Assembly: GCF_002214385.1 (NCBI RefSeq)
Contig: NZ_CP014855.1
Location: forward strand, 806,001-870,000
DNA: 64,000 nt
Direction: 5' to 3'
Source of the DNA: Thermococcus gorgonarius
Lineage (GTDB): Archaea; Methanobacteriota_B; Thermococci; Thermococcales; Thermococcaceae
The position numbers and the translations under genes are program-made. Below are positions 1 to 64,000 of the stretch, in pieces. The notes under the pieces were generated by a model. The model was given only the letters and a program-made list of their open reading frames with translations, was not told the origin of the DNA and made no database searches. The number at the start of each line of letters is the position of its first letter. Position 1 is the stretch's first letter.

Positions 1-1
1 G

Positions 2-52
2 GAGAAAATAGAGCGGGAGAAAAAGCAGAGAGGAGAATGCGGGGAGCACTGA
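2..52 (+). CDS. Possible C-terminal tail of an upstream gene
   Basis: An open frame entering from the left edge reads a charged tail rich in Glu, Lys and Arg and stops with TGA at 50-52, followed by a T-rich tract (59-65) that could terminate transcription. Only 16 codons are visible, so no function can be given and the frame could be chance. Confidence 0.35.
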   Translation, partial: EKIEREKKQRGECGEH

Positions 53-135
53 GCTCTCTTTTTTATTGGTTTTGAACACGCGGTTTAAGAAATATTTAAA
101 AATTTTCATATGTGAGTTTTTTCTGGTGAAGTCAA

Positions 136-1140
136 ATGAAAGTGAGCGTCAAGGACTTTGCACCGAGTTGGTTTGCGAGCGTTATGGGCACAGGGGCACT
201 GGCACTGGTGAGCCTTGCTTACTCAGAAAGACTAGCCGTTCTAAAAAACGTCGCAGTCTGGCTGACATACTTCAACACTGCCCTGTTCTTCGTGCTCCTG
301 ATCCCCTGGTCCCTCAGGTGGCTAAAATACAGGGAAAATGCCACAAAAGACCTCTATCACCCGATGGTCTCTCACTTCTATGGGACCATAGCCATAGCAA
401 TGCTCGTCCTCTCTGCGGACTACCTGCTCATACTAAGGGAAACCGCCGTAGCTAAGGCCTTCTGGCTCATCGGAACACCCCTGACGATATTCTTCGCCCT
501 CCTGATACCCTATCTGATGTTCATTCAGGAGAAGATAGACATAAAGAGCGTCACACCCGCGTGGTTTATCCCACCTGTGGGGCTTATAGTAATCCCCCTG
601 AGCGGAGGCCCCCTCATCGGCACGTTCCACGGAATCTGGAAGGAGATTGCGATCTTGATCAACTACTTTGCATGGGGCTCAGGGTTCTTCCTGTACCTGG
701 CCCTCTTCGCAGTGGTCATGCACCGTTTCATCACCCACGAGCCCCTGCCGTGCGGGATAGCCCCTGCAATTTGGATAAACCTCGGTCCAATAGGGGCGGG
801 CACTTCAACACTCTACATGCTAGTCAGGAACTCGGACTTCATAACCGCAAAAGAGCCGTTCTTGGCGTTTGGAATTGTATTCTGGGGCTTTGGTGTCTGG
901 TGGCTCGCAATGGCAGTAATAATGACGCTCCACTATATAAGAAGGCTAAGCCTCCCCTACAGCCTCGCCTGGTGGGCCTTCATCTTCCCGCTCGGGGCCT
1001 ACGTGAGCGCCACCCACAACGTCGGCACGACCTTTGGAATTGGAGTCATAGACTCCTTCGGCTTTGCCCTCTACTGGTTGCTCCTTACGCTGTGGCTCCT
1101 AACTGGGGTGAAAACGCTGAAGCATACCCTGCTCGGCTGA
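136..1140 (+). CDS. TDT/SLAC1-TehA family transporter (tellurite-resistance/dicarboxylate type)
   Basis: This 334-residue polytopic membrane protein has about ten hydrophobic segments. The N-terminal pattern (PSWFASVMGTGAL) is typical of the voltage-dependent anion channel family that includes TehA, SLAC1 and the malate permease Mae1. Members carry anions such as C4-dicarboxylates, sulfite or chloride across the cytoplasmic membrane; the substrate here is unknown. The ATG at 136 follows a ggtga ribosome site, and the upstream region has an AT-rich TATA-like stretch (95-105). Its 3' end overlaps the convergent SufB/SufD remnant by 42 bases. The next intact gene, a TauE/SafE-type exporter, is also an anion-exporter family member, so a shared role in sulfur-anion export is possible, but that is inference. 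Confidence 0.85.
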   Translation: MKVSVKDFAPSWFASVMGTGALALVSLAYSERLAVLKNVAVWLTYFNTALFFVLLIPWSLRWLKYRENATKDLYHPMVSHFYGTIAIAMLVLSADYLLILRETAVAKAFWLIGTPLTIFFALLIPYLMFIQEKIDIKSVTPAWFIPPVGLIVIPLSGGPLIGTFHGIWKEIAILINYFAWGSGFFLYLALFAVVMHRFITHEPLPCGIAPAIWINLGPIGAGTSTLYMLVRNSDFITAKEPFLAFGIVFWGFGVWWLAMAVIMTLHYIRRLSLPYSLAWWAFIFPLGAYVSATHNVGTTFGIGVIDSFGFALYWLLLTLWLLTGVKTLKHTLLG

Positions 1141-1392
1141 TTTTCCTTTTATTTTCCCTGTCGAAAACTCACTCCCCAAAAGGCCCTTTATAATCAGCTC
1201 CGCCGCTTCCTCCGCGGTTAAGCCCTTCACCATGAGCTGGACGAACTGGGCCTCGTTTATCCTGCCTATCGAGGCCTCGTGCGTGAGTTCCGCTTTATCG
1301 TTCTTTACCATAAGCAGGGGGACCGTCTGGACATCCTGCTCCGCCTGATCAGAATTCACCAAGGAAAGAATGAAATCAGAGGACGTTTGCAA
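1099..1392 (-). pseudogene. C-terminal remnant of a SufB/SufD-family Fe-S assembly protein
   Basis: The frame reads a stretch (AELTHEASIGRINEAQF, then LMVKGLTAEEAAELIIKGLL) that matches the conserved C-terminal signature of SufB/SufD, where intact proteins carry T/SHEA-x-IGRI-x-EEQLFYLMSRGL followed by an EA-x-x-LI-x-GF block. Full SufB/SufD proteins are roughly 300-480 residues and form the SufBCD scaffold for iron-sulfur cluster assembly. Only about 70-97 residues remain. There is no convincing start: the frame opens with a TTG inside the end of the TauE gene and no ribosome site precedes it. I read this as a gene relic rather than a functional mini-protein. The far end overlaps the TehA-like gene. 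Confidence 0.7.
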
Positions 1393-2110
1393 GGGTTTTG
1401 AGGGCTATGAGATAAATTATCACCCCTATTACCTTTTTTACATCCTCCGAACTCATCTTGAAGTGCATCAGATGTGTTCCAATCCATCCGCCTGCTATCG
1501 CCGGAATCGAGACCCAGAGCAAAAGCATCCAGTCGAGGGTCCCCATGCCCCAGTAGGTCAGGAAACCGCTCAGAGAGGAGAAGAACACCACGAGGGCCGT
1601 TGTGGCGGCCACCTTCTTGGGCTCGTAGCCGAGCATTATCAGGGCGGGGCTTATTATCCCACCGCCCCCCACTCCAAGGAGACCGCCGAGGAAGCCCGCT
1701 ATCCCGCCGATTATAGAGCCTTCAACGATGTGGTTCCCGTCCTTTGGCCTCCGCCTTGGCTTGAAGAAAATCATCATCGTCCCGGAGTAGAGCAGGAAGC
1801 CCACGAAGACCCAGAGGACGTAGACCTTCGGGATGAACTTACCGGCGTAGGCACCAACCGGAGCCATGGCGGTGGCAACGAGCAGGATTGGAAGGCCGAA
1901 GCGGTGGTCGAGCTTGCCGTGTTTGAGGTTCTTGAGCGTCGCGGAGAGCATCGAGAGCGTGTTTATAAATAATCCGGTGGGCTTGGCGGTCATCAGGGGC
2001 ACGCCTAACCATGTCATCGTAGGAACTATCGCTATTGCACTCCCGACGCCTCCGATTGAAAAGACGATACTGAGGATGAAGGATATCAATGCGAGCTCCG
2101 GATAGTTCAT
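1376..2110 (-). CDS. TauE/SafE family anion (sulfite/organosulfonate) exporter
   Basis: A 244-residue membrane protein with the two-halved layout of the TauE/SafE family: an N-terminal half with the glycine-rich FSIGGVGSA motif and a C-terminal half repeating it as GGLLGVGGGGIISPAL. Eight or so hydrophobic segments fit the family, whose members export sulfite, sulfoacetate or related anions. The ATG at 2110 is preferred over the GTG at 2119 because gaggtga lies just ahead of it. The gene end overlaps the SufB/SufD relic by 17 bases. Together with the sulfur-related relic downstream this could once have been a sulfur-metabolism neighbourhood (inference). Confidence 0.88.
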   Translation of the reverse strand: MNYPELALISFILSIVFSIGGVGSAIAIVPTMTWLGVPLMTAKPTGLFINTLSMLSATLKNLKHGKLDHRFGLPILLVATAMAPVGAYAGKFIPKVYVLWVFVGFLLYSGTMMIFFKPRRRPKDGNHIVEGSIIGGIAGFLGGLLGVGGGGIISPALIMLGYEPKKVAATTALVVFFSSLSGFLTYWGMGTLDWMLLLWVSIPAIAGGWIGTHLMHFKMSSEDVKKVIGVIIYLIALKTLANVL

Positions 2111-2404
2111 TAGGCTCACCTCATTTTATTGTGGCACTCGAATGAAGAGATTATCATTTAAAAAGATTACCCTAAAGGATATCTCTGATGGGTCCGACAT
2201 AAGAAGAAAGGGGTTTCAGAAGGGAAAGAGGTCAGCTAAGAGCCCAGATGTTCTTTTACTATTGTCTCTCTCAACTCTGGGCAGGGTACGGCGGACTACC
2301 ACATCTTCCTCGGAAATGCTGGAATAATACTCTCTCTTTGTTATCCTCAACGTTCGCAGAGTTTATGCTCAATCACTCAGTTTTACCATTGAACTTTCCC
2401 TTAG

Positions 2405-2503
2405 CACTACCCGTTCGAAGAACTGGCTAATAATGCTTTAAGTTCCGAAAAGGATATAAGCGTTGATGAAGTATACAATAAAATGAAGGCATTACGGAGG
2501 TGA
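2405..2503 (+). pseudogene. Tail of a small decayed protein (antitoxin-like?)
   Basis: The 390 bases between the TauE gene and the MscS gene hold no intact gene. Their last 99 bases read an open frame, ending in TGA at 2501-2503, that looks like a genuine protein tail: FEELANNALSSEKDIS followed by VDEVYNKMKALRR. Amphipathic, charged tails of this kind are common in small archaeal antitoxins and DNA-binding proteins. Upstream the frame is closed by TAG at 2402-2404 and all three frames are broken, so the N-terminus is lost. The stop overlaps the ribosome site of the MscS gene. The antitoxin suggestion is a guess from composition; no family is recognised. Confidence 0.35.
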
Positions 2504-2507
2504 TGAC

Positions 2508-3323
2508 ATGGTAGGGTTGGATGAGCCGCTCCCGTACGTCGGGATAACACTTGTTCAGATTGCAACGGCGATTGTAATCCTCGTCGTTGGCTGGATCGTT
2601 GCAAAGATAGTCGTTGCTTCCTTCAAGCGCGGGCTGAAGAAGACAAAGCTCCCAGACCTCGTCGTGGAGTTCCTGGGAAGGTTCCTCAGCGCGCTCCTCT
2701 ACGTTGCAGTGATACTGCTCGCGGTCAGGGCACTTGGAATTGGAGTCGGCTCAGTAGTCCTGGGCCTGTCGGCAGTGATAGGCCTCATCCTGGGCTTTGG
2801 TATGCAGGACACGCTCACCAACCTGGCAGCTGGCGTGTGGATAGCTGCCTTAAGGCCAATAGACATGGGTGAGGTCGTTGAGGTGGCAGGAAAAACTGGA
2901 AAAGTCAACGCCGTCGGCATAATGAGCACCGAGCTCTTAACACCGGACAACGTTCTGATCACGATACCGAACAAGCTCGTCTGGGGAAACGTCATAACCA
3001 ACTACACCAGGATGCCGACCAGAAGAGTGGACGTTGACGTTGGCGTTGCCTACGGCACAGACCTCGACAGGGCGATAAAGCTGGCAATGGACCTCATGAA
3101 GAACCACCCCAAGGTTCTCAAGGATCCGGAGCCGAGCGTTGTCATAACGGCTTTGGCCGACTCGTCCATCAACCTGCAGTTAAGGGCATGGGTAAAGACC
3201 GAAGACTACTGGGCGGTCAAGGGCGACCTCACGAAGGGCATATACGAGCTCTACATGAAGGAAGGCATCGAGATTCCGTTCCCGCAGCTGGACGTCCACA
3301 TCAAAGAAATGCCAGCGTCATGA
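2508..3323 (+). CDS. MscS-family mechanosensitive ion channel
   Basis: This 271-residue protein is a small-conductance mechanosensitive channel. Residues ~10-35 and ~60-110 are hydrophobic, giving three transmembrane helices. The pore-lining TM3 carries the glycine/alanine-rich pattern (VLGLSAVIGLILGFGMQ) followed by the conserved DTLTNLAAGVWI stretch. The soluble C-terminal half has the beta-domain signature (TGKVNAVGIMSTEL, then DNVLITIPN). It would release solutes across the cytoplasmic membrane during osmotic downshock. Length matches E. coli MscS (286). The start is fixed by ggaggtgatgac directly before ATG 2508. Downstream it ends in a T-rich terminator. Confidence 0.93.
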   Translation: MVGLDEPLPYVGITLVQIATAIVILVVGWIVAKIVVASFKRGLKKTKLPDLVVEFLGRFLSALLYVAVILLAVRALGIGVGSVVLGLSAVIGLILGFGMQDTLTNLAAGVWIAALRPIDMGEVVEVAGKTGKVNAVGIMSTELLTPDNVLITIPNKLVWGNVITNYTRMPTRRVDVDVGVAYGTDLDRAIKLAMDLMKNHPKVLKDPEPSVVITALADSSINLQLRAWVKTEDYWAVKGDLTKGIYELYMKEGIEIPFPQLDVHIKEMPAS

Positions 3324-3351
3324 CCTTAGTCGTAGTGACAGTTAATTAAGG

Positions 3352-3378
3352 GTTTTCTTTGCTTTTTTGTCATTTTTT
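3352..3378 (+). terminator. T-rich transcription terminator after the MscS gene
   Basis: Three successive T runs (TTTT, TTTTTT, TTTTTT) lie within 55 bases of the MscS stop codon. Archaeal RNA polymerase terminates at oligo-T tracts without needing a hairpin, so these probably end the mscS transcript. Confidence 0.55.
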
Positions 3379-3445
3379 CAAGGATTTTATGGAAAGATTT
3401 ATATTCGCTTCCTTGTTCTGTCGGTGACACTCCGAGGTGTCGAAG

Positions 3446-4889
3446 ATGGACGTGATATGGACGACGATAGCGGTTTACATGGGAGCGATGCTAGCAGTTT
3501 CAGCGTACGCGCGGAAGTACGTCAAGACCTCGGCCGACTTCCTCCTGGCAGGAAGGAGGCTGGGACTTGGACTTACCGTAGGTACTCTGGCAGCCACCCA
3601 CTATGGTGGTGGCTTTCATCCTAGGCGGAGCTAGCTGGGGAGCAACCTACGGGTTAGGCGGTATTTGGTACGGCTTCGCCTGCGGTCTCGGGCTTCTGGT
3701 TCTCGGACTGACCCTCGCGCGGCCAATGCGCGTTCTGGCCCGCTATACTGTCCCTGAAGTCCTTGAGATGCGTTACAGGAGCAAGGCGATTCGCCTGCTT
3801 GCGGCCAGCCTGTCCCTGCTCGCGCTCGTGGGCATTCTTGGGGCACAGGTCTGGGCGGCCTCGGCGGTGTTCGAGGCGATAGGCCTTCCGGGGACTGCAG
3901 GAGCGGTCTTCGCGACGCTCGTCTTCATAGCATACACTGCCCTCTCGGGACTGTGGGCGGTCGCTCTGACGGACTTCATCCAGATCATAATAGGGAGCAT
4001 CGGAATATTCGTGGCAGTAGTCCTCGGTCTGGTCAAGGTTGGGGGCATCTCCGGTCTCGAGACGGCCCTGGACGGCATGAGCGGACTCCCACAGCCTCCA
4101 AGCGAATACTTCAGCCTGACCTCGCTCGGCCCGTCGCTGCTGGCGCTGACCCTGATAGCGACGGTCATGTACACCCTCATCGGCCAGGACTTCTACCAGA
4201 GGCTCTTCGCGGCGAAGGACGAGAGGACTGCCAGGAAGGGAGCGGTGTACGCGGGAGTACTGCTGATGGTGCTCTCGGTACTGCCAGCCCTCGCGGGAAT
4301 GCTGGCGGTGGCGCTGTCGGGCAATCCCGAGGCCGTGATAGACTCGCCGAAGACCGCGGTTCCGAGGCTGGTCATCTCGGTCTTCGGTGGCACAGTGGGG
4401 GCGATATTCGTGGCGGCAGTACTCGCGGCCATCATGAGCACCGCCGATTCCCTGCTCTCCGCTGCAACCTCGCACATCGTCAAAGACTTCTACGAGGGAA
4501 TCTTAGGGGAGAAGAGCGACGAGAAAAAGCTATTGAGGCTCTCAGTGCTCACCACGGTAGCGGTGGGACTCCTCTCCCTCGGGGCGGCACTGGCGATCCA
4601 AGGCATAGTCGAGCTGCTCATATACTCCTACGACGTCTACACCTCCGGGGTCTTCGTCCCCCTGGTGCTGGGACTTTACTGGAAGAGGGCCACCAAGGAG
4701 GGAGCTTTGGCGGGGATGCTAGCTGGATCTCTGGTGGCGGTGCTCGGAGCCGCTGGAATTTTGAACTTCCCGTACTGGGAGTACATCTACGTGAGCGGTG
4801 CACTGGTCTCGGCAATAGTCATGGTAGTAGTCAGCGTCCTGACCGAGGTCGAGGAGATCGACGAAGAGCTTAAAGAGGCCTTCGGCTGA
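3446..4889 (+). pseudogene. Sodium:solute symporter (SSS family), frameshifted
   Basis: Two frames together encode one SSS-family transporter of about 480 residues with roughly 12-13 transmembrane helices (PutP/PanF-like; substrate unknown). The first frame (ATG 3446, preceded by gaggtg) reads to HYGGGF and then runs into TAG at 3632-3634. The second frame resumes with FILGGASWGATYG and continues to TGA at 4889. Intact family members read HYGGGFILGGASWG, so one extra T in the TTT at 3614-3616 accounts for the break. The rest of the sequence, including the sodium-site region (AAIMSTADSLLSAATSH), is intact. The lesion may be a recent mutation or a sequencing error. The stop codon abuts the convergent purO stop with no gap. 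A TATA-like element (gatttatattc) lies about 50 bases upstream. Confidence 0.8.
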
Positions 4890-5416
4890 TCAGGAGGCCG
4901 CTTCGATCTCCCATCCATCTTTCTTTTCTGAAATCCCTATCGAGAGTATCTTGTGCTCGAAGGGGAGCTTTAGGACCTCTGCGGCGAGTTCTCTGGCAGA
5001 GCTGAAGTTACTCAGGCCGATTTCGATGAAGCCATCCACGTTGTAGGTTGCCGTAACGAAGGCTTTGCCTTCCCTCAGCTCAAGCTCCCTGACCCAGAAG
5101 CCGTCCCTTCCGACGAAGCCGAGCCAGCCCCGCTCGCTCCCGTGCTCTATAACTCCAGCTATCCTCGGCGTGTTGTAGTCATCCCTCTCGTAGTCCATCG
5201 CGTCGAGAACGTGAACCAAAGCCTTCCTCGGCTTCTCCCACTCGAGGGCCTAGAAGATAAAGTCCGTGTGGAGGCCGTTGGTAACCCCCGCGCACCTCTC
5301 GTTTACCCTAACCACCGGGTAGCTCACGTAGGGGTTGTCCGTCTCGGTCTGGTTGATTATGTAAGCTGCATTTCCCCGAATCACGGCCCCTCCTGTTCGG
5401 GAAGGAGCGGGAGCAG
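4890..5416 (-). pseudogene. purO: Broken IMP cyclohydrolase (archaeal PurO)
   Basis: PurO closes the purine ring, converting FAICAR to IMP, the last step of purine synthesis in many archaea. The frame reads the family's landmarks: DNPYVSYPVVRV, TNGLHTDFIF, and AMDYERDDYNTPRIAGVI, all matching archaeal PurO (about 200 residues). Three lesions are visible. An in-frame TAG at 5250-5252 separates TNGLHTDFIF from ALEWEKPRKAL. One extra base in the C run at 5387-5390 shifts the frame just after the SRSFPNR motif. The first ~25 residues are missing, replaced at about 5395-5416 by the tail of a thiN gene on the other strand. The gene cannot give a functional enzyme; purine synthesis, if present, needs another cyclohydrolase elsewhere. 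Confidence 0.85.
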
Positions 5417-5598
5417 AGGAAGTGAAGAGGGCCAAGAAAGGCACGATGGAGTGGGGCATCGAGAGCGCGGTGAAGAGGAGTGAGAAGAGGCCAGATTTAA
5501 TCTACCACCTCGGTGACTGGGGCAAGGAGCCTATGGTTTTGATCTTCGGAAGGAGCGCGCTGGAGGTCGTTGAGCGGGTTGAACTCCTGTTGGGCTAA
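5395..5598 (+). pseudogene. C-terminal fragment of ThiN-type thiamine-phosphate synthase
   Basis: The frame ending in TAA at 5596-5598 reads GTMEWGIESAV, then PDLIYHLGDWGKEPMVLIFGR. The DxGDWGKEPM stretch is the C-terminal signature of the archaeal ThiN domain, which couples HMP-pyrophosphate with thiazole phosphate and is often fused behind the kinase ThiD. Only about 65 residues survive; everything upstream is replaced by the truncated purO on the opposite strand. There is no start codon with a ribosome site. The fragment is a deletion relic. Identification rests on the motif and its length to the stop, which is normal for ThiN. Confidence 0.7.
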
Positions 5599-5637
5599 CG
5601 TTTTAACTTCCTCCTCCCTATTCTTTTCGGTGGTCCC

Positions 5638-7542
5638 ATGCTCGTAAGGGGAAAGGTTGCCGGTAGTGAAATCCCGCGCTTCAAGCACCGCTGGTTTGGA
5701 GTTCTTGACGTTCAAACCAATGACGGAACCTACAGGCTCTACATGACCGGAAACGTCGCCCAGTGGTTTCTAACCGGGGACGAAGTTGAGATAGAGGTCA
5801 TCCACAAGCCTAAAAAGAAAGAAGGAGTTAAAGTCCTCGACTTCGACGATTACAAGCTCTGGAAGTTCTACGACGGGGAAAAGATACCCGTGTGGCCCCT
5901 CTGGGAGAAGGACGTCGAGGCGAAGCGCTACTCGCCCTTAACGGGTGAACTGCTCTACACCTACAAGATAAGGGCCAGGGAGGCAAAGTACGAGAGCGAT
6001 TTCGAGGCGATAGCCGAGCTTGAGCAGTACCACTACGCCAGCCAGAAGGAGAAAGTGGCCCTGTGGCGCTGTGAGAACGGCCACATCTTCGAGGCCAACA
6101 CCAGGGGAAAATGTCCCGTCTGCGGGAGCGAGGACGTGCACATCCTTGAGATCAAAGGCTCAACCCCCGCCTCCCGCTTCCTGATCCTCGAACTGGTGGA
6201 AAGAGAGGAATACGAGCCTAGGATTTTAAGCTATGCGAGAGTTGACCCGCCTATACCGCTGATGCACCGCCGCCTGCCGAACGGTGAAGTGGAGAAGAAC
6301 ATCCGCGAGAAGGTCTTTCCCGAGGACTGGTTCCACCCGGCATTCTGGCCCGAGAGGATAATGAGGGAACTCTACGAGGAGCTGAGGAAAAAGTACGGGA
6401 AGAAGGTTGCGCGCTCCTACCTCTGGGAGCAGGCCAAGTGGAAGGCTCTGGCCGAGACGAACACCGCTGGGGCGAGAATTGCCAGGGTAGTTGTCCACCC
6501 CGACTACCGCTCCGATGGGCTGGGACAGCTGAGCGTTAAGTCGGCCCTCGAGTGGATAGCCGAGAGGAGAATCCCGGAGATGAGGAAGAGGAAGCACATC
6601 GTCGAAACCATAGCCCAGATGGCGCGCTACAACCCGTTCTTTGAGAAGGTCGGCTTCAAGTTCCTCTGGGAGACTGCCAGCGGAAGGCCCGTCCTCTTCT
6701 ATCCACTCACGGACGAAGCTAAGGAGTACATCGAGCGGTTTTTGAAGGAAGACCCCTACGCACCCAAAGATGGGAGGCTGTGGCGCCCGAGCTACGGGAA
6801 GGTTGAGCCGTTAAAGGGCCCGATAGTTTTCAGGAACGTCTCAAAGGTCTTCGAGAGCGAGCTGGACATCAAAGGCCTGCCCGAGGAGATACAGGAGCTT
6901 TTGATAGCCTTTGGTGTGAGGCATCGCGTCATCCAGAGGCCCGTTTTGAGGAACCTCAACTTCGAGATAAAGCCCGGCGAGCTGGTTGCGGTTGTTGGAG
7001 CAAGTGGGGCAGGAAAAACGACCCTGCTGAGGCTCATTCTCGGTTCGGCCAACGGTTGGTGGGAGGAGCGTTTCAGGCCCACGAGCGGGGAGATAGAGGT
7101 GCCCGACAACGCCAAGGTTTCGGTAATGATTCCCGGTGAATTTGAGCCGAGCTTTGGCTCGGAAAGCATACTAGAGCACGTTTACAGGAAGATTAAAGAC
7201 CTGAACGCCGCTGTTGAAGTCCTCAACCGGGCGGGCTTAAGCGACGCTGTACTTTACAGAGCCAAATACGGCGAGCTGAGCACTGGGCAGAAGGAAAGGG
7301 CAAGGATAGCGTCGCTTTTGGCCGAGAAGCCAAACTTACTCCTCATAGACGAGTTCGCGGCACATCTTGACACCCTCACGGCCATGCGCGTCGCCAAGAA
7401 AGTTGCCGAGATAATCCGCGAGGCAGGAATAACCGCTCTGATAATCACCCACAGGCCGGAGGTCGTTAAGGCCCTTGATCCAGATAAACTGCTCTTCGTC
7501 GGCTATGGAACGGCAAGAGTGCAGAAAAGGGAGAAAAGTTAG
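5638..7542 (+). CDS. GNAT acetyltransferase-like / ABC-type ATPase fusion protein
   Basis: A 634-residue soluble multidomain protein of a type conserved in Thermococcales (known family: ABC-type ATPase fused to a predicted acetyltransferase). Residues ~1-70 form a small beta domain. A zinc ribbon at ~143-166 has CEN-GH and CPVC. A GNAT-like fold spans ~240-360 (RIARVVVHPDYRSDGLGQL is the acetyl-CoA loop region). An ABC ATPase spans ~395-625 with Walker A GASGAGKTT, signature LSTGQKERA, Walker B LLLIDEFAAHLD and the H-loop THRPE. There are no membrane segments, so it is not a transporter; a role in RNA or translation has been assumed for such proteins, but the substrate is unknown. The stop overlaps the stop of the convergent PIN gene by four bases. 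Confidence 0.85.
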   Translation: MLVRGKVAGSEIPRFKHRWFGVLDVQTNDGTYRLYMTGNVAQWFLTGDEVEIEVIHKPKKKEGVKVLDFDDYKLWKFYDGEKIPVWPLWEKDVEAKRYSPLTGELLYTYKIRAREAKYESDFEAIAELEQYHYASQKEKVALWRCENGHIFEANTRGKCPVCGSEDVHILEIKGSTPASRFLILELVEREEYEPRILSYARVDPPIPLMHRRLPNGEVEKNIREKVFPEDWFHPAFWPERIMRELYEELRKKYGKKVARSYLWEQAKWKALAETNTAGARIARVVVHPDYRSDGLGQLSVKSALEWIAERRIPEMRKRKHIVETIAQMARYNPFFEKVGFKFLWETASGRPVLFYPLTDEAKEYIERFLKEDPYAPKDGRLWRPSYGKVEPLKGPIVFRNVSKVFESELDIKGLPEEIQELLIAFGVRHRVIQRPVLRNLNFEIKPGELVAVVGASGAGKTTLLRLILGSANGWWEERFRPTSGEIEVPDNAKVSVMIPGEFEPSFGSESILEHVYRKIKDLNAAVEVLNRAGLSDAVLYRAKYGELSTGQKERARIASLLAEKPNLLLIDEFAAHLDTLTAMRVAKKVAEIIREAGITALIITHRPEVVKALDPDKLLFVGYGTARVQKREKS

Positions 7543-8522
7543 CCCTCCATTATCTTTTCCAGCTTCCTGCAGAGGTTGAGATGGAAGAGGAACTCTTTTT
7601 CCAGCTCTTTATCGTTGAATATCAGCTTCAGCTCGTTTAACCTCTTCTTTCCCCCGAACTCGCCGTAAACCAGGGTGCAGTTAACATCGACAAGGCCAAA
7701 GACGGCCGCGAGGTTGAAGATGAGCGTCCTCAGCTGGTAGGCGGAGACTTCGTGGGTTCCGAGCCTGGTGGTGGGGTACTCGAAGTAGAAGTACTCAAGG
7801 CCCTCCATTCTGGCGACGTCGGTAATAGCTAGGTCGGCGGTAAGGAATACCAGCAGTGTGGGACTCATCTCGTCGTAGTGCTTGAGGGTCTTGACAATGA
7901 GCTCATCGTTGTTGTGGCCCTCACCGTAGCGTTCCGCTATTATTATCCTGTCTTTCAAAGCCTCGAACTCTTTGAGGGCAACGTAGGCCGCTTTTCTGGC
8001 CTTTTTCGTCCTTCTGTTGCTGAGCTCTCTGAGGAGGTGTCCGTTTCTGACTGTCTCCATGATCTCATGGAGGTACTGGGAGCGGTACTTGTAGTTCATT
8101 GCCCCCTCTATCTCGTTCTTGACGTCCTCCGCGACCACGATGGGGTAGCCGTCGAGGGGACGGTAGGAGGAGATAAAGCGGTGGTAGAAGAGGTTGGTGT
8201 CGGGGGCGAAGGCAATGCCGCGCCTGAGGACTTTGTAGACCTCGAGCATGTGCCCGAACTCCTCGATGTTGTCGTATGTTATGATCCCTGACGATATGAA
8301 GGCCTCGTAGAAGTCCGAGTACGAGGGGAGCTCCGGATGCCGGGATCTAAACTGATTCCTGTCTGCGGTAACTTTGATGAGATAGCCCCTCTCGGAAACT
8401 TCCACACGGAAAAGGGGGATACCGTAGAGGGGGTAGCCGACTTCGAGCTTCTCCCTCTCTTGGAGGAGATTTATCAAAATCTGGAGCTCCGGCTTCTCGA
8501 TAACCACTTCCTCACTCCCCAT
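7539..8522 (-). CDS. PIN-domain nuclease, partner of a CARF-like protein
   Basis: A 327-residue protein. Residues ~100-240 form a PIN (VapC-like) RNase domain with all four acidic positions visible: D108 in FAPDTN, E137/E139 in VKNEIE, D206 in NNDELIVKTL and D230 in FLTADLAITD. The ~100-residue N-terminal part and ~90-residue C-terminal part are unrecognised. Much longer than VapC toxins (about 130 residues), it is more like the archaeal PIN proteins with extra domains. It overlaps the upstream CARF-like gene by 11 bases, so the two are translationally coupled. ATG 8522 is chosen over GTG 8531 because gggtggg sits at the right distance. I infer an RNase or DNase controlled by a ligand that the CARF partner senses or destroys. 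PIN motif certain; role inferred. Confidence 0.75.
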   Translation of the reverse strand: MGSEEVVIEKPELQILINLLQEREKLEVGYPLYGIPLFRVEVSERGYLIKVTADRNQFRSRHPELPSYSDFYEAFISSGIITYDNIEEFGHMLEVYKVLRRGIAFAPDTNLFYHRFISSYRPLDGYPIVVAEDVKNEIEGAMNYKYRSQYLHEIMETVRNGHLLRELSNRRTKKARKAAYVALKEFEALKDRIIIAERYGEGHNNDELIVKTLKHYDEMSPTLLVFLTADLAITDVARMEGLEYFYFEYPTTRLGTHEVSAYQLRTLIFNLAAVFGLVDVNCTLVYGEFGGKKRLNELKLIFNDKELEKEFLFHLNLCRKLEKIMEG

Positions 8523-8976
8523 TTTTCCCACCCAGGAAGTTCTTGATCCTCTGCATATGCTTCGGCAGCATCATGTACGGCCTGTTGGGGAACGCAACGT
8601 CGAGGAGGGCCATGTAGAGGATTTCCTTCACGTTGGCCACTCTGCTCTGGATTATGGCGGCCGCTACAAGGGCTTTTCTTCCCGAGGTCATGTTGAGCAC
8701 TACCTCTTCGCCATTGAAGCTTGAGAAAAGCTCCCCGAGGACCCTATCGGCCATGATGAAATCGTCGTCGTTTATAAGCAGGGTTTCGACTTCAGGGGTT
8801 AAGCCGTACGCGGCAGAAATAGCTTTTATGGCCTCAACTACCTTTGGGACTGAGCCGGCGTAACGCTTCTCGGTCACGACGTAGACCTTTCTGGGCCTCG
8901 ATCCCCTCATAAGCGAGGCGTAGTAAGTGTTCACGAGGGCCCAGGGGGTCCTGCCAAGCAGGGCGACGTGGATCAT
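8512..8976 (-). CDS. Stand-alone CARF-like domain protein
   Basis: This 154-residue protein consists of a single Rossmann-like domain with CARF features. The first strand and loop read VALLGRTPWALV, followed by helix, then strand KVYVVTEKR. The hallmark second nucleotide loop is LNMTSGRKALVAAA (94-107), matching the N(I/M)SGGRK motif of CRISPR-associated Csx1/NE0113-type CARF domains. CARF domains bind cyclic oligoadenylates made by type III CRISPR systems; CARF-only proteins can be ring nucleases that degrade the signal. There is no effector domain here, but the next gene encodes a PIN nuclease and overlaps it. The start follows ggtggtag. No cas10 or other type III genes lie in the window. 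Confidence 0.7.
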   Translation of the reverse strand: MIHVALLGRTPWALVNTYYASLMRGSRPRKVYVVTEKRYAGSVPKVVEAIKAISAAYGLTPEVETLLINDDDFIMADRVLGELFSSFNGEEVVLNMTSGRKALVAAAIIQSRVANVKEILYMALLDVAFPNRPYMMLPKHMQRIKNFLGGKNGE

Positions 8977-8984
8977 GCTACCAC

Positions 8985-9446
8985 CTACTCCACCATTATC
9001 AACCCGTAGAGGACGCTCTCGGAGAAGTCAATATTGACGAGCGAACTTATTTCTATCCCCACCGCGTCTATGCTGGGTCTAACTTTGTCGGGCATCCTGC
9101 AGGGCTCGCCCCTCTCGAAAGGGCAGTCGTCGCAGAGGTTGCAGTTGCCGGGGAAGAGGGCCATCGCGTAGAGCTTGCCCTCCTTGAAGAGCTCTTTCTC
9201 CCTCTTCAGGAGCCAGAGGAGGACTTTTCGCTTTTCCTCCTCAAAGTTCTCCATGTCGATTTCGAATTTGATTAAAACGGCCTTTTTGAAGCTTTTAACC
9301 CACTCCCTGGCTTCCTTCCAATCCGGGGCATGGGGAGGACAGCCCGGCCTCTTCCCGTACATCGGGCAGGAGCGGCACTTCCACACCGGCCTCGGTGAAA
9401 CCACTATGCTCGAAGCCTCAACCTCTTTCTCCCACAGCACTTTCAT
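8985..9446 (-). CDS. DUF2284 family cysteine-rich metal-binding protein
   Basis: A 153-residue protein with two cysteine clusters: CRSCPMYGKRPGCPPH near residue 25 and CNLCDDCPFERGEPC near 105. This is the DUF2284 (COG5423) pattern of predicted metal or Fe-S binding proteins. Function is unknown. ATG 9446 lies about 25-30 bases after a TATA-like gttttaacc, suggesting a leaderless start. It ends eight bases before the CARF-like gene on the same strand, so it is probably the first gene of a three-gene operon with CARF and PIN; whether it belongs functionally is not clear, since DUF2284 genes occur in many contexts. Confidence 0.8.
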   Translation of the reverse strand: MKVLWEKEVEASSIVVSPRPVWKCRSCPMYGKRPGCPPHAPDWKEAREWVKSFKKAVLIKFEIDMENFEEEKRKVLLWLLKREKELFKEGKLYAMALFPGNCNLCDDCPFERGEPCRMPDKVRPSIDAVGIEISSLVNIDFSESVLYGLIMVE

Positions 9447-9489
9447 CGGTATCAAAGAGAATATTGGAAAAGGAGGTTAAAACGTTTCC

Positions 9490-10212
9490 TCAGTCCATCA
9501 GCCTGCCGCCGTTGACGTCTATGACCTCTCCGGTGATGTGGTCGTTTTCGAGGAGGAAGATCACGGCGTGGGCTATCTCCTCTGGCTTGGCTATCTCTCC
9601 CGTCAGGGAGAGCTTTCTGAGTTTTTCCTTTATCTCGGGGCTTATCAGGTCGGTGTCAACTGGGCCAGGAGCGACGGCGTTGACTAATATGTTCGGTGCC
9701 AGATGCCTCGCGAGGTTGAAGGTAAGCGCTATAAGGCCGCCCTTAGATGCCGCGTAGTGAGGCCCGACCGTTCCCCCGTCCTTCCCGGCTATGGAGGCTA
9801 TGTTGGCTATTTTGCCCTTCTTCATGTACTTGAGAACCTCCTGCGTCACTATGAAGGCCCCCTTGAGGTTTACTCCGAGGACGGCGTCCCACTCCTCATC
9901 CGTCACCTCCATCGGCCTTAGGGCCTTTCCAAGAATGCCAGCGTTGTTGACCAGAATGTCTATTCTGCCGAAGTGGTCAACGACCTCCTTTACCATCCTC
10001 CTGACCTCTTCCCGGTTGCTTACATCGGCCTTCACAGGTATAGCATCGACTCCGTAGGATCTGCAGAGCTCCACGGTTTCTCTGGCTTTTTCCTCGCTGT
10101 GGGCGTAGTTTACAGCCACGTTAGCCCCTTTCTGAGCCAGCGCTATCGCTATAGCCCTTCCTATTCCCCTTCCGGCACCAGTGACAAGGGCAACCTTGCC
10201 GGATAAGTCCAT
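9490..10212 (-). CDS. SDR family oxidoreductase (FabG-like)
   Basis: A 240-residue short-chain dehydrogenase/reductase. The NAD(P)-binding motif is TGAGRGIGRAIA (residues ~11-22), the NNAG motif follows at ~88, the catalytic Ser is in ANIASIAG and the Tyr-Lys pair is in HYAASKGG. It resembles 3-oxoacyl-ACP reductases, but archaea of this group lack bacterial fatty acid synthesis, so the real substrate is unknown. The start follows gggtggtagt. Monocistronic, divergent from the PEBP-family lipoprotein. Confidence 0.9.
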   Translation of the reverse strand: MDLSGKVALVTGAGRGIGRAIAIALAQKGANVAVNYAHSEEKARETVELCRSYGVDAIPVKADVSNREEVRRMVKEVVDHFGRIDILVNNAGILGKALRPMEVTDEEWDAVLGVNLKGAFIVTQEVLKYMKKGKIANIASIAGKDGGTVGPHYAASKGGLIALTFNLARHLAPNILVNAVAPGPVDTDLISPEIKEKLRKLSLTGEIAKPEEIAHAVIFLLENDHITGEVIDVNGGRLMD

Positions 10213-10297
10213 ACTACCACCCCTTTTTCAGGTTTTGTTGGATATGCTCTTTCATTTATTCCAAAAACCTTTTACGTATATCGCTATAGTATCTCTC

Positions 10298-10864
10298 ATG
10301 AAGTTGAGATGGCTGGTTTCATCCCTGCTAGCTTTACTCGTCCTTTCGGCGGGGTGTCTAGGATCCAGCGGGGGTGATGAAAAAATGAACGCCCCTAAAA
10401 CCCTCGAGGTTGGTTCCGTCTTCCACGACGGCCAGTTTATACCTAAGGAGTATACCTGTGAGGGCGACGACACAAACCCCCCGATATACATAGGGAACAT
10501 TCCGGAGGGCACAAAGTCTCTGGTTATTATAGTGGACGACCCGGATGCCCCCGGAGGAACCTTTACCCACTGGATAGCCTGGAACGTTCCCCCTGTTGGA
10601 GAAATACCATCATGGATACCAAAGAAAGCAAAGACCGACGAACCGATTCATATTCTCCAGGGAAAGAACGATTTTGGCAGGATAGGCTACAACGGCCCCT
10701 GTCCGCCCAGGGGGCACGGTGTTCACCACTACCACTTCAAGGTCTACGCACTGGACACCGAGCTTGACCTCAAGCCCGGCTCCTCTAGAAAAGATCTGGA
10801 AAAGGCCATGGAGGGACACGTCCTGGCCTGGGGCGAAGTGGTCGGCCTCTACGAAAGGAAGTGA
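10298..10864 (+). CDS. YbhB/YbcL (PEBP) family lipoprotein
   Basis: A 188-residue protein with a lipoprotein signal peptide (hydrophobic residues 5-18, lipobox LSAGC at ~16-20) followed by a phosphatidylethanolamine-binding protein fold. PEBP landmarks are visible: YTCEGDDTNPP, DDPDAPGGTFTHWIAWN, and GYNGPCPPRGHGVHHYHF. Bacterial and archaeal homologues bind anionic small ligands; the biological role is unclear. The secreted form here should be tethered to the outer face of the cytoplasmic membrane. I start at ATG 10298 because the signal peptide begins there; the open frame upstream overlaps the promoter of the divergent SDR gene. Confidence 0.9.
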   Translation: MKLRWLVSSLLALLVLSAGCLGSSGGDEKMNAPKTLEVGSVFHDGQFIPKEYTCEGDDTNPPIYIGNIPEGTKSLVIIVDDPDAPGGTFTHWIAWNVPPVGEIPSWIPKKAKTDEPIHILQGKNDFGRIGYNGPCPPRGHGVHHYHFKVYALDTELDLKPGSSRKDLEKAMEGHVLAWGEVVGLYERK

Positions 10865-10939
10865 ATACTTCCTGTTTCTTTCCCCTTTCGATTTCGATAG
10901 AGATTTAAGCAGTCTACTAACAACTTAACTGGTGGTAGC

Positions 10940-11578
10940 ATGACCCGCAAGCTTTACTACGAGGATCCCTACATGAAGGAGGCCAGAGCAAAGGTTTTGG
11001 AAGTGAAGGACAACGCCCTTCTCCTGGATCAGACGATATTCTACCCCACTGGAGGTGGCCAGCCCCACGATACGGGGTGGATAAACGGAGTTGAAGTTCT
11101 GGACGTCTACAAGGACGAGGGCGGAAACGTCTGGCACGTCGTTGCCGAGCCAGAGAAGTTCAGGGCCGGTGACGAGGTCGAGCTGAAGATCGACTGGGAG
11201 AGAAGGTACAGGCTGATGAGGATACACAGCGCGATGCACCTGCTGGAGCACGTCCTCAACGAAGTTCTACCCGGAAAATGGGAACTCTACGGCAGTGGAA
11301 TGAGCCCAGAAAAGGGCAGGTACGACATAGTCTACCCTGAGAACGTCAACCAGTACAAGGAGAAAATAATCGAGCTCTTCAACCGCTACGTTGACGAAGG
11401 AGGCGAGATGAAAATCTGGTGGGAGGGAGAGACGCGCTACACCCAGATAAGGGACTTCGAGGTCATTCCCTGCGGCGGGACCCACGTGAGGGATATAAGG
11501 GAGATAGGCCACATCAAAAAGCTCAAGCGCTCCAGCCTTGGTAGAGGCAAACAGAGACTTGAAATATGGCTCGAGTAG
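10940..11578 (+). CDS. alaX: Alanyl-tRNA editing protein AlaX
   Basis: A 212-residue trans-editing enzyme that hydrolyses mischarged Ser-tRNA(Ala). Domain order fits the medium AlaX-M form: a glycine-rich beta barrel at ~1-85 (YPTGGGQPHDTG), then the editing domain with the zinc ligands HSAMHLLEH (~95-103) and CGGTH (~178-182). It acts in the cytoplasm on free aminoacyl-tRNA. ATG 10940 is preceded by ggtggtagc. It converges with the MobA-like gene, stops four bases apart. Confidence 0.93.
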   Translation: MTRKLYYEDPYMKEARAKVLEVKDNALLLDQTIFYPTGGGQPHDTGWINGVEVLDVYKDEGGNVWHVVAEPEKFRAGDEVELKIDWERRYRLMRIHSAMHLLEHVLNEVLPGKWELYGSGMSPEKGRYDIVYPENVNQYKEKIIELFNRYVDEGGEMKIWWEGETRYTQIRDFEVIPCGGTHVRDIREIGHIKKLKRSSLGRGKQRLEIWLE

Positions 11579-11582
11579 CTTT

Positions 11583-12167
11583 TTATTCTTTCATGTTTGT
11601 TTCGGCAAAACGGACGTCCAGCGAGTTTTTAACCCTGAAAAAGCTCAGCGTTACCTTCGGGTTTCTCTTGGCAAGTTCTTCGATAGATACCGGCTCGTAG
11701 TCGAGGAACTCTACAACCCTCGAAAAGCTGGTGTAGCCTTCTGCAGTTGCTGAGCCTATCGCGTTCTCAAGTGCATCGGGCTCGTAGACCGCGTGGAAGA
11801 CCTCGGCACTCCCGTCCCTCCAGACGGGGATTACCGCCTCGGGTTCGTTTTCGTAATAGATCCCGATCAGGTAGTTCACGAGGAACGGCATCACGAGCGG
11901 CATGTTGCCTTCAACGAGGAAGAACGGCTCATCGGGGAGAGCCTTAAGGAGGGCCTCCATCTTGCTCCTCGCAGAGACGGGAACTGGGTTCGAGACGTGG
12001 AGGGAGTAAGTCTTAAGTTTGTCCTTTCTGACGATGGTGAGAACCTCATCAATCCTCTTGCTCATCAGCAGCCTTCTCTCGGTGAGCTTTACCACTGGCT
12101 CATCATTTATGGGTATCGTGTAGTTCTCCCACCTCTTCTCTGGAAACGCCATGACCACTGCCCGCAT
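11583..12167 (-). CDS. MobA-like NTP transferase family protein
   Basis: About 194 residues. The layout resembles archaeal proteins annotated as molybdenum cofactor guanylyltransferase (MobA-like Rossmann NTP transferase), with PFFLVEGNMPLVMPFLVNYLIG as the DMP-type metal motif region and PVWRDGSAEVFHAVYEPD downstream. The N-terminal glycine-rich LAGG-x-GRRFG loop of true MobA is not recognisable (it reads VVMAFPEKRWEN), so the protein may not transfer GMP. I choose ATG 12167 because a TATA-like tttttaag lies 25 bases before it, inside the longer open frame that begins at 12218; the longer version cannot be excluded. Confidence 0.6.
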   Translation of the reverse strand: MRAVVMAFPEKRWENYTIPINDEPVVKLTERRLLMSKRIDEVLTIVRKDKLKTYSLHVSNPVPVSARSKMEALLKALPDEPFFLVEGNMPLVMPFLVNYLIGIYYENEPEAVIPVWRDGSAEVFHAVYEPDALENAIGSATAEGYTSFSRVVEFLDYEPVSIEELAKRNPKVTLSFFRVKNSLDVRFAETNMKE

Positions 12168-12280
12168 GAGGACGGGTCTCCGTTCGTCCTTAAAAACCTT
12201 TTTTAACTTGGTTGTCATATGTCCAAGATTTTCCCGAAAACTTAAACTTTATTTTGGATTTCCTGAAAATAACAGTCTAA

Positions 12281-12409
12281 ATGATACCAAGATTGATGAA
12301 TAATCTGCATTTTGACAACGTTTTACACCCTTCTTTGCCAGTTCCCTTCGATGGGGGGGGAATTGACGATACCATCACAGTTGGGGCTGAGCATGGATTC
12401 CTAAGTTAA
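12281..12409 (+). CDS. Possible 42-residue small ORF or gene relic
   Basis: In the gap between the MobA-like gene and a small membrane protein, an ATG-started frame of 42 codons reads a stretch with HPSLPVPFDGGG and TVGAEHGFLS and contains a run of eight G (12353-12360) encoding the Gly triplet. A TATA-like ttaaactttatt lies about 30 bases upstream. No ribosome site is evident and no family is recognised. It may be a relic of a longer gene. Nothing else is seen in this gap. Confidence 0.2.
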   Translation: MIPRLMNNLHFDNVLHPSLPVPFDGGGIDDTITVGAEHGFLS

Positions 12410-12449
12410 CCTTTTATTATTCTCCTCCAAGAGTAAACGGGGTGGTACA

Positions 12450-12770
12450 ATGCTCCCGGAGCTCGTCATGGGCTTTCTCTTCACTCTTGGATGGGCCGTG
12501 TCCTACGTCCTCGTTTTGAAGCAGAGAAGCGTTGCCAGGGCCCTACTTGGCGTCCTCATCCTCTTTGGGGTTATTGTTCTCTTCACCCCCTACCGCTTCG
12601 GGGGAGACATACTTGGATGGCTCATTGGCATTTCCGCGGGCTTCTTTGTAGGCCTCCAACTCGTCCAGAAGTATGGCCCTGAAAAGCCAACGGACGAGAG
12701 CGTCATAGCCGTTTTCCTCCTCGGCCCGCTGATTTTTGCCCTTCTTTTGATCCTCGTTTTGGTGTTCTGA
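12450..12770 (+). CDS. Small hypothetical membrane protein
   Basis: A 106-residue protein with four hydrophobic helices (residues ~3-22, 29-46, 52-70 and 84-106) and almost no soluble part. No recognisable family motif. The start is supported by ggggtggtaca before ATG 12450 and a TATA-like ccttttatta about 35-40 bases upstream. It precedes the DUF1931 gene in the same direction, but that gene has its own promoter-like sequence (cttttatatacc at 12777-12788), so they are probably separate units. Confidence 0.65.
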   Translation: MLPELVMGFLFTLGWAVSYVLVLKQRSVARALLGVLILFGVIVLFTPYRFGGDILGWLIGISAGFFVGLQLVQKYGPEKPTDESVIAVFLLGPLIFALLLILVLVF

Positions 12771-12833
12771 GCGAAACTTTTATATACCTAAGGTTACTAA
12801 AAATATTCCGGAGGAAACACGGAGGTGGTGGCC

Positions 12834-13295
12834 ATGGCGGAGATGATAATACCCTACCCGCAGCTCCAGAAGATACTTGAGAGAACCTGTGAACTTGCCG
12901 TGATAAAACCCAGGGCCGAGGAAATGATGGACATCGTTGAGAAGAAGCTCGCCGACCTCTTTGAGGTCGCCTACGAGAATGCGAAGGCCGAGAGGTCCGA
13001 GACGATAAAGCTCAGGCACATACCCATAACCAAGGGCTTCAGGAACAGCATGAACCTCTTCAGGGCGGTCATAGAGGGCGAGGGCGTTGAGATTGAGCCC
13101 ATCAGAAAATACGTCCTCAAGAAGATACCCGGCGATATACCGCTTGAGGAAGAGGTCATAAACGAGCTCCCCACCATAGCCGGAACCCTCTTCGTGCTCG
13201 TCGGCAGGGTCATCAAGGCCCTCCACCCGGAGATTAGGAACGTCTATCCCGAGCACATCGAAGAGGCTAAGAAGGTGCTGGACTACACGCTTTGA
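12834..13295 (+). CDS. DUF1931 family histone-fold protein
   Basis: A 153-residue protein with two tandem histone-fold-like halves: residues ~5-75 ([15 protein letters not shown] to [12 protein letters not shown]) and ~80-150 ([16 protein letters not shown]-type helix, then [24 protein letters not shown]). This matches DUF1931, a family in archaea and thermophilic bacteria whose structures show a pseudodimer of histone folds in one chain; DNA binding has been suggested but the role is unsettled. ATG 12834 is preferred to GTG 12825, which lies inside the strong ribosome site ggaggtg (12821-12827). Confidence 0.85.
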
Positions 13296-13333
13296 TGCAA
13301 TATGACAAGTTTTATCTATGATGTTAATCAATT

Positions 13334-13369
13334 AATTTAAGTTTTTTACCGAATAAAAAATAAAAAAAG
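13334..13369. terminator. Bidirectional AT-rich terminator
   Basis: Between the convergent DUF1931 and HEPN-motif genes, the plus strand carries a TTTTTT run (13343-13348) and the minus strand reads TTTTTT and further T runs from the A-rich 13353-13368. These would end both transcripts. Confidence 0.5.
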
Positions 13370-14734
13370 TCAATCGCTGGCAAAATATTCGGGATTTATT
13401 TTTAGATTTTTTATGTCTTCCTTAGTATACCCAAGGTCTTTGATTGCAATCTCTTGGAACTTCTTCCATGCTTCTACATTCTTCTTGAAGTAGTTCCTTA
13501 GAGATTTTGCAACTTCATATGGATGATTTTCTTTGGAAAAAACCTCTACTGCTTTTTTGACAAAATCTTGATCCATTCCGAATATTTTAATGATCCATAC
13601 GCTCAACTCGGATCTATCATTGGCATATTGAAAAGATGTGGGGTAGTTTATCACTTCTGTAATGATTATATTTTTAAGATGTTCAAAAAATTTATATCTA
13701 TTTAGTAATATGTACCTTATATCACTAGTATCAGAAACAATTCTGTTTAAGATTGAGAGAGTGTAATTCGATATATGCTTTGGAAATTCTCTGGACAACT
13801 CTTTTTTGGTCTCCTCTCCTAAATAAGGAGATTTTAGGAGGTACAAGAATACTTCCATCTCTTTTTCTCCAATTGGATATTCTTCTTTTAGCCTATTTAT
13901 TATTCTGGGGAGTATCTCCCTATTATCATTTACTATTTCTTCGAAGGATTGTGGGCAATACATTATAAATCTTTCAGGGGTTATATTTGAGTTTTCATGG
14001 AGATATCTGAGTAAAGCCATATGATGCTCTTTGAATTCAGAGTTCCTAGTCAGGTTATATATAGTAGTTAGAAGCTCAAGAAATCTATATTCAGCGATTC
14101 TTTTTGGATAAACATTTTCAGATAACCATAACCAAAACATTTCAAGAAAATCTGATAGGTTATTTTGGGCAAGTTTATCTAAAACTTCTTGTAGGTATTT
14201 CTCAAAATCCGTTGAATTGACTCCAAATGCATTATATACTTCAATCACATCGGGGAGTATACTCTCTACTTCGCCGGATATCTTAAGACGATGTTCTACA
14301 AAATCAATCATAAATTGCCAAAAAGCCTCGACATGAAAATTGGAGATATTGTATCTTTTTCCATGGGCGCATATGTTTCTTATACCTTTCCAATACTTAA
14401 TCATCTCCCTGTCTTCGTCGTAAATTATGAATGGGGTCTTTTGTTTCCTAATGAGCAGAGAGAATATAGTATCGTCCCATTTCTTTTCGTCATTAAGATT
14501 CTTTTTAATACCTTCCCAATTCTCTTTAGTTAAACCTATGCCTTTTGGGGGGGAGTCAATAACCATTAGACGTTCTTTTACTATATTTAAAAATGCTATC
14601 CACGCCATAACAATAGCAGCCCGGTATGCATTTGCTTTGTAAGAAGAAATAGATTCTTTTAAGAGAATTAATGAGGATTCAGGTAAAATTTTTCTATTTT
14701 TTTGTATCCATTCCTCAATAAACAATTGCCTCAT
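13370..14734 (-). CDS. HEPN-motif protein, AT-rich orphan (candidate RNase/defence protein)
   Basis: A 454-residue soluble, mostly helical protein of no recognised full-length family. The N-terminal ~130 residues look like a HEPN domain: two long helices (LKESISSYKANAYRAAIVMA onward) and then WKGIRNICAHGKRYN, where R119-NICA-H124 fits the Rx4-6H active-site motif of HEPN ribonucleases. The remaining ~320 residues are helical, without visible motifs, possibly a sensor or regulatory part. Base composition is clearly richer in A+T, with much less biased codons, than neighbouring genes, which suggests horizontal acquisition. It stands alone between convergent DUF1931 and the downstream-facing peptidase gene. 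A TATA-like cttttaatatt lies about 35-40 bases before the start. The HEPN call is from motif and helix pattern only. Confidence 0.6.
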   Translation of the reverse strand: MRQLFIEEWIQKNRKILPESSLILLKESISSYKANAYRAAIVMAWIAFLNIVKERLMVIDSPPKGIGLTKENWEGIKKNLNDEKKWDDTIFSLLIRKQKTPFIIYDEDREMIKYWKGIRNICAHGKRYNISNFHVEAFWQFMIDFVEHRLKISGEVESILPDVIEVYNAFGVNSTDFEKYLQEVLDKLAQNNLSDFLEMFWLWLSENVYPKRIAEYRFLELLTTIYNLTRNSEFKEHHMALLRYLHENSNITPERFIMYCPQSFEEIVNDNREILPRIINRLKEEYPIGEKEMEVFLYLLKSPYLGEETKKELSREFPKHISNYTLSILNRIVSDTSDIRYILLNRYKFFEHLKNIIITEVINYPTSFQYANDRSELSVWIIKIFGMDQDFVKKAVEVFSKENHPYEVAKSLRNYFKKNVEAWKKFQEIAIKDLGYTKEDIKNLKINPEYFASD

Positions 14735-14777
14735 TTGATTGCCCCAAATATTTGAGTCATAATGAAATATTAAAAGT

Positions 14778-16700
14778 TTACGGTTGACCTTGAAAATTTC
14801 TTGACTCCTTCAGCCACCTCTCCATCCACCCTACAATAAGCTCAAGCCTTCTCACGCGGTGCTTCGGCTTGCCGCCCCTGCTTAAGTCGTGGTTCTCGCC
14901 CGGGAAAAGGGCAAGCTCCACCGTCTTGCTGAGGTACTTCAAGGCCGTGAAGAACTGGAGCGCCTCTGGAAGCCAGCAGCGGTAGTCTTCCATCGAGTGG
15001 ATTATTAACAAGGGCGTTTCAACATTCGGAGCGTACTTCAGCGGGCTCTTCTCCCAGTAGCCCTCTGTGTTGCTCCACGGGTCGCCGCCTATCTGGTCGG
15101 GAGCGAAGAAGTATCCTATATCCGTCGTCCCAAAGAAGCTCACCCAGTTCGAGATGGAGCGCTGAGTAACTGCGGCCTTAAAGCGGTTCGTGTGGCCCAC
15201 TATCCAGTTCGTCATGAAGCCACCGTAGGAACCTCCGGTAACGCCTATCCTCTCCGGGTCAATGAAGTCGAAGCGCTTTAGGGCTTCATCAACGACCTCC
15301 ATCAGGTCCTGGTAATCCCTCTCCCCGTAGTGCCCCCTTATGTCAGCGAACTCTTCTCCATAACCGTCGCTTCCCCTTGGATTGGAGAAGATGACCACGA
15401 AGCCCTTAGCCGTTAGGACGTGGAACTCGTGCATGAAGGAGTAGCCGTAAGCGGTTTTGGGCCCGCCGTGGATTTCAAGAACCGCGGGATACTTCTTGCC
15501 CGGCTCGAAGCCAAGGGGCCTCATAATCCACGCGTCTATCTCCACTCCATCGCTGGCCTTAACCTTAAAGTGTTCGGGCTGTGAGAGGTTGTAATCCTTA
15601 ATCCAGCCGTTGAAGTCTGTAACGCGCTTCTCCTTCCCGTCCCTCATGACGTAAAGCTCCGTTGGAGTTACCGCGTCCTGGGCGGTGAAGGCTATGTAGT
15701 CGCCTATGGCAAAGCTCTCGACGCTCCTATCGCCGCCGACAACGCGCTCGATCTTCCCGTCGAGGTTTACCCTGAAGAGGTTCGCCCTCGGGCCGTCGGT
15801 AGCGACGTAGTAAACCCAGCCGTCCTTAAAGACGAGCTCTGCCCTCTGGCTTCCCCTAACGTCGCAGTTGAGCGAGTTGTAAGCGGAGCGGTCGAGGTCT
15901 TTCGTGAGCTTCCTCATCTCGCTGGTTTCAGGATTGTAGTGGTAGATGTGGGTGTTGGTCGGGATCCCCCTTTCCCTCGTGTTGGCCTTGAGGATGAAGG
16001 TTCCGTCGTCGAGCGGGATGAAGTCGCTCACGCTCCACTTTCCGGGTGTCAGGCGCTTTGCCTTCCTCCCCTCAAGGACGTAGAGATCACTGACCATCGG
16101 CTTCTTTTCGCGGTCCTCTTGGGCGATAAAGTAGAGCCTGCCGTTGTGGACGCGGATTTGAGAGACATCGAAGTTCTTTGGAGTCAGGCGCTTCTTCTTC
16201 CCGGTTTCGACGTCCACTAGGTAGACAACGCTCCTCTTTCCATAGACCCAGCCAACACCGTTGAACCAGAAGGGTATTTCCTTGATGATGTGGACGTCAT
16301 CCTTTGGCTTCTTCTCGACGTCTATTGGTGTCACAACGGCTATGCTCCTGCCGTCCTCCGTGAAGCGGAGGTTTCTTATCCCGTACTTGAACTTCGCTAA
16401 GAGCCTCGCCTCGCCGCCGTCGGTCGGAATAACGTACAGCTCGGCTTCTTTGCTCTCCTTGTCGCGCTTCGATGTAAAGGCCACGAGCTTCCCATCCGGC
16501 GAAAAGCGCGGATTCCCGTCCTTTTTGCCGGATGTGAAGGGTTTGACCTTCCTGCCGTCGTAGAGGTAGAGCCTTGAGAAGTAGTCGTCTTTCTCAACGC
16601 TTATCTCAGTCACTTGGAAAACGAGTTTCCTCTTGAAGGCGTCGATGTTTCCCACGAGCTTGAACTTTCCGAGGTCTTTCTCGGTCAGACCTTTCGCCAT
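14778..16700 (-). CDS. S9 family prolyl-oligopeptidase-type peptidase (acylaminoacyl peptidase)
   Basis: A 640-residue cytoplasmic serine peptidase. The N-terminal ~380 residues form a beta-propeller with WD/TolB-like blades (NPRFSPDGKLVAFTS). The C-terminal alpha/beta hydrolase has the nucleophile in GGSYGGF, the Asp in IIHSMEDYRC and the His in FPGENHDLSRGG. The family removes N-acylated amino acids or short peptides from peptide ends and matches the acylaminoacyl-releasing enzymes known from Pyrococcus and Thermococcus. Length is typical. It is flanked on both sides by AT-rich genes, though its own codon use is that of the host. Divergent promoter region shared with the next gene holds cgtataaaag. 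Confidence 0.92.
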   Translation of the reverse strand: MAKGLTEKDLGKFKLVGNIDAFKRKLVFQVTEISVEKDDYFSRLYLYDGRKVKPFTSGKKDGNPRFSPDGKLVAFTSKRDKESKEAELYVIPTDGGEARLLAKFKYGIRNLRFTEDGRSIAVVTPIDVEKKPKDDVHIIKEIPFWFNGVGWVYGKRSVVYLVDVETGKKKRLTPKNFDVSQIRVHNGRLYFIAQEDREKKPMVSDLYVLEGRKAKRLTPGKWSVSDFIPLDDGTFILKANTRERGIPTNTHIYHYNPETSEMRKLTKDLDRSAYNSLNCDVRGSQRAELVFKDGWVYYVATDGPRANLFRVNLDGKIERVVGGDRSVESFAIGDYIAFTAQDAVTPTELYVMRDGKEKRVTDFNGWIKDYNLSQPEHFKVKASDGVEIDAWIMRPLGFEPGKKYPAVLEIHGGPKTAYGYSFMHEFHVLTAKGFVVIFSNPRGSDGYGEEFADIRGHYGERDYQDLMEVVDEALKRFDFIDPERIGVTGGSYGGFMTNWIVGHTNRFKAAVTQRSISNWVSFFGTTDIGYFFAPDQIGGDPWSNTEGYWEKSPLKYAPNVETPLLIIHSMEDYRCWLPEALQFFTALKYLSKTVELALFPGENHDLSRGGKPKHRVRRLELIVGWMERWLKESRNFQGQP

Positions 16701-16794
16701 TTAGAATCACCGGATTAACTCGGTTCTTTTCGTATAAAAGCTTAGCGTTTCGATGGTTATCGAGATAAAAGACAATAATGTTAAATACCACAAC

Positions 16795-17874
16795 ATGGAA
16801 CCGTATTGGGTGTTAGTTGTGGCAATTCTTATTGTAAAAAATGGACAACAGGTCATACGGGTCGAGGAATCCAAATTTGAAAACGAAGCATACCTTCAAA
16901 ATTACATAGCTGAGAACCCAGAGCTAATTCCTCTGGAGGAGATTCATTCAGAAAGCAGGAACTTCATTGTGACAATAAGAGAGTTTGAAACCTCATCAGG
17001 ACCTATTGACATCTTGGCAATTGACAACGCTGGTGACATATACATCATTGAAACCAAGCTTTCCAAAAATGCCGACAAAAGAAAAGTTCTTGCTCAGATT
17101 TTAGACTATGTCGCTGCATTATGGGAAGAATACTCAGAAAATCCCGACAAATTCGTGGAAGCTCTTGGAATAGACACAAGTGAGGATGTACTCTCGAACA
17201 TAACAGAGAATCTCAGCAATAGTAATTTCAAGCTCATCGTTGCCATGGACTCTTTAGATGCAAGGCTGAAAACGTTAATCCGCTTCTTGAAGTCCCATTC
17301 TACCTTTGATGTTTATGCCTTGGAGTTTGATTATTACAAACTTAGTGATGATGATAAGACATACGAGATATTTGTTCCCAAACTCTTTGGGGTGGAAAGC
17401 ACTGAAAAGAAACTCAGAACTACACGGAGAAAGTGGACAGTTGAGAGTTTTATGAACTACGTGGAGACCGAGCTTTACGCCCAGTTCCCTGAGAGGGCTC
17501 AAGCGATTAAAGCTATATACCAACACGCTCTGGAAAAAGGGTGGAATGTACGGGCTGGACAATCGAGGGGTGGTTCTATAAATTTGGTGCCTCCCAACCC
17601 GTTAATTAGTGATGGTAGAAGCATATTAACCGTTTATGCTGAATATGGGACAGTACAGGTTAGTTTTGGATGGATAAATGATAACGAAATTGGAAATGCT
17701 GCTGCCCGTATTATTGCGGAGAAGCTCAAAAAGGCGGGAATGAAACTACAGTCAGATTACAGAAACCGATATGTGGGAATCCCTGAGAGACTATGGGTGC
17801 CAAATCCAAAGGTATTGCTGGAGATTATTGATGAGATAACAAAGCTCCCTAAATCGGATCAAACTCTTTCTTAA
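16795..17874 (+). CDS. PD-(D/E)XK nuclease-domain protein (NucS/DUF91-like), AT-rich
   Basis: About 359 residues. The N-terminal half has a PD-(D/E)XK endonuclease core: FENEAYLQNYIAENPELIP (N-terminal helix with Glu), then GPIDILAID and IYIIETKLSKN, giving the D...E-x-K catalytic set, and AQILDY (Q-x3-Y), a RecB/NucS-type motif. The C-terminal half (from ~210) is unrecognised and contains a stretch of beta strands. Similar N-terminal domains occur in NucS and in many phage-defence nucleases. Codon use and base composition are AT-rich like the HEPN gene on the other side of the peptidase. The start is uncertain: ATG 16753 is in frame too, but it lies too close to the TATA-like tataaaag at 16732-16739. 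Confidence 0.7.
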   Translation: MEPYWVLVVAILIVKNGQQVIRVEESKFENEAYLQNYIAENPELIPLEEIHSESRNFIVTIREFETSSGPIDILAIDNAGDIYIIETKLSKNADKRKVLAQILDYVAALWEEYSENPDKFVEALGIDTSEDVLSNITENLSNSNFKLIVAMDSLDARLKTLIRFLKSHSTFDVYALEFDYYKLSDDDKTYEIFVPKLFGVESTEKKLRTTRRKWTVESFMNYVETELYAQFPERAQAIKAIYQHALEKGWNVRAGQSRGGSINLVPPNPLISDGRSILTVYAEYGTVQVSFGWINDNEIGNAAARIIAEKLKKAGMKLQSDYRNRYVGIPERLWVPNPKVLLEIIDEITKLPKSDQTLS

Positions 17875-17919
17875 CCTTTTTAAATCCCTCTTCTCCCTTC
17901 TACCTGGGAGGTGACGGCC

Positions 17920-20355
17920 GTGACCGTCAAGGTCCGCTTTGATAAGGACGTGAGAGAGTACGCCAAAGGCGAGAAGGTTAAGGACGAGATACTCAAGCTC
18001 ACCGAGACTGCCCTCGCTCAGGCTCTTGAGAAGTTCCACAGGAGAATGATAGTCATCGAAGGGGACACACTAAAAAAGGCCGAACTGGCCGGAATCCTCG
18101 CTGGTGCTTCGGCTAGGGCTCTGAGCGGAGTTCTTGATGAACTTGTTAAGAAGCGCCTCAGGGACGAGAGCGAGGATAAAATCGAGGTTCTCTACGCCAC
18201 CGATGCTCTGGGCGAGGAGACCTTTGGAAGAAAGCGCTACGAAGCCTTTAGAAAGCACTTTGATATTCTGGCGGGTTCTGAGGTCAACGTTCAGGCGGTT
18301 ACCTTCAAGCACACCCGGGACATCCTCGGGAGGACTTACGACCTTTTAATTCTGGACATGAGCTACGATTATTCACCTAACGACCTCGGTAGGATTATTG
18401 AAACGGTTAGGGGCGGCGGGCTGATATTCATCCTCGCTCACCCGTTCAAGAAGTGGAAGGACATGTGGACCGGCTTCCACAAGAGCCTTGTAACTCCTCC
18501 TTACACCATAGACGACGTGAAAAAGCGCTTCAACAGGAGGCTCATCAGGAAGTTCACGGAGCACGAGGGGATTTACATCATAACCGAGAACGGGAAAATA
18601 AAGAAGAAGCCGAAGAGGAACAAGAGCCAGGCGAAGATAAAGGGCAGGAAAGGCATCCCAATCCCGGAGGAAACTCTCTTTCCCAGAGAACTCTACGAGA
18701 TGGCCCTCACGGAGGGGCAGGTTGAAGTTCTCAAGGCCTTTGAAGGTCTCGTTGAGAAGGAAGGCATGCTCGTTCTGACGGCCGATAGGGGAAGGGGTAA
18801 GAGCGTCTCCGTTGGAATAGCTGCCATAGGCCTTGCGCTGGCCCTTGGAAAGCGCACCAGAATAGTTGTAACTGCCCCCGAGCCTGAGAACGTCCAATCG
18901 CTTTTCCGCTTTGCAAAGAGGGCCTTGGAGAGGCTCGGCTTCAAGCCTCACGTCGTTGAAGAGAAGGGCCTCATAAAGGAGCTCTACGCGAGGAAAATAG
19001 GCCTGCGCTATTACCCGCCGGCCGAAGGCTACAAAAAGAGCGCAGACCTCTACATTCTCGATGAAGCGGCGGGAATCCACGTGCCGATACTCCACAAGTA
19101 TCTAAACAAACCGCGCGTCGTTTACTCCTCAACGATTCACGGATACGAAGGTGCTGGAAGGGGCTTCTCGGTCAAGTTCCTCAAGAAGGCGAGGGAGAAG
19201 AGAGAGTTCAAGGAACTCCACATGGACGAGCCTATTAGATACGCCTACGGCGATCCAATAGAGAAGTGGCTCTTCGACGTCCTCCTCCTCGATGCGGAAC
19301 CTGTTGAGCTAACCGAGGAAGACTACGAGCTCATAAAGAGGAAGGAGGTCTACCTTGAAGAACCCGACCTGGACGACTGGTTCGAGAACGACAGGCCCGA
19401 GCTGAGGCACTTCGTCGGAATCTACATCCTGGCCCACTACCGCAACAAGCCGAGCGATGTGGCCCTTTTGGCGGACGCACCCCACCACGAGGCGAGGGTT
19501 TTGAGGCTCAAGAACGGCAAGATAGTGACCGCGATACAGATTGCCAAGGAAGGGAACATACCAAAGAACGTCATAGAGAAGATGGCCAAGGGCTACAAGC
19601 CGAGGGGAAACATCATCCCCGATATGATGGTCAAGCACCACTATTTGAAAGAGTTCGCCAAGCTTAGGGGATACCGCATAGTTAGAATAGCGACGCACCC
19701 TGATGCCATGGACATGGGGCTGGGAAGCAAGGCTTTAGAGCTCCTTGAGAAGGAAGCTCGCGAGAAGGGCCTCGACTGGATTGGCTCGGGCTTTGGGGCG
19801 AGCGAAGAGCTCGTCCGCTTCTGGGTCAGGAACGGCTTTGCAGTGGTCCACCTCAGCCCCGCAAGAAATCCTGTTAGCGGTGAGTTTACGGCGATAGTCC
19901 TCAAGCCTATAAGCGAGAAGGCGAAGAAGCTCATAAAGCAGGCCAACGACGAGTTCAGGATTAGGCTTACAGAGTGGCTCGGCGATACTCACCGCGAACT
20001 TGAACCCGAGATAGCGCGCTGGCTCTTCGAGACGCCCTTCGGCGAGGCCGTGGATTACCCAATCCATCTCACGGAGATACAGAAGAAGAGGTTAGATGCT
20101 TTCACGGGCAAGGTTCTGACTTACGATACCGTCGTCGATGCCGTCAAGCCGATAGTCAAGCTCTACTTCCTCGACGGCTGGATGAAGCCCTACCTCGACG
20201 AGAGACAGATAAAGCTCCTCATATACCGCGTTCTGCAGGCCCACAGCTGGGAAGAAACCGCGAAGCTCATAGACCGGACGGAGACCTTTACAATGATCGA
20301 GGTTAGGGACATCATCAGGGGTCTCTGGTATTACTACAAGCGGCTTCTAAGCTGA
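17920..20355 (+). CDS. tmcA: tRNA(Met)/RNA cytidine acetyltransferase TmcA (Nat10 family)
   Basis: An 811-residue RNA acetyltransferase that makes N4-acetylcytidine; in Thermococcus the Nat10 homologue acetylates many sites in rRNA, tRNA and mRNA. Domain order is clear: N-terminal DUF1726 domain (~1-200), a RecD-like ATPase with Walker A LTADRGRGKS (~287) and Walker B DLYILDEAA, a GNAT domain with HPDAMDMGLGSKALELL around 590-605, and a C-terminal tRNA-binding region. GTG 17920 is preferred over GTG 17911 because gggaggtg (17906-17913) overlaps the earlier codon and is spaced correctly for the later one. Monocistronic. Confidence 0.92.
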   Translation: MTVKVRFDKDVREYAKGEKVKDEILKLTETALAQALEKFHRRMIVIEGDTLKKAELAGILAGASARALSGVLDELVKKRLRDESEDKIEVLYATDALGEETFGRKRYEAFRKHFDILAGSEVNVQAVTFKHTRDILGRTYDLLILDMSYDYSPNDLGRIIETVRGGGLIFILAHPFKKWKDMWTGFHKSLVTPPYTIDDVKKRFNRRLIRKFTEHEGIYIITENGKIKKKPKRNKSQAKIKGRKGIPIPEETLFPRELYEMALTEGQVEVLKAFEGLVEKEGMLVLTADRGRGKSVSVGIAAIGLALALGKRTRIVVTAPEPENVQSLFRFAKRALERLGFKPHVVEEKGLIKELYARKIGLRYYPPAEGYKKSADLYILDEAAGIHVPILHKYLNKPRVVYSSTIHGYEGAGRGFSVKFLKKAREKREFKELHMDEPIRYAYGDPIEKWLFDVLLLDAEPVELTEEDYELIKRKEVYLEEPDLDDWFENDRPELRHFVGIYILAHYRNKPSDVALLADAPHHEARVLRLKNGKIVTAIQIAKEGNIPKNVIEKMAKGYKPRGNIIPDMMVKHHYLKEFAKLRGYRIVRIATHPDAMDMGLGSKALELLEKEAREKGLDWIGSGFGASEELVRFWVRNGFAVVHLSPARNPVSGEFTAIVLKPISEKAKKLIKQANDEFRIRLTEWLGDTHRELEPEIARWLFETPFGEAVDYPIHLTEIQKKRLDAFTGKVLTYDTVVDAVKPIVKLYFLDGWMKPYLDERQIKLLIYRVLQAHSWEETAKLIDRTETFTMIEVRDIIRGLWYYYKRLLS

Positions 20356-20415
20356 GCAATTTTTTTAACCCCTTTTCACTACTTTCCATGGTTGGAAATT
20401 ACGGCGGTGTCAGCG

Positions 20416-20919
20416 ATGCCCAGCGGTTGGGAGAAGATAGTTTCTGTGACAAAGAGCGGGATGAAGATCATCGGGCAGATGAAGCGAAAGGTCTCAAGGG
20501 GAAAGAAAATCGCCCTCCTGATAGACGGTCCCAACATCCTTCGAAAGGAGTTGGGGGTTAAGCTTGAGGACATAGTTGAGGCGCTCAGCGAGATAGGGGA
20601 TATAAGAGTCGCCAAGGTTATTCTCAACCAGTACGCTCCACAGGGACTGATAGAGGCAGTCTCAAACCAGGGCTTCGAACCGGTGATAGTTTCGGGAGAG
20701 ACCGGCGTAAAGCTGGCAGTTGAAGCTATGAAGGAAATATACAACCCTCACATAGACGTTATAGCATTGGCAACAAGGAACGCTGAATTTCTTCCCGTCA
20801 TTCTGAAGGCAAAGGAAAAGGGCAAGGAAACAGCGGTTATAGGCGTTGAACCCGGATTTTCAGCGGCTTTGAAGCACGCCGCAGACTACGCGATAATCCT
20901 TGGCGGTGGGGAGGAATGA
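20416..20919 (+). CDS. NYN-domain protein, active site partly lost
   Basis: A 167-residue protein of the NYN (PIN-like, LabA/DUF88-type, TIGR00288-like) family. The first acidic motif [12 protein letters not shown] is intact, but the two later motifs have changed. [13 protein letters not shown] has Gly where the downstream paralogue has Asp ([13 protein letters not shown]), and [12 protein letters not shown] replaces the paralogue's [12 protein letters not shown], converting both Asp of the R-D-A-D motif to Asn and Glu. A fully active metal-dependent RNase is therefore unlikely. The reading ends in a four-base overlap (ATGA) with the paralogue, so the two are translated together. The start at ATG 20416 is plausible; a TTG at 20392 is in frame. 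Confidence 0.75.
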
Positions 20920-21419
20920 AGGAGAAGTTCTTCTCAATCCTCCGCAAAAAGGAAGAACGCCCCGAAGAGAGCCCATCGAAGATGATAGGCCTTATCGTCG
21001 ATGGTCCCAACATACTCAGAAAGGAGTTCAACATAAAGCTTGAGGACATCCTCAGTGCCCTTCGGAAGATAGGAAACGTCAGAATAGCCAAGGTTATCCT
21101 CAATCAGTACGCTCCACAGGGACTCATAGAGGCGGTAGTGAACCAGGGGCTTGAACCGGTCATAGTGGCCGGCGACACTGACGTGAGAGTGGCTATAGAG
21201 GCCATGGAGATGATATACAACTCCGATGTTGACGTTATCGCCCTGGCCTCCCGTGACGCCGACTTCCTTCCGATAATAATTGAGGCGAAAAGAAGGGGCA
21301 AAGAGACCGTTGTCATAGGGGTCGAACCCGGCTTTTCTGTGGCACTTCAAAACGCCGCGGATTACGTCGTTAAGATGGAACCCCAACGAAAACCTGAGGA
21401 GCAGTCTAAGGAAGAGTGA
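20916..21419 (+). CDS. NYN-domain putative RNase (tandem paralogue)
   Basis: A 167-residue paralogue of the preceding gene, sharing the block [18 protein letters not shown] almost unchanged. Its PIN-like acidic set is complete: D in [14 protein letters not shown] in [11 protein letters not shown] and two D in [13 protein letters not shown] proteins are predicted metal-dependent RNases working in RNA processing. The N-terminal ~20 residues are basic and the last ~12 acidic. Start overlaps the stop of the first copy, indicating coupled synthesis and probably a heterodimer of one active and one inactive subunit (inference). Confidence 0.78.
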
Positions 21420-21470
21420 TCCACACCTTTGCTCCCTCAGTTTTTTAAGTCCACTCTCCAAGCCAAACAC

Positions 21471-23213
21471 ATGATAGTTGCCATTATAGACGGCTACACC
21501 GACGAGCCGGCGGGACTCGGCGTTCCCCCTTACCTTGGAATCTACCCGAGGTACGCCTACGGGGCGATAAAGAAGGCCCGGAAAGACGCCAGCGTTTTTT
21601 ACCTCACCATAGACGACCTCAGAGCGACCTTTGAGGGCGAGAAAGGAATCGCCACGAAGAACAAGACTCCAAACTTTCCGAAGACCCTGGAGATACTAGA
21701 AAAAGCCGATCTAATAGTATACATCGGCGGCCTTCACACGCCGGGCAAGTACCTGTCAGCGGTTCCCTCCCAGGTCGAGGAGATAGCCAAGTTCATCAAG
21801 CCATTTAAAGGCGTCAAAATCCTAGGAGGGCCGGCGTTCATGGGCTCTGCCCACGCCGGAGGAACCAAGATAACCTCGCGCGAGCTCTCCCTGGCCCATT
21901 CCGTTTTTGACCACGTCGTCTATGGCGACCTTGAGGCGTTTCTATTTGATTTCCTTAGAAATCCCAAAGATGCTGACCCCTTCCGCTTTAGGGACTATAA
22001 TGAATTAAGGGATTATGCAATTATTGGGGCAGAAGTGGTTAAGCAGTTCCCGGACTTTCCGGACTTTGTGATAGTCGAGATCGAGACCCAGCGCGGCTGC
22101 CCTAAGGCAATGGGTATAGGCGGCTGCTCCTTCTGCACCGAGCCGGTGCGATATAAAACGGTCGAAGACCGGCCCATTGAAGATGTCGTGGCCGAGGTAA
22201 AGGCCCTCTACGACCTCGGCGTGAGGCACTTCAGGATTGGAAGGCAGAGCTGCATCTTCTCATATATGGCGAAGCCGAATGGCAGGGTTCCGATTCCGAA
22301 TCCAGAGGCTATAGAAAAGCTATTCAAGGGGATACGCTCGGTTGCACCTGAAGTTAAAACCCTTCACGTGGACAACGCTAATCCAGCCGTGATAGCAAAC
22401 TATCCCGAGGAGAGCGTTAGGATTGCGAAGACCCTAATCAAATACGGAACGCCGGGAAACGTGGTTGCCTTCGGCCTTGAGAGCGCCGACCCGAAGGTTG
22501 CCAGGCTTAACAACCTGAACGCCACAGCTGAGGAAACCTACGAGGCGGTAAAGATACTCAACGAGGTCGGCGGGAGGAGGGGTTACAACGGCATGCCATG
22601 GCTTCTGCCGGGAATAAACATCATCTTCGGCCTTCCGGGCGAGACGAAAAAGAGCTACGAGCTGACCTTCCAGTTCCTGAAAAGACTTCTCGACGATGGC
22701 CTGATGGTTAGACGTATAAACATCCGCCAGGTGGTCGTCTTTCCTGGAACACCGCTCTGGCACATGCGGGACAAAGTTAAGACCGAGAAGCACAAGCGCC
22801 TGATCCAGCACTACAGGTACAAGATACGGCACGAGATTGATTTACCGATGCTCAAGCGCGTCGTCCCGGTGGGGACGGTTTTAAGGGACGTCCGCGCCGA
22901 GGTCTTTGACAACGGCCTCACCTACGGGAGGCAGATAGGGAGCTACCCGCTCATCGTTGGCATCCCCAAGGAAGTTCCTCTGAACCGTTTTTACGACGTT
23001 TTGATCGTGGATCACGGCTTCAGGAGCATAACCGGAATTCCTGTTCCTATAAACGTGAATCGCGAAAGTCCCAAGGTTCTCCAGCTGATTCCGGGAATAG
23101 GAAAGAAGAGGGCCGTTAAAATCCTCGCCCAGAGGCCACTCTCCAGGGAGACATTCCTTGAAATGGTCGATCCAGGTTTGAGAGGTGTTTTAAAGGACCT
23201 CGTAGAAGAGTGA
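21471..23213 (+). CDS. Radical SAM protein with C-terminal helix-hairpin-helix (COG1031 type)
   Basis: A 580-residue enzyme. The N-terminal ~150 residues form a Rossmann-like, B12-binding-type domain (DLIVYIGGLHTPGKYL). The radical SAM core follows, with the cluster site RGCPKAMGIGGCSFC, a C-x8-C-x2-C spacing instead of the usual C-x3-C-x2-C, then FGLESADPKV and INIIFGLPGET. The last ~60 residues hold a helix-hairpin-helix (LIPGIGKKRAVKIL) that should bind nucleic acid. The combination suggests modification of RNA or DNA; substrate unknown. ATG 21471 is leaderless-like: the TATA element ttttttaagt (21441-21450) is 25 bases upstream. Confidence 0.88.
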   Translation: MIVAIIDGYTDEPAGLGVPPYLGIYPRYAYGAIKKARKDASVFYLTIDDLRATFEGEKGIATKNKTPNFPKTLEILEKADLIVYIGGLHTPGKYLSAVPSQVEEIAKFIKPFKGVKILGGPAFMGSAHAGGTKITSRELSLAHSVFDHVVYGDLEAFLFDFLRNPKDADPFRFRDYNELRDYAIIGAEVVKQFPDFPDFVIVEIETQRGCPKAMGIGGCSFCTEPVRYKTVEDRPIEDVVAEVKALYDLGVRHFRIGRQSCIFSYMAKPNGRVPIPNPEAIEKLFKGIRSVAPEVKTLHVDNANPAVIANYPEESVRIAKTLIKYGTPGNVVAFGLESADPKVARLNNLNATAEETYEAVKILNEVGGRRGYNGMPWLLPGINIIFGLPGETKKSYELTFQFLKRLLDDGLMVRRINIRQVVVFPGTPLWHMRDKVKTEKHKRLIQHYRYKIRHEIDLPMLKRVVPVGTVLRDVRAEVFDNGLTYGRQIGSYPLIVGIPKEVPLNRFYDVLIVDHGFRSITGIPVPINVNRESPKVLQLIPGIGKKRAVKILAQRPLSRETFLEMVDPGLRGVLKDLVEE

Positions 23214-23225
23214 GCGGTGGTCGTC

Positions 23226-23615
23226 ATGGAGCAGAGAACCCACAGGCTAACCTCGGAAAGGCTGGTTGGAAAGCCATTAAAGATCGAACCGGGGAGGGCT
23301 GAAGTCGAGCTCATTACCACCGAAGAGATGGCCGTTGACGAGTACGGCCTCGTCCACGGCGGCTTCACCTTCGGCCTAGCTGATTACGCCGCCATGCTTG
23401 CCGTCAACGAACCCACTGTTGTCCTCGGAAAGGCTGAGGTCAGGTTCCTCAAGCCGGTAAAGGTCGGTGAAAAACTGAGGGCAGAGGCGAAAATAGAGGA
23501 AGACCTCGGAAGGAAGAGGATCGTTAGGGCTGAGGTGTTTAACGAAAGGGGCGAGAAGGTCTTCGAGGGGACCTTCCACTGCTACGTGCTTGAGAAGCAC
23601 GTTCTGGAAAAATAA
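23226..23615 (+). CDS. PaaI-type hotdog-fold thioesterase family protein
   Basis: A 129-residue single hotdog-fold protein. The helix region reads DEYGLVHGGFTFGLADYAAMLAVN, where HGG is the catalytic-site motif of PaaI-like acyl-CoA thioesterases, and KAEVRFLKPVKVGEKLRAEA is the typical strand pair. It probably hydrolyses an acyl-CoA, of unknown identity. ATG 23226 is preferred over GTG 23217 because ggtggtc precedes it. It follows the radical SAM gene closely on the same strand and may be cotranscribed. Confidence 0.85.
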   Translation: MEQRTHRLTSERLVGKPLKIEPGRAEVELITTEEMAVDEYGLVHGGFTFGLADYAAMLAVNEPTVVLGKAEVRFLKPVKVGEKLRAEAKIEEDLGRKRIVRAEVFNERGEKVFEGTFHCYVLEKHVLEK

Positions 23616-23630
23616 ACGAGAAGAAGAACC

Positions 23631-24800
23631 TCAGACAAGTTTCTTCTCCTTCAGCACCTTTTCCATCCTGTCCATCGCTTCTTCAAGCTTCTCGTATGCT
23701 GTTGCGTAGCTTATCCTTATATAGCCCTCGCCGGCCTTCCCGAAGGCCGAACCCGGAACGACGGCGACCCTCGCCTCCTTCAGCATTAGCTCGCTAAACT
23801 GGTGGTCTGTGAGGCCGGTATCTTTGATGCGCGGAAAGATGTAGAAGGCACCCTTTGGTTTAACCGTCGGCAGGCCCATCTCGTTCAAGCGCTTCCAGAC
23901 GAGGTTTCTCCTCCTGTCGTACTCCTTCCTCATCTCTTCGACGGCCTTCCAGCTCCTCGGGTCGTCGAGGGCTTTGGCTGCCGCGTACTGGGCGAAGGTG
24001 ACGGGACAGGTTGAGTTGTACATCTGGAAGCGGGTCATCTTCTCGATAATCCAGGCAGGGGCGGCGACGAAGCCGAGCCTCCATCCGGTCATGGCGAAGG
24101 TCTTGGAGAAGCCGTTGACAGTTATCGTCCTCTCGAACATGCCGTCGAGCGAGGCTATACTGTAGTTCTTAACGCCGTCGTAGACGAAGTGCTCGTAAAC
24201 TTCATCGCTTATGACAATGAGATCGTGCTCCACCGCGAAGTCGGCTATTTCCTCAATGTCCTTCTTCGTTAGAACGGAACCGGTTGGGTTATTGGGGGTG
24301 TTTATGATGAGCGCCCTCGTTTTTTCGGTGACGTATTTCTCAAGGTCGTCAACGGAAAGGCGAAACTCGTTCTCCTCGTAGGTCGGAACCTCAACGGGCT
24401 TTCCACCGGCGAGGATAACGGCTGGAGCATAGCTCACGAACATCGGAGAGGGGATCAGAACTTCTTCTCCGTCCTTCAGAAAGGTAGCCAGTCCCATGAG
24501 AAAGGCCTGGTTGGCACCGGTCAGTATCATTACCTCGGTTTTTGGATCCGCATCAATGCCGTTCTGCTTTTTGAGCTTTCTGGCAACAGCCTCGCGGAGC
24601 ATTGGAAGGCCGGCGTTTGGGCCATAATGGGTATAGCCCTTGTCAAGGGCCTCCTTTGCGTACTCCTTGATGTGAGACGGAGTGTCAAAATCCGGCTCGC
24701 CGATTCCGAGCGAGATTACATCTTCCATCCCAGCGGCCAAATCGAAGAGCTTTCTTATCTCAGAAGGGTTGACGAGTTCAAGTCTGTCGCTCAGCGCCAT
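23631..24800 (-). CDS. Class I/II aminotransferase (aspartate/aromatic family)
   Basis: A 389-residue PLP-dependent enzyme. It has the substrate-binding loop GIGEPDFDTP, the cofactor contacts TPNNPTG and ISDEVYE, the PLP lysine in NGFSKTFAMTGWRLG and the Arg in GEGYIRISYA. This matches the archaeal Igamma aminotransferases that use aspartate, aromatic amino acids or alanine; the exact substrate cannot be told from the sequence. ATG 24800 follows ggtgat; GTG 24809 and ATG 24806 are in frame but overlap the ribosome site. Converges with the thioesterase. Confidence 0.92.
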   Translation of the reverse strand: MALSDRLELVNPSEIRKLFDLAAGMEDVISLGIGEPDFDTPSHIKEYAKEALDKGYTHYGPNAGLPMLREAVARKLKKQNGIDADPKTEVMILTGANQAFLMGLATFLKDGEEVLIPSPMFVSYAPAVILAGGKPVEVPTYEENEFRLSVDDLEKYVTEKTRALIINTPNNPTGSVLTKKDIEEIADFAVEHDLIVISDEVYEHFVYDGVKNYSIASLDGMFERTITVNGFSKTFAMTGWRLGFVAAPAWIIEKMTRFQMYNSTCPVTFAQYAAAKALDDPRSWKAVEEMRKEYDRRRNLVWKRLNEMGLPTVKPKGAFYIFPRIKDTGLTDHQFSELMLKEARVAVVPGSAFGKAGEGYIRISYATAYEKLEEAMDRMEKVLKEKKLV

Positions 24801-24914
24801 GAGCATCACCGTAACGGCTTCTCCTCAATGTTTATAACGTTACCTGGAAGAAAAAGTGAACACTAAAGAATGATGGTGTCTATTGGAGTTCAGAAGTGAG
24901 GAAAGAAATAAAGC

Positions 24915-25613
24915 TCAGAGAAGCATCCTCGCGTCGACGGCGACGGCGCCGTCTTCATAGGCAAAGATCGGGTTGATGTCGAGCTCCCTGATCTCCGGAA
25001 GCTCAAGGGCAAGCTCGCCGACCTTGACGATTATGTCGGCAAGGGCGTCTATATCGACGGGCTTCTCGCCACGAGCTCCGGCGAGGATCGGGTAAGCCTT
25101 GATCTCCTTGATCATGTCAAGAGCTTCTTCTTTCGTTATCGGGGCGACGCGGAAGGAAACGTCCTTGAGTATCTCGACGAAGATTCCACCGAGACCGAAC
25201 ATGATGGCCGGGCCGAACTGCGGGTCGCGGATCATACCGACGATAACTTCCTTGCCGAGCGGGAGCATGCGGTAGATGATAACGCCCCAGAGGTCCGCGT
25301 CCGGCTTGTAGTTCCTGGCGTTCTCCATGATGGTCCTGAAAGCCTGCCTGGCCTCCTCGTCGTTCTTGATGTTGACCTTAACTCCACCGGCGTCGCTCTT
25401 GTGGATGATCTGCGGAGAAACGATCTTCATAACTACCGGGTAGCCGATCTCCCTGGCGAACTGAACGGCCTCCTCCTCGTTGGTTGCAACTTTAAACTCC
25501 GGAACCGGGACGCCGTAGAGCTTGAGAATCTCTTTGGCCTCAGGTTCAACGAGCGGCCTGTTTTCGGCCTTGGCCTTCTCGATTATCTCTCTAGCCTTAG
25601 CAATCCTGTCCAT
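24915..25613 (-). CDS. ADP-forming acetyl-CoA synthetase, beta subunit
   Basis: A 232-residue subunit of the archaeal ACD enzyme, which converts acyl-CoA, ADP and phosphate to acid, CoA and ATP, the main substrate-level phosphorylation step in sugar and peptide fermentation. It is an ATP-grasp protein: VMKIVSPQIIHKSDAGGV includes H71, the position of the transient phosphohistidine described for the Pyrococcus beta subunit, and RDPQFGPAIMFGLGG is the ATP-grasp core. In Thermococcales the alpha subunit is usually encoded elsewhere; none is seen here. ATG 25613 follows gaggtgat. A TATA-like ccttttaact on the minus strand sits about 45 bases upstream. Confidence 0.93.
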   Translation of the reverse strand: MDRIAKAREIIEKAKAENRPLVEPEAKEILKLYGVPVPEFKVATNEEEAVQFAREIGYPVVMKIVSPQIIHKSDAGGVKVNIKNDEEARQAFRTIMENARNYKPDADLWGVIIYRMLPLGKEVIVGMIRDPQFGPAIMFGLGGIFVEILKDVSFRVAPITKEEALDMIKEIKAYPILAGARGEKPVDIDALADIIVKVGELALELPEIRELDINPIFAYEDGAVAVDARMLL

Positions 25614-25761
25614 ACCAATCACCTCATCAGCTTGACAATGGTCAATCCCCCTGGGCAGTTAAAAGGGTTTCCATTTGCCAACCCATCACTTCAACCACGT
25701 TTGAAGCCATGGTGAAACCCGTGCCGTTCGGGACGGGGAGCCAGAAGTACCGCGAAAAATT

Positions 25762-25875
25762 CTGAGCTCGAGCACCAGCCCGAGCGACGAGACGAGCAGC
25801 TACGTGGAGTTCGTCCTTAACCTCCCGTCCGGGAACTCCAAGACCGTGACGTTCGAGTACGAAGTGACCTGGTGA
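25762..25875 (+). pseudogene. Tail of a decayed surface/secreted protein gene (DUF4139-like end)
   Basis: Between the acetyl-CoA synthetase and aIF2-gamma genes lie 340 bases without an intact gene. Here a frame ending in TGA at 25873-25875 reads SSSTSPSDETSSYVEFVL, then LPSGNSKTVTFEYEVTW. A hydrophilic segment followed by alternating strands and a final Y-x-V-x-W is what DUF4139-type and similar archaeal surface proteins end in. Just upstream another frame reads VPFGTGSQKYREKF, also protein-like, so the relic is frame-broken and extends back to about 25710. No start or ribosome site exists. Confidence 0.45.
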
Positions 25876-25961
25876 TGTTGCCCTTTTTCTTTTTGTCTCT
25901 TCTTCCTGGCATGATAACCTTAATAAACGACCCCGCTTTCTATGGTTAGGGGTGTGAGAAG

Positions 25962-27194
25962 ATGGCAAAGAAGAAGGAGTTTAGGCAGGCCGAGGTTAAC
26001 ATCGGCATGGTCGGTCACGTTGATCACGGCAAAACGACTCTCACAAAGGCTTTAACTGGAATCTGGACTGACACGCACAGCGAAGAGCTGAGGAGAGGAA
26101 TTACCATCAAGATAGGCTTTGCCGATGCCGAGATAAGGAAGTGCCCGAAGTGCGGCAGGTACTCTACATCACCGATTTGTCCGTACTGCGGTGCTGAGAC
26201 AGAATTCGAGAGAAGGGTTTCCTTCATAGACGCTCCCGGGCACGAGGCGCTCATGACCACGATGCTTGCCGGCGCTTCCCTTATGGATGGTGCGGTTCTC
26301 GTCATAGCGGCCAACGAAGGCGTCATGCCCCAGACGAGGGAGCACCTCATGGCTTTGCAGATAGTTGGCAACAAGAACATAGTCATAGCCCTCAACAAGA
26401 TCGAGCTCGTGGACAGGGAAAAAGTTCTCCAGCGCTATAACGAGATAAAGGAGTTCGTTAAGGGCACCGTCGCTGAGAACGCTCCCATAATCCCGATTTC
26501 AGCCCTTCACGGGGCGAACGTTGATGTACTGCTGGCGGCTATTGAGGAGTTCATACCAACTCCCAAGCGCGATCCAAATAAGCCACCCAAGATGCTCGTC
26601 CTGAGGAGCTTCGACGTAAACAAACCGGGAACCCCTCCCGAGAAGCTCGTTGGGGGCGTAATCGGTGGTTCTATCGTTCAGGGCAAGCTTAAAGTGGGCG
26701 ACGAGATAGAGATCAGACCCGGCGTCCCCTACGAGGAGCACGGAAGGATAAAGTACGAACCGATAACGACCGAAATAGTATCGCTCCAGGCGGGTGGACG
26801 GTTCGTTGAAGAGGCTTACCCGGGTGGCCTCGTCGGAGTTGGGACCAAGCTCGACCCGTTCCTGACCAAGGGAGACCTCATGGCGGGAAACGTCGTCGGG
26901 AAGCCGGGCAAACTTCCACCGGTATGGGAGGACCTAACTCTGGAAGTTCACCTTCTTGAAAGGGTCGTCGGAACTGCGGAGGAACTCAAGGTCGAGCCGA
27001 TAAAGCGGAAGGAGGTTCTCCTACTGAACGTTGGAACCGCCAGAACGATGGGTCTCGTCACTGGCCTCGGAAAGGACACGGTCGAGCTGAAGCTCCAGAT
27101 ACCGGTCTGTGCCGAGGTAGGAGACCGCGTTGCTATAAGCAGGCAGGTTGGCTCAAGGTGGAGGCTTATAGGATACGGCTTCATCAGGGAGTAG
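25962..27194 (+). CDS. eif2g: Translation initiation factor aIF2 subunit gamma
   Basis: A 410-residue GTPase that carries Met-tRNAi to the small ribosomal subunit as part of the aIF2 heterotrimer. G motifs are complete: GHVDHGKT (G1), the switch 1 region [16 protein letters not shown] (G3), NKIE (G4) and SALHGAN (G5). The zinc knuckle of the gamma subunit is intact ([16 protein letters not shown]). Domains II and III follow from ~205. Length is normal. The start follows gggtgtgag. The next gene, a PIN protein, is 36 bases downstream and probably cotranscribed, an arrangement common in Thermococcales. Confidence 0.97.
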
Positions 27195-27230
27195 CCTTTT
27201 TGTTTCTCCTTCTTCGTTTTGGTGGTTTAA

Positions 27231-27644
27231 ATGGGGAGGAAAGAGTGGATCGTTGTTCCCGACACCAACTTTCTCCTCGTTCCGGGACAGTTCGGCGTCG
27301 ATATCATAGGGGAGCTCAATAGGATACTCGACGTGAAGTTCAAGATCGTTGTCCCAAACGTCGTCCTCCAGGAGCTGGAGGTTATAGAGAGGAAATCGAG
27401 GGGGAAAGACCTTCTGGCCGTAAGAATGGCGAAGAAGCTGGCCGAGCGCTTCGAGAAGGTTGATATTGGGGAGTTCGGGAAGAAACCTATAGATGACCAG
27501 ATTTTCGACTTCGCCGTGAAAAACGAACGCGTCATAGTCTGCACCAACGACAAGGGACTGAAGAAGAGACTTAGGGAGAAAGGTATCCCTGTCGTTTATC
27601 TCCGCTCTAAGAAGATCCTTGAGCTTGAGGGGATGCTGGACTGA
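27231..27644 (+). CDS. Fcf1/Utp24-type PIN domain protein (COG1412)
   Basis: A 137-residue PIN domain protein with acidic residues in VVPDTNFLL, LQELEVIER, PIDDQIFDFA and VCTNDKGLKK. The order and the D-x-x-I/F spacing place it with the archaeal Fcf1-like group, relatives of the eukaryotic small-subunit rRNA processing nucleases, rather than VapC toxins; there is no antitoxin gene. Its position straight after aIF2-gamma supports a housekeeping role in translation or rRNA maturation (inference). Start preceded by ggtggtttaa. Confidence 0.88.
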   Translation: MGRKEWIVVPDTNFLLVPGQFGVDIIGELNRILDVKFKIVVPNVVLQELEVIERKSRGKDLLAVRMAKKLAERFEKVDIGEFGKKPIDDQIFDFAVKNERVIVCTNDKGLKKRLREKGIPVVYLRSKKILELEGMLD

Positions 27645-27788
27645 TCCCCCCGTTCTAAAGGCAGAGTTTTTAGAGAGGAGGATAAAAGTTTTTGATGCGT
27701 CAAAAAGGCCCTCTAAAGGTCGGTTCTTTTTATCGTTTCAGTTCAAAACCCTTAAATTCTCCCCGCCGTTTGTCCCCTGGGTGAGAGA

Positions 27789-28565
27789 ATGTACACGGAA
27801 GAGGAACTGCTTGAGGAAATAAAGGAACTCATGGAGGACGAAGAGCTTTTCAAAATGTACGAGCGAACGTTCAGGGAGTACCACTACTACTTCGACACCA
27901 CCAACTACATAGTCCTCAACGTTTACAACTTCAACGACCACGGGCCGATACACGTCCTCCTGACGACGAGAAGGGCTCTGGAACTGCTCAGGATCATTAA
28001 AAAGTTCGGCATGCAGACCACCGCCGAAAAGCTCGGAAAGCCCCTCCGCTGGAGCAAGTTCATCGTCGCCTTCGGCGCGCTCTTCCACGACATCGGCAAC
28101 ATGATACACAGAACGCCCCACTACCAGTTCAGCGTCTTCCTGGCCGAGCCCATCGTGGATAAGCTTGTGAAGGAGTTCGAGAAGGAAGACCCGCTCCTGC
28201 TGAAGGCCCTCACGCTCAACGCCATCTACACCCACGATGAACATGTCCAGTGCACCACTATCGAGGGCTCTTTGGTTACCATAGCGGACGGCTGCGACAT
28301 GGAGGAGGGACGGAGCAGGCTGGTTCACGGAAAGGACGTCGTTGACATCCACGCCGTTTCGGCGCTGGCTATCAAGAGAGTGGAGATAAAGGAGGGCGAC
28401 GAGGAGCAGCCAATACTGATCGAAATATGGATGAAACACCCCGCCGGGATATTCCAAGTGGACGAGATCCTGACGAAGAAGGTCAAGAGCTCGCTCCTCA
28501 GCGGAAAGGTCAGGCTGAGGATACACACGGGCACTGGCGAGGAGGTAGTGGAAAAGGTGGTCTAA
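27789..28565 (+). CDS. HD-domain metal-dependent phosphohydrolase
   Basis: A 258-residue soluble protein. The HD motif is in FGALFHDIGNMIHR (~96-109) with an upstream His in GPIHVLL and a downstream set in THDEHVQC and TIADGCDMEEG. HD hydrolases cleave phosphate esters of nucleotides; the substrate is unknown. A C-terminal domain of ~80 residues (EIWMKHPAGIFQVDEIL) follows. Start preceded by gggtgaga. A DUF434 gene begins 32 bases later but has its own leaderless-type promoter. Confidence 0.87.
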   Translation: MYTEEELLEEIKELMEDEELFKMYERTFREYHYYFDTTNYIVLNVYNFNDHGPIHVLLTTRRALELLRIIKKFGMQTTAEKLGKPLRWSKFIVAFGALFHDIGNMIHRTPHYQFSVFLAEPIVDKLVKEFEKEDPLLLKALTLNAIYTHDEHVQCTTIEGSLVTIADGCDMEEGRSRLVHGKDVVDIHAVSALAIKRVEIKEGDEEQPILIEIWMKHPAGIFQVDEILTKKVKSSLLSGKVRLRIHTGTGEEVVEKVV

Positions 28566-28597
28566 ACCCTTTTAACTGGTTCTTCCCACTCTCTTCC

Positions 28598-29245
28598 ATG
28601 TCCCTTCACGAGGCATATCAGGACCTCAAGTACCTCCTCAACAGAGGTTACAGGAAAAAAAGCGCCCTGAAGTTCGTCGCCGACCACTACCGTCTGACCC
28701 TTGAGGAGAGGCATCTCCTCGCTAGGTGCGTTTTTTCTGACTCCTGGATTGAAGAGGTCAGGAGAAAGCTTCTAAAACCTGAAGAGCTCGCCGGCATAAC
28801 CCTCGCCATAGACGGCTTCAACGTCCTGATAACCATGGAATCTATTCTGGAAGGGAGGGCGATACTCTGTGAGGACGGCCTGGTTAGAGACCTGAAGTAT
28901 CAGGGAAGGTATAAGCTCAACGAGAACACGGAGAGACTTCTTAGGGAGACCGTGAGGGAGCTGGGAGAACTCGGAGTAGGTAAAGCGGTCTTCTTCTACG
29001 GGAGGAACGTCCCGAAGAGCGGGGTTGTAAAGGCGCTGACTGAGAAATCCCTTGAGGAATTCGGAGTCCCAGGCGAAGTTTACCTAGTGAAGAGCCCCGA
29101 CTTCGAGCTGAAGAGGTTTGAAGCCGTCGCAACAGCAGATGTGGGGATAATCTCCAAAGTCAGCCATGTTTTTGACCTTCCGGGACACTTTGCCAGGATG
29201 TTTCAAAAAACCGTTGAGTCGTTTTTTGACGTTGTCCGCCGTTAG
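28598..29245 (+). CDS. DUF434 domain-containing protein
   Basis: A 215-residue protein matching the archaeal DUF434 / COG2454 group: an N-terminal helical region (DUF434, ~1-55, with KFVADHYRLTLEERHLLARC) followed by a PIN-like or NYN-like Rossmann domain (LAIDGFNVLITMESIL with the Asp, KAVFFYGRNVPKSG, and TADVGIISK). It may be another nuclease of the PIN superfamily, but function is undescribed. ATG 28598 lies about 28 bases after the TATA-like cttttaactgg, so it is probably leaderless. Confidence 0.78.
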   Translation: MSLHEAYQDLKYLLNRGYRKKSALKFVADHYRLTLEERHLLARCVFSDSWIEEVRRKLLKPEELAGITLAIDGFNVLITMESILEGRAILCEDGLVRDLKYQGRYKLNENTERLLRETVRELGELGVGKAVFFYGRNVPKSGVVKALTEKSLEEFGVPGEVYLVKSPDFELKRFEAVATADVGIISKVSHVFDLPGHFARMFQKTVESFFDVVRR

Positions 29246-29393
29246 GCCGTTAAAGTACTCCCTAATTTTTTAGAAAATCTCGAAATACAGCAACATAGTC
29301 TAGCTCACTAGAAAGCCTTTAATATTATGAGAGCGAAAGGTATTGTTGAAGTATTACCCGCTTTACTTTTCTGCGGGTCTTGGAGGGGAACAT

Positions 29394-30455
29394 ATGAAAA
29401 AACTTGCCAAATACATTATTGTTGTGCTTTTCATTGGGATAGTCCTGAGCAGTGGCTGTACCGGCGGTGGAACCAAGGAAACCAGCAGCTCAAAGAGCTC
29501 GAATTCTCAATCAACGACATCGGCATCCCACGGGACTTCCACGACGACTCAGACAACCTTAACGCAGACAGCTGCCTACTGGACAAGCCCGTGGGAATAC
29601 TCGCCGGTTAAGGTTGGCAGTGAAGTTTACAACGTCACATACTACAAGGTCCACTACAAAGTCCAGCCCAACCAGAGCTCCCCGGTGTATGAGTACGTTG
29701 TGGAAAAGCGCGTGGATAAAACTAAGGTTCACGTTTACGGCAGGAGCCTCACCGGGAACACAGTCGATCTCGGTGAACACGATGTTTACCAGTACGAGAC
29801 CATCGTGACGCCAGTAAAGGCCGCGAACCTAAATGGAAAGCTCACGCTCAAAGTCTGGTACAAAAACAGCGTTGGGGAGGCCTTCGTTTACCCGTGGGAT
29901 ATAGTCTGGGCCAGCTACTTCAGCCCCTATGGTTCCATGGGGGCAAACGAATTCGTTGGTCTGGAGATGGAGTACGGTGGAAAATCTTTTACAATGACAA
30001 ACGGCGCCGCTTTCAAGAATGGAGTGCTCCCGTACTTTGAGGGAGACACAGAGTGGATGAGCGAAATCAACACGGATCTTACGAACCTTTACATGGGCTG
30101 GTTTGCGGTTATTCACGTGACTGTCTGGAATGAGTTCAGGGCGAAGAACGTCTTTCAGCCTCTAAGCGGTTCTCTCTCGGACGGTCAGGGCCACACAATA
30201 AGCTGGAGCTCGGAACCGGATGGGACGGCTGAGTTTTCTGGAGTTAAGTTCGCTCTCATTAAGTTCCAGTGGAGCTACAGCGGTGCCCCTGAGGGGACTT
30301 CAATAGACGGGCACGGGAAGTTCTCGCCCTACGTTTTCATGCCCTTCGAGGTTGAGGGCCACTTTACGTACATGGATTCCAAAACCGGGGAGAGCACCAC
30401 AATCTATGGGTACATGGAGATAGAAGATCTGAAGCTGAATGAGGTGAGTCCATGA
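29394..30455 (+). CDS. Secreted lipoprotein of unknown function, single-domain
   Basis: A 353-residue lipoprotein. The signal peptide has a hydrophobic stretch (~6-18) and lipobox LSSGC, followed by a Ser/Thr-rich linker (~22-60) expected to be glycosylated. The extracellular part starts with YWTSPWEYSPVKVGSEVYNV and continues with a beta-rich domain containing KVHYKVQPN and YEYVVEKRVDKTKVHVYG, which recurs in the third gene of this cluster. ATG 29394 is chosen for the gagggg ribosome site and signal peptide. The stop overlaps the next start (ATGA). Function unknown; it sits on the outer face of the membrane. Confidence 0.75.
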   Translation: MKKLAKYIIVVLFIGIVLSSGCTGGGTKETSSSKSSNSQSTTSASHGTSTTTQTTLTQTAAYWTSPWEYSPVKVGSEVYNVTYYKVHYKVQPNQSSPVYEYVVEKRVDKTKVHVYGRSLTGNTVDLGEHDVYQYETIVTPVKAANLNGKLTLKVWYKNSVGEAFVYPWDIVWASYFSPYGSMGANEFVGLEMEYGGKSFTMTNGAAFKNGVLPYFEGDTEWMSEINTDLTNLYMGWFAVIHVTVWNEFRAKNVFQPLSGSLSDGQGHTISWSSEPDGTAEFSGVKFALIKFQWSYSGAPEGTSIDGHGKFSPYVFMPFEVEGHFTYMDSKTGESTTIYGYMEIEDLKLNEVSP

Positions 30456-31546
30456 AGCGTTTCCTTTTGCTCCCTCTTCTTTTCTTTATAGTGATTTCTG
30501 CGGCCTGCATCGGCTTTCGAGCCCCAACGGTAACCACTTCATCCTCCAGCCCGAATTACACAACGACTATTTCCCCCACTCCAGAAACCCGGAACATGAC
30601 GCTCGTGTGGCATCTTGACAAACACGGCGAACCATTTATGGATCTTACCCCAGACGGAAGCCTCGCAGCCGTGGTGGATTGGGAAAGAGCTATTGTATAT
30701 CTAGTTAAGCCCAACGGCACTGATAGATCCTTTGAAGTGGAAGAAGGGGCTGTAATTAGTGGCATTGCCATAAAAAATGAGACCGTCTACGTTCTTGGCA
30801 GCTACAAAGATTATTCCGGGGTCAAAAAGTACTCGTGGTGGGGTCCGGTCGGCGTGGAAAAACACGGCTGGGCGGGTAGCGTAGCCGACAGCATCGCCCG
30901 CTCGCCGAGCGGAAACCACCTCTGTTACCTCGTGACAACCGGAGCAACAACCCAGGAACTCTACTGCGATGGAAAGAAAATGGAACTCAATCCAAACGAT
31001 TATGACCTTAATTCGGTCTCGGATTCTGGCGTCGTTGTCCTAGCGAGGGCTGACAAAGCCTTTGTTTTCAAAGAAGGCTTAGAGATGCTCAGCTTCAACA
31101 CCAGCAACGTCATAGCCTACCGTGACAGGCTCCTCTCGAGCGAGGGCGAGAAGCTCAGGGTTTACTCGCTCAACGGTGATGTCCTGGCAAAGAGGGAGGG
31201 CTACACGTTCAGGATGACGACGCTGATGCGCTGGACCCTCATTCCAACGGGGAAATACATCTTCAGGTACGAGCCGCTTGAGGACACCTCCGTCCTCACG
31301 TGGAACCTCACGGAACTCAGAACACTCCCGGGATTCCCATATTTCGCCAACGAGAACTTCGTGGTTACGGCCAAAGACGGGCTGATTCACTGCTACTCCC
31401 TTGAGGACTTCCACGAGGTCTTCAGCATGAAGGTTCCGGGGGACTCGCTTGGCTACGTGAAACTGAGCAACGACGGGAGGGTTCTCATTCTCTCAGATGA
31501 GTTTGGCGGTTTTTGGCTTTATAAGGCCGCTGATTCGCGCGGTTGA
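30452..31546 (+). CDS. Secreted lipoprotein, beta-propeller-like
   Basis: A 364-residue lipoprotein: signal peptide with lipobox ISAAC (~15-19), a Ser/Thr/Pro linker (~25-48), then repeated segments reading like a beta-propeller: LTPDGSLAAVVDWERAIVYL, RSPSGNHLCYLVTTG, VSDSGVVVLARADKAFVF, LSNDGRVLILSDEFGGFWLY. About six blades of 40-50 residues fit the length. A ligand or enzymatic role cannot be given. It is coupled to the preceding lipoprotein by a 4-base overlap and followed 21 bases later by the third lipoprotein gene, with ggaggtttgctgt before that start. Confidence 0.72.
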   Translation: MKRFLLLPLLFFIVISAACIGFRAPTVTTSSSSPNYTTTISPTPETRNMTLVWHLDKHGEPFMDLTPDGSLAAVVDWERAIVYLVKPNGTDRSFEVEEGAVISGIAIKNETVYVLGSYKDYSGVKKYSWWGPVGVEKHGWAGSVADSIARSPSGNHLCYLVTTGATTQELYCDGKKMELNPNDYDLNSVSDSGVVVLARADKAFVFKEGLEMLSFNTSNVIAYRDRLLSSEGEKLRVYSLNGDVLAKREGYTFRMTTLMRWTLIPTGKYIFRYEPLEDTSVLTWNLTELRTLPGFPYFANENFVVTAKDGLIHCYSLEDFHEVFSMKVPGDSLGYVKLSNDGRVLILSDEFGGFWLYKAADSRG

Positions 31547-31567
31547 ACATGATGGGAGGTTTGCTGT

Positions 31568-33406
31568 ATGGGAAAACGTAACCTAGCACTGCTGCTGGTT
31601 GCCGTCCTCCTTTTTGGAGTTATTTCCAGCGGATGTCTCGGAGGAGGTGGAAACGAAAGTAGTCCCTCCGAAACGTACTCCGAATCAAGCGGTAGCTCGG
31701 GGAGCACGTCCGGGGGAACTTCCGGAGAAGAGACAGTCTCGACGACATGGGAGAGCCCCTGGGACGCCTACAACCCGGTTACGGTTGACGGAAAGGATTA
31801 CTACATAACCCAGGTTAAATACACGTTCACCATAAAGACGGGAGAGGGAGAGCACACCTACGAAGTGGAGAAGAAGAGGGGCTACATCAAGGCGCACGTC
31901 TACTCTGAGGAGAACGGGGAGAAAAAAGACCTCGGCGAGTTCAACCTCTTCACTTACTATGGAAAAATTACCCCCATCAACGACCCGAACGTCACCGAGC
32001 CCTTTGAGTACGTCGTCATGGTCAAGGAGAGAACCAAAGACACCGACCAGTACTTCCTCAACCCACTGCCTGATTTCGGTGCCCTAAGCACAGGGGGTAG
32101 CGTGGTTGCGGAGGCCAAGAGCGGGGACAGCTACTTCTACTGGAGCAACCCCGCCGCGGTTGGGCAGTACTCAGAGCTTCCCCATACTGCGGGCGACATA
32201 GAGTCCGTCTTCGAAAACATAGGGGGGTACATCACACAGGCATGGATGGCACTGATAAGCTCTGGAGCTTGGAGCGGTCTGGAAGGGCACGATCTGATGA
32301 AGGAAGATGAGTACACCTTCTCCTTCATGGGGATGGGCTACCACTACAAGATTTCCCCCGACGGAAGCGTAACCCTGGACGGCAAGTCCTTCAGGGTCAG
32401 CAACGTCGAGTGGAGCTATTCCCTGGGTGGAGTGAGCATGCAGGGGAGGGCGACGATAGCGCCTTCTCTACCAGTGCCGATAGAAACAGAGGGGAATTTC
32501 GTAGACCTGAGCTCGGGAACCAAGGTTTACTCGAAGCTCAAGATCGAGGACATAAAGCTTGAGAGGGAGTTCGGCGGAATAGAAGTCAGCATAGAGGAGC
32601 CAACGTCTCCAGGTGAAGGGGCGGAAACGGGGACGGAAACCGAGACCAACACCCAGACGGAAACTCCGTCCGAGAGCTCCGAGAACTGGAAGCTCGCCTG
32701 GGACACCTCGGAGCCGATAGAGATTGGGGGCACCGCCTACGTGGTTAAGGGCATCACCTACGACATCACGTATAAAACATCCGGGGGGGAGGTCCACTAC
32801 ACGATGGAGAGCGGCTATACAAAGACAGATGACGGCTACAAGGTCTACGCGATAGTTAACATGGACGACGGCTCTACCTACAAGTTCGAAGTCATTTCAA
32901 GCGGGCTTGAGGAATACACGGGATGGGTTCTTTGGGTGCCCTCAGCCTTCCAGCTCACCGAGAGCGGTTCACCTGAAAAGGTCGTCATAACAGGGTCTTC
33001 CTGCGAATATTCCTACGATGAGAACACAGGGGAGATGAGCGGAGACCCGAACTGCGGTGCCGAGATAAGAGAAAGCCCCTTCGACCAGCTCTGGGACGTT
33101 TACAACGGCTTCGCGGGCGGGATCTATGGGGACGTCGTGACAGTTGAAGACCTTTCATCAAACGGGAACGGATACACGGTCTCGCCGGACGGTACGGTCA
33201 GCTTGGCCGGGATGGACTTCAAGCTCTACAACGTCAGCTGGAGCGGGAGCTTCATGGGCGCCCTTCCGGCCAACGGGTACACCCTCGTCGCCAGAGAGCT
33301 TCCCTTCCCGGTCGAGATAGTTGCCTCGATAAACGGCATTGGTAGCGGCCCACTCTACCTCCACACGAAGATAACGGACATCAAAATGGAAGAGGTCCAG
33401 GGTTAG
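31568..33406 (+). CDS. Secreted lipoprotein with a duplicated domain
   Basis: A 612-residue lipoprotein: lipobox ISSGC (~20-24), Ser/Gly/Thr linker, then two copies of the beta domain found in the first gene of the cluster. Copy 1 begins WESPWDAYNPVTVDGKDYYI (~61), copy 2 begins WKLAWDTSEPIEIGGTAYVV (~375), each with a strand pair Y-x-x-x-x-K-T-x-x-G-E-x-x-Y and a distal segment of the form V-SPDG-V-L-G-F-F-VS-VEWSYS/NVSWSGS. A Thr/Glu-rich linker (~345-370) separates the copies. The three lipoproteins probably form one operon. Function unknown. The stop overlaps the stop of the convergent nth gene by four bases. Confidence 0.75.
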   Translation: MGKRNLALLLVAVLLFGVISSGCLGGGGNESSPSETYSESSGSSGSTSGGTSGEETVSTTWESPWDAYNPVTVDGKDYYITQVKYTFTIKTGEGEHTYEVEKKRGYIKAHVYSEENGEKKDLGEFNLFTYYGKITPINDPNVTEPFEYVVMVKERTKDTDQYFLNPLPDFGALSTGGSVVAEAKSGDSYFYWSNPAAVGQYSELPHTAGDIESVFENIGGYITQAWMALISSGAWSGLEGHDLMKEDEYTFSFMGMGYHYKISPDGSVTLDGKSFRVSNVEWSYSLGGVSMQGRATIAPSLPVPIETEGNFVDLSSGTKVYSKLKIEDIKLEREFGGIEVSIEEPTSPGEGAETGTETETNTQTETPSESSENWKLAWDTSEPIEIGGTAYVVKGITYDITYKTSGGEVHYTMESGYTKTDDGYKVYAIVNMDDGSTYKFEVISSGLEEYTGWVLWVPSAFQLTESGSPEKVVITGSSCEYSYDENTGEMSGDPNCGAEIRESPFDQLWDVYNGFAGGIYGDVVTVEDLSSNGNGYTVSPDGTVSLAGMDFKLYNVSWSGSFMGALPANGYTLVARELPFPVEIVASINGIGSGPLYLHTKITDIKMEEVQG

Positions 33407-34137
33407 CCTTTTCTTCTCCCGTTTCCCTTTATGTCGTCGTCCGTTACAAGGCCCTTGGCATAGGGACACAGCTCTCTCAGCGGGCATTCGTCGCATTTTG
33501 GCCTTATCGGCCTGCAGATGCTCCTGCCGTGGTCAACCATCGCGTGGTTGACGTATATCCACTTCTCCTTGGGAATGAGCCTCACCAAGTACTCCTCAAC
33601 CTTCTCGGGGGCAACCCTGGGAGGAGCTAGGCCGAGGCGCTTGCTTATTCTGTTAACGTGGGTATCAACTGGTATAGCCTGTTTCCCAAAGCCGTACGCT
33701 AGGACTATGTTGGCGCACTTTCTCCCTATTCCAGGGAGCTTCATCAACTCGTTTATATCATCCGGAACCTTCCCGCCGTACTTCTCCAAGATTATCTGGG
33801 AGGCCTTAACGATCCACTCGCCCTTCGTCTTCCACAACCCAACTCCCTGCTTTCTCAGGAACTCCTGCATCTCCTCGATTGGAGTTGCCGCTATCGTCTC
33901 AATGTCCCTATAGCGCTTGAAAAGCTCCTCCCAGACGCGGTAGGTTACTTCATCCCTCATGCGCTGGGAGATGATGCAGTGGATTAGAGTCCTGTAGGGG
34001 TCACCTATGAGGAGCTTCTCCCGGGGATAGGTTTTAATGAGCAGGTCAACAATTTTTTCGGCCCTTTTCTTCTTTTCTTCCCAGCTTTCCCGGAAAGTAA
34101 ATCCCTCAAGGCTCAATGATTGTGATTTTGTCACCAT
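33403..34137 (-). CDS. nth: Endonuclease III (DNA glycosylase/AP lyase)
   Basis: A 244-residue base excision repair enzyme that removes oxidised pyrimidines. The helix-hairpin-helix LPGIGRKCANIVLAYGFG carries the catalytic Lys, and VDTHVNRISKRLGL the catalytic Asp. The Fe4S4 loop is CRPIRPKCDECPLRELC (C-x6-x... pattern complete with four Cys). The N-terminus is about 25 residues longer than E. coli Nth. Its 5' end overlaps the end of the upstream gene by 32 bases, so translation is coupled; the real start may be slightly downstream, since no clear ribosome site precedes ATG 34137. Confidence 0.93.
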   Translation of the reverse strand: MVTKSQSLSLEGFTFRESWEEKKKRAEKIVDLLIKTYPREKLLIGDPYRTLIHCIISQRMRDEVTYRVWEELFKRYRDIETIAATPIEEMQEFLRKQGVGLWKTKGEWIVKASQIILEKYGGKVPDDINELMKLPGIGRKCANIVLAYGFGKQAIPVDTHVNRISKRLGLAPPRVAPEKVEEYLVRLIPKEKWIYVNHAMVDHGRSICRPIRPKCDECPLRELCPYAKGLVTDDDIKGNGRRKG

Positions 34138-34534
34138 GAACTACCACCACCTTTCCTTCGGCTACCCTAACCTTCTTCAGATTCTCGAACTCTCTGCTAT
34201 AAACTTTTTGTCCTTTCCAGTTCAATATTCGAACCTCGCTCCCAAGAACGATCACAATGCCGCCCTTAAATGGAATCGCATCTTGAATATCAAATCCAAA
34301 ATCCAGCGTTATCTCACTCACTTCCCCCGTCGAGACTTCGATTCTAGTAGAGCTGTCAACTTTTAACGGGGATGGTTCGGCCAGGAGAACCTTGAACTGG
34401 AGTGGTTTTCCAAGCAGGTCAACCTCCACGGTTTCGCCGGTTCTGAGTTCTCTCTTTATCAGCTTTGACCTGAGTATTTCCTCGAAGCCGGCTGGGAGCT
34501 CGACATTAAAGAGGGGCTTCAACACAACCCTCAC
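34106..34534 (-). CDS. Small protein with a Cdc48-N-like half
   Basis: A 142-residue protein of unknown function, apparently restricted to this group. The first ~75 residues (LKPLFNVELPAGFEEILRSKL, then RELRTGETVEVDLLGKPLQF and KVLLAEPSPLKVDSSTRIEV) resemble the second N-terminal subdomain of Cdc48/VAT, where the pattern is V-x-x-G-D-x-v-x-v, F-x-V-x-x-x-x-P-x-x-v-x-v-T-x-x-T. The remaining ~65 residues form strands (IVIVLGSEVRILNWKGQKVYS) like propeller blades. There is no ATPase domain. GTG 34534 is chosen because gaaggtggtgat lies just before it and a TATA-like gatttaag is ~60 bases upstream. Stop overlaps the nth start. Confidence 0.6.
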   Translation of the reverse strand: MRVVLKPLFNVELPAGFEEILRSKLIKRELRTGETVEVDLLGKPLQFKVLLAEPSPLKVDSSTRIEVSTGEVSEITLDFGFDIQDAIPFKGGIVIVLGSEVRILNWKGQKVYSREFENLKKVRVAEGKVVVVHGDKITIIEP

Positions 34535-34733
34535 TGCTATCACCACCTTCTCATAACGGCAGGAAGCTTTCAACTTTCCGGAGACCTTGCTTAAATCGAC
34601 ATGTTGAGGATACACTGACGAGAGTCATGGGAAGACCTCAATATAGGGTGTGAAGTTAGTTCTCCTGGTGGAGGTAGGGATTAACAGGGAAAATGGAGGA
34701 ATAAGCCGGAAAACTAGTAATCTAGAAGGGATT

Positions 34734-35984
34734 TCACAAATTCCGGTCTTTTCGCTTGATCTTTTCCCTGAACTTCTCGTAGCTTATTCTCAACGCTTCC
34801 AGAACCGGGAGTTTTTCTCCCGCAAAGAAACTAAGCATCGCACCTCCTCCAGTCGAGATATGACTTATTCCCTTTATTCCGTACTTTTGAATGCTGGTTA
34901 TGCTGTGGCCGCCCCCCACAACACTGAAGGCCTTGCTCTCCCCAATGGAGCGGAAAACTCCGACGGTTCCCACGGCAAATTCCTCCCTCTCAAACACTCC
35001 CATTGGTCCGTTGGCCACTATCGTTCCTGCGTTAAGCAGTATCTCCCTGTACTTCTCAACGGTTCTAGAGCCAATATCCATGATCGGATAGCTATCAAAC
35101 AATCTCTTCTCCTCGCTTAGCAGGTCGATTTCAAGTCTTCCCCCCCTGTAGTCAATTGCAAAATCGACGGGGGTTCTTATCAGGGGGTAGAATTCATCGA
35201 GTATTCTTTCGGCCCAATCGACGAGTTCGAGAAGGCCCTTCTTTGTCAGGAATTCAATGTTCGCGTTGCCGAGATTGAAGCCCTTGGCCAAAGTGAAGAC
35301 CTGGCTTACAAGCCCGCCGGTCAAAATAAGGTCGGCCCTTCCACTTCTGAGGACGTTTTCCGCAACCTTAAGCGAATCATCAACCTTGGCCCCACCAAGG
35401 ACGTACACCCTCGGCCTTTCTCCCCTTTCGTAGGCCTTCTCAAGGGCCGTTACCTCCCTTTCCATCAAAAGCCCCATGGCCATTGGTTTTAGGCGGGCAA
35501 AGCCCACCAGAGAGGGCTGACTCCTATGGGCGGAGGCGAAGGCATCGTTTACAACATTGTCAATCAGTGGGGACAATTTTCTCACAAAGAACGTTTTCTC
35601 GCACTCCTCGAGCGGCTTGTAGAAGACCTCCTCCGCAGCGAACCGGAGGTTTTCCAGCATAAGAACTTCTCCAGCCTTCAGTGAGCGTATACGTTCGCGG
35701 GCGTATCTCCCAAAGATGTCCTCAACGTATTCCACTTCTTGTCCCAGCAGCTTGCCCAGTATTTCGGCGTGCTCCTCCGTCGTCGTGTAGTCTCCGTTAT
35801 AAGGCCTGCTCTGGTGTGTGGCTATGACCAGCCTTGCTCCCTCATTCAGGAGGTATTTAATCGTCGGAATGACTGCACGGAAGCGGGCATCACTGGTTAT
35901 CTTCCCATCTTCGATTGGTGAGTTCAGATCAACCCTCAGAAACACGGTCTTTTCCTCGTAAAAAAGATCATCGACCCTGAACAT
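34734..35984 (-). CDS. pgk: Phosphoglycerate kinase
   Basis: A 416-residue glycolytic/gluconeogenic enzyme interconverting 1,3-bisphosphoglycerate and 3-phosphoglycerate. The N-terminal domain has FLRVDLNSP, ATHQSRP and ENLRF; the C-terminal nucleotide-binding domain has VYVLGGAKVDDSLKV and GHSITSIQKYG then ISTGGGAMLSF. Sequence style is archaeal. I start at ATG 35984 because ggtgggc lies just ahead and a TATA-like ctttttaaca sits at ~36030-36037; ATG-less extension to 36017 is less likely. Monocistronic, divergent from the Mrr-like gene. Confidence 0.95.
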   Translation of the reverse strand: MFRVDDLFYEEKTVFLRVDLNSPIEDGKITSDARFRAVIPTIKYLLNEGARLVIATHQSRPYNGDYTTTEEHAEILGKLLGQEVEYVEDIFGRYARERIRSLKAGEVLMLENLRFAAEEVFYKPLEECEKTFFVRKLSPLIDNVVNDAFASAHRSQPSLVGFARLKPMAMGLLMEREVTALEKAYERGERPRVYVLGGAKVDDSLKVAENVLRSGRADLILTGGLVSQVFTLAKGFNLGNANIEFLTKKGLLELVDWAERILDEFYPLIRTPVDFAIDYRGGRLEIDLLSEEKRLFDSYPIMDIGSRTVEKYREILLNAGTIVANGPMGVFEREEFAVGTVGVFRSIGESKAFSVVGGGHSITSIQKYGIKGISHISTGGGAMLSFFAGEKLPVLEALRISYEKFREKIKRKDRNL

Positions 35985-36114
35985 CTTGCCCACCGATGTA
36001 ACTTTATCAACATTCAATGAACTTGTATATGTTAAAAAGTATTCTGAACACCGAGGGTGATAACAGGCTGAATGGAAAGGGATTTATAATATTGTGCGGA
36101 TGTATCATTGTGTG

Positions 36115-38258
36115 ATGAGGACAATGTCATGGAGCGCGGATCTTATCATGAGACTTCCAAAAGACCTCCTTCTGGATTCCATTTCGGAGCTTCTGTGGAG
36201 AATGGGGTTTAAGAACTACGAGAAGGTCTCAAATGAAAGAAAGTGGGGCGCTGACATAGTGGCCATCAGGGAAGATCCAATAGCGGGAACAGAAAAGCTC
36301 ATCCTTTTAGTGCATGATAGGGGACTCGCAAGCTCAAAAGATGCCAACTTTTTCGCTCAGAACGTCGACAGACACAAGGCCCACAAGGGAGTCCTTGTTT
36401 CGCCCGCAGGGTTCACAAAGGACGCCAAGCTCTTGATGTCGCGGGACTACCTTGGCAGGATCATACCCTGGGATGGGGAAAAGCTCGCATCCCTGCTGAA
36501 CAACTACGGTGTTAAAGTCCCGGAAGGGGCCGAAAAGTTTTTTACTCCGGAGAAGGAAGAGAAGGAGGTAAAACTGGAGGAATTCGAACTTGATGCACCC
36601 CTCCTCTACGATTTCTCACATGCAGAACTCATGAAGAGAGTTTCAGAGCATCTGACCAGGAATTACCCAGTTTCACCAAATGAGATAGAACTCGTTTCCC
36701 TTTCACTGGAACTTTCTACCGCTTACATTGTCTCTTGGGAACTCACGGGGACAGAAAAGGAGGGTGGAAAAGCCATAATCTTCTCAAAGGATGATGTCGT
36801 GCTGAACGCCGAGGAAGACAGAGAACTTTCCACACCGCTGAAAAAAGCTCTTCTCGATGAGAGAGCAGTAATACGGGCCACCGAGAGACGGATACAGAAT
36901 CCGGTAAGTCCCGGCGAAGTTGCTCTGATCCTGAAAAGCCTCGTGGCTGAAAAGAAGGGGGTCTCAGAAAATCATGTGTCAATAATAGACAGAAGAAAGG
37001 TTTATCTGCCAGTAATGGCTCTTATGGAGCTTAAGATGGGAGAAAACAGGGGAGAGGCCAGGGTGAACCTCAGAACCGGTGAAATAGACGTTTCACTAGA
37101 ACCGCTCCCCGAGGGATACTTTTTGAAAAAGGCAAGGAGTATCGTTGAGAAAGAAACCGGAGAAAAGCCTGAGGAAATCAACGTCAAGAGCGGCGAGAGA
37201 AAACTTAAAGTCCTGGGCAAGACGAGACGCTTTTCATTTGAGGTTGTTTTCAATCCCTATACCGGGAAGCTGGTTGGACTTGAAACTTTAATGAGCGACG
37301 AGGCCTTGGAAGAGCTTCTAAAGTCCCTCTATCCATCTGGGGAGGTACTGTCCCTCGAAAAACAAGAAAAGAAGCCGTTGCAGATCTGCTCGTAGACGAA
37401 GGAATAGTGGTCGTTGGGGTGGATCTGAAGAACGGGGAGGCAAGGGAAGTCAGGAGCCTTCCATCACCCACTGAAGCTTTTGAAAAGGCCAAGAAGTTTG
37501 TTAAGGGCAACTTTCCGGTTTCACGGCTTGAACCCAAGGAATACAGGGTTATCGAGCACAAATACCTGGAGGTAACCCTTGCGGGAGAATCAGGGGTTGC
37601 GAAGGTTAAAATAGACGGTGCGACCGGGGATGTTCTTGACTACTACGTTGAGGTATCCCCCGAGAGAGCCGGATGGCTCGTTCTTGAGAGGTATCCCGGC
37701 TACACTCTAAAGAACATCTCCGAGGAAAACGACAACTACGTTGTGGAAATAGAGGACCACTCGAAGGAAATCAAGGTACTTCTCAGCAAGGACGGCAAGA
37801 TGCTGAAGGAAAAGGACAGGGTTCTGAAGAGAGAACTGGCCGAGAAAATAGCGGAGGAAGAAGCCAAAAAAATCGATCCAGAGGCCAAGGTTGAATCCCT
37901 CGTGCTCTCCGATAATTGGACAGCAGAGTTCACCGGAGTGACGAAGGTTGGAACGCTGACCCTCGATAGGGGCACTGGAGGGCTTTTAAAGGTAGAGGCC
38001 AGGTTCACGGAGAGAGCCCTCGAGGATCTGTACCACAGGCACGTCCAGGAGAAGTACGGCGAGGATAACCTGAACACGGAGAGAATAACGCACTACAAGG
38101 ACAAGGGTTACATGAACATAAAAGTATCTGGCAGTGAGTACATCTACTATGCGAGACTGGACACAAAAACCGGAGAAATCTTAGAAGAGGATAGAGTGCC
38201 CAAGAAAGGATTGACGGCCAAGATAAGGCAGATGCAGCTTGAGGGGAAGTACAAATGA
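36115..38258 (+). pseudogene. Mrr-like N-terminal domain with PepSY-like repeats, split by a frameshift
   Basis: Two frames encode one protein of about 714 residues. The first frame (36115-37395) begins with a ~110-residue restriction-endonuclease (Mrr)-like domain (LLWRMGFKNYEKV, WGADIVAI, AHKGVLVSPAGFTKDAKLLM) whose QxK/ExK position instead reads LLVHDRG, so catalysis is doubtful. The rest, and the second frame (37407-38258), carry repeated ~70-residue units of PepSY-like type, e.g. EARVNLRTGEIDVSLEPL, AKVKIDGATGDVLDYYV and YYARLDTKTGEILEEDR. The second frame is open upstream to 37359 (KTRKEAVADLLVDEGIVVVG), so one missing A in the A run 37358-37362 explains the break. Real mutation, sequencing error or -1 slippage are all possible. 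The protein has no signal peptide and looks cytoplasmic. A gatttataatat promoter element precedes ATG 36115. Confidence 0.65.
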
Positions 38259-38306
38259 CCGAAAATAAATTAAATAACCCTCCTAAGCTTTTTTCAGGTG
38301 AGAGGA

Positions 38307-39551
38307 ATGGGAGGAAAAATAATCCATGACGGGATTCACGGGAGTATGAAGATCTCAGGCGTTATCCTTGATCTCGTTAAAACGCCTGAGTTCCAAAGGC
38401 TGAGAAACATAAAACAGCTCGGCCTTGCCTATCTGGTTTACCCCGGGGCAAACCATACCCGTTTCGAGCACTCGCTCGGAGCCTGGAACGTTGCCAGAAG
38501 GCTAAGCGATGAACTAAACCTGGAGAAGGACGAAGGGCTGATCCTTGAAATAGCCGCGCTCCTCCACGACATCGGGCACGGGCCATTCAGCCACACCTTC
38601 GAGAGCATCTACAAGCACTACGTAAAGGAGCACGACCACATGCGCCTGGGCCAAGACATAATCCTTGGCAAAATCGACATAACCGATGGGAATGGCGGCG
38701 GAAAGATACCCGAGATCCTCGAAGAAAACGGGATTTCGCCGGAAGAGGTTTCCAACCTCATATTCGGAAAACACCCGAAGAAATACCTCGGCCAGGCCCT
38801 CCATGGCGACGTCGATGTCGACCAGATAGACTACCTCATCCGCGATGCCCACTACACCGGTGTTGCCCACGGGATAATTGACCTGGAGAGACTCCTTAAG
38901 GTTCTGACGATTCATAACGGTGAACTGGTGGTTGAGGAGAAAGGCGTTGAGGCCGTCGAGGGCATGATGGTGGCGCGCTCGCTTATGTATTCCCGCGTCT
39001 ACTTCCACCACACTGTGAAGATAGCCGAGGGGATGCTTACCAGGGCTCTGGAGTTTGCCCTTGAAGAGGGCCACCTCTGGGACTTCTGGAAGATGATAGA
39101 CTGCAGAGTCCTGGTAGAGCTGGAGGATCTCGAAGGATTTCCTTCAGAGATTGTAAAGAGGATAAAATACCGCGATCTCTACAAAGCGGCCGTTCTTGAG
39201 AGCGCAGATTCGCTTAATCAGGAAGAAAAGAGAACCCTACTATCCGCATACAGGGACGTTAAGAAGCGCCAGGAGATTGAGAGGGCCCTGGCAGATGCGG
39301 TTGGGGCGAAAGAGGGAGAGGTTATCCTTGAGTTCAGTGTAGCCGACCTGATGTTGAGCGAACCAAGGCTTAAGGCGACTGAAATAGGGGTTCTCCTTGA
39401 GAACGGCGATGTTCAGCCGCTGACGAAGGTTACCCCTCTGGCCAACGCCCTCAAGAGGCGCCAGACACCAAGGTGGGCGGTTATGATAGCATCGCCTGCC
39501 AAGTACGTCAGCGACCTGAAAAGGGTTTGGAAGAAGGTTATCTTCGGCTGA
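38307..39551 (+). CDS. HD-superfamily phosphohydrolase, SAMHD1/dGTPase-like (COG1078)
   Basis: A 414-residue soluble enzyme. The N-terminal half carries the SAMHD1-like set: RLRNIKQLGLAYLVYPGANHTRFEHSLG, LLHDIGHGPFSHTFE (HD pair) and GDVDVDQIDYLIRDA. Homologues hydrolyse deoxynucleoside triphosphates or act as nucleases; substrate unknown here. The C-terminal third is less conserved. ATG 38307 follows ggtgagagga. The stop overlaps the end of the convergent HTH regulator gene by 14 bases. Confidence 0.9.
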   Translation: MGGKIIHDGIHGSMKISGVILDLVKTPEFQRLRNIKQLGLAYLVYPGANHTRFEHSLGAWNVARRLSDELNLEKDEGLILEIAALLHDIGHGPFSHTFESIYKHYVKEHDHMRLGQDIILGKIDITDGNGGGKIPEILEENGISPEEVSNLIFGKHPKKYLGQALHGDVDVDQIDYLIRDAHYTGVAHGIIDLERLLKVLTIHNGELVVEEKGVEAVEGMMVARSLMYSRVYFHHTVKIAEGMLTRALEFALEEGHLWDFWKMIDCRVLVELEDLEGFPSEIVKRIKYRDLYKAAVLESADSLNQEEKRTLLSAYRDVKKRQEIERALADAVGAKEGEVILEFSVADLMLSEPRLKATEIGVLLENGDVQPLTKVTPLANALKRRQTPRWAVMIASPAKYVSDLKRVWKKVIFG

Positions 39552-40509
39552 AATCCTTGGCAACCGCCTGCTTCAGGCTTTTTTTCAGTTCTTCAATCAT
39601 GCTTATCAGCTCATCGACATCCCTGACTGTGTTTAGACTCTCCTTGGGTATCAGCGGCACTTCGGAGACAACCTCCGTTTTGGTTCGCTCCAGAACGAAG
39701 AAACTTTCGCTGTCTATCACCCTGCCGACCTCTGCCACCATCTCTGCCCTCCTCACAGTGGACTTGGTCTTTCTCTCGTCTATCCCGGTCAGAATCGTAA
39801 ACTCGTCCTCCTTAGAAAGCGCGTTGAAGGGGGCCCGCTTTATCTTGACGACCCCCATGCCAAGCTTCTCTAGCTTTTCAAATATTTCCTTTTCAAGCGG
39901 TGTTTCAGGTTCAGAGGAGAGATCTGCCTCCACCCTGGCCCGTAGTATGTCTATAGGCTCTGCTATCGCCTCGTCGAAAATTTCCTCCATCCTGATGGCA
40001 ACGTCGAGGGAAACGGCCTGCTCCCCTCTCTCATAGTTCTGAAGGCTTTTTCTCGAAACTCCGAGAAGTTGGGCGAGTTCGTTTATGGAATACCCATGCT
40101 TCTCCCTTAAAGCCCTCAAAAGCTCCCCATTGATCCTAACGTAAAACCCGCCTCTCTCAGCGAAGACTACTGGCAGTTCTCCCTCAAGGAGAACCTGGTA
40201 GAGAGTTTCGGGCCTGAGGGCGTTTATCCCAAACCTTTCGTAAACAACTCCCTCTTCAAGTTCCCCGCCCTTCGTTCTAAGGCCCACTATTAAAGGAGAT
40301 GCCCCAAAGACTTTAGAAAGTCTCTTCAAGTCGTTGGCCTGCTCCTCACTAACGGTATCAATGTTTCCCACAACCTTTACGAAGAGGAGAAAGAACAACC
40401 TACTCGCAACTACGTCAAAGCAACCCCCTCTAAGCTCGATGCGGGCGGTCTTAAAGCCGGCCGCACGGAATATTGCCGAGACCGTCCTGATGAGTTTCTC
40501 CCTTTCCAT
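39538..40509 (-). CDS. Putative HTH-type transcriptional regulator (COG1395 type)
   Basis: A 323-residue protein. The N-terminal ~115 residues have a nuclease-like or effector fold (GFKTARIELRGGCFDVVASR, LFVKVVGNID). Residues ~130-190 are a Xre-type helix-turn-helix (LREKHGYSINELAQLLGVSRKSLQNYERGEQAVS). The C-terminal part contains VVKIKRAPFNALSKEDEFTI. This architecture is a conserved archaeal family of predicted regulators; target genes unknown. ATG 40509 is chosen because the TATA-like gtttaaaag is about 25-30 bases upstream, giving a leaderless start. Divergent from the GNAT gene 44 bases away. Confidence 0.85.
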   Translation of the reverse strand: MEREKLIRTVSAIFRAAGFKTARIELRGGCFDVVASRLFFLLFVKVVGNIDTVSEEQANDLKRLSKVFGASPLIVGLRTKGGELEEGVVYERFGINALRPETLYQVLLEGELPVVFAERGGFYVRINGELLRALREKHGYSINELAQLLGVSRKSLQNYERGEQAVSLDVAIRMEEIFDEAIAEPIDILRARVEADLSSEPETPLEKEIFEKLEKLGMGVVKIKRAPFNALSKEDEFTILTGIDERKTKSTVRRAEMVAEVGRVIDSESFFVLERTKTEVVSEVPLIPKESLNTVRDVDELISMIEELKKSLKQAVAKDFSRR

Positions 40510-40553
40510 CAAAGTTAAATAGGTGTGCGTGCTTTTAAACTTACGGTGAGGCA

Positions 40554-41087
40554 ATGAGACCTATAGTCATGAGGGGCCATAAAGTGTCACTTGGAGTTCT
40601 TCTTCGGGACGATTTGCCCACCCTGTGGAGGTGGTACAACGACAGAAACGTTAGGCGGTATCTCTCAAAGCCCCACGAGGTCTTCTTCTATGAAAACGAA
40701 CTGGAATGGTACGAGACCATTAGACGAAACAAGGATAAAGAAAAGGTTTTCGCAATCATAAAAAGCGGTGAGAAGAGACTGGTTGGAATAATCGGCCTTC
40801 ACGGGATAGACTTCATGAACAGAAACGCGGAGGTCGGCTATATCCTTGGTCCCGAATACTGGGGGAGGGGTTATGCAAGCGAGGCGGTTAAGTTGATCCT
40901 AGAGTACGCGTTCAACTGGCTCAACCTCATTAAAGTCTACGCGAGGGTTTTCGAGCCCAACGTGGCTTCGATAAGAGTACTGGAAAAGAACGGCTTTAAG
41001 CTCGCGGGGAGGTTAAGTAAACATCAGTTCATCCCGGAGGAGGGCTTTGTGGACGTTCTGATATATGAAAAGCTCTCGGGGGATTAA
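40554..41087 (+). CDS. GNAT acetyltransferase, RimJ/RimL type
   Basis: A 177-residue GNAT protein. Motif B/A reads AEVGYILGPEYWGRGYASEAVKLILEYAF, with the acetyl-CoA loop GRGYA, followed by VYARVFEPNVASIRVLEKNGFKLAG, which is typical of the RimJ/RimL subgroup that acetylates protein N-termini or small amines. Substrate unknown. ATG 40554 follows ggtgaggc. The potassium-channel gene starts four bases after its stop, and the NAD-kinase-like gene five bases after that, so 40554-43680 is likely one operon. Confidence 0.88.
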   Translation: MRPIVMRGHKVSLGVLLRDDLPTLWRWYNDRNVRRYLSKPHEVFFYENELEWYETIRRNKDKEKVFAIIKSGEKRLVGIIGLHGIDFMNRNAEVGYILGPEYWGRGYASEAVKLILEYAFNWLNLIKVYARVFEPNVASIRVLEKNGFKLAGRLSKHQFIPEEGFVDVLIYEKLSGD

Positions 41088-41090
41088 CCC

Positions 41091-42539
41091 ATGTGTGAAT
41101 ACACCTATGAAAACGGAAAAAAGTGCAGGCTGAAACCCCTTGAAGGTTCTAAGTTCTGCCCGCTCCACATCCCCCGGGAGGAAGGCGAGACCCTCTACGG
41201 CGAAAAGATAAGGGAGATAAAAGAAAAGGCATTCGAGAAGAGGTTGAAGGTTGGGCAGTCCTATTTTGAGGGGGTTGACCTCTACGATGTAAAGATAACA
41301 GGCTACACCAGTGAGAAGGTGCTGGTTTTCAAGAACTCCAAGATAACAAACCTAATCCTGGATGGCTCGTCTGTTAAAGGGCTTATCCTAATAAACTCAA
41401 AGCTGGAGAGGGTTGTCACGTTTGAATCGTCGGTCGAGACCATATTTATCAAAGGATCGTCTATCTTTGGCCTGAACATTTTGAGGACCGAGTTCTCGGG
41501 ACATATTACGGTCAGAGACTCGGAAGTAAGGTACCTGATGATAAACTCGACCCAGTACAGAAAAAGCGATAAGGAAAGCGAGGAGAAAGCCTACAGCGAG
41601 ACAGAGAAAGTGATAGGAAACATTGAACTATCCGGATTAACTGGTGTTAGAAAAATAGGGATAAACACCAAATATCCGCTCTTAAGGGATATCCTTAAGG
41701 AACACGGTATAGACGTTTCCGAGAGGAAGGAAAAATCTGTCCGTGCCGAGACCCTTATTATAAAGGACATCAGCTTCGATATCTCCCCGAGGTATAAGAG
41801 GAGAGTTAGATTGACTGTGGCGGATTTCTACGGTCGCCTCCATCTTGAGAACCTCGAAGTTTTCGGACACATTGAAATAAGGAGGAGCAGACTTTTCTCA
41901 CCGGAGTTTATCCACGTCCGAATCGAGAGCAACCTGATAATCAAAAAGAGCTTTATTGTAACGGACAGCACGTGGAGCATCACCGTACTGCCAAACCTGC
42001 CCATAGAACTGGAGGTCAAGGGCTTTATAATAGTCGACGAATGCCAGTTCAATAATCCTCAAGCTGAAAAACTCTTCTACCGCCTGGCAAGAACCAGCTG
42101 GGAGAAAGGTGGGGACAGGGAAATCGCTGATAGATACTACTACCTCGAGATGCTGGCGGAAAGAAAGACGAAGCTCAAATCAAGAAGGAAAGGCTTGAAA
42201 AAGCTCCTTAACTGGATGGAAGTAGGTTTTGAGTGGCTCTTTGCGGATTTAACCTGTAAGTACGGAACCGATTGGAAGAGGCCAATACTCCTATGGCTCG
42301 CGGCCGTCAACGTCTTCTTCCCCATCCTCTTCCTCCTCACGGCCAGCGTTGAGGGCATTTCGGGTCAGCTGGGCTTTCTCGACTACGAGTACTTCAGCAT
42401 CGTAACCGCCACCACACTCGGCTACGGTGACTACCACCCAATAGGTGTGGGGAGGGCTATAGCATCGGTCGAGGCGCTCTTCGGAATGTTCATGTGGGCG
42501 GTCTTCCTGACGGTGTTTGCGAGGAAGTACATGAGGTGA
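41091..42539 (+). CDS. Potassium channel-like protein with N-terminal zinc motif and beta-helix-like domain
   Basis: A 482-residue protein of unusual build. Residues 1-26 have C2, C12, C23 and H26, a C-x9-C-x10-C-x2-H zinc-binding pattern. Residues ~55-340 are short repeated strands (VLVFKNSKITNLILDGSSVK, LKGFIIVDE-type) resembling a right-handed beta helix of the pentapeptide or bactofilin kind, cytoplasmic. A charged helix (~350-395) leads to the channel: TM1 PILLWLAAVNVFFPILFLLT, pore and selectivity filter TATTLGYGDYHP, and TM2 ASVEALFGMFMWAVFLTVFA. TLGYGD is the potassium filter of two-TM channels. I infer a tetrameric potassium channel gated by the N-terminal part. In a probable operon with GNAT and NAD-kinase-like genes. 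Confidence 0.8.
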   Translation: MCEYTYENGKKCRLKPLEGSKFCPLHIPREEGETLYGEKIREIKEKAFEKRLKVGQSYFEGVDLYDVKITGYTSEKVLVFKNSKITNLILDGSSVKGLILINSKLERVVTFESSVETIFIKGSSIFGLNILRTEFSGHITVRDSEVRYLMINSTQYRKSDKESEEKAYSETEKVIGNIELSGLTGVRKIGINTKYPLLRDILKEHGIDVSERKEKSVRAETLIIKDISFDISPRYKRRVRLTVADFYGRLHLENLEVFGHIEIRRSRLFSPEFIHVRIESNLIIKKSFIVTDSTWSITVLPNLPIELEVKGFIIVDECQFNNPQAEKLFYRLARTSWEKGGDREIADRYYYLEMLAERKTKLKSRRKGLKKLLNWMEVGFEWLFADLTCKYGTDWKRPILLWLAAVNVFFPILFLLTASVEGISGQLGFLDYEYFSIVTATTLGYGDYHPIGVGRAIASVEALFGMFMWAVFLTVFARKYMR

Positions 42540-42543
42540 AACC

Positions 42544-43680
42544 ATGCGCGTTGGACTCATAGTCAACCCGATAGCCGGAATGGGGGGAAAAGTTGCCCTC
42601 AAAGGCACCGATGGAGTTGTGGAAGAGGCCATAAAACGTGGAGCCAGGCCCATAGCCGCTGACCTCGTGAGGCTGTTTCTTGGTGAATTGACACACTACG
42701 AAGAGGCTCGGAAAATTGAGTTTCTAACCGGTCCGGGGCCGCTCGGGGAGGATGTTCTGAGGGAGTTCGATTTTCCTTACGAGGTTATCCGGCACAGGGA
42801 GATAGGGTATCGTCTTGTTGAAGGCATCCGAATCCCAGACACCACTTCAGAGGACACAAAGGAACTCGCGAAGAGCATGCTGGGAAAAGTCGAGTTGCTC
42901 CTCTTCGCTGGCGGCGACGGAACTGCCAGGGACGTCGTCGAAGCCGTCGATGAGAAAGTCCCCATCCTGGGAATACCCACCGGCGTCAAGATGTACTCAG
43001 GAGTCTTTGCCGCATCGCCGGAGGACGCGGCGAGGGTTTTAGTGGAGTTCATCCTAGGAAGGGCAGGGCTTGAGGAGAGGGAAGTCAGGGACATAGACGA
43101 AGAAGCCTACAGGCACGACGAGGTTAAGGCCAGAACCTACGGGAAGGCCATCGTTCCGGTGGTTGAGACCCTCGTTCAGGGGAGCAAGGAGGGGGTTCCC
43201 CTCGATGAGGAGGGCGAGCTTGAAGCCATAGCTGAGGCCCTTGCGGAGGAGATACTCGAGAACGACGGGATTTACTTCCTCGGATCTGGCTCAACGATAA
43301 AGAGGATAAAGGACGCGCTTGGAATAGACGGAACGCTGCTCGGCGTCGATGTCGTTGAGGTTAAGGATGGAAGGGCCAGACTCCTCGTAAAGGACGCGAC
43401 CGAGAAAGACCTCCTCAGGTTTGTTGATCGGAACCCGAAAATCGTTGTCACGGTCATCGGCGGCCTCAACTTCCTCTTTGGCAGGGGAAACCAGCAGTTC
43501 TCCGCGGAAGTTCTGAGGCACATCCCCAAGGAGAACATAATAGTCGTCGCCACACCCTCAAAAGTCCGGAATGGCTTTATCAGGGTCTACACGGGCGACA
43601 GAGAAGTGGACGAAAAGCTTAGGGGATACATAAAGGTCAGGGTGAGCCCCTGGATGGAGAGGATAGTGAAGGTCATCTGA
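42544..43680 (+). CDS. ATP-NAD kinase family protein (COG3199 type)
   Basis: A 378-residue protein of the NAD/diacylglycerol kinase superfamily: N-terminal VGLIVNPIAGMGGKVALKGTDG and the catalytic FAGGDGTARDVVEAV with GGDGT, then IPTGVKMYSG. It is longer than canonical NAD kinases (about 280) and belongs to a distinct group whose substrate is not settled. Starts five bases after the channel gene's stop, so it is probably cotranscribed. Confidence 0.88.
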   Translation: MRVGLIVNPIAGMGGKVALKGTDGVVEEAIKRGARPIAADLVRLFLGELTHYEEARKIEFLTGPGPLGEDVLREFDFPYEVIRHREIGYRLVEGIRIPDTTSEDTKELAKSMLGKVELLLFAGGDGTARDVVEAVDEKVPILGIPTGVKMYSGVFAASPEDAARVLVEFILGRAGLEEREVRDIDEEAYRHDEVKARTYGKAIVPVVETLVQGSKEGVPLDEEGELEAIAEALAEEILENDGIYFLGSGSTIKRIKDALGIDGTLLGVDVVEVKDGRARLLVKDATEKDLLRFVDRNPKIVVTVIGGLNFLFGRGNQQFSAEVLRHIPKENIIVVATPSKVRNGFIRVYTGDREVDEKLRGYIKVRVSPWMERIVKVI

Positions 43681-43727
43681 GCGGAACCCGTTTATACCTC
43701 CTCCTTATATTTTTAGTGGTGATATCC

Positions 43728-44627
43728 GTGAGATACAGCAACATAGCCGTCAGACTTTTTGAAAAGGAAGGCGAGGACGTCTTCTACGACCCGGCCTATC
43801 ACGGCAGGACGCTGAAGGTCTTCGGTATGGACGAGTGGCCAGACAAGGCATTGGAACATTTGGCCGGAAAATACATGGAGAAAGACTACTCCAGGATCAT
43901 CTTCGACACGAAGGGAAGTTTCAGTGAAGAAGGCTTTGATACAGTTCTCAGAATTCAGGACACGAAGCCCAGCGGTCTGGACCCCATAAAGCTCGCAGGT
44001 GAAGGCCACTTCGACTTCTACACAGCCGCCACGATAGTCCAGACGATTTACGGCCTTGACAGGACGCTAACGGAGATGCTCTACTCGGATATACTGGCAG
44101 GAAAAGTCGGGAGTGTTCCAGAGGCGTTAAAGGCAGGGCAAAAATACTCGGAGGTAATCGCGGAGAGCTACACTGCCTTAGACCAGCTCCTCTACTCGGG
44201 TGAAGTTCCGGAACTCGGCCAGAACATCCTTGTGGACTTTGGAGATGCCCACAGCATAACCCTCGTTGGAAACGCTTTCCTTATCCTGTCGGCGGCCGTC
44301 GAGAAGAGGAGAAAGGTGATGGTAGGCCTCAATGATGCGGCCGTTTTGACCTATACCACCGCGGGAGGCGCGGGACTTCCCCTCCTGACAAAGCCGGCCC
44401 TCAAAAGGGTAACCGTGGTCGCCAGCGAGTACGCCCTGGATTCCCTGCTGAACATGTCCGGCCCGATTCTGCTCCTCTATCACGATCCAGATGTGCAGAG
44501 CTTAGTCTACGAAGCAAGTGGAGTTCCGCCAGGCCCGATGAGAAAGCACGTCCACAAGGGCCAGGGAGCCTTCATCTACCGCACGCCTGAGACCATAGAC
44601 GTGGAATGGGGCGAAATGCCCCTCTAA
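43728..44627 (+). CDS. Conserved hypothetical protein
   Basis: A 299-residue soluble protein I do not recognise. Two apparent lobes: residues ~1-85 (FYDPAYHGRTLKVFGMDEWPDKALEHL) and a longer region with the pattern ILVDFGDAHSITLVGNAFLILSAAVEKRRKVMVGLNDAAVLTYTTAGGAGLPLL, which has the hydrophobic-acidic alternation of a Rossmann or P-loop-derived fold but no intact Walker A. GTG 43728 is preferred since ggtgatatcc precedes it; GTG 43716 is also in frame. Its promoter-like ccttatattttt lies about 25 bases upstream. Stop overlaps that of the convergent cysteine desulfurase. Confidence 0.6.
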   Translation: MRYSNIAVRLFEKEGEDVFYDPAYHGRTLKVFGMDEWPDKALEHLAGKYMEKDYSRIIFDTKGSFSEEGFDTVLRIQDTKPSGLDPIKLAGEGHFDFYTAATIVQTIYGLDRTLTEMLYSDILAGKVGSVPEALKAGQKYSEVIAESYTALDQLLYSGEVPELGQNILVDFGDAHSITLVGNAFLILSAAVEKRRKVMVGLNDAAVLTYTTAGGAGLPLLTKPALKRVTVVASEYALDSLLNMSGPILLLYHDPDVQSLVYEASGVPPGPMRKHVHKGQGAFIYRTPETIDVEWGEMPL

Positions 44628-45823
44628 CCTCTCAAACTTTTTACAAGCTCCTCCATCACTCCCAGGAAGGTCTCAACTTCCTCGATGCTGTTGTAGACGT
44701 GGAAGGAAGCCCTGACAGTGCCGTTTATCCCGAGTTTCTTCATAACTGGCAGGGCACAGTGGTGGCCGGAACGGACCATAATGTTGTGCTCATCGAGTAT
44801 TGCTGCAACATCGTGAGGATGAAGCGGTGGAACGTTGAAGCTCACAACACCGGCGTGCTTCTTCAGGTTCCTCGGCCCGTACCACGGGACTTCCAGCTCG
44901 TCCAAACCTTCGGTGATGCGCTTCACGAGCTTCCGCTCCTGCCTCTCGATCTTGTCGAGCCCTATCCTCTGGATGTAGCGTATTCCGGCTGCGAGGCCTA
45001 TCGCCCCGCCGATGTTTGGCGTCCCCGCCTCGAAGCGCTCAGGTGGCTCCGTCAGCTTGTAACCGTCGAGATCAACGTCTTCGATCGTCCCGCCCCCGAT
45101 GAGTGGCGGCTCGAAGGTATCAAAGAACTCCTCGCTTATGTAAAGAACGCCTATCCCCGTCGGTCCCATCGGCCCCTTGTGGCCTGAAAGGCCTAAAAAG
45201 TCGGCGTGAAGCTTTTTAACATCCACTTCCATATGTCCCGCGCTCTGAGCGGCGTCAACGACGAATATAGCTCCCTCCTCCTTAGCGAGCTTTCCGAGCT
45301 CCTCGACCTCGTGGATAACGCCGAGAGCGTTGGAGACGTGCTGGACGGCGACGAGCTTGGCTCCCTTTATCTTCTTTTCTGCATCGCTCAAATCGAGGTT
45401 GCCCTCGTCATCCCCATCTATGAACTCCAGCTTTAGGCCCTTCTTCTTTGCCAGCCTCTGCCATGGGAGTAAATCCGAGTGGTGCTCGTAGGGAGTCGTA
45501 ACTATCTTATCTCCTGGCTTGAAGAGATGCTCCAGCCCGAGAGCGACCAGGTTGAGGCTCTCGCTCGTGTTCTTCGTGAAGACTATCTCCTCGAACTTGG
45601 CATTGAGGAAGTCAGCCACGACCTTCCTGCTCTCTTCGTACTTATGCGTCGCCATCTGAGAAAGGCGGTGTATCCCGCGGTGGACGTTGGCGCGGTATCT
45701 CAGATAATACTCGTCCATGGCTTCTATGACAGGCTTCGGCGTGAGTGATGTGGCGGTGTTGTCGAAGTAGATGACCTCGCTGGTCAGCGGGATGTCCTTC
45801 CTAACATCTTCCGGAATCCTCAT
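44624..45823 (-). CDS. Cysteine desulfurase family aminotransferase (SufS/CsdA-like)
   Basis: A 399-residue PLP enzyme. The fold signature starts YFDNTATSLTPKPV, PLP-binding is around VVDAAQSAGHMEVDV, the lysine in LSGHKGPMGPTG and the active-site Cys in MVRSGHHCALPVM, the class II (SufS-like) context. It provides persulfide sulfur for Fe-S clusters or thiolated cofactors. The SufBCD scaffold genes are not adjacent; the only Suf-type sequence in the window is the relic near 1.2 kb. ATG 45823 follows ggaggtggtatc and overlaps the preceding gene's stop. Confidence 0.92.
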   Translation of the reverse strand: MRIPEDVRKDIPLTSEVIYFDNTATSLTPKPVIEAMDEYYLRYRANVHRGIHRLSQMATHKYEESRKVVADFLNAKFEEIVFTKNTSESLNLVALGLEHLFKPGDKIVTTPYEHHSDLLPWQRLAKKKGLKLEFIDGDDEGNLDLSDAEKKIKGAKLVAVQHVSNALGVIHEVEELGKLAKEEGAIFVVDAAQSAGHMEVDVKKLHADFLGLSGHKGPMGPTGIGVLYISEEFFDTFEPPLIGGGTIEDVDLDGYKLTEPPERFEAGTPNIGGAIGLAAGIRYIQRIGLDKIERQERKLVKRITEGLDELEVPWYGPRNLKKHAGVVSFNVPPLHPHDVAAILDEHNIMVRSGHHCALPVMKKLGINGTVRASFHVYNSIEEVETFLGVMEELVKSLRG

Positions 45824-46113
45824 GATACCACCTCCAGAACCCCGGCGCAGTCATACACAACGGTCGCCATCTCCCTGCCCTTGTTCGCGTCGTCGAGCAG
45901 CTTGATTATTATCTTCCCGCTCGGATAGACGCTCGTCTCGTAGCCATCCATCTCAAGGATGAGCATCATGCCCGGGATGAGCTTCTTGACGGTGTAGCCC
46001 CTCTCCTTGAGACACTGGGCCGTTTTCGTCAGGTCTATCTTTATCGGCCTCTCCCAGGAGTAAACACCGATCACTATGCCCCTCATGGTCGTGCAAGGCT
46101 TTGCTATCATCAT
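45820..46113 (-). CDS. Small conserved hypothetical protein upstream of the desulfurase
   Basis: A 97-residue protein, coupled to the cysteine desulfurase by a four-base overlap. The body (PGMMLILEMDGYETSVYPSGKIIIKLLDDANKGREMATVVYD) alternates strands and helix in a way reminiscent of one repeat of the TATA-binding protein fold, but this is weak. Two Cys (C7, C34) and a third near the end (C88) could bind sulfur or metal. Start is uncertain: ATG 46113, 46110 and 46086 are in frame. A link to sulfur transfer is suggested only by the coupling. Confidence 0.55.
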   Translation of the reverse strand: MMIAKPCTTMRGIVIGVYSWERPIKIDLTKTAQCLKERGYTVKKLIPGMMLILEMDGYETSVYPSGKIIIKLLDDANKGREMATVVYDCAGVLEVVS

Positions 46114-46249
46114 TCTTTCTCACCAGAGAGAACTCCCTCCTGGAGAATTTATGGGTTTCCTAAACCATAGGTTAAGGACAGAATTGCCCAAAGGTTTTAA
46201 ACCCCCGGTTTAGAAAAAGCCTAAAATCTTCCCTGCTTTACGTTAAAGC

Positions 46250-46999
46250 ATGAAGCTTCAAAAAATCGCCAAAACAAGGGAGCTCAAGTATCTACTTCTC
46301 ATAATCCTGCTGTCCTTTGGGGTGAGCGCCCTGGCGCTCTCGGCCATTGGTATGCCTGACTTCATCCCTCAGTTTTTCACACTGGCCATGACGGACTCAG
46401 TAAATCCCTGCACATTCGCGGTTTACACCCTCTTCCTGATAGCTCTCTCGGTCAAGGGCGTCGGCAAGAAACGCCTTTATCTAGTTGGTCTCTCCTTCGT
46501 GGGGGCTGTCTATATCTCATATTACACGCTGGGGTTGGGGCTGACGTTGGTTGCTGGAAAAATACCCCTCGAATGGGCCGGTTATTTTGCCATAGCCTTT
46601 GGAATTTACACCATAGCAACGGGAATAGCGGAGCGTTCAAGGACGGGGGACAAGAAGGCCCTGAGGAAGAAAATGTTCTCGGCCGACACAACGGTTCTGG
46701 GGGCCCTGATACTCGGGATAAGCGTCTCAACAACGCTCTTGCCGTGCTCGGCGGGGCCCTATCTGGTCTATGCGGCGGTTATAGCCCGCTCATCCATGAC
46801 GCTGGTGTTCCTCCTGCTGGCCCTCTACAACATAATATTCGTTCTCCCCCTGCTGGTCATCCTGTTTGCCATGGGCAGTTTAAGGGACAGCAAGGAGTTC
46901 TCAAGGACGATGGTGAGGCATTCGGCCGAGCTCTCAGTGGTTGCTGGAGTCCTCCTGGTTGCAATCGGCCTCTGGGTCCTCAGCCAGGCAAAAGTTTGA
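46250..46999 (+). CDS. CcdA/DsbD-like cytochrome c biogenesis-type membrane protein
   Basis: A 249-residue membrane protein with six to seven helices. The CcdA signature is visible in two halves: TDSVNPCTFAVYTL in TM1 and TTLLPCSAGPYLVY in TM4, giving the buried Cys pair that passes electrons from thioredoxin to extracytoplasmic thiols. The gene probably supports oxidative folding or reduction of surface proteins. Upstream sequence has a TATA-like gttttaaac. The next gene, the restriction subunit, is convergent with a six-base gap. Confidence 0.9.
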   Translation: MKLQKIAKTRELKYLLLIILLSFGVSALALSAIGMPDFIPQFFTLAMTDSVNPCTFAVYTLFLIALSVKGVGKKRLYLVGLSFVGAVYISYYTLGLGLTLVAGKIPLEWAGYFAIAFGIYTIATGIAERSRTGDKKALRKKMFSADTTVLGALILGISVSTTLLPCSAGPYLVYAAVIARSSMTLVFLLLALYNIIFVLPLLVILFAMGSLRDSKEFSRTMVRHSAELSVVAGVLLVAIGLWVLSQAKV

Positions 47000-47005
47000 A
47001 AGGCC

Positions 47006-49894
47006 TCATCCGTGAGAGCTGATGATATTTTTCACCCTTTCGAAGAGCTCTCCGGCACTCGTTATCCAGTGATCCCGGTATTCATCGGAAACCCTATCTC
47101 CTCTCCGGTTGTAGAGGTAAAGGAGAACCCTAACCTTTAGGCCATTGTACCCGAAAACTCTGGGTTCTTCGGAATCCCCGAAGAACCTTCTGAACCAGTT
47201 AGCTTTGTGCTCGAAGGCAGTGTGTGCGGTTCCCTTGGAATCGACAAAGGCTATGATATAATCCTCTCCCCGGGCAAACCAGAATACGAAATTCGGCTTG
47301 AACTTTCTCATCCTTCCAGCGTTGGGCTCGTAGTAGGGTATGTAAACCCGATCAAGGTGCTCTTCTATCTTACTGAAGGCCCACCAGTCGAATGCCCCTT
47401 CCATTGGTTTATCTTTTAAGTACTCCTCCAGATCATTGAGAAACTCCACCTCGCTCCCAGTCTTTACGATGTGCCTTATGTAATCGGCCCTTTCGTCTTC
47501 CGAAACGATTACCGGGACGTAATAATGGTTGGGGAGGGCCTTTATCCTCAGCTCCCTGAATCCCTCCTCAACGGAGGTACCAGATCCATAGGACTCCAGC
47601 ACTTTTCCTATTTTCCGCCTGAGCTCTTCGAGTTCTTTCTCTGACCCCAAGGAGACTCCGATTTTCTCGAAGTGGACTATCTCGTCTTCAAGGGGTTTGA
47701 ATCCGCCGAACTCTTCAACGGTTGTGCTCAAATGGGAAGCCAGCTGCTTAACAACGATAGAGATCGGGACGGTTTTTCCCTCGTTAACGATCCTGTAGTA
47801 CCTTTCCGGGTTTGTGAGGGTTTCCCTCATTCTGGCAACCAGAGAAGGGGAAAGACCATGCCTTGCTATGAGAACCCTCTCGTCAGTCTTTGTCAGGTAC
47901 TCCCTGAGAGCCTCGAAAGTTGTTTTTGGAAGAACCAACCTCTCAGTTGTTTTTTCCTCAAAGAGGGTTCTCCGGGAAGGTTTAAAGAGAGGTATTAGGA
48001 GGGGCTTATCTTCAAGGACGCGATTCTTCAAGAGCCGGAGAGTTTCCCAAAAACCGCGTTCGGCCTTTAGGGTCTCCATTACCTCAGACAGGGCTTTTCT
48101 ACTGGTGCCGAACACGAAAAGCGTCTCCAGTGGTTGTATAAAGCCACCTATTTTTTCGAACAGACCCCCGTCTTCGCCACTTCTGTGAAGGGCATCAAGC
48201 CTTCTTTTTCTACCTTTAAGAGGCTCTATCCTTACTCCTCTCCCAATAGACTGGACGACGAACTTTCTAGCATCTGCTCCAACGCCTATGTTGATGAAGA
48301 GCAAGACGTTGGGCCTGTTTGAGTCCCAGCCCTCGTAGAACGCCCTCGAACCCATAAGGATGCTTATCTCTTCCCTTTCATCCAGGTTTTCGAAAACGCT
48401 CTCGTCGGTGTAGCTCTCAACGACTTCGTAGCCCCTGAGGTTTTCACGGATCCACCTCAGGGCATCTCCGATCTTAACCAACGCAAATGGTACGTTGCTG
48501 GTTTTAAGCTTAAAGACCACTTCCTGCCCCCTTCCTGGAATCAGAATGGCCTCAACTTTGCCAAACCCCTCGGAGTTGTAAACGTACCTGAGCACGTCCT
48601 TTAGGGTTATCCCCCCAAGGAGATCCCGATCAACGACCAGGGGAACCTCCTCGTAAACCATACGCGGGCTCTCCGAGAACTCCCGCAGGAGCTCATGCTT
48701 TGCCTCCTCAAAGACTGCTGGATCGACGTCTCCCCTCCCGATCCTTTCGATCTCTTCAAAGAACATTACCAGATCGGGCTTCTCCTTCTTTGACGCCCCG
48801 AGGTTTACGGTATTGACAAGGGCCAGCAGGAGTGGCTCGTGGTAGACGTTGCCCGCCAGTTTAGAGGCTTTTTCCCTCACTTTCTTGATGTAGGTCAAGA
48901 GGATTAAGGACTTGAGAACTATTTTCTGCTTTTCATCCCTGCTGTAATCGTCTTTTTCCCTGAAAGCCCTTGCTTCCTGCTGGATCAAATAGATATGCTT
49001 CCCGTAGCCTTCCCTTATGAACCTCTCCAGGTTGAAGTTGTATGCGGTGGTAACGATGTCCCTGGGGTCCGTGAAGGTTGCTGAGAAGTTGAAGAGAAAG
49101 CCCTCTCTGGACATAATCGAATAGAAGAGCTGCCTCTTGGACTCCTCCTTGTCTCCCTTGTGGGCCTCGTCAAGGATTATGTACCACTTCCCCCCATTTT
49201 CGTAGTTTCTGAAGTCTAGCAGCTTCTCTCCTCCTCTGTCGCTTATGAGGTCGGAGCGGTAGTAGAAGACAGTTACCTCATTAAAAAGCTGGGACAGGCT
49301 TTCCCTCTTTATCTCCTCGTACCTGCTGAGCTCGACCAGATTTATCCTGAACCCCCTGACCGGAGCCAGCTCGTTGAACTCCGAGACGTGCTTTTTCAGC
49401 TGGTTTATGAGATCATCTCTGTAGGTTAGAATCAGCACGTCCCTTTTGGGAATCTCGCCAAGATCCATAAGCCTCTTGAGAACCTCAACCAGCTTCACTA
49501 TCACGAGTGTCTTCCCGCTTCCCGTCGCCATCCAGAAAGCGGCCCGGTTTATGAAGTTGTGGAACCTCACCCTGCCGTCATCGATGGGGTAATACAGGCT
49601 CAGGATGTGCCTCACGTCCTGCTTAACGTTTGAGAGCCTTATGTCCAGCGCTTTTTCAAGGTCTTTATCAGAACTGAGGCCGTATCTCGCGTAAAACTTT
49701 CTTTTGTCGGCATTATCAACTTTGAAGTAGCAGTACAGAACCCGTATGGCATTTTTAAGGGCCTCCCTCTGAAACCCCCACAGGGTTTTGCCCCTTGAAA
49801 AGCTCTTCAGGTCGATGGAGTTCCACTCCCCCGGAAGGTCATCGAAGTCAATCTCCTCCACTATTCGCTGAAGCCTTGGAATTACGCTGACCAT
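47006..49894 (-). CDS. Type III restriction-modification, Res subunit (helicase-endonuclease)
   Basis: A 962-residue SF2 helicase with endonuclease. Walker A is ATGSGKTLVIVKL (~118), motif II is ILDEAHKGD (~240), and motif VI reads VQSIGRGVRIEP (~540). The C-terminal region carries NFVFWFARGEDYIIAFVDSKG, a PD-(D/E)XK-like catalytic site (D-x-K) as in EcoP15I Res. It cuts DNA with head-to-head unmodified recognition sites, moving with ATP and in complex with Mod. The mod gene lies 36 bases upstream on the same strand. Length matches EcoP15I Res (about 970). Confidence 0.93.
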   Translation of the reverse strand: MVSVIPRLQRIVEEIDFDDLPGEWNSIDLKSFSRGKTLWGFQREALKNAIRVLYCYFKVDNADKRKFYARYGLSSDKDLEKALDIRLSNVKQDVRHILSLYYPIDDGRVRFHNFINRAAFWMATGSGKTLVIVKLVEVLKRLMDLGEIPKRDVLILTYRDDLINQLKKHVSEFNELAPVRGFRINLVELSRYEEIKRESLSQLFNEVTVFYYRSDLISDRGGEKLLDFRNYENGGKWYIILDEAHKGDKEESKRQLFYSIMSREGFLFNFSATFTDPRDIVTTAYNFNLERFIREGYGKHIYLIQQEARAFREKDDYSRDEKQKIVLKSLILLTYIKKVREKASKLAGNVYHEPLLLALVNTVNLGASKKEKPDLVMFFEEIERIGRGDVDPAVFEEAKHELLREFSESPRMVYEEVPLVVDRDLLGGITLKDVLRYVYNSEGFGKVEAILIPGRGQEVVFKLKTSNVPFALVKIGDALRWIRENLRGYEVVESYTDESVFENLDEREEISILMGSRAFYEGWDSNRPNVLLFINIGVGADARKFVVQSIGRGVRIEPLKGRKRRLDALHRSGEDGGLFEKIGGFIQPLETLFVFGTSRKALSEVMETLKAERGFWETLRLLKNRVLEDKPLLIPLFKPSRRTLFEEKTTERLVLPKTTFEALREYLTKTDERVLIARHGLSPSLVARMRETLTNPERYYRIVNEGKTVPISIVVKQLASHLSTTVEEFGGFKPLEDEIVHFEKIGVSLGSEKELEELRRKIGKVLESYGSGTSVEEGFRELRIKALPNHYYVPVIVSEDERADYIRHIVKTGSEVEFLNDLEEYLKDKPMEGAFDWWAFSKIEEHLDRVYIPYYEPNAGRMRKFKPNFVFWFARGEDYIIAFVDSKGTAHTAFEHKANWFRRFFGDSEEPRVFGYNGLKVRVLLYLYNRRGDRVSDEYRDHWITSAGELFERVKNIISSHG

Positions 49895-49930
49895 TCAAAG
49901 CCCCCCAGCAACTCTCTGCCCAGCACGATG

Positions 49931-52555
49931 TCACCACCAGATCAGAGGCATTACAAGCCTGTAGTCTGGGTTGAGAAGGTCGATCCTCTGGCCGTCTTCG
50001 AACTCAACGTAATCCTTTCCGAGCCTCTTTATTCTCTTCCCGAGAAGGTTGGATAGTGTCTCGGCCAGGTCTATGTCGGGGTATAGCTTCTCTAGGTTCA
50101 CCCGGACAGTGTTTCTGGATCCCTCGACTTCGAGCGTTTCCAGAAGCTTCAGATCCCTCATGAAGATGTACTGGCTGTAGGGATCCTGGGCCGGATCGAA
50201 GAAGGGCTCCGAATCGGAGTACTTGGCCTTTCTCAGAACGTCCTCGTACTGCTCGAGCTCGTAGTACTTGAAAAATCCTCCCGCTTTTCTCCTGTTGTAG
50301 ATCTCCTTTACGTCCTCGTTCCTGGAAATGCCCGTGGGATCGTAGGCCAGAACCTTCTTCATCCTCGGCAGGATCACGGTGTAGAAGTGCTCTCCCATCT
50401 CTATACCGATCCATTTCCTCCCGAGCTTGTGGGCAACCGCCGTAGTCGTCCCCGAACCGAGGAAGAAGTCCATAACGATGTCGCCGGGGCTGGATGATAT
50501 CTTTATCACCCTCTCAAGCAGCGCCTCCGAGTTCTCGGTTGGAAATGCCCAGGAGTTTGAGTAACCGTATATATCCGACCAGTTTGAATCGAGGGTCTCT
50601 TCCTCCGCCTCCTCAACCCAGTATTTTGGTATCGGGTCGTCTTTTCCGCAGACGGGACAGCTCTTCCATTCGCCCTTGCTTCTGTCGTGGACGTAGCCGC
50701 AGTGCCTGCACACGAGTACGAGCTTTCCTTCCTCTATGAGCTGGTCTATTTTCTCCTGGGAGAACTTCCAGTGCTTGCCCTTTGGCGGCTCAAGCACCTT
50801 ACCAAAAAACACCTTCGGGCTCCCATGACCGGAAGAGTCGTCCATGTGTCTCCAGAAGCCCTTCCTCTTCTCCTTCCTCTTCTTGACCGGATCGATGTAG
50901 GAGAACCCATCGCCCTTGGAGTAGCAGTATACCGTATCAAGGGCCTCGGGGAGCTTCTTTATGTCCTTCTCCATGACGTTCTTCTTGAACCTTCTCACGG
51001 CAAACTTGTTCCTGAAGTTCTCCTTTCCGAAGATCTCGTCCATGAGAAAGCGGACGTAGTGGTCGCCGTGGTAGTCTATTCTGACGTAGATCGCACCGGA
51101 ATCGTTGAGGAACTCCCTGGCCAGTCTAAGGCGGTTTTCCATCATCGTTATCCAAGCTGAGTCGAGGAAACGGTTGACGTACATGGTGAACTCGTTGGTG
51201 CCGGTGTTGAAGGGAGGATCTATGTAGATCAGCTTGACCTTCTCCCTGAACTTTGGCAGAATGGTATTCAAAGCCTGCCAGTTTTCGCTTTTGATCAGCC
51301 AGCCATTAAGCTCTCTGTCAAGATCGTCGAATAGCGCCAATATTTTATGTTCCAGATCCTCGAAGTACTTGGTGTCCACGGGGAGAAACCTGTACTCCGG
51401 ATTGAGCGTCTTGCCCGAAACGCCAGCAGTGAGAATTTTTCCCGGGTCAAAGTCCTCGTCGATCAAGTCGAGGAGGTACCACTCGACCAGCTGGTTGTCC
51501 ACCTCGCCGGCTTTTTCAAACCTCTCCCGGTAGGATCTGTTCCCCTCCTTCAGGCTTTTCCACTTTTCGAGTTCCCGGTCGAAGGTCTCTTTCTGTTCCT
51601 TCAGCTTCTCAACGATCTTCTCGATGACTTCGATTCCACCCTTTTTGTCCGCTATTCTGTCGAGGGTTATGACGTAGTTGCTCCGCAGGGCGAACTTTGG
51701 CTTCCTCCATATTCTGACCAGTTCGTCCTCGAACTGGCCGATGAAGTCTATTATCTTGTAGGCCACTTCCCTCAGAACCTTCAGCTGTTTAACCCTTTCT
51801 TCGCTGAACTCTGTCTCATCGGAGTAAACGTACTGGTAGAGCCACATGTCGAACTGCTCCTTCAAAAACTGAACTGCGTTCTTGTTTATGAAATAATCAA
51901 CCTCGTTCTGCTTTTCGAACACTCTAAAGGCCCTATCAAGGACTTCTTCATCGAGAAAAATTCCTTTCTTTTTAAGCTCCCTCAGTATTTCAGCCTTCTT
52001 CGTTTTTCGACCCCTTTCGGAGTAAAGCACGTAGAATTCAATCGTTCCATCTTTTCTGACCCCTTTCAGCTGGTAAATCCGGTCTCTCTTTTCGTTTGCC
52101 TTCTTGTGCTGGAGTTTAGAAACGTCAAAGAAGAACTTAACCCCATCGATGCTGATCCTCATGCTCCTGGGCAGAATGTCGGTTTTAACGTAGTAGAGCA
52201 TGTGGGTCTTCCAGAACATAACAACGTCCCTGTCGTCAGTGTAGACCCTTTCATAGACTCTCTCGCCGAAGGGGGTTTTGTGGAAGTAGATAGAACCGCT
52301 TTCGTTGAAGTACCTCTTAAAAAAGTCGTACAGCTTGTCGAAGAGTTCCTCCCTGAACTCGGGAAAGTCCCGGGTCTTTTCCTCTATCTCCTCCATCAAA
52401 AGTTTAGAGATCCTCTCGAAGTACTTTGATTTTATCCTCATGAGGTTTATGTAACCTGATTCTCCTTCGACATCGGCACCGACGAATACGTCCCTCAAGG
52501 CCTTAAAGAACCTCGACTCCGGATTGTCAACGACGGCAGTTTTTTCACCGGCCAT
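49931..52555 (-). CDS. Type III restriction-modification, Mod subunit (adenine methyltransferase)
   Basis: An 874-residue beta-class N6-adenine methyltransferase: motif IV YIDPPFNTGTNEF first (~448), and motif I FLGSGTTTAVAHKLGRKWIGIE later (~685). Between them is an extra zinc ribbon (CRHCGYVHDRSKGEW, then CPVCGKDD). The ~350 residues before the catalytic core form a long helical, charged N-terminal region not found in EcoP15I Mod (644 residues). Mod gives DNA specificity to the Res-Mod complex. ATG 52555 is fixed by gggtgg just ahead; the open frame upstream runs across the tRNA-Met gene and is not coding. A TATA-like gtttaatag lies at ~52633. Confidence 0.92.
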   Translation of the reverse strand: MAGEKTAVVDNPESRFFKALRDVFVGADVEGESGYINLMRIKSKYFERISKLLMEEIEEKTRDFPEFREELFDKLYDFFKRYFNESGSIYFHKTPFGERVYERVYTDDRDVVMFWKTHMLYYVKTDILPRSMRISIDGVKFFFDVSKLQHKKANEKRDRIYQLKGVRKDGTIEFYVLYSERGRKTKKAEILRELKKKGIFLDEEVLDRAFRVFEKQNEVDYFINKNAVQFLKEQFDMWLYQYVYSDETEFSEERVKQLKVLREVAYKIIDFIGQFEDELVRIWRKPKFALRSNYVITLDRIADKKGGIEVIEKIVEKLKEQKETFDRELEKWKSLKEGNRSYRERFEKAGEVDNQLVEWYLLDLIDEDFDPGKILTAGVSGKTLNPEYRFLPVDTKYFEDLEHKILALFDDLDRELNGWLIKSENWQALNTILPKFREKVKLIYIDPPFNTGTNEFTMYVNRFLDSAWITMMENRLRLAREFLNDSGAIYVRIDYHGDHYVRFLMDEIFGKENFRNKFAVRRFKKNVMEKDIKKLPEALDTVYCYSKGDGFSYIDPVKKRKEKRKGFWRHMDDSSGHGSPKVFFGKVLEPPKGKHWKFSQEKIDQLIEEGKLVLVCRHCGYVHDRSKGEWKSCPVCGKDDPIPKYWVEEAEEETLDSNWSDIYGYSNSWAFPTENSEALLERVIKISSSPGDIVMDFFLGSGTTTAVAHKLGRKWIGIEMGEHFYTVILPRMKKVLAYDPTGISRNEDVKEIYNRRKAGGFFKYYELEQYEDVLRKAKYSDSEPFFDPAQDPYSQYIFMRDLKLLETLEVEGSRNTVRVNLEKLYPDIDLAETLSNLLGKRIKRLGKDYVEFEDGQRIDLLNPDYRLVMPLIWW

Positions 52556-52650
52556 CATCTCCACCCGCTTCTTCCTGGTAAAGGTAAACATCCACCCAAA
52601 AAGGCACCGAAGATAATACCGGAGAGCTATTAAACTTTGCCCAGCGAAAG

Positions 52651-52660
52651 ATTTAAAAAT
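52651..52660 (+). promoter_or_regulatory. TATA box of the tRNA-Met gene
   Basis: The A/T element atttaaaaat, with a BRE-like cgaaag just upstream, lies 37-46 bases before the first base of the tRNA. This spacing allows a short 5' leader removed by RNase P. Confidence 0.6.
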
Positions 52661-52696
52661 ACCGTCCTGGAGGTATAGGTCGGGCGCTCGGGCAGT

Positions 52697-52800
52697 GCCG
52701 GGGTAGCTTAGCCTGGTCAGAGCGCTCGGCTCATAGGGCGCTCCCCTTCGGGGGAGCCTGAGAAACCGAGAGGTCCGGGGTTCAAAGCCCCGCCCCGGCA
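52697..52800 (+). tRNA. tRNA-Met (CAT anticodon), intron-containing
   Basis: A complete cloverleaf can be drawn: acceptor stem GCCGGGG/CCCCGGC, D arm GCTTAGCCTGGTCAGAGC, anticodon stem CTCGG/CCGAG with anticodon CAT at 52732-52734, and T arm CCGGGGTTCAAAGCCCCG. The CCA end is encoded at 52801-52803. A 29-base intron interrupts the anticodon loop after position 37. In Thermococcales the elongator tRNA-Met is known to carry such an intron, so I call it elongator Met; a CAT tRNA-Ile2 cannot be fully excluded. It is the type of tRNA that TmcA acetylates at C34, and tmcA is also in the window. Confidence 0.93.
52736..52764 (+). other. tRNA-Met intron (29 bases)
   Basis: The intron sits between positions 37 and 38 of the tRNA. 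Its GC-rich core (gctcccc, ttcg, gggggagc) folds into a hairpin that would form the bulge-helix-bulge site cut by the archaeal splicing endonuclease. Both boundaries are inferred from restoring a seven-base anticodon loop. Confidence 0.8.
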
Positions 52801-52810
52801 CCAAACGTTT

Positions 52811-53572
52811 CTAGCGGCCGTTAACTTCTCTCCTGGCCCTGTCGAGTATTTTAGCCATTACCTCGCCGGCCTTTCCCCGCAGGAAGATATCAGCTATCGG
52901 CGTTATCCCGCTCCTTCTAACGTTTACCTCTATAACCTTCCCCCCGTGCTCCTTAACGATGTAGGGAATGTACGCAGCCGGATAAACTACCCCACTCGTC
53001 CCTATGACGAGAACAACGTCGCTTTTTTCGGCCAGCTTAAAGGCCCTCTCGAGAGCAGTCCTCGGTAGTGCCTCACCGAACCAGACCACGTCCGGCCTGA
53101 GAAGCGAGCCACACTGCGGACATCTAGGAAGATCCTTTGAGTTAACGAACTCCCGGATCCTGCCGCTCTCCTTCAGGTTCTCTCGATAGGAGCATGAAGT
53201 GCACCTAACCCGGAATATGTTGCCGTGGAGTTCGATAACGTTCTCGCTTCCCGCTTCGTGATGAAGGTCATCGACGTTCTGCGTTATAACCGCCCTGAGA
53301 ATTCCGAGCCTTTCGAGCTCCGCAAGGGCGTAATGGGCCGGATTAGGCTTCGCCTCTAGGATTTTTTGCATTCTCCACCTGTAAAAATCCCAGACCAGGG
53401 CCGGATCCCTCTCAAAGGCTTCCGGAGTTGCCAGCTCCTCGGGCTTGTAATGCTTCCAAAGGCCGTCCTTCCCTCTGAAAGTCGGCACTCCGCTCTCAGC
53501 GCTTATCCCCGCGCCGGTGAAGGCTATGGCAAAGCGCGCTTTTAGAATTACCCTAACGGCCTCCTCGATCAT
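52811..53572 (-). CDS. Sir2-family NAD-dependent protein deacylase
   Basis: A 253-residue sirtuin: NAD-binding [15 protein letters not shown] (~20-34), [12 protein letters not shown], catalytic His in VIELHGNIF, and four zinc Cys in CTSCSYRE and CPQCGS. It removes acetyl or longer acyl groups from lysine; archaeal sirtuins act on Alba and other proteins. ATG 53572 is chosen because a TATA-like tttttaaag lies about 25 bases upstream, making it leaderless; the longer frame to 53605 would begin within that element. Convergent with tRNA-Met. Confidence 0.93.
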
Positions 53573-53717
53573 GGTATTTCCTACTCGCCCAACTTTAAAA
53601 ACCATGCCTGCCGTTTAGGTCAATCCTTAGTACTCTCGAATATTTTTTGAAGGAAGCTTCATATTTTCGTAGAAGGGTTTAAATTGTGCTCATTTGTGCA
53701 TGACATTGGTGAGAGAA

Positions 53718-54902
53718 ATGCCTGTTTCCGAGGGAATTGAGAGAAAAAAGGTCACCACATCACACGGGAGGTATTATTCGGCGAGAATAGCGGCCCAGAG
53801 GAGGAAAAAGCTCGTAGTCATCCAGAACATCAGGAGAAGGAAAGGAGTGAGGGGCATCAGGACGACCCCGATAACTATTGAGAAAACGAGAATAAGCGAG
53901 AGGGAAGCCCTAGCGGTTCTCGTGGGAACCCAGATCGGAGCGGGAGTTTTGGGCCTGCCCTACGCGGCCAGCAAGGTCGGCCTTATCCCTGCCCTCGGAG
54001 TCCTAATGGGAGTAATGCTCCTCATGCTCGGAACGGCCTTCATAGTGCTGAAGTTCTCGGCCGGGATGGGCGGGGCCCAGATGAGCACCCTAGCCAGCAG
54101 GACCCTCGGCAAAGCCGGCGGCTGGCTCATGTACCTCAGCATAACCCTGATGAGCTTTGGAGCTCTGCTGGCTTACGTGGCCGGGATGGAACAGGTGTTC
54201 GCGAGCCTCTTCGGCGTCAGCGAGACTGTTGGCGGCGCCATATTCTGGGTTCTTGCATCGTTAGTGGTCTACCACGGCCTCGAAGCGAGCGGAAAGACCG
54301 AGCTTATAATGAGCTACATCATGCTCGCCCTCTTCATTGGCGTCACCTTCATGCTCGTTCCCCACGCAAAGCTGGAGAACGGGCTCTACGCCGACCTATC
54401 GGGAATCCTGAGCATAACGGGCGTTGCCATCTTCGCCCTCGGCTGTCACACCATAATACCGGACGTCTACAAGGGGCTCGGGAGCTATGAGAAAACGAGG
54501 AAAGTGCTTGTACTGGCTTTCCTCATACCCACCGCCATCTACGCGGTATTCATGGCATCGTTCCTCCTCGTCTTCGGCAGGGGGACCCCCGAGGTGGCCA
54601 CGCAGGGCCTTGAGTCCCTCTACGGCAGGGTCGGCTGGCTCGTGGGCAACATCATCCCCCTGCTCGCGATAACGACTAGCTACATAGGCATAGCTTTAGC
54701 ACAGCAGAGCAACAGCGAGGAGTTCATAAAGCTCAGGAGGCCAGTTGCATGGGGTCTGACTGTAATTCCTCCCGCGATAGTTTACTTCGCCGGCGTGAGG
54801 AACTTCGCCGATGTGCTTGCCTTCGCAGGCGATACCGGCGACATGCTGGCCTTCATTGTGCTTCCCGTGCTTATGTGGCTGTCAGCGAAGCTTCGGGGGT
54901 GA
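53718..54902 (+). CDS. Amino acid permease (AAAP/HAAAP-type) with basic N-terminal extension
   Basis: A 394-residue permease with 11 hydrophobic helices from about residue 60. ISEREALAVLVGTQIGAGVLGLPYA is the typical unwound TM1 of the LeuT-fold APC/AAAP group, whose members take up aromatic or other neutral amino acids. The first ~58 residues are an unusual cytoplasmic extension rich in Arg and Lys (ARIAAQRRKKLVV, RRRKGVRGIR). Substrate unknown. ATG 53718 follows ggtgag; a TATA-like gtttaaatt is ~40 bases upstream. Confidence 0.85.
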   Translation: MPVSEGIERKKVTTSHGRYYSARIAAQRRKKLVVIQNIRRRKGVRGIRTTPITIEKTRISEREALAVLVGTQIGAGVLGLPYAASKVGLIPALGVLMGVMLLMLGTAFIVLKFSAGMGGAQMSTLASRTLGKAGGWLMYLSITLMSFGALLAYVAGMEQVFASLFGVSETVGGAIFWVLASLVVYHGLEASGKTELIMSYIMLALFIGVTFMLVPHAKLENGLYADLSGILSITGVAIFALGCHTIIPDVYKGLGSYEKTRKVLVLAFLIPTAIYAVFMASFLLVFGRGTPEVATQGLESLYGRVGWLVGNIIPLLAITTSYIGIALAQQSNSEEFIKLRRPVAWGLTVIPPAIVYFAGVRNFADVLAFAGDTGDMLAFIVLPVLMWLSAKLRG

Positions 54903-54972
54903 AGTCCCGTCCTCGCATCCTTTTCTCCTATACTGCAGTGTACATTTCTGCGCACGTGCACACGTTAGGTAA

Positions 54973-54981
54973 GATTTATAT
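54973..54981 (+). promoter_or_regulatory. TATA box of glyA
   Basis: The element gatttatat lies about 36-44 bases before ATG 55017, with the ribosome site gaggtg at 55004-55009 in the resulting leader. The region before it contains two short CACGT-like repeats (gcacgtgcacacg), whose meaning is not clear. Confidence 0.55.
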
Positions 54982-55016
54982 TCCCGGCGTTCAAACTTCC
55001 ATCGAGGTGTTTTCCA

Positions 55017-56306
55017 ATGGCTGAAGGGTATCGCGAATACCGGGACAAGGTTCTGGGCTTTATTGAGGACCACGAGAACTGGAGAAAGCACACGATAAAC
55101 CTCATAGCGAGCGAAAACGTGACTTCTCCAAGCGTTACGAGGGCCGTCGCGAGCGGCTTTATGCACAAGTACGCAGAAGGCTGGCCGAAGCAGAGGTACT
55201 ACCAGGGCTGCAAGTACGTTGACGAGGTCGAGCTCATCGGTGTCGAGCTCTTTACCAAGCTCTTCCAGAGCGACTTCGCCGATTTAAGGCCGATTTCCGG
55301 AACCAACGCCAACCAGGCGGTCTTCTTCGGTTTGACACAGCCGGGAGACAAGGCTATAGTCCTCCACACCAGCCACGGCGGGCACATAAGCCACATGCCC
55401 TTCGGTGCGGCAGGAATGAGAGGCCTTGAGGTCCACACCTGGCCCTTCGACAACGAGGAGTTCAACATTGACGTTGACAAGGCCGAGAAGCTCATCCGCG
55501 AGGTAGAGCCCAAGATAGTCGTCTTCGGCGGCTCGCTCTTCCCGTTCCCGCACCCGGTCAAGGAGCTCGCGCCTGTTGCGAAGGAGGTCGGCGCCTACGT
55601 CATGTACGACGGCGCCCACGTCCTCGGTCTTATAGCCGGCAAGCAGTTCCAGGACCCGCTCAGGGAAGGAGCCGACATAATCACCGCCTCAACCCACAAG
55701 ACCTTCCCGGGACCGCAGGGCGGTGTGATAATCTACAAGCGCTTTGGTGAAACCGAGGAGATAGCCAAGCTCCAGTGGGCCATCTTCCCGGGCGTTCTGA
55801 GCAACCACCACCTCCACCACATGGCGGGTAAGGTCATTACCGCTGCCGAGATGCTCGAGTACGGTGAAAAGTATGCCGCCCAGATCGTAAAGAACGCGAA
55901 GGCCCTCGCAGAGGCTCTCGCAGAGGAGGGCTTCAAGGTCATCGGTGAGGACAAGGGCTACACCGAGAGCCACCAGGTCATCGTCGACGTCAGCGACCTT
56001 CACCCGGCGGCAGGTGGCTGGGCGGCCCCGCTCCTTGAGGAGGCCGGCATAATCCTCAACAAGAACCTCCTGCCGTGGGACCCGCTTGAGAAGGTCAACG
56101 AGCCGAGCGGCCTCAGAATAGGCGTCCAGGAGATGACCAGGGTTGGAATGATGGAGGACGACATGAAGGAGATTGCTCACTTCATGAAGCGCGTGCTCCT
56201 CGACAAGGAGGACCCGAAGAAGGTCAAGAGAGACGTCTACGGCTTCCGCGCCGAGTTCCAGAAGGTCTACTACTCCTTCGACCACGGCCTGCCGCTCAGG
56301 GAGTGA
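55017..56306 (+). CDS. glyA: Serine hydroxymethyltransferase
   Basis: A 429-residue PLP enzyme that interconverts serine and glycine and passes a one-carbon unit to a tetrahydropterin. PLP lysine is in ASTHKTFPGPQGGV (~225); INLIASENVTSPSV and GTNANQAVFFGL are signature stretches. Length and sequence fit the archaeal GlyA, which in Thermococcales may use a modified folate. Strong initiation context (gaggtg). Downstream 195 bases to the next gene hold only a T-rich terminator near 56308-56325 and no gene. Confidence 0.95.
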   Translation: MAEGYREYRDKVLGFIEDHENWRKHTINLIASENVTSPSVTRAVASGFMHKYAEGWPKQRYYQGCKYVDEVELIGVELFTKLFQSDFADLRPISGTNANQAVFFGLTQPGDKAIVLHTSHGGHISHMPFGAAGMRGLEVHTWPFDNEEFNIDVDKAEKLIREVEPKIVVFGGSLFPFPHPVKELAPVAKEVGAYVMYDGAHVLGLIAGKQFQDPLREGADIITASTHKTFPGPQGGVIIYKRFGETEEIAKLQWAIFPGVLSNHHLHHMAGKVITAAEMLEYGEKYAAQIVKNAKALAEALAEEGFKVIGEDKGYTESHQVIVDVSDLHPAAGGWAAPLLEEAGIILNKNLLPWDPLEKVNEPSGLRIGVQEMTRVGMMEDDMKEIAHFMKRVLLDKEDPKKVKRDVYGFRAEFQKVYYSFDHGLPLRE

Positions 56307-56502
56307 TGCCTTCTTTCTCTTCTGTTTTTGTGGCTTCCCATTTTAAATCTGCTCAACACCGCCCGCTTGCATCAGGTTCTGGGCCCCTTTTCCTTTCATC
56401 TTTCCGAAGAAAGCCACACCCAGCACAGGGGAAGGTTAAAAAAGACGGAGAAACGAAGATGGGCCCACAGGGGCCACACTGAGCATTGGAGTTTTCCCCT
56501 CC

Positions 56503-57270
56503 TCAGTCAATGGTGGCTTTTTCAAACTCCAGCGCAGCGAGGGCCGAGAAGGCAAGCGCCAGGAGCGCCAGCACGCCCCACTCGACCACGGGCGAGAACT
56601 TCGCTACAGCATCGCCCACGAGGTAGCGCCTCGTCCCGTCAACGGCGTAGGTAAGGGGATTAACGTAGGCGATTGCCTTCATCCAGCCGGGCATTGCGTC
56701 TATAGGGTATATCGCGCCGCTCAGGAAGGTCATGGGCATCATTATCATTGTGACCACCATCTGGAAGCCCTCCATGCTGGTCATTTTGAGTGCTATGGCC
56801 ACTCCCATGCCCGCTATGGCAATTCCGACGAGGAAGCCGAGCCCCAGGGCGGGGAGCACGCCGCTCAATTTGAGGTCGGCGAGCGCGAAGCTGAGGGTCA
56901 GCAGGATTACCCCCTGTATCAGGGCCATTAGAGAACCCCCGGTTATCCTGCCGAGTATCGCCTCCGCCCTGCTCGCTGGAGCCACAAGTATTTCCTTGAG
57001 GAAGTCGAACTGCTTGTCCAATATGAGCGTTACGCCCTGCATGAAGCTCATGTTGAAGACGGTCATTGCGAAGACACCTGGGACGAGGTAGGTCAGGTAG
57101 TCAACACCACCGAAGACCCTCGCCGCCATGGGGTTGTTGAACACCCCGCTCCAGCCCATTCCGAAGAATATGAGCCACATGAGCGGGTTTATCAGGCTCC
57201 CGACCACCCTTGCGCGGGAACGGGAAAAACGCTTCAGCTCGCGGTATATCATCGTGGTGAACGTCCTCAT
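56503..57270 (-). CDS. ABC-2 type transporter permease
   Basis: A 255-residue permease with six hydrophobic helices and the ABC-2 signature in FMQGVTLILDKQFDFLKEILVAPASRAEAILGRI (cytoplasmic loop). It partners the ATPase encoded just upstream. Such pairs export drugs, lipids or polysaccharides. ATG 57270 follows ggaggtg; the GTG at 57279 overlaps the ATPase end. Part of the padR-ATPase-permease operon. Confidence 0.9.
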   Translation of the reverse strand: MRTFTTMIYRELKRFSRSRARVVGSLINPLMWLIFFGMGWSGVFNNPMAARVFGGVDYLTYLVPGVFAMTVFNMSFMQGVTLILDKQFDFLKEILVAPASRAEAILGRITGGSLMALIQGVILLTLSFALADLKLSGVLPALGLGFLVGIAIAGMGVAIALKMTSMEGFQMVVTMIMMPMTFLSGAIYPIDAMPGWMKAIAYVNPLTYAVDGTRRYLVGDAVAKFSPVVEWGVLALLALAFSALAALEFEKATID

Positions 57271-57275
57271 CTCCT

Positions 57276-58253
57276 TCACCTCCTCTTAAACGGCATGGGG
57301 AACCTCTGCTCTCCACCCTCGTCCCTTATCTCCCTGCCCGTCAAGTGCAGGAAGACGTCGTTGAGCGTGGGCCGGTGGTAGGTAACCTCTAGTATCTTCA
57401 CTCCCCTCTCCTTCGCGAGCTCAAAGAGCCTCGGCAGGGCCTCGGCGGCGTTCTCAACGTCCAGCGCAACCCTTCCATCGGGGAGGAGCTTGCACCCCCT
57501 TATGAAGTCCGCCTTAAGGCACTTGATCTCTTCAGGGCCTTCGAGTTTGAGGTAAACAACGTCGTTGCCGACCAGTTTCTTGAGCTCCTCTGCGGTTCCC
57601 TCCGCTATTATCTTCCCGTGATCCATTATCGCTATCCTGTCCGCCAGCATCTCGGCCTCGTCCATATAGTGCGTTGTCAGGAAGATGGTCATGTTGTGCT
57701 CCTCCTTCATGACCCTTATGTAGTCCCAGATGTGGGCCCTCGTCTGCGGGTCGAGGCCTATGGTCGGCTCGTCGAGGAACAGAACTTCTGGCTCGTGGAG
57801 AAGGGAGCGCGCTAGCTCAAGCCTCCTCCTCATGCCTCCGCTGAAGGTCTTGACTTGTCTGTCCCTGAAGTCCCAGAGTTCAACGAACTTCAGGAGCTTC
57901 TCAATCTTCTCCCTCAGCTCGCTCCCGCCCAGGCCGTATATCCTGCCGTGGATGTACATGTTCTCGTAGGCCGTCAGCTCCCTGTCGAGGCTCGGGTCCT
58001 GGAAGACTATCCCTATCTTCTTCCTTACCTCGTTAGGTTCTGCCACAACGTCGTGACCAGCAACAAACGCCTTCCCGGAGGTCGGCTTCAGGAGCGTGGT
58101 GAGCACGTGCACCGTTGTGGTTTTTCCAGCTCCGTTCGGCCCGAGAAAAGCGAATATCTCTCCCCTTTTAACTTTGAACGAGATGCCCTTAACGGCCTCG
58201 AAATCGCCGTATTTCTTCACGAGGTTCTCCACCTCTATCGCGTATTCACTCAC
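57276..58253 (-). CDS. ABC-2 exporter ATP-binding protein (DrrA-type)
   Basis: A 325-residue ATPase: Walker A LGPNGAGKTT (~38), signature FSGGMRRRLELA (~137), Walker B VLFLDEPTIGLD (~160), and the H-loop TTHYMDEAE. The ~100 residues after the core (VKIL, YHRPTLNDVFLHLTG) match the DrrA/CcmA-type C-terminal extension used in daunorubicin-type exporters. GTG 58253 is favoured over the upstream frame; it overlaps the padR end by eight bases, implying coupled translation. Substrate unknown. Confidence 0.92.
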   Translation of the reverse strand: MSEYAIEVENLVKKYGDFEAVKGISFKVKRGEIFAFLGPNGAGKTTTVHVLTTLLKPTSGKAFVAGHDVVAEPNEVRKKIGIVFQDPSLDRELTAYENMYIHGRIYGLGGSELREKIEKLLKFVELWDFRDRQVKTFSGGMRRRLELARSLLHEPEVLFLDEPTIGLDPQTRAHIWDYIRVMKEEHNMTIFLTTHYMDEAEMLADRIAIMDHGKIIAEGTAEELKKLVGNDVVYLKLEGPEEIKCLKADFIRGCKLLPDGRVALDVENAAEALPRLFELAKERGVKILEVTYHRPTLNDVFLHLTGREIRDEGGEQRFPMPFKRR

Positions 58254-58722
58254 TTCCCTCCCCCCTTTCAATCTCGCCGAGGAGGATTAGCCTCACCCTC
58301 TTGGTGAACTCCCCGAACTCCCTCGCGAGGGCTTTCTTCTGAGCCTCCGTCAGGTTTTCAAGGGAGTTGAAGACTTCTTTCATCAATTCGGCCAGTTCCC
58401 TGCCGCCAAGCCTCGCGAACTCCCTGAACCTATAGGCGAGCTCCTCAACTTCCCTGAGCTCCACCTCATGCTCCTCAAGGTACTCCCTCCCCTTTTCCGT
58501 GGCCCTGTAGAGCCTCTTGTCCCTCTTGCCCTCTCCTACCGTCTCAATGAGCCCGGCCTTCCTTAGAGAGGTCAGTGTTGGGTAAACCGTCCCCGGACTG
58601 GGGTGCGGAATACCATAGGTTCGCTCAAGCTCGGCCATTATGCCGTAGCCGTGCATCGGCTTCTCAGCGAGCATCTTGAGTATGAGCAGTTTGAGGTGTC
58701 CCTTAAAGTGCGGACGCTCCAT
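58246..58722 (-). CDS. PadR family transcriptional regulator
   Basis: A 158-residue regulator. The winged-helix domain (~10-85) has LILKMLAEKPMHGYGIMAEL and the wing/turn SPGTVYPTLTSLRKAGLIET, typical of PadR. The C-terminal ~65 residues form the helical dimerisation part (PadR-s1 type). It is the first gene of the exporter operon, and a perfect inverted repeat lies between its TATA box and start, so it probably represses its own operon and is released by an exported compound or stress. Confidence 0.92.
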   Translation of the reverse strand: MERPHFKGHLKLLILKMLAEKPMHGYGIMAELERTYGIPHPSPGTVYPTLTSLRKAGLIETVGEGKRDKRLYRATEKGREYLEEHEVELREVEELAYRFREFARLGGRELAELMKEVFNSLENLTEAQKKALAREFGEFTKRVRLILLGEIERGEGSE

Positions 58723-58732
58723 AGTATCACCA

Positions 58733-58750
58733 ATATATCGAACGATATAT
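58733..58750. promoter_or_regulatory. Inverted-repeat operator of the PadR operon
   Basis: A perfect palindrome, ATATATCG-AA-CGATATAT, lies 11-28 bases upstream of the padR start and just downstream of the TATA box (gtttataag on the minus strand, ~58752-58762). Position and symmetry match a PadR-type operator for autorepression of padR and the ABC genes. Confidence 0.75.
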
Positions 58751-58936
58751 CAGCTTATAAACCTTTTGGGAGAAAGCCCAAAACGGCGGGGTAAGTAGTA
58801 GGTTGGTGAGAGAGATGAGGGAAATGCCCAACAGCCTCTTCCTTCTCTTCTTCCCATTCCAAAACTTCAAACCGCTTTGAAGTCGTCGCAAGCCTTAAGA
58901 CTTTTCACGTCATGAAGAACGATTAGGGTGATAGGG

Positions 58937-59437
58937 ATGAAGCGCGTGTTGCTTTTGGTACTGCTCCTGCTTGGAGTCGTTTTCGCGTATCATGTTCTGA
59001 GCACTCACGGGAACGCTTCCGGCGGCATAACAGTTGAAGAGGTTAGAGAGAACTTACCCAACCTCAACGAAACCCTGGGGCCCATAGTAACCGTTGAGAG
59101 CGCTTCGTTTATGCACCCCGATAAGGCATTCTATTCTCCCAACGACACCATGATACTCACGATAACCAACAAAGGGAACGCCACTATCACAACGGGCTAC
59201 GCCTTCAGGCTTTACCGTCTGGAGGACTGGGGATGGAGGGAGGTTCCCGTTAACCTGACGTTTGCCGAGGTCTTGGTTACAATCGGGCCAGGGAAAAGAT
59301 GGGAGCAGAGGATTGACCTCTCAAAGCTGAGTCTCACGCCTGGACATTACAGGATAGTAAAGATTGTCTCCGTCACCGCCCCGGTGACCAAGATGAGCAT
59401 GGGTATTGAAGCGTGGACTGAGTTTAACGTGCGGTGA
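58937..59437 (+). CDS. Secreted/membrane-anchored Ig-like domain protein
   Basis: A 166-residue protein: N-terminal hydrophobic anchor or signal (VLLLVLLLLGVVFAYHVLS), then an extracytoplasmic beta domain (SPNDTMILTITNKGNATITTGYAFRLYRLEDWGWREVPVNLTF) with the layout of bacterial Ig-like Big domains that sense beta-lactam-type or surface stress in other organisms. Function unknown here. ATG 58937 follows gggtgat. Located downstream of the divergent PadR operon, 186 bases away; no shared promoter is evident. Confidence 0.7.
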   Translation: MKRVLLLVLLLLGVVFAYHVLSTHGNASGGITVEEVRENLPNLNETLGPIVTVESASFMHPDKAFYSPNDTMILTITNKGNATITTGYAFRLYRLEDWGWREVPVNLTFAEVLVTIGPGKRWEQRIDLSKLSLTPGHYRIVKIVSVTAPVTKMSMGIEAWTEFNVR

Positions 59438-59490
59438 AGATGCAATAACGGGTTCTATCCCTTTGGGGTTCCGGTTTAAACCAGAAAAAC

Positions 59491-59500
59491 CGTTATAAGT
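59491..59500 (+). promoter_or_regulatory. TATA-like promoter before the hairpin RNA candidate
   Basis: The element cgttataagt sits 21-30 bases before 59521, the first base of a strong hairpin, which is standard archaeal TATA-to-start spacing. No protein gene begins there. Confidence 0.45.
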
Positions 59501-59520
59501 TCTGAAAACGTACTTCTCAT

Positions 59521-59579
59521 GTGCGGCGCTTGGCCTTCATTGGCCATGCACCCCCAGGGTTTGAAGGCCGGTGCCGCGC
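59521..59579 (+). ncRNA. Candidate structured non-coding RNA (long hairpin)
   Basis: Bases 59521-59539 and 59562-59579 form a stem of about 18 pairs: GTGCGGC with GCCGCGC, then GGCCTTCA with TGAAGGCC, broken by one bulged C and a few GU pairs, with a 22-base loop. A TATA box is correctly placed upstream and another TATA (gtttttacg, 59591) begins the next gene, so this unit looks separately transcribed. A TTCCACAAAG stretch follows the stem, containing ACA as in H/ACA RNAs, but no kink-turn is seen. An alternative reading is a 26-codon leaderless ORF from ATG 59519. Confidence 0.4.
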
Positions 59580-59627
59580 GCTTCCACAAAGTTTTTACGT
59601 GATGTCCTGCCATTATCTACGGTATCC

Positions 59628-60746
59628 ATGAGGGCGGAAAGGAAGTTCGCGCTGATAAGCTCGCTCATGACGGCTCTCCTGGTCGCTTACACACTGGTAC
59701 GTGCAGAAGTCTATGGAGTCTTTCACGTGAAGGATATAGACCTCGTGATCTTTGAGGAAAGCCTGAAGACCACCCTAAGCGGGGAGGGCTTTTTCTTCAA
59801 CCACTGGGAGTGGAACCACTGGAGAGCCTGGAGCCACTTCGGAACCCACAATTCACCGATTCTTTTCCTCCTGCTTCCGGTGTATGCCCTCTTTCCTAGC
59901 GAGTACACCCTCATGATACTCCAGGACCTGATGGTGCCCCTGAGTGCCTTCGCCCTTTTCAGCTTTGCCAGGAAGGTTCTTGGGGACGAAGAAAAAGCTC
60001 TGGCAGTATCTATCGCGTTCCTCCTGAATCCTCTTACCCACGCGATAGTCCGCTATGATTTCCGGCCGGACGTTCTGGCGGTTCCTTTCATGTTTCTCTT
60101 CGCCAGCTATGCGGCTGAGGGGAAAACGAAAAAACAACTGCTGGCGGCACTCCTTATACTCTCTGTCAAGGAGGACGCCGGCCTGTTTCTAGTTGCCTAC
60201 TCGATCTTTGAAGTCCTCTCAAAGCATGGTTTCAATGTTAAGGGCTGGCTAGGGGAGAAAAAGGTGATTGGTTTTGCCCTTCTTGGGCTTGTCTGGATAG
60301 CGGTGAGCATCTTCCTCGTAATCCCGAACTTCAACGAGTCCCATGAGTATTTCTACTTCATGCTCTACCAGCCGGGGGGAGACAGGGGCATTATACTACT
60401 GGTGGCACTCGCCAAGCTGACTGTTTTAATGCTCAGCCTCGCGTTTCTTCCCCTCAAAAAGCCCGCCTACTGGCTTCCGCTGGCCTTTCTGTGGTCCGAA
60501 AACGCCTTCGCAAAGAGGCTGGAGCAGGCCGCGATAGGCTTCCAGTACGATTATCAGCTCTTGCCCATGGCATTCATAGTGCTGGTGTATGCGCTCAGGG
60601 AAAATGACACCCCAAGAACCACTCACCTGCTGGTCGCGAGCCTACTTTCAATGCTGCTGTTTTCGCCCTCCTTCGGCCTAATTGACGCATACCCCCTAAC
60701 CATCGGGCACAGCCTGTGGGAGTACCTCCGCCTACTGCACCACTAG
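59628..60746 (+). CDS. DUF2079 family membrane protein
   Basis: A 372-residue polytopic membrane protein with about nine helices. The N-terminal extracytoplasmic region (DIDLVIFEESLKTTLSGEGFFFNHWEWN) and the pattern FGTHNSPILFLLLPVYALFPSEYTLMILQDL are typical of DUF2079, a family possibly related to glycosyltransferase GT-C folds that use lipid-linked sugars. Function unproven. ATG 59628 lies about 30 bases after a TATA-like gtttttacg, so it is leaderless-like. The gene seems shorter than many DUF2079 members (450-550). Confidence 0.78.
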   Translation: MRAERKFALISSLMTALLVAYTLVRAEVYGVFHVKDIDLVIFEESLKTTLSGEGFFFNHWEWNHWRAWSHFGTHNSPILFLLLPVYALFPSEYTLMILQDLMVPLSAFALFSFARKVLGDEEKALAVSIAFLLNPLTHAIVRYDFRPDVLAVPFMFLFASYAAEGKTKKQLLAALLILSVKEDAGLFLVAYSIFEVLSKHGFNVKGWLGEKKVIGFALLGLVWIAVSIFLVIPNFNESHEYFYFMLYQPGGDRGIILLVALAKLTVLMLSLAFLPLKKPAYWLPLAFLWSENAFAKRLEQAAIGFQYDYQLLPMAFIVLVYALRENDTPRTTHLLVASLLSMLLFSPSFGLIDAYPLTIGHSLWEYLRLLHH

Positions 60747-60769
60747 GGCTTTAGCACAGGCTTTTCACA

Positions 60770-60869
60770 CTTTCCATACAACACTGTTCTACGGAAACTT
60801 GGAGGTGATGTAAGATGTATGTAGAGAGTTTTTGTATAGACTTTCCACACAACACTGTTCTACGGAAAC
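60770..60869 (-). CRISPR. Two-repeat CRISPR relic
   Basis: Two 29-base direct repeats (60770-60798 and 60841-60869) differ at a single base and flank a 42-base spacer (60799-60840). On the minus strand each begins GTTTCCGTAGAACAG and ends GGAAAG, the end pattern of CRISPR repeats in Thermococcus and relatives. If transcribed on the minus strand, the repeat with the changed base is the last one, where degenerate repeats are usual. The bases upstream on that strand (60870-60990) would be the leader. No further repeat and no cas operon is found; a Cas4-like gene lies 1.7 kb away. Repeats end 20 bases after the preceding gene's stop. Confidence 0.65.
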
Positions 60870-60993
60870 CTTCGGGGACGTTGAGAAAAGGCTTCTATCA
60901 AACCCATTTGAGTACAACACGATCCCATAAACTGGAGTGAACACAGAATTATCACACAAGAACTTGCCCCAACAGAAGGGAAGGCAACTCTGG

Positions 60994-61068
60994 CGGGCCG
61001 GGCGGGATTCGAACCCGCGGCCACGGGGTTAAAAGCCCCGCGCTCTAACCAGGCTGAGCTACCGGCCC
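60994..61068 (-). tRNA. tRNA-Lys (TTT anticodon)
   Basis: A full cloverleaf on the minus strand: acceptor GGGCCGG/CCGGCCC, D arm GCTCAGCCTGGTTAGAGC, anticodon stem GGGGC-type with loop CTTTTAA (anticodon TTT at 61031-61033), and T arm GCGGGTTCGAATCCCGC. Discriminator G, CCA encoded at 60991-60993. No intron. A TATA element (ttttata on the plus strand at 61094-61100) lies about 30 bases upstream of its 5' end. Confidence 0.95.
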
Positions 61069-61113
61069 AACCCGGGTCTGGTATAGGAAGGGGTTTTATA
61101 AGCTTTGCCCTCG

Positions 61114-61950
61114 CTACTTCTTGTAAACCCTAACATCAACGACAACGTGCCAGACGCCGGGGGCGTAGCGCTTTATTATCAGCTCGTTGAGCTTTTCCGT
61201 CTCATAGCCGTACTCCCTGGCAACTCTTTTGAAGGTCGCGAAGGGCTCTTCCGGCATGAGCCTCTCCGGAACCGTGTTGTGGTAGTGGATTACCGCCTCG
61301 TCCTTGGCTATGCTCAAAGCCTTGGGTATGAACTCATGGGTTGTTACCACGTAGCCCATGAGAACCCTGTCGGCTATGTTCTCGGCCGGAAAGTCGCGGT
61401 TGTCCATGTTGTACGGCGTCATAAGGTCCTGGACGTTGTTAAGCCAGATGTTCTCAACCAGGAAGCGGAAGGTGTAAGGATCTTTCTCGATGGCTATGAC
61501 TCGGGCCTTTCTATGGACGGCCATCGGCAGGCTCAGGTGGCCGATTCCGGCGAACATGTCCACGACCAGCTCCCCCGGTTTTGCAACCCTGGCCATTCTC
61601 ACGCGTTCCTTGACGTTGGCCGGCGAGAACATTATCCTGGCCACGTCGAGCTTGTACTTAACGCCGTTCTCGACGTGAACCGTAATGGTATCATCTCCAT
61701 AAAGTAGCTCGTAGTCGGGCTTTCTTGTTTCCCCGTGGATGTGACCCTTCCTGAGGACTGCCTTGGCGTTGAGGACTTCGGCGTAAACTTCGGCTATCCT
61801 CTCCCTGTAGGGCTCAAGCTCCCTCCTCAGGGGCAGGATTATGACGTCGCCTATCCTGACCCAGTGTTTTGGGAGGAGTTTGACCAGCTCCGGAGGAAGT
61901 TCCTTTGAAAGGATTTCCCTTATCCTTGGCTTTATGACCTGAGTCCTCAT
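61114..61950 (-). CDS. taw2: tRNA-Phe wybutosine aminocarboxypropyltransferase Taw2
   Basis: A 278-residue SAM-dependent enzyme that transfers the 3-amino-3-carboxypropyl group to 4-demethylwyosine at G37 of tRNA-Phe. The fold is Trm5-like: IMFSPANVKERVRMA, LVVDMFAGIGHLSLPM (SAM motif I) and NMDNRDFPAENIADRVLMGYV correspond to the characterised archaeal Taw2 proteins. The N-terminal domain (~1-90) binds the tRNA. Start ATG 61950 has a TATA-like element (cttattaag) about 25 bases upstream. It lies 45 bases upstream of tRNA-Lys on the same strand. Confidence 0.93.
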   Translation of the reverse strand: MRTQVIKPRIREILSKELPPELVKLLPKHWVRIGDVIILPLRRELEPYRERIAEVYAEVLNAKAVLRKGHIHGETRKPDYELLYGDDTITVHVENGVKYKLDVARIMFSPANVKERVRMARVAKPGELVVDMFAGIGHLSLPMAVHRKARVIAIEKDPYTFRFLVENIWLNNVQDLMTPYNMDNRDFPAENIADRVLMGYVVTTHEFIPKALSIAKDEAVIHYHNTVPERLMPEEPFATFKRVAREYGYETEKLNELIIKRYAPGVWHVVVDVRVYKK

Positions 61951-62069
61951 CGGAATTCTGCAACACCTGGGCCTTAATAAGGCTTTGCCATTTCGTCGAA
62001 AAACGATTAGAAAGGCTTAAAAATGAGCGAAGAGTAAGTTAATTCCGGAAACATTCAAGGCGGAGGTCG

Positions 62070-62426
62070 ATGAAAAGTATGGAGGACGAGTCCTCTAGCA
62101 GTAGTTGGTTCTCGAGGATATTTGGATCGAGGTCAAAAAACGGTGCTCTTCTTGAACAGGAGCTGAGCGGCAGGGCATACGAGGACTACCGCAGGCTCCT
62201 CCTGAAGGCAAGGCCCGAAGTGTCGCAGGACAGGATAGTGGTCAAGCTGCCGGAGGGCGAAGTCGAACTTAGAAAGGACAGACTGATAGTCCGCGCCAAG
62301 GACAGGAAGACGGCGGAGAAAATACTCCGGAACCTCCATCACTACGATCAGCCGCCGAGCCTGTGGCCGGCCTATGGGCTCAGCTACTCCATAAAGCAGA
62401 GGACAAGGCCCCGAATTCGTGCCTGA
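62070..62426 (+). CDS. Small hypothetical protein
   Basis: A 118-residue protein. The first ~35 residues are low-complexity (Ser-rich, EDESSSSSWFSRIFG) and probably disordered. The rest (EDYRRLLLKARPEVSQDRIVVKLPEGEVELRKDRLIVRAKD) has the alternating strand and helix of a small alpha/beta fold. I do not recognise a family. ATG 62070 follows ggaggtcg; a TATA-like gcttaaaaa lies about 50 bases upstream. The C/D box RNA gene is 50 bases downstream. Confidence 0.6.
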   Translation: MKSMEDESSSSSWFSRIFGSRSKNGALLEQELSGRAYEDYRRLLLKARPEVSQDRIVVKLPEGEVELRKDRLIVRAKDRKTAEKILRNLHHYDQPPSLWPAYGLSYSIKQRTRPRIRA

Positions 62427-62447
62427 TTTCGGCGGCTTTTCAATTAA

Positions 62448-62456
62448 TTTTAAAAG
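62448..62456 (+). promoter_or_regulatory. TATA box of the C/D box sRNA gene
   Basis: The element ttttaaaag is centred 25-26 bases before the first base of the sRNA (62477), the canonical archaeal spacing, in a gap that has no start codon nearby. Confidence 0.7.
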
Positions 62457-62476
62457 CCTCCCCTAAAAACTTCTTT

Positions 62477-62532
62477 GCGGATGACGACCCTTGCCCAGTC
62501 TGAGCTGTGATGACGTCGGTATTAGCTGACGC
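62477..62532 (+). ncRNA. C/D box sRNA (2'-O-methylation guide)
   Basis: All four boxes of an archaeal dual-guide C/D RNA appear in order within 56 bases: C box ATGACGA (62481-62487, one change from the consensus), D' box CTGA (62500-62503), C' box GTGATGA (62507-62513) and D box CTGA (62526-62529), with short GCG/CGC terminal complementarity. The two guides are exactly 12 bases each (62488-62499 and 62514-62525). With L7Ae, Nop5 and fibrillarin they direct ribose methylation at the base pairing with the fifth guide position upstream of each D box. Targets in rRNA or tRNA were not searched. A promoter is correctly placed. Confidence 0.82.
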
Positions 62533-62533
62533 A

Positions 62534-62567
62534 GGGGCGGGGAGGTTCGCGGCCGATGACCCGCCCC
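62534..62567 (+). promoter_or_regulatory. GC-rich hairpin in the leader of the Cas4-like gene
   Basis: GGGGCGGG (62534-62541) and CCCGCCCC (62560-62567) are perfectly complementary across an 18-base loop. It begins two bases after the sRNA and ends six bases before the ribosome site of the next gene. It may separate the sRNA 3' end from the mRNA or restrict translation of the Cas4-like gene. Confidence 0.45.
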
Positions 62568-62586
62568 GTTCCAGGAGGGAACATGA

Positions 62587-63222
62587 ATGAGCAACAACGG
62601 AAGCGATGGGGACGGATTCATAGAGTTCTACGCGAGCGAGGCCCTGATCTGCCCCAGGAGGATATACTACCGCCTGAAGGGCTACCCCGAAAGATGGCCC
62701 GAGTTCGTGAAGGTTAGACTAAACCAGGGAAGGAACACTCACGAAATCCTTGGAGATATACTGCAAAAGCGCTTTGGCTTTGAGCTTGAGAAGCATCTTG
62801 TGCTTCGCTCCAGCAGGCTTGGCATTGAAATACACGGGAGGATAGACGCTTTTAGAGAGTTTCCAATCGAAATAAAGGGAAAAACCAGTCTGCCAAAGCT
62901 GCCGTACGAGTACCATCTGGCCCAGCTCAACGTGTACCTCCGATGGGCGGAGGCCGAATACGGCTACCTTTACTACATAAAGCTCCACGAGCGTCCAAAC
63001 ACCGTTATCGGAAAGCTAGACTTTTCGGACTTTCCGGTTATCAAAGGACCGAATTTCAGGCTCTTCGAGGTTCCCTACGACAAGTCCCTCTTCAAAGCAA
63101 CTCTGAAGCATTTCTACTCCGTCAAAAAAGCCTATGAAAGGGATAGACCCCCAAAGGGAGAGTACTCCTACGCCTGCAAGTTTTGCCCGTACAGATACCT
63201 CTGTTATCCCTCAGAAGAATAA
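62587..63222 (+). CDS. Cas4/RecB-type nuclease with Fe-S cysteines (solo)
   Basis: A 211-residue nuclease of the Cas4 group. The PD-(D/E)XK core is GRIDAFREFPIEIKGK (D and E-x-K) with QLNVYLRWAE as the RecB motif III (Q-x3-Y). Four Cys fit the Fe4S4 site: C17-type CPRRIYY near the N-terminus and ACKFCPYRYLCY near the C-terminus (CxxC...C). Cas4 trims protospacers for CRISPR adaptation, but solo Cas4-like proteins also occur as repair or viral nucleases. No cas1 or cas2 is seen. The ribosome site aggaggg precedes ATG 62587. Confidence 0.8.
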   Translation: MSNNGSDGDGFIEFYASEALICPRRIYYRLKGYPERWPEFVKVRLNQGRNTHEILGDILQKRFGFELEKHLVLRSSRLGIEIHGRIDAFREFPIEIKGKTSLPKLPYEYHLAQLNVYLRWAEAEYGYLYYIKLHERPNTVIGKLDFSDFPVIKGPNFRLFEVPYDKSLFKATLKHFYSVKKAYERDRPPKGEYSYACKFCPYRYLCYPSEE

Positions 63223-63311
63223 AGGGGGCCGTTTTTGGGGACAACTGAACCGCTTAAAGTCCTCAAAAACCCTTAAATACTTCCGCGCCAATACTATTTT
63301 GAGTGGTTACA

Positions 63312-64000
63312 ATGGAAGCGGGCTTCAGGTGCGAGAGGTGTGGGGCGCCGCTTGAGGTGTCGCCCGAGACGATAGTTGCTATCTGCCCCTACTGCGGCTT
63401 TCCGAACCACATAAGCGGGAACCTGAAAACCGAGAGCATATTCATAATCCCGTCTGTGAACAAGAACGCCATAGCCAAGGCCTTCTGGGATCACGTCGAG
63501 GGGGACTTTGACCTGAATAGAATAAAGGACGAGATACAGGTTGTTGATATAGAGGGCCACTACGCCCCATACTGGAGTGGCATCGTCCATGTGTATGGAA
63601 CGGTTCGCTATATGAGACGGGAACAGGAGTGTCACACCGACTCCAAAGGAAATACCCACTGCCACACGGTCGAGAGGCATTACATCGAGAGGGTGAACGA
63701 GAACATGCACCTCCTGGGTTCAGCCAGAAGGCAAGTCAAGAGCCTCGGCGTGGACGACCTGATAAAGCACTTCTCCAAGACCAGACCGGAAGGAAAGAGG
63801 CTCCTCGACCTCGACGAGGACGAATGGAGTAAGGTAAAGCTTGAGATACTCAACACGGAGATGGACGAAAGGCATGCCAAGCTAATGATGAGGGAAGACG
63901 CGGTGGACATAGTGAGGAACCACTTCTTGGCCAAGTCCGACAGGATAGAGCTCTTTGACATCCACGCGGAGGAGCCCAGGGACGTTAAGCTTCTCCTTCT
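63312..64000 (+). CDS. Zinc-ribbon hypothetical protein, truncated by the window end
   Basis: An open frame of 229 codons from ATG 63312 continues past the edge. It starts with a zinc ribbon FRCERCGAPLE...AICPYCGF (CxxC-x15-CxxC, residues 6-28). A segment rich in His and Cys (ECHTDSKGNTHCHTVERHY, ~107-125) follows and could hold a second metal site. The remainder is helical and charged. I do not recognise a family. A TATA-like ccttaaatac lies ~40 bases upstream. The missing C-terminus might clarify the function. Confidence 0.7.
   Translation, partial: MEAGFRCERCGAPLEVSPETIVAICPYCGFPNHISGNLKTESIFIIPSVNKNAIAKAFWDHVEGDFDLNRIKDEIQVVDIEGHYAPYWSGIVHVYGTVRYMRREQECHTDSKGNTHCHTVERHYIERVNENMHLLGSARRQVKSLGVDDLIKHFSKTRPEGKRLLDLDEDEWSKVKLEILNTEMDERHAKLMMREDAVDIVRNHFLAKSDRIELFDIHAEEPRDVKLLL

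Follow-up and report, generated by a model that had tools for sequence, protein, structure and literature searches.

A conserved, uncharacterised variant of the solenoid-bearing two-transmembrane K+ channels is encoded in the genome of Thermococcus gorgonarius, within a stretch of 64,000 nt that was analysed as a whole (the window; NZ_CP014855.1, assembly GCF_002214385.1, positions 806,001 to 870,000 of the forward strand). Most likely, the protein is a housekeeping K+ channel of the Thermococcaceae that is under the control of a cytosolic ligand. Its gene starts with an ATG and is one open frame, and its parts, together with the downstream neighbour, are as follows.

41091 to 42539, forward strand: the whole channel gene, 482 aa (open reading frame, Pfam and ortholog alignment)
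41094 to 41168, forward strand: CCCH finger-like motif C2, C12, C23, H26, residues 2–26 (invariance and a sub-threshold zf-C3Hc3H match)
41175 to 41249, forward strand: two short predicted helices, residues 29–53 (AlphaFold2)
41262 to 41555, forward strand: first predicted beta-helix stretch, residues 58–155, strands with pLDDT of about 90–97 and a 5-/10-residue periodicity
41619 to 42038, forward strand: second predicted beta-helix stretch, residues 177–316, with a short helix at 196–204 and a weak loop near 297–303 (AlphaFold2)
42057 to 42263, forward strand: predicted helical linker (WE..GD...AD.YYY.EM ... FEWLFADLTCKYGTDWKRP), residues 323–391 (AlphaFold2, homology to the linker of sister channels and, weakly, to that of HalA)
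42276 to 42341, forward strand: outer transmembrane helix, residues 396–417 (Pfam, AlphaFold2)
42375 to 42440, forward strand: pore helix and selectivity filter TTLGYGD, residues 429–450 (Pfam, ortholog invariance)
42447 to 42530, forward strand: inner transmembrane helix and end of the protein, residues 453–480 (Pfam, AlphaFold2)
42544 to 43680, forward strand: downstream NAD-kinase-like gene (PF01513, PF20143; Pfam, conserved position)

The pore was recognised by the Pfam model Ion_trans_2 (PF07885) at residues 402–480 (E 3e-13, 49.9 bits versus a cut-off of 22.5), and nothing else in the channel protein scored above cut-off in the Pfam scan. The filter itself occupies residues 441–447. Sequence searches of the PDB matched only the pore, which resembles that of KirBac and other two-transmembrane K+ channels; in contrast to these, the large domain of the window channel lies on the N-terminal side and a C-terminal cytosolic domain is absent, the inner helix being the C-terminal end of the protein. 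In RCK channels, the sensor comes after the inner helix. Neither an RCK (TrkA-type) nor a CNBD domain was matched by Pfam in the channel protein, and the AlphaFold2 monomer is a beta-helix with neither fold, so that the original prediction of a two-transmembrane K+ channel with TLGYGD and without RCK domains was borne out. With no chain left beyond the inner helix, a gating signal must arrive from the N-terminal side. The window channel is the only Ion_trans_2 gene of the T. gorgonarius genome, which also carries one TrkH gene. A promoter and terminator scan gave nothing above chance, the scan models being bacterial and the host an archaeon.

The structure of the protein was predicted with AlphaFold2, at full length as a single subunit from an alignment of 28 sequences, and for the N-terminal domain alone from 30 sequences. 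The full-length model has a mean pLDDT of 80, with values of about 90–97 for the bulk of residues 1–155, low confidence in a loop at 161–173 and a pore that is poorly resolved in the monomer, and the isolated domain reached a pLDDT of 88 and a pTM of 0.85. The short strand repeats that had been proposed over some 280 residues were found again as regular strands predicted from residue 58 to 316, their extent now being about 260 residues, with the weak loop at 161–173 within it. Strand starts are spaced 10 residues apart from 84 to 124, and the hydrophobicity of residues 58–155, averaged over the orthologs, showed an autocorrelation of 0.34 at lag 5 and 0.48 at lag 10, which none of 2000 shuffles reached. 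Residues 215–320 gave no significant periodicity at these two lags, though strands are predicted there.

In a Foldseek search with the full model, the top PDB match was the channel HalA with oligodeoxyadenylate (9nyi, prob 1.00, E 2.6e-3, TM 0.22/0.29), followed by pentapeptide solenoids amid other beta-helices. The isolated N-terminal domain found a designed pentapeptide solenoid first (5dns), with HetL (3du1), Qnr, AlbG (2xt4) and MfpA lower down, again amid other beta-helices. The class of the predicted fold, a beta-helix, is well supported by the models. A degenerate pentapeptide solenoid as its subtype is suggested by the periodicity of 5 and 10 residues and by the Foldseek matches, and is uncertain because none of the E-values was below 0.001 and the TM-scores were low throughout, for the full model as for the domain. 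In contrast to HetL, AlbG and 5dns, which share with it the 5-residue periodicity of residues 58–155 and are not fused to a channel, the window protein had no match above cut-off to the pentapeptide models of Pfam (PF00805, PF13576, PF13599).

At the very N-terminus, the predicted motif was found with its exact spacing, C2-x9-C12-x10-C23-x2-H26. Its conservation was followed in 27 orthologs of the same genus (59–78% identity), which make a set of 28 together with the window protein. All 28 keep the four Cys/His and T441 to D447 of the filter unchanged, and the four Cys/His are also invariant in 30 sequences that include distant Thermococcales orthologs with as little as 40% identity in the N-terminal domain; judged from these alignments, the conservation of motif and filter is not due to chance. 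The zinc-finger model PF13891 (zf-C3Hc3H, cut-off 27) scored 15.7 bits with the whole protein and 21.4 bits with its first 45 residues, and binding of zinc at the CCCH site is plausible.

Had the N-terminal part been a separate gene in relatives, the unusual build would have been in doubt, yet each of the 28 sequences encodes N-terminus and pore together in a single uninterrupted frame; in G098, a genome outside this set, the frame is broken near residue 411. The search for other members found strong orthologs (E < 1e-90) in 80 of the 94 Thermococcaceae genomes searched, and this presence in most genomes of the family speaks for a general role. Some near-complete genomes of the family are without the gene, and therefore the channel is not essential. 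With tblastn, plasmids gave five records only, of low identity and chiefly in pore and linker, and phages a single match confined to the pore; PHROGs was likewise matched at the level of the pore only.

The search also led to sister channels in other Thermococcus genomes, which carry Pentapeptide_3 or classic Pentapeptide repeats (Pfam, above cut-off) and all end in Ion_trans_2. Their order is that of the window channel, i.e., Cys/His start, pentapeptide repeats, linker and pore, with the start present in most of them as MCKMAHFGNCDPETADQEYCIFH or MKC...C...CPFH. Comparison with two sister sets by hhalign (E 3.6e-33 over residues 264–482 and 3.7e-17 over 325–482) points firmly to homology of linker and pore with both. 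The profile comparison of the solenoid with those of the pentapeptide sisters was unconvincing (prob 28.8). Haloarchaeal plasmid proteins, annotated as K+ channels or pentapeptide-repeat proteins, share this plan and carry, close to the N-terminus, Cys residues and a CxxH, which in one homolog lie partly upstream of the annotated start. The build is not unique: these archaeal pentapeptide-repeat K+ channels (e.g., L040, L042 and L045, and P0001 and P0003 from haloarchaea) share the domain order and a homologous linker and pore, the difference being that their own repeats are recognised by Pfam whereas those of the window family are too degenerate. In the papers searched, no account of a K+ channel with pentapeptide repeats and no characterised member turned up. 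Further homologs include two very long sisters with many Pentapeptide_3 repeats (L046:2048-4714, 889 aa; L039:2938-5043, 702 aa), an Archaeoglobaceae protein with a Cys/His start, pentapeptide-like repeats and a channel that is split by a frame break (L072:1-2208), and a protein of 417 aa from Aeromonas caviae (L085:2410-3663), which shares linker and pore, is matched by none of the pentapeptide models of Pfam and comes from a record of 4.9 Mb that is labelled a plasmid.

The original prediction knew of no characterised channel of this build, which is not strictly so, HalA (9nyi) being a solved relative of similar plan. The NCBIfam model of HalA, NF051894, aligned its positions 190–337 with residues 326–481 of the window protein at 14.2 bits (cut-off 250; E 0.019), and it matched this linker and pore region in 26 of the 28 orthologs at E <= 0.1, the best at 2.7e-4. 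HalA 70–338 could be aligned with a pentapeptide channel from a more distant archaeal relative (E 7e-11), and HalA 45–125 with a canonical pentapeptide protein; HalA, too, therefore apparently has a pentapeptide-like N-terminal part. HalA is the effector channel of the anti-phage system Hailong, reportedly described by Tan et al. in 2025 in Nature 643:794. According to two papers, it is an ion channel blocked by the poly-dA adducts of HalB, and the block is removed by phage exonuclease activity (PMC13275509, PMC12657230). The two channels appear to be similar in plan, with a solenoid-like N-terminal part, a helical linker and a C-terminal two-transmembrane pore, and on the weak sequence matches the window channel is distantly related to HalA in linker and pore. 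In contrast to HalA, the window channel has a longer and more degenerate solenoid, a CCCH start not seen for HalA in this analysis, a distribution like that of an archaeal housekeeping gene and no HalB partner: no HalB gene was found near the channel by Pfam, and in the whole genome the HalB model matched only stretches of 19–26 residues, far from the channel. An identification of the window channel as HalA itself was rejected on the score and on the absence of HalB nearby.

Taken jointly, these observations lead us to favour, on balance, a tetrameric, K+-selective two-transmembrane channel that would be gated from its cytosolic N-terminal domain by a ligand or a partner. Going by the anatomy, the subunits would assemble into a tetramer, each with three cytosolic parts: a finger-like CCCH cap, a beta-helix of a degenerate pentapeptide type and the helical linker, which leads into the outer helix. 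By analogy with HalA, a ligand or partner that is bound to the beta-helix or the finger would shift the linker (residues 323–391) and so open or close the pore via the outer helix. Alternatively, the pore might be a leak that is not regulated by the N-terminal domain at all, with beta-helix and finger merely anchoring the channel to a partner or a structure. The solenoid is indeed among the least conserved parts of the protein, with about 25–31% invariant columns versus 67% in the pore, and sister channels differ greatly in solenoid length but little in linker and pore; however, the invariant finger and the many invariant positions in linker and N-terminal domain suggest a specific, coupled role, and a mere leak seems rather unlikely.

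The finger could also be the switch itself, the loss of its metal or the oxidation of its thiols altering the gate and the beta-helix serving as a spacer. The invariance of the four Cys/His, and the recurrence of a Cys/His start in the sister and haloarchaeal channels, would be expected of such a zinc or redox sensor. Against it, fingers of this kind are often structural, this one is distant from the pore in sequence and its zinc-finger scores in Pfam stay below threshold, and we regard a sensor of this type as improbable.

The NAD-kinase-like gene, which follows after a gap of 4 bp in the window, stands directly behind the channel in 28/28 loci of the genus and in 19/21 other Thermococcales loci (several of these being duplicate assemblies). 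It is also present in genomes without the channel, and because the kinase persists there, a tight functional tie between the two is weakened. In one such genome (G003:C1:732767-732826, reverse strand), a remnant of 20 residues of the channel C-terminus, 90% identical, lies just upstream of the kinase gene, which makes a loss of the channel from this genome probable. Upstream of the channel, the GNAT gene is common to only some of the relatives. An ORF of 303 aa without Pfam match (43716-44627) is conserved behind the kinase gene in most relatives, and another ORF of the window (36094-37395) encodes an Mrr_cat restriction-endonuclease domain (E 7e-11) and about 300 residues without Pfam match. 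A bolder proposal, that CCCH start and degenerate beta-helix are a distinct sensor module, ancestral in the Thermococcaceae, which would gate the K+ channel by binding a metabolite, conceivably one connected with the neighbouring NAD-kinase-like enzyme, is quite doubtful; if true, it would provide a K+ channel controlled by the binding of a small molecule to a beta-solenoid, outside phage defence.

An antiviral effector, held shut like HalA by a cytosolic signal and opening on virus infection to stop the cell, would agree with HalA as the top structural match, the weak match of its model to linker and pore and an Mrr-like nuclease gene about 4 kb away, but is very unlikely with a score far below the HalA cut-off, no HalB nearby, no match of the channel in PADLOC, and a housekeeping-like pattern of broad conservation across a single family with constant neighbours.

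In the material searched, no solved channel other than HalA, a recently described defence protein, shows this overall plan. The group to which the window channel belongs is large, being nearly universal in one archaeal family and having relatives in haloarchaea, and its members, thermostable proteins encoded by single genes, make a direct testing of solenoid gating possible. The breadth of the group suggests that gating by an N-terminal solenoid may be older and wider than phage defence.
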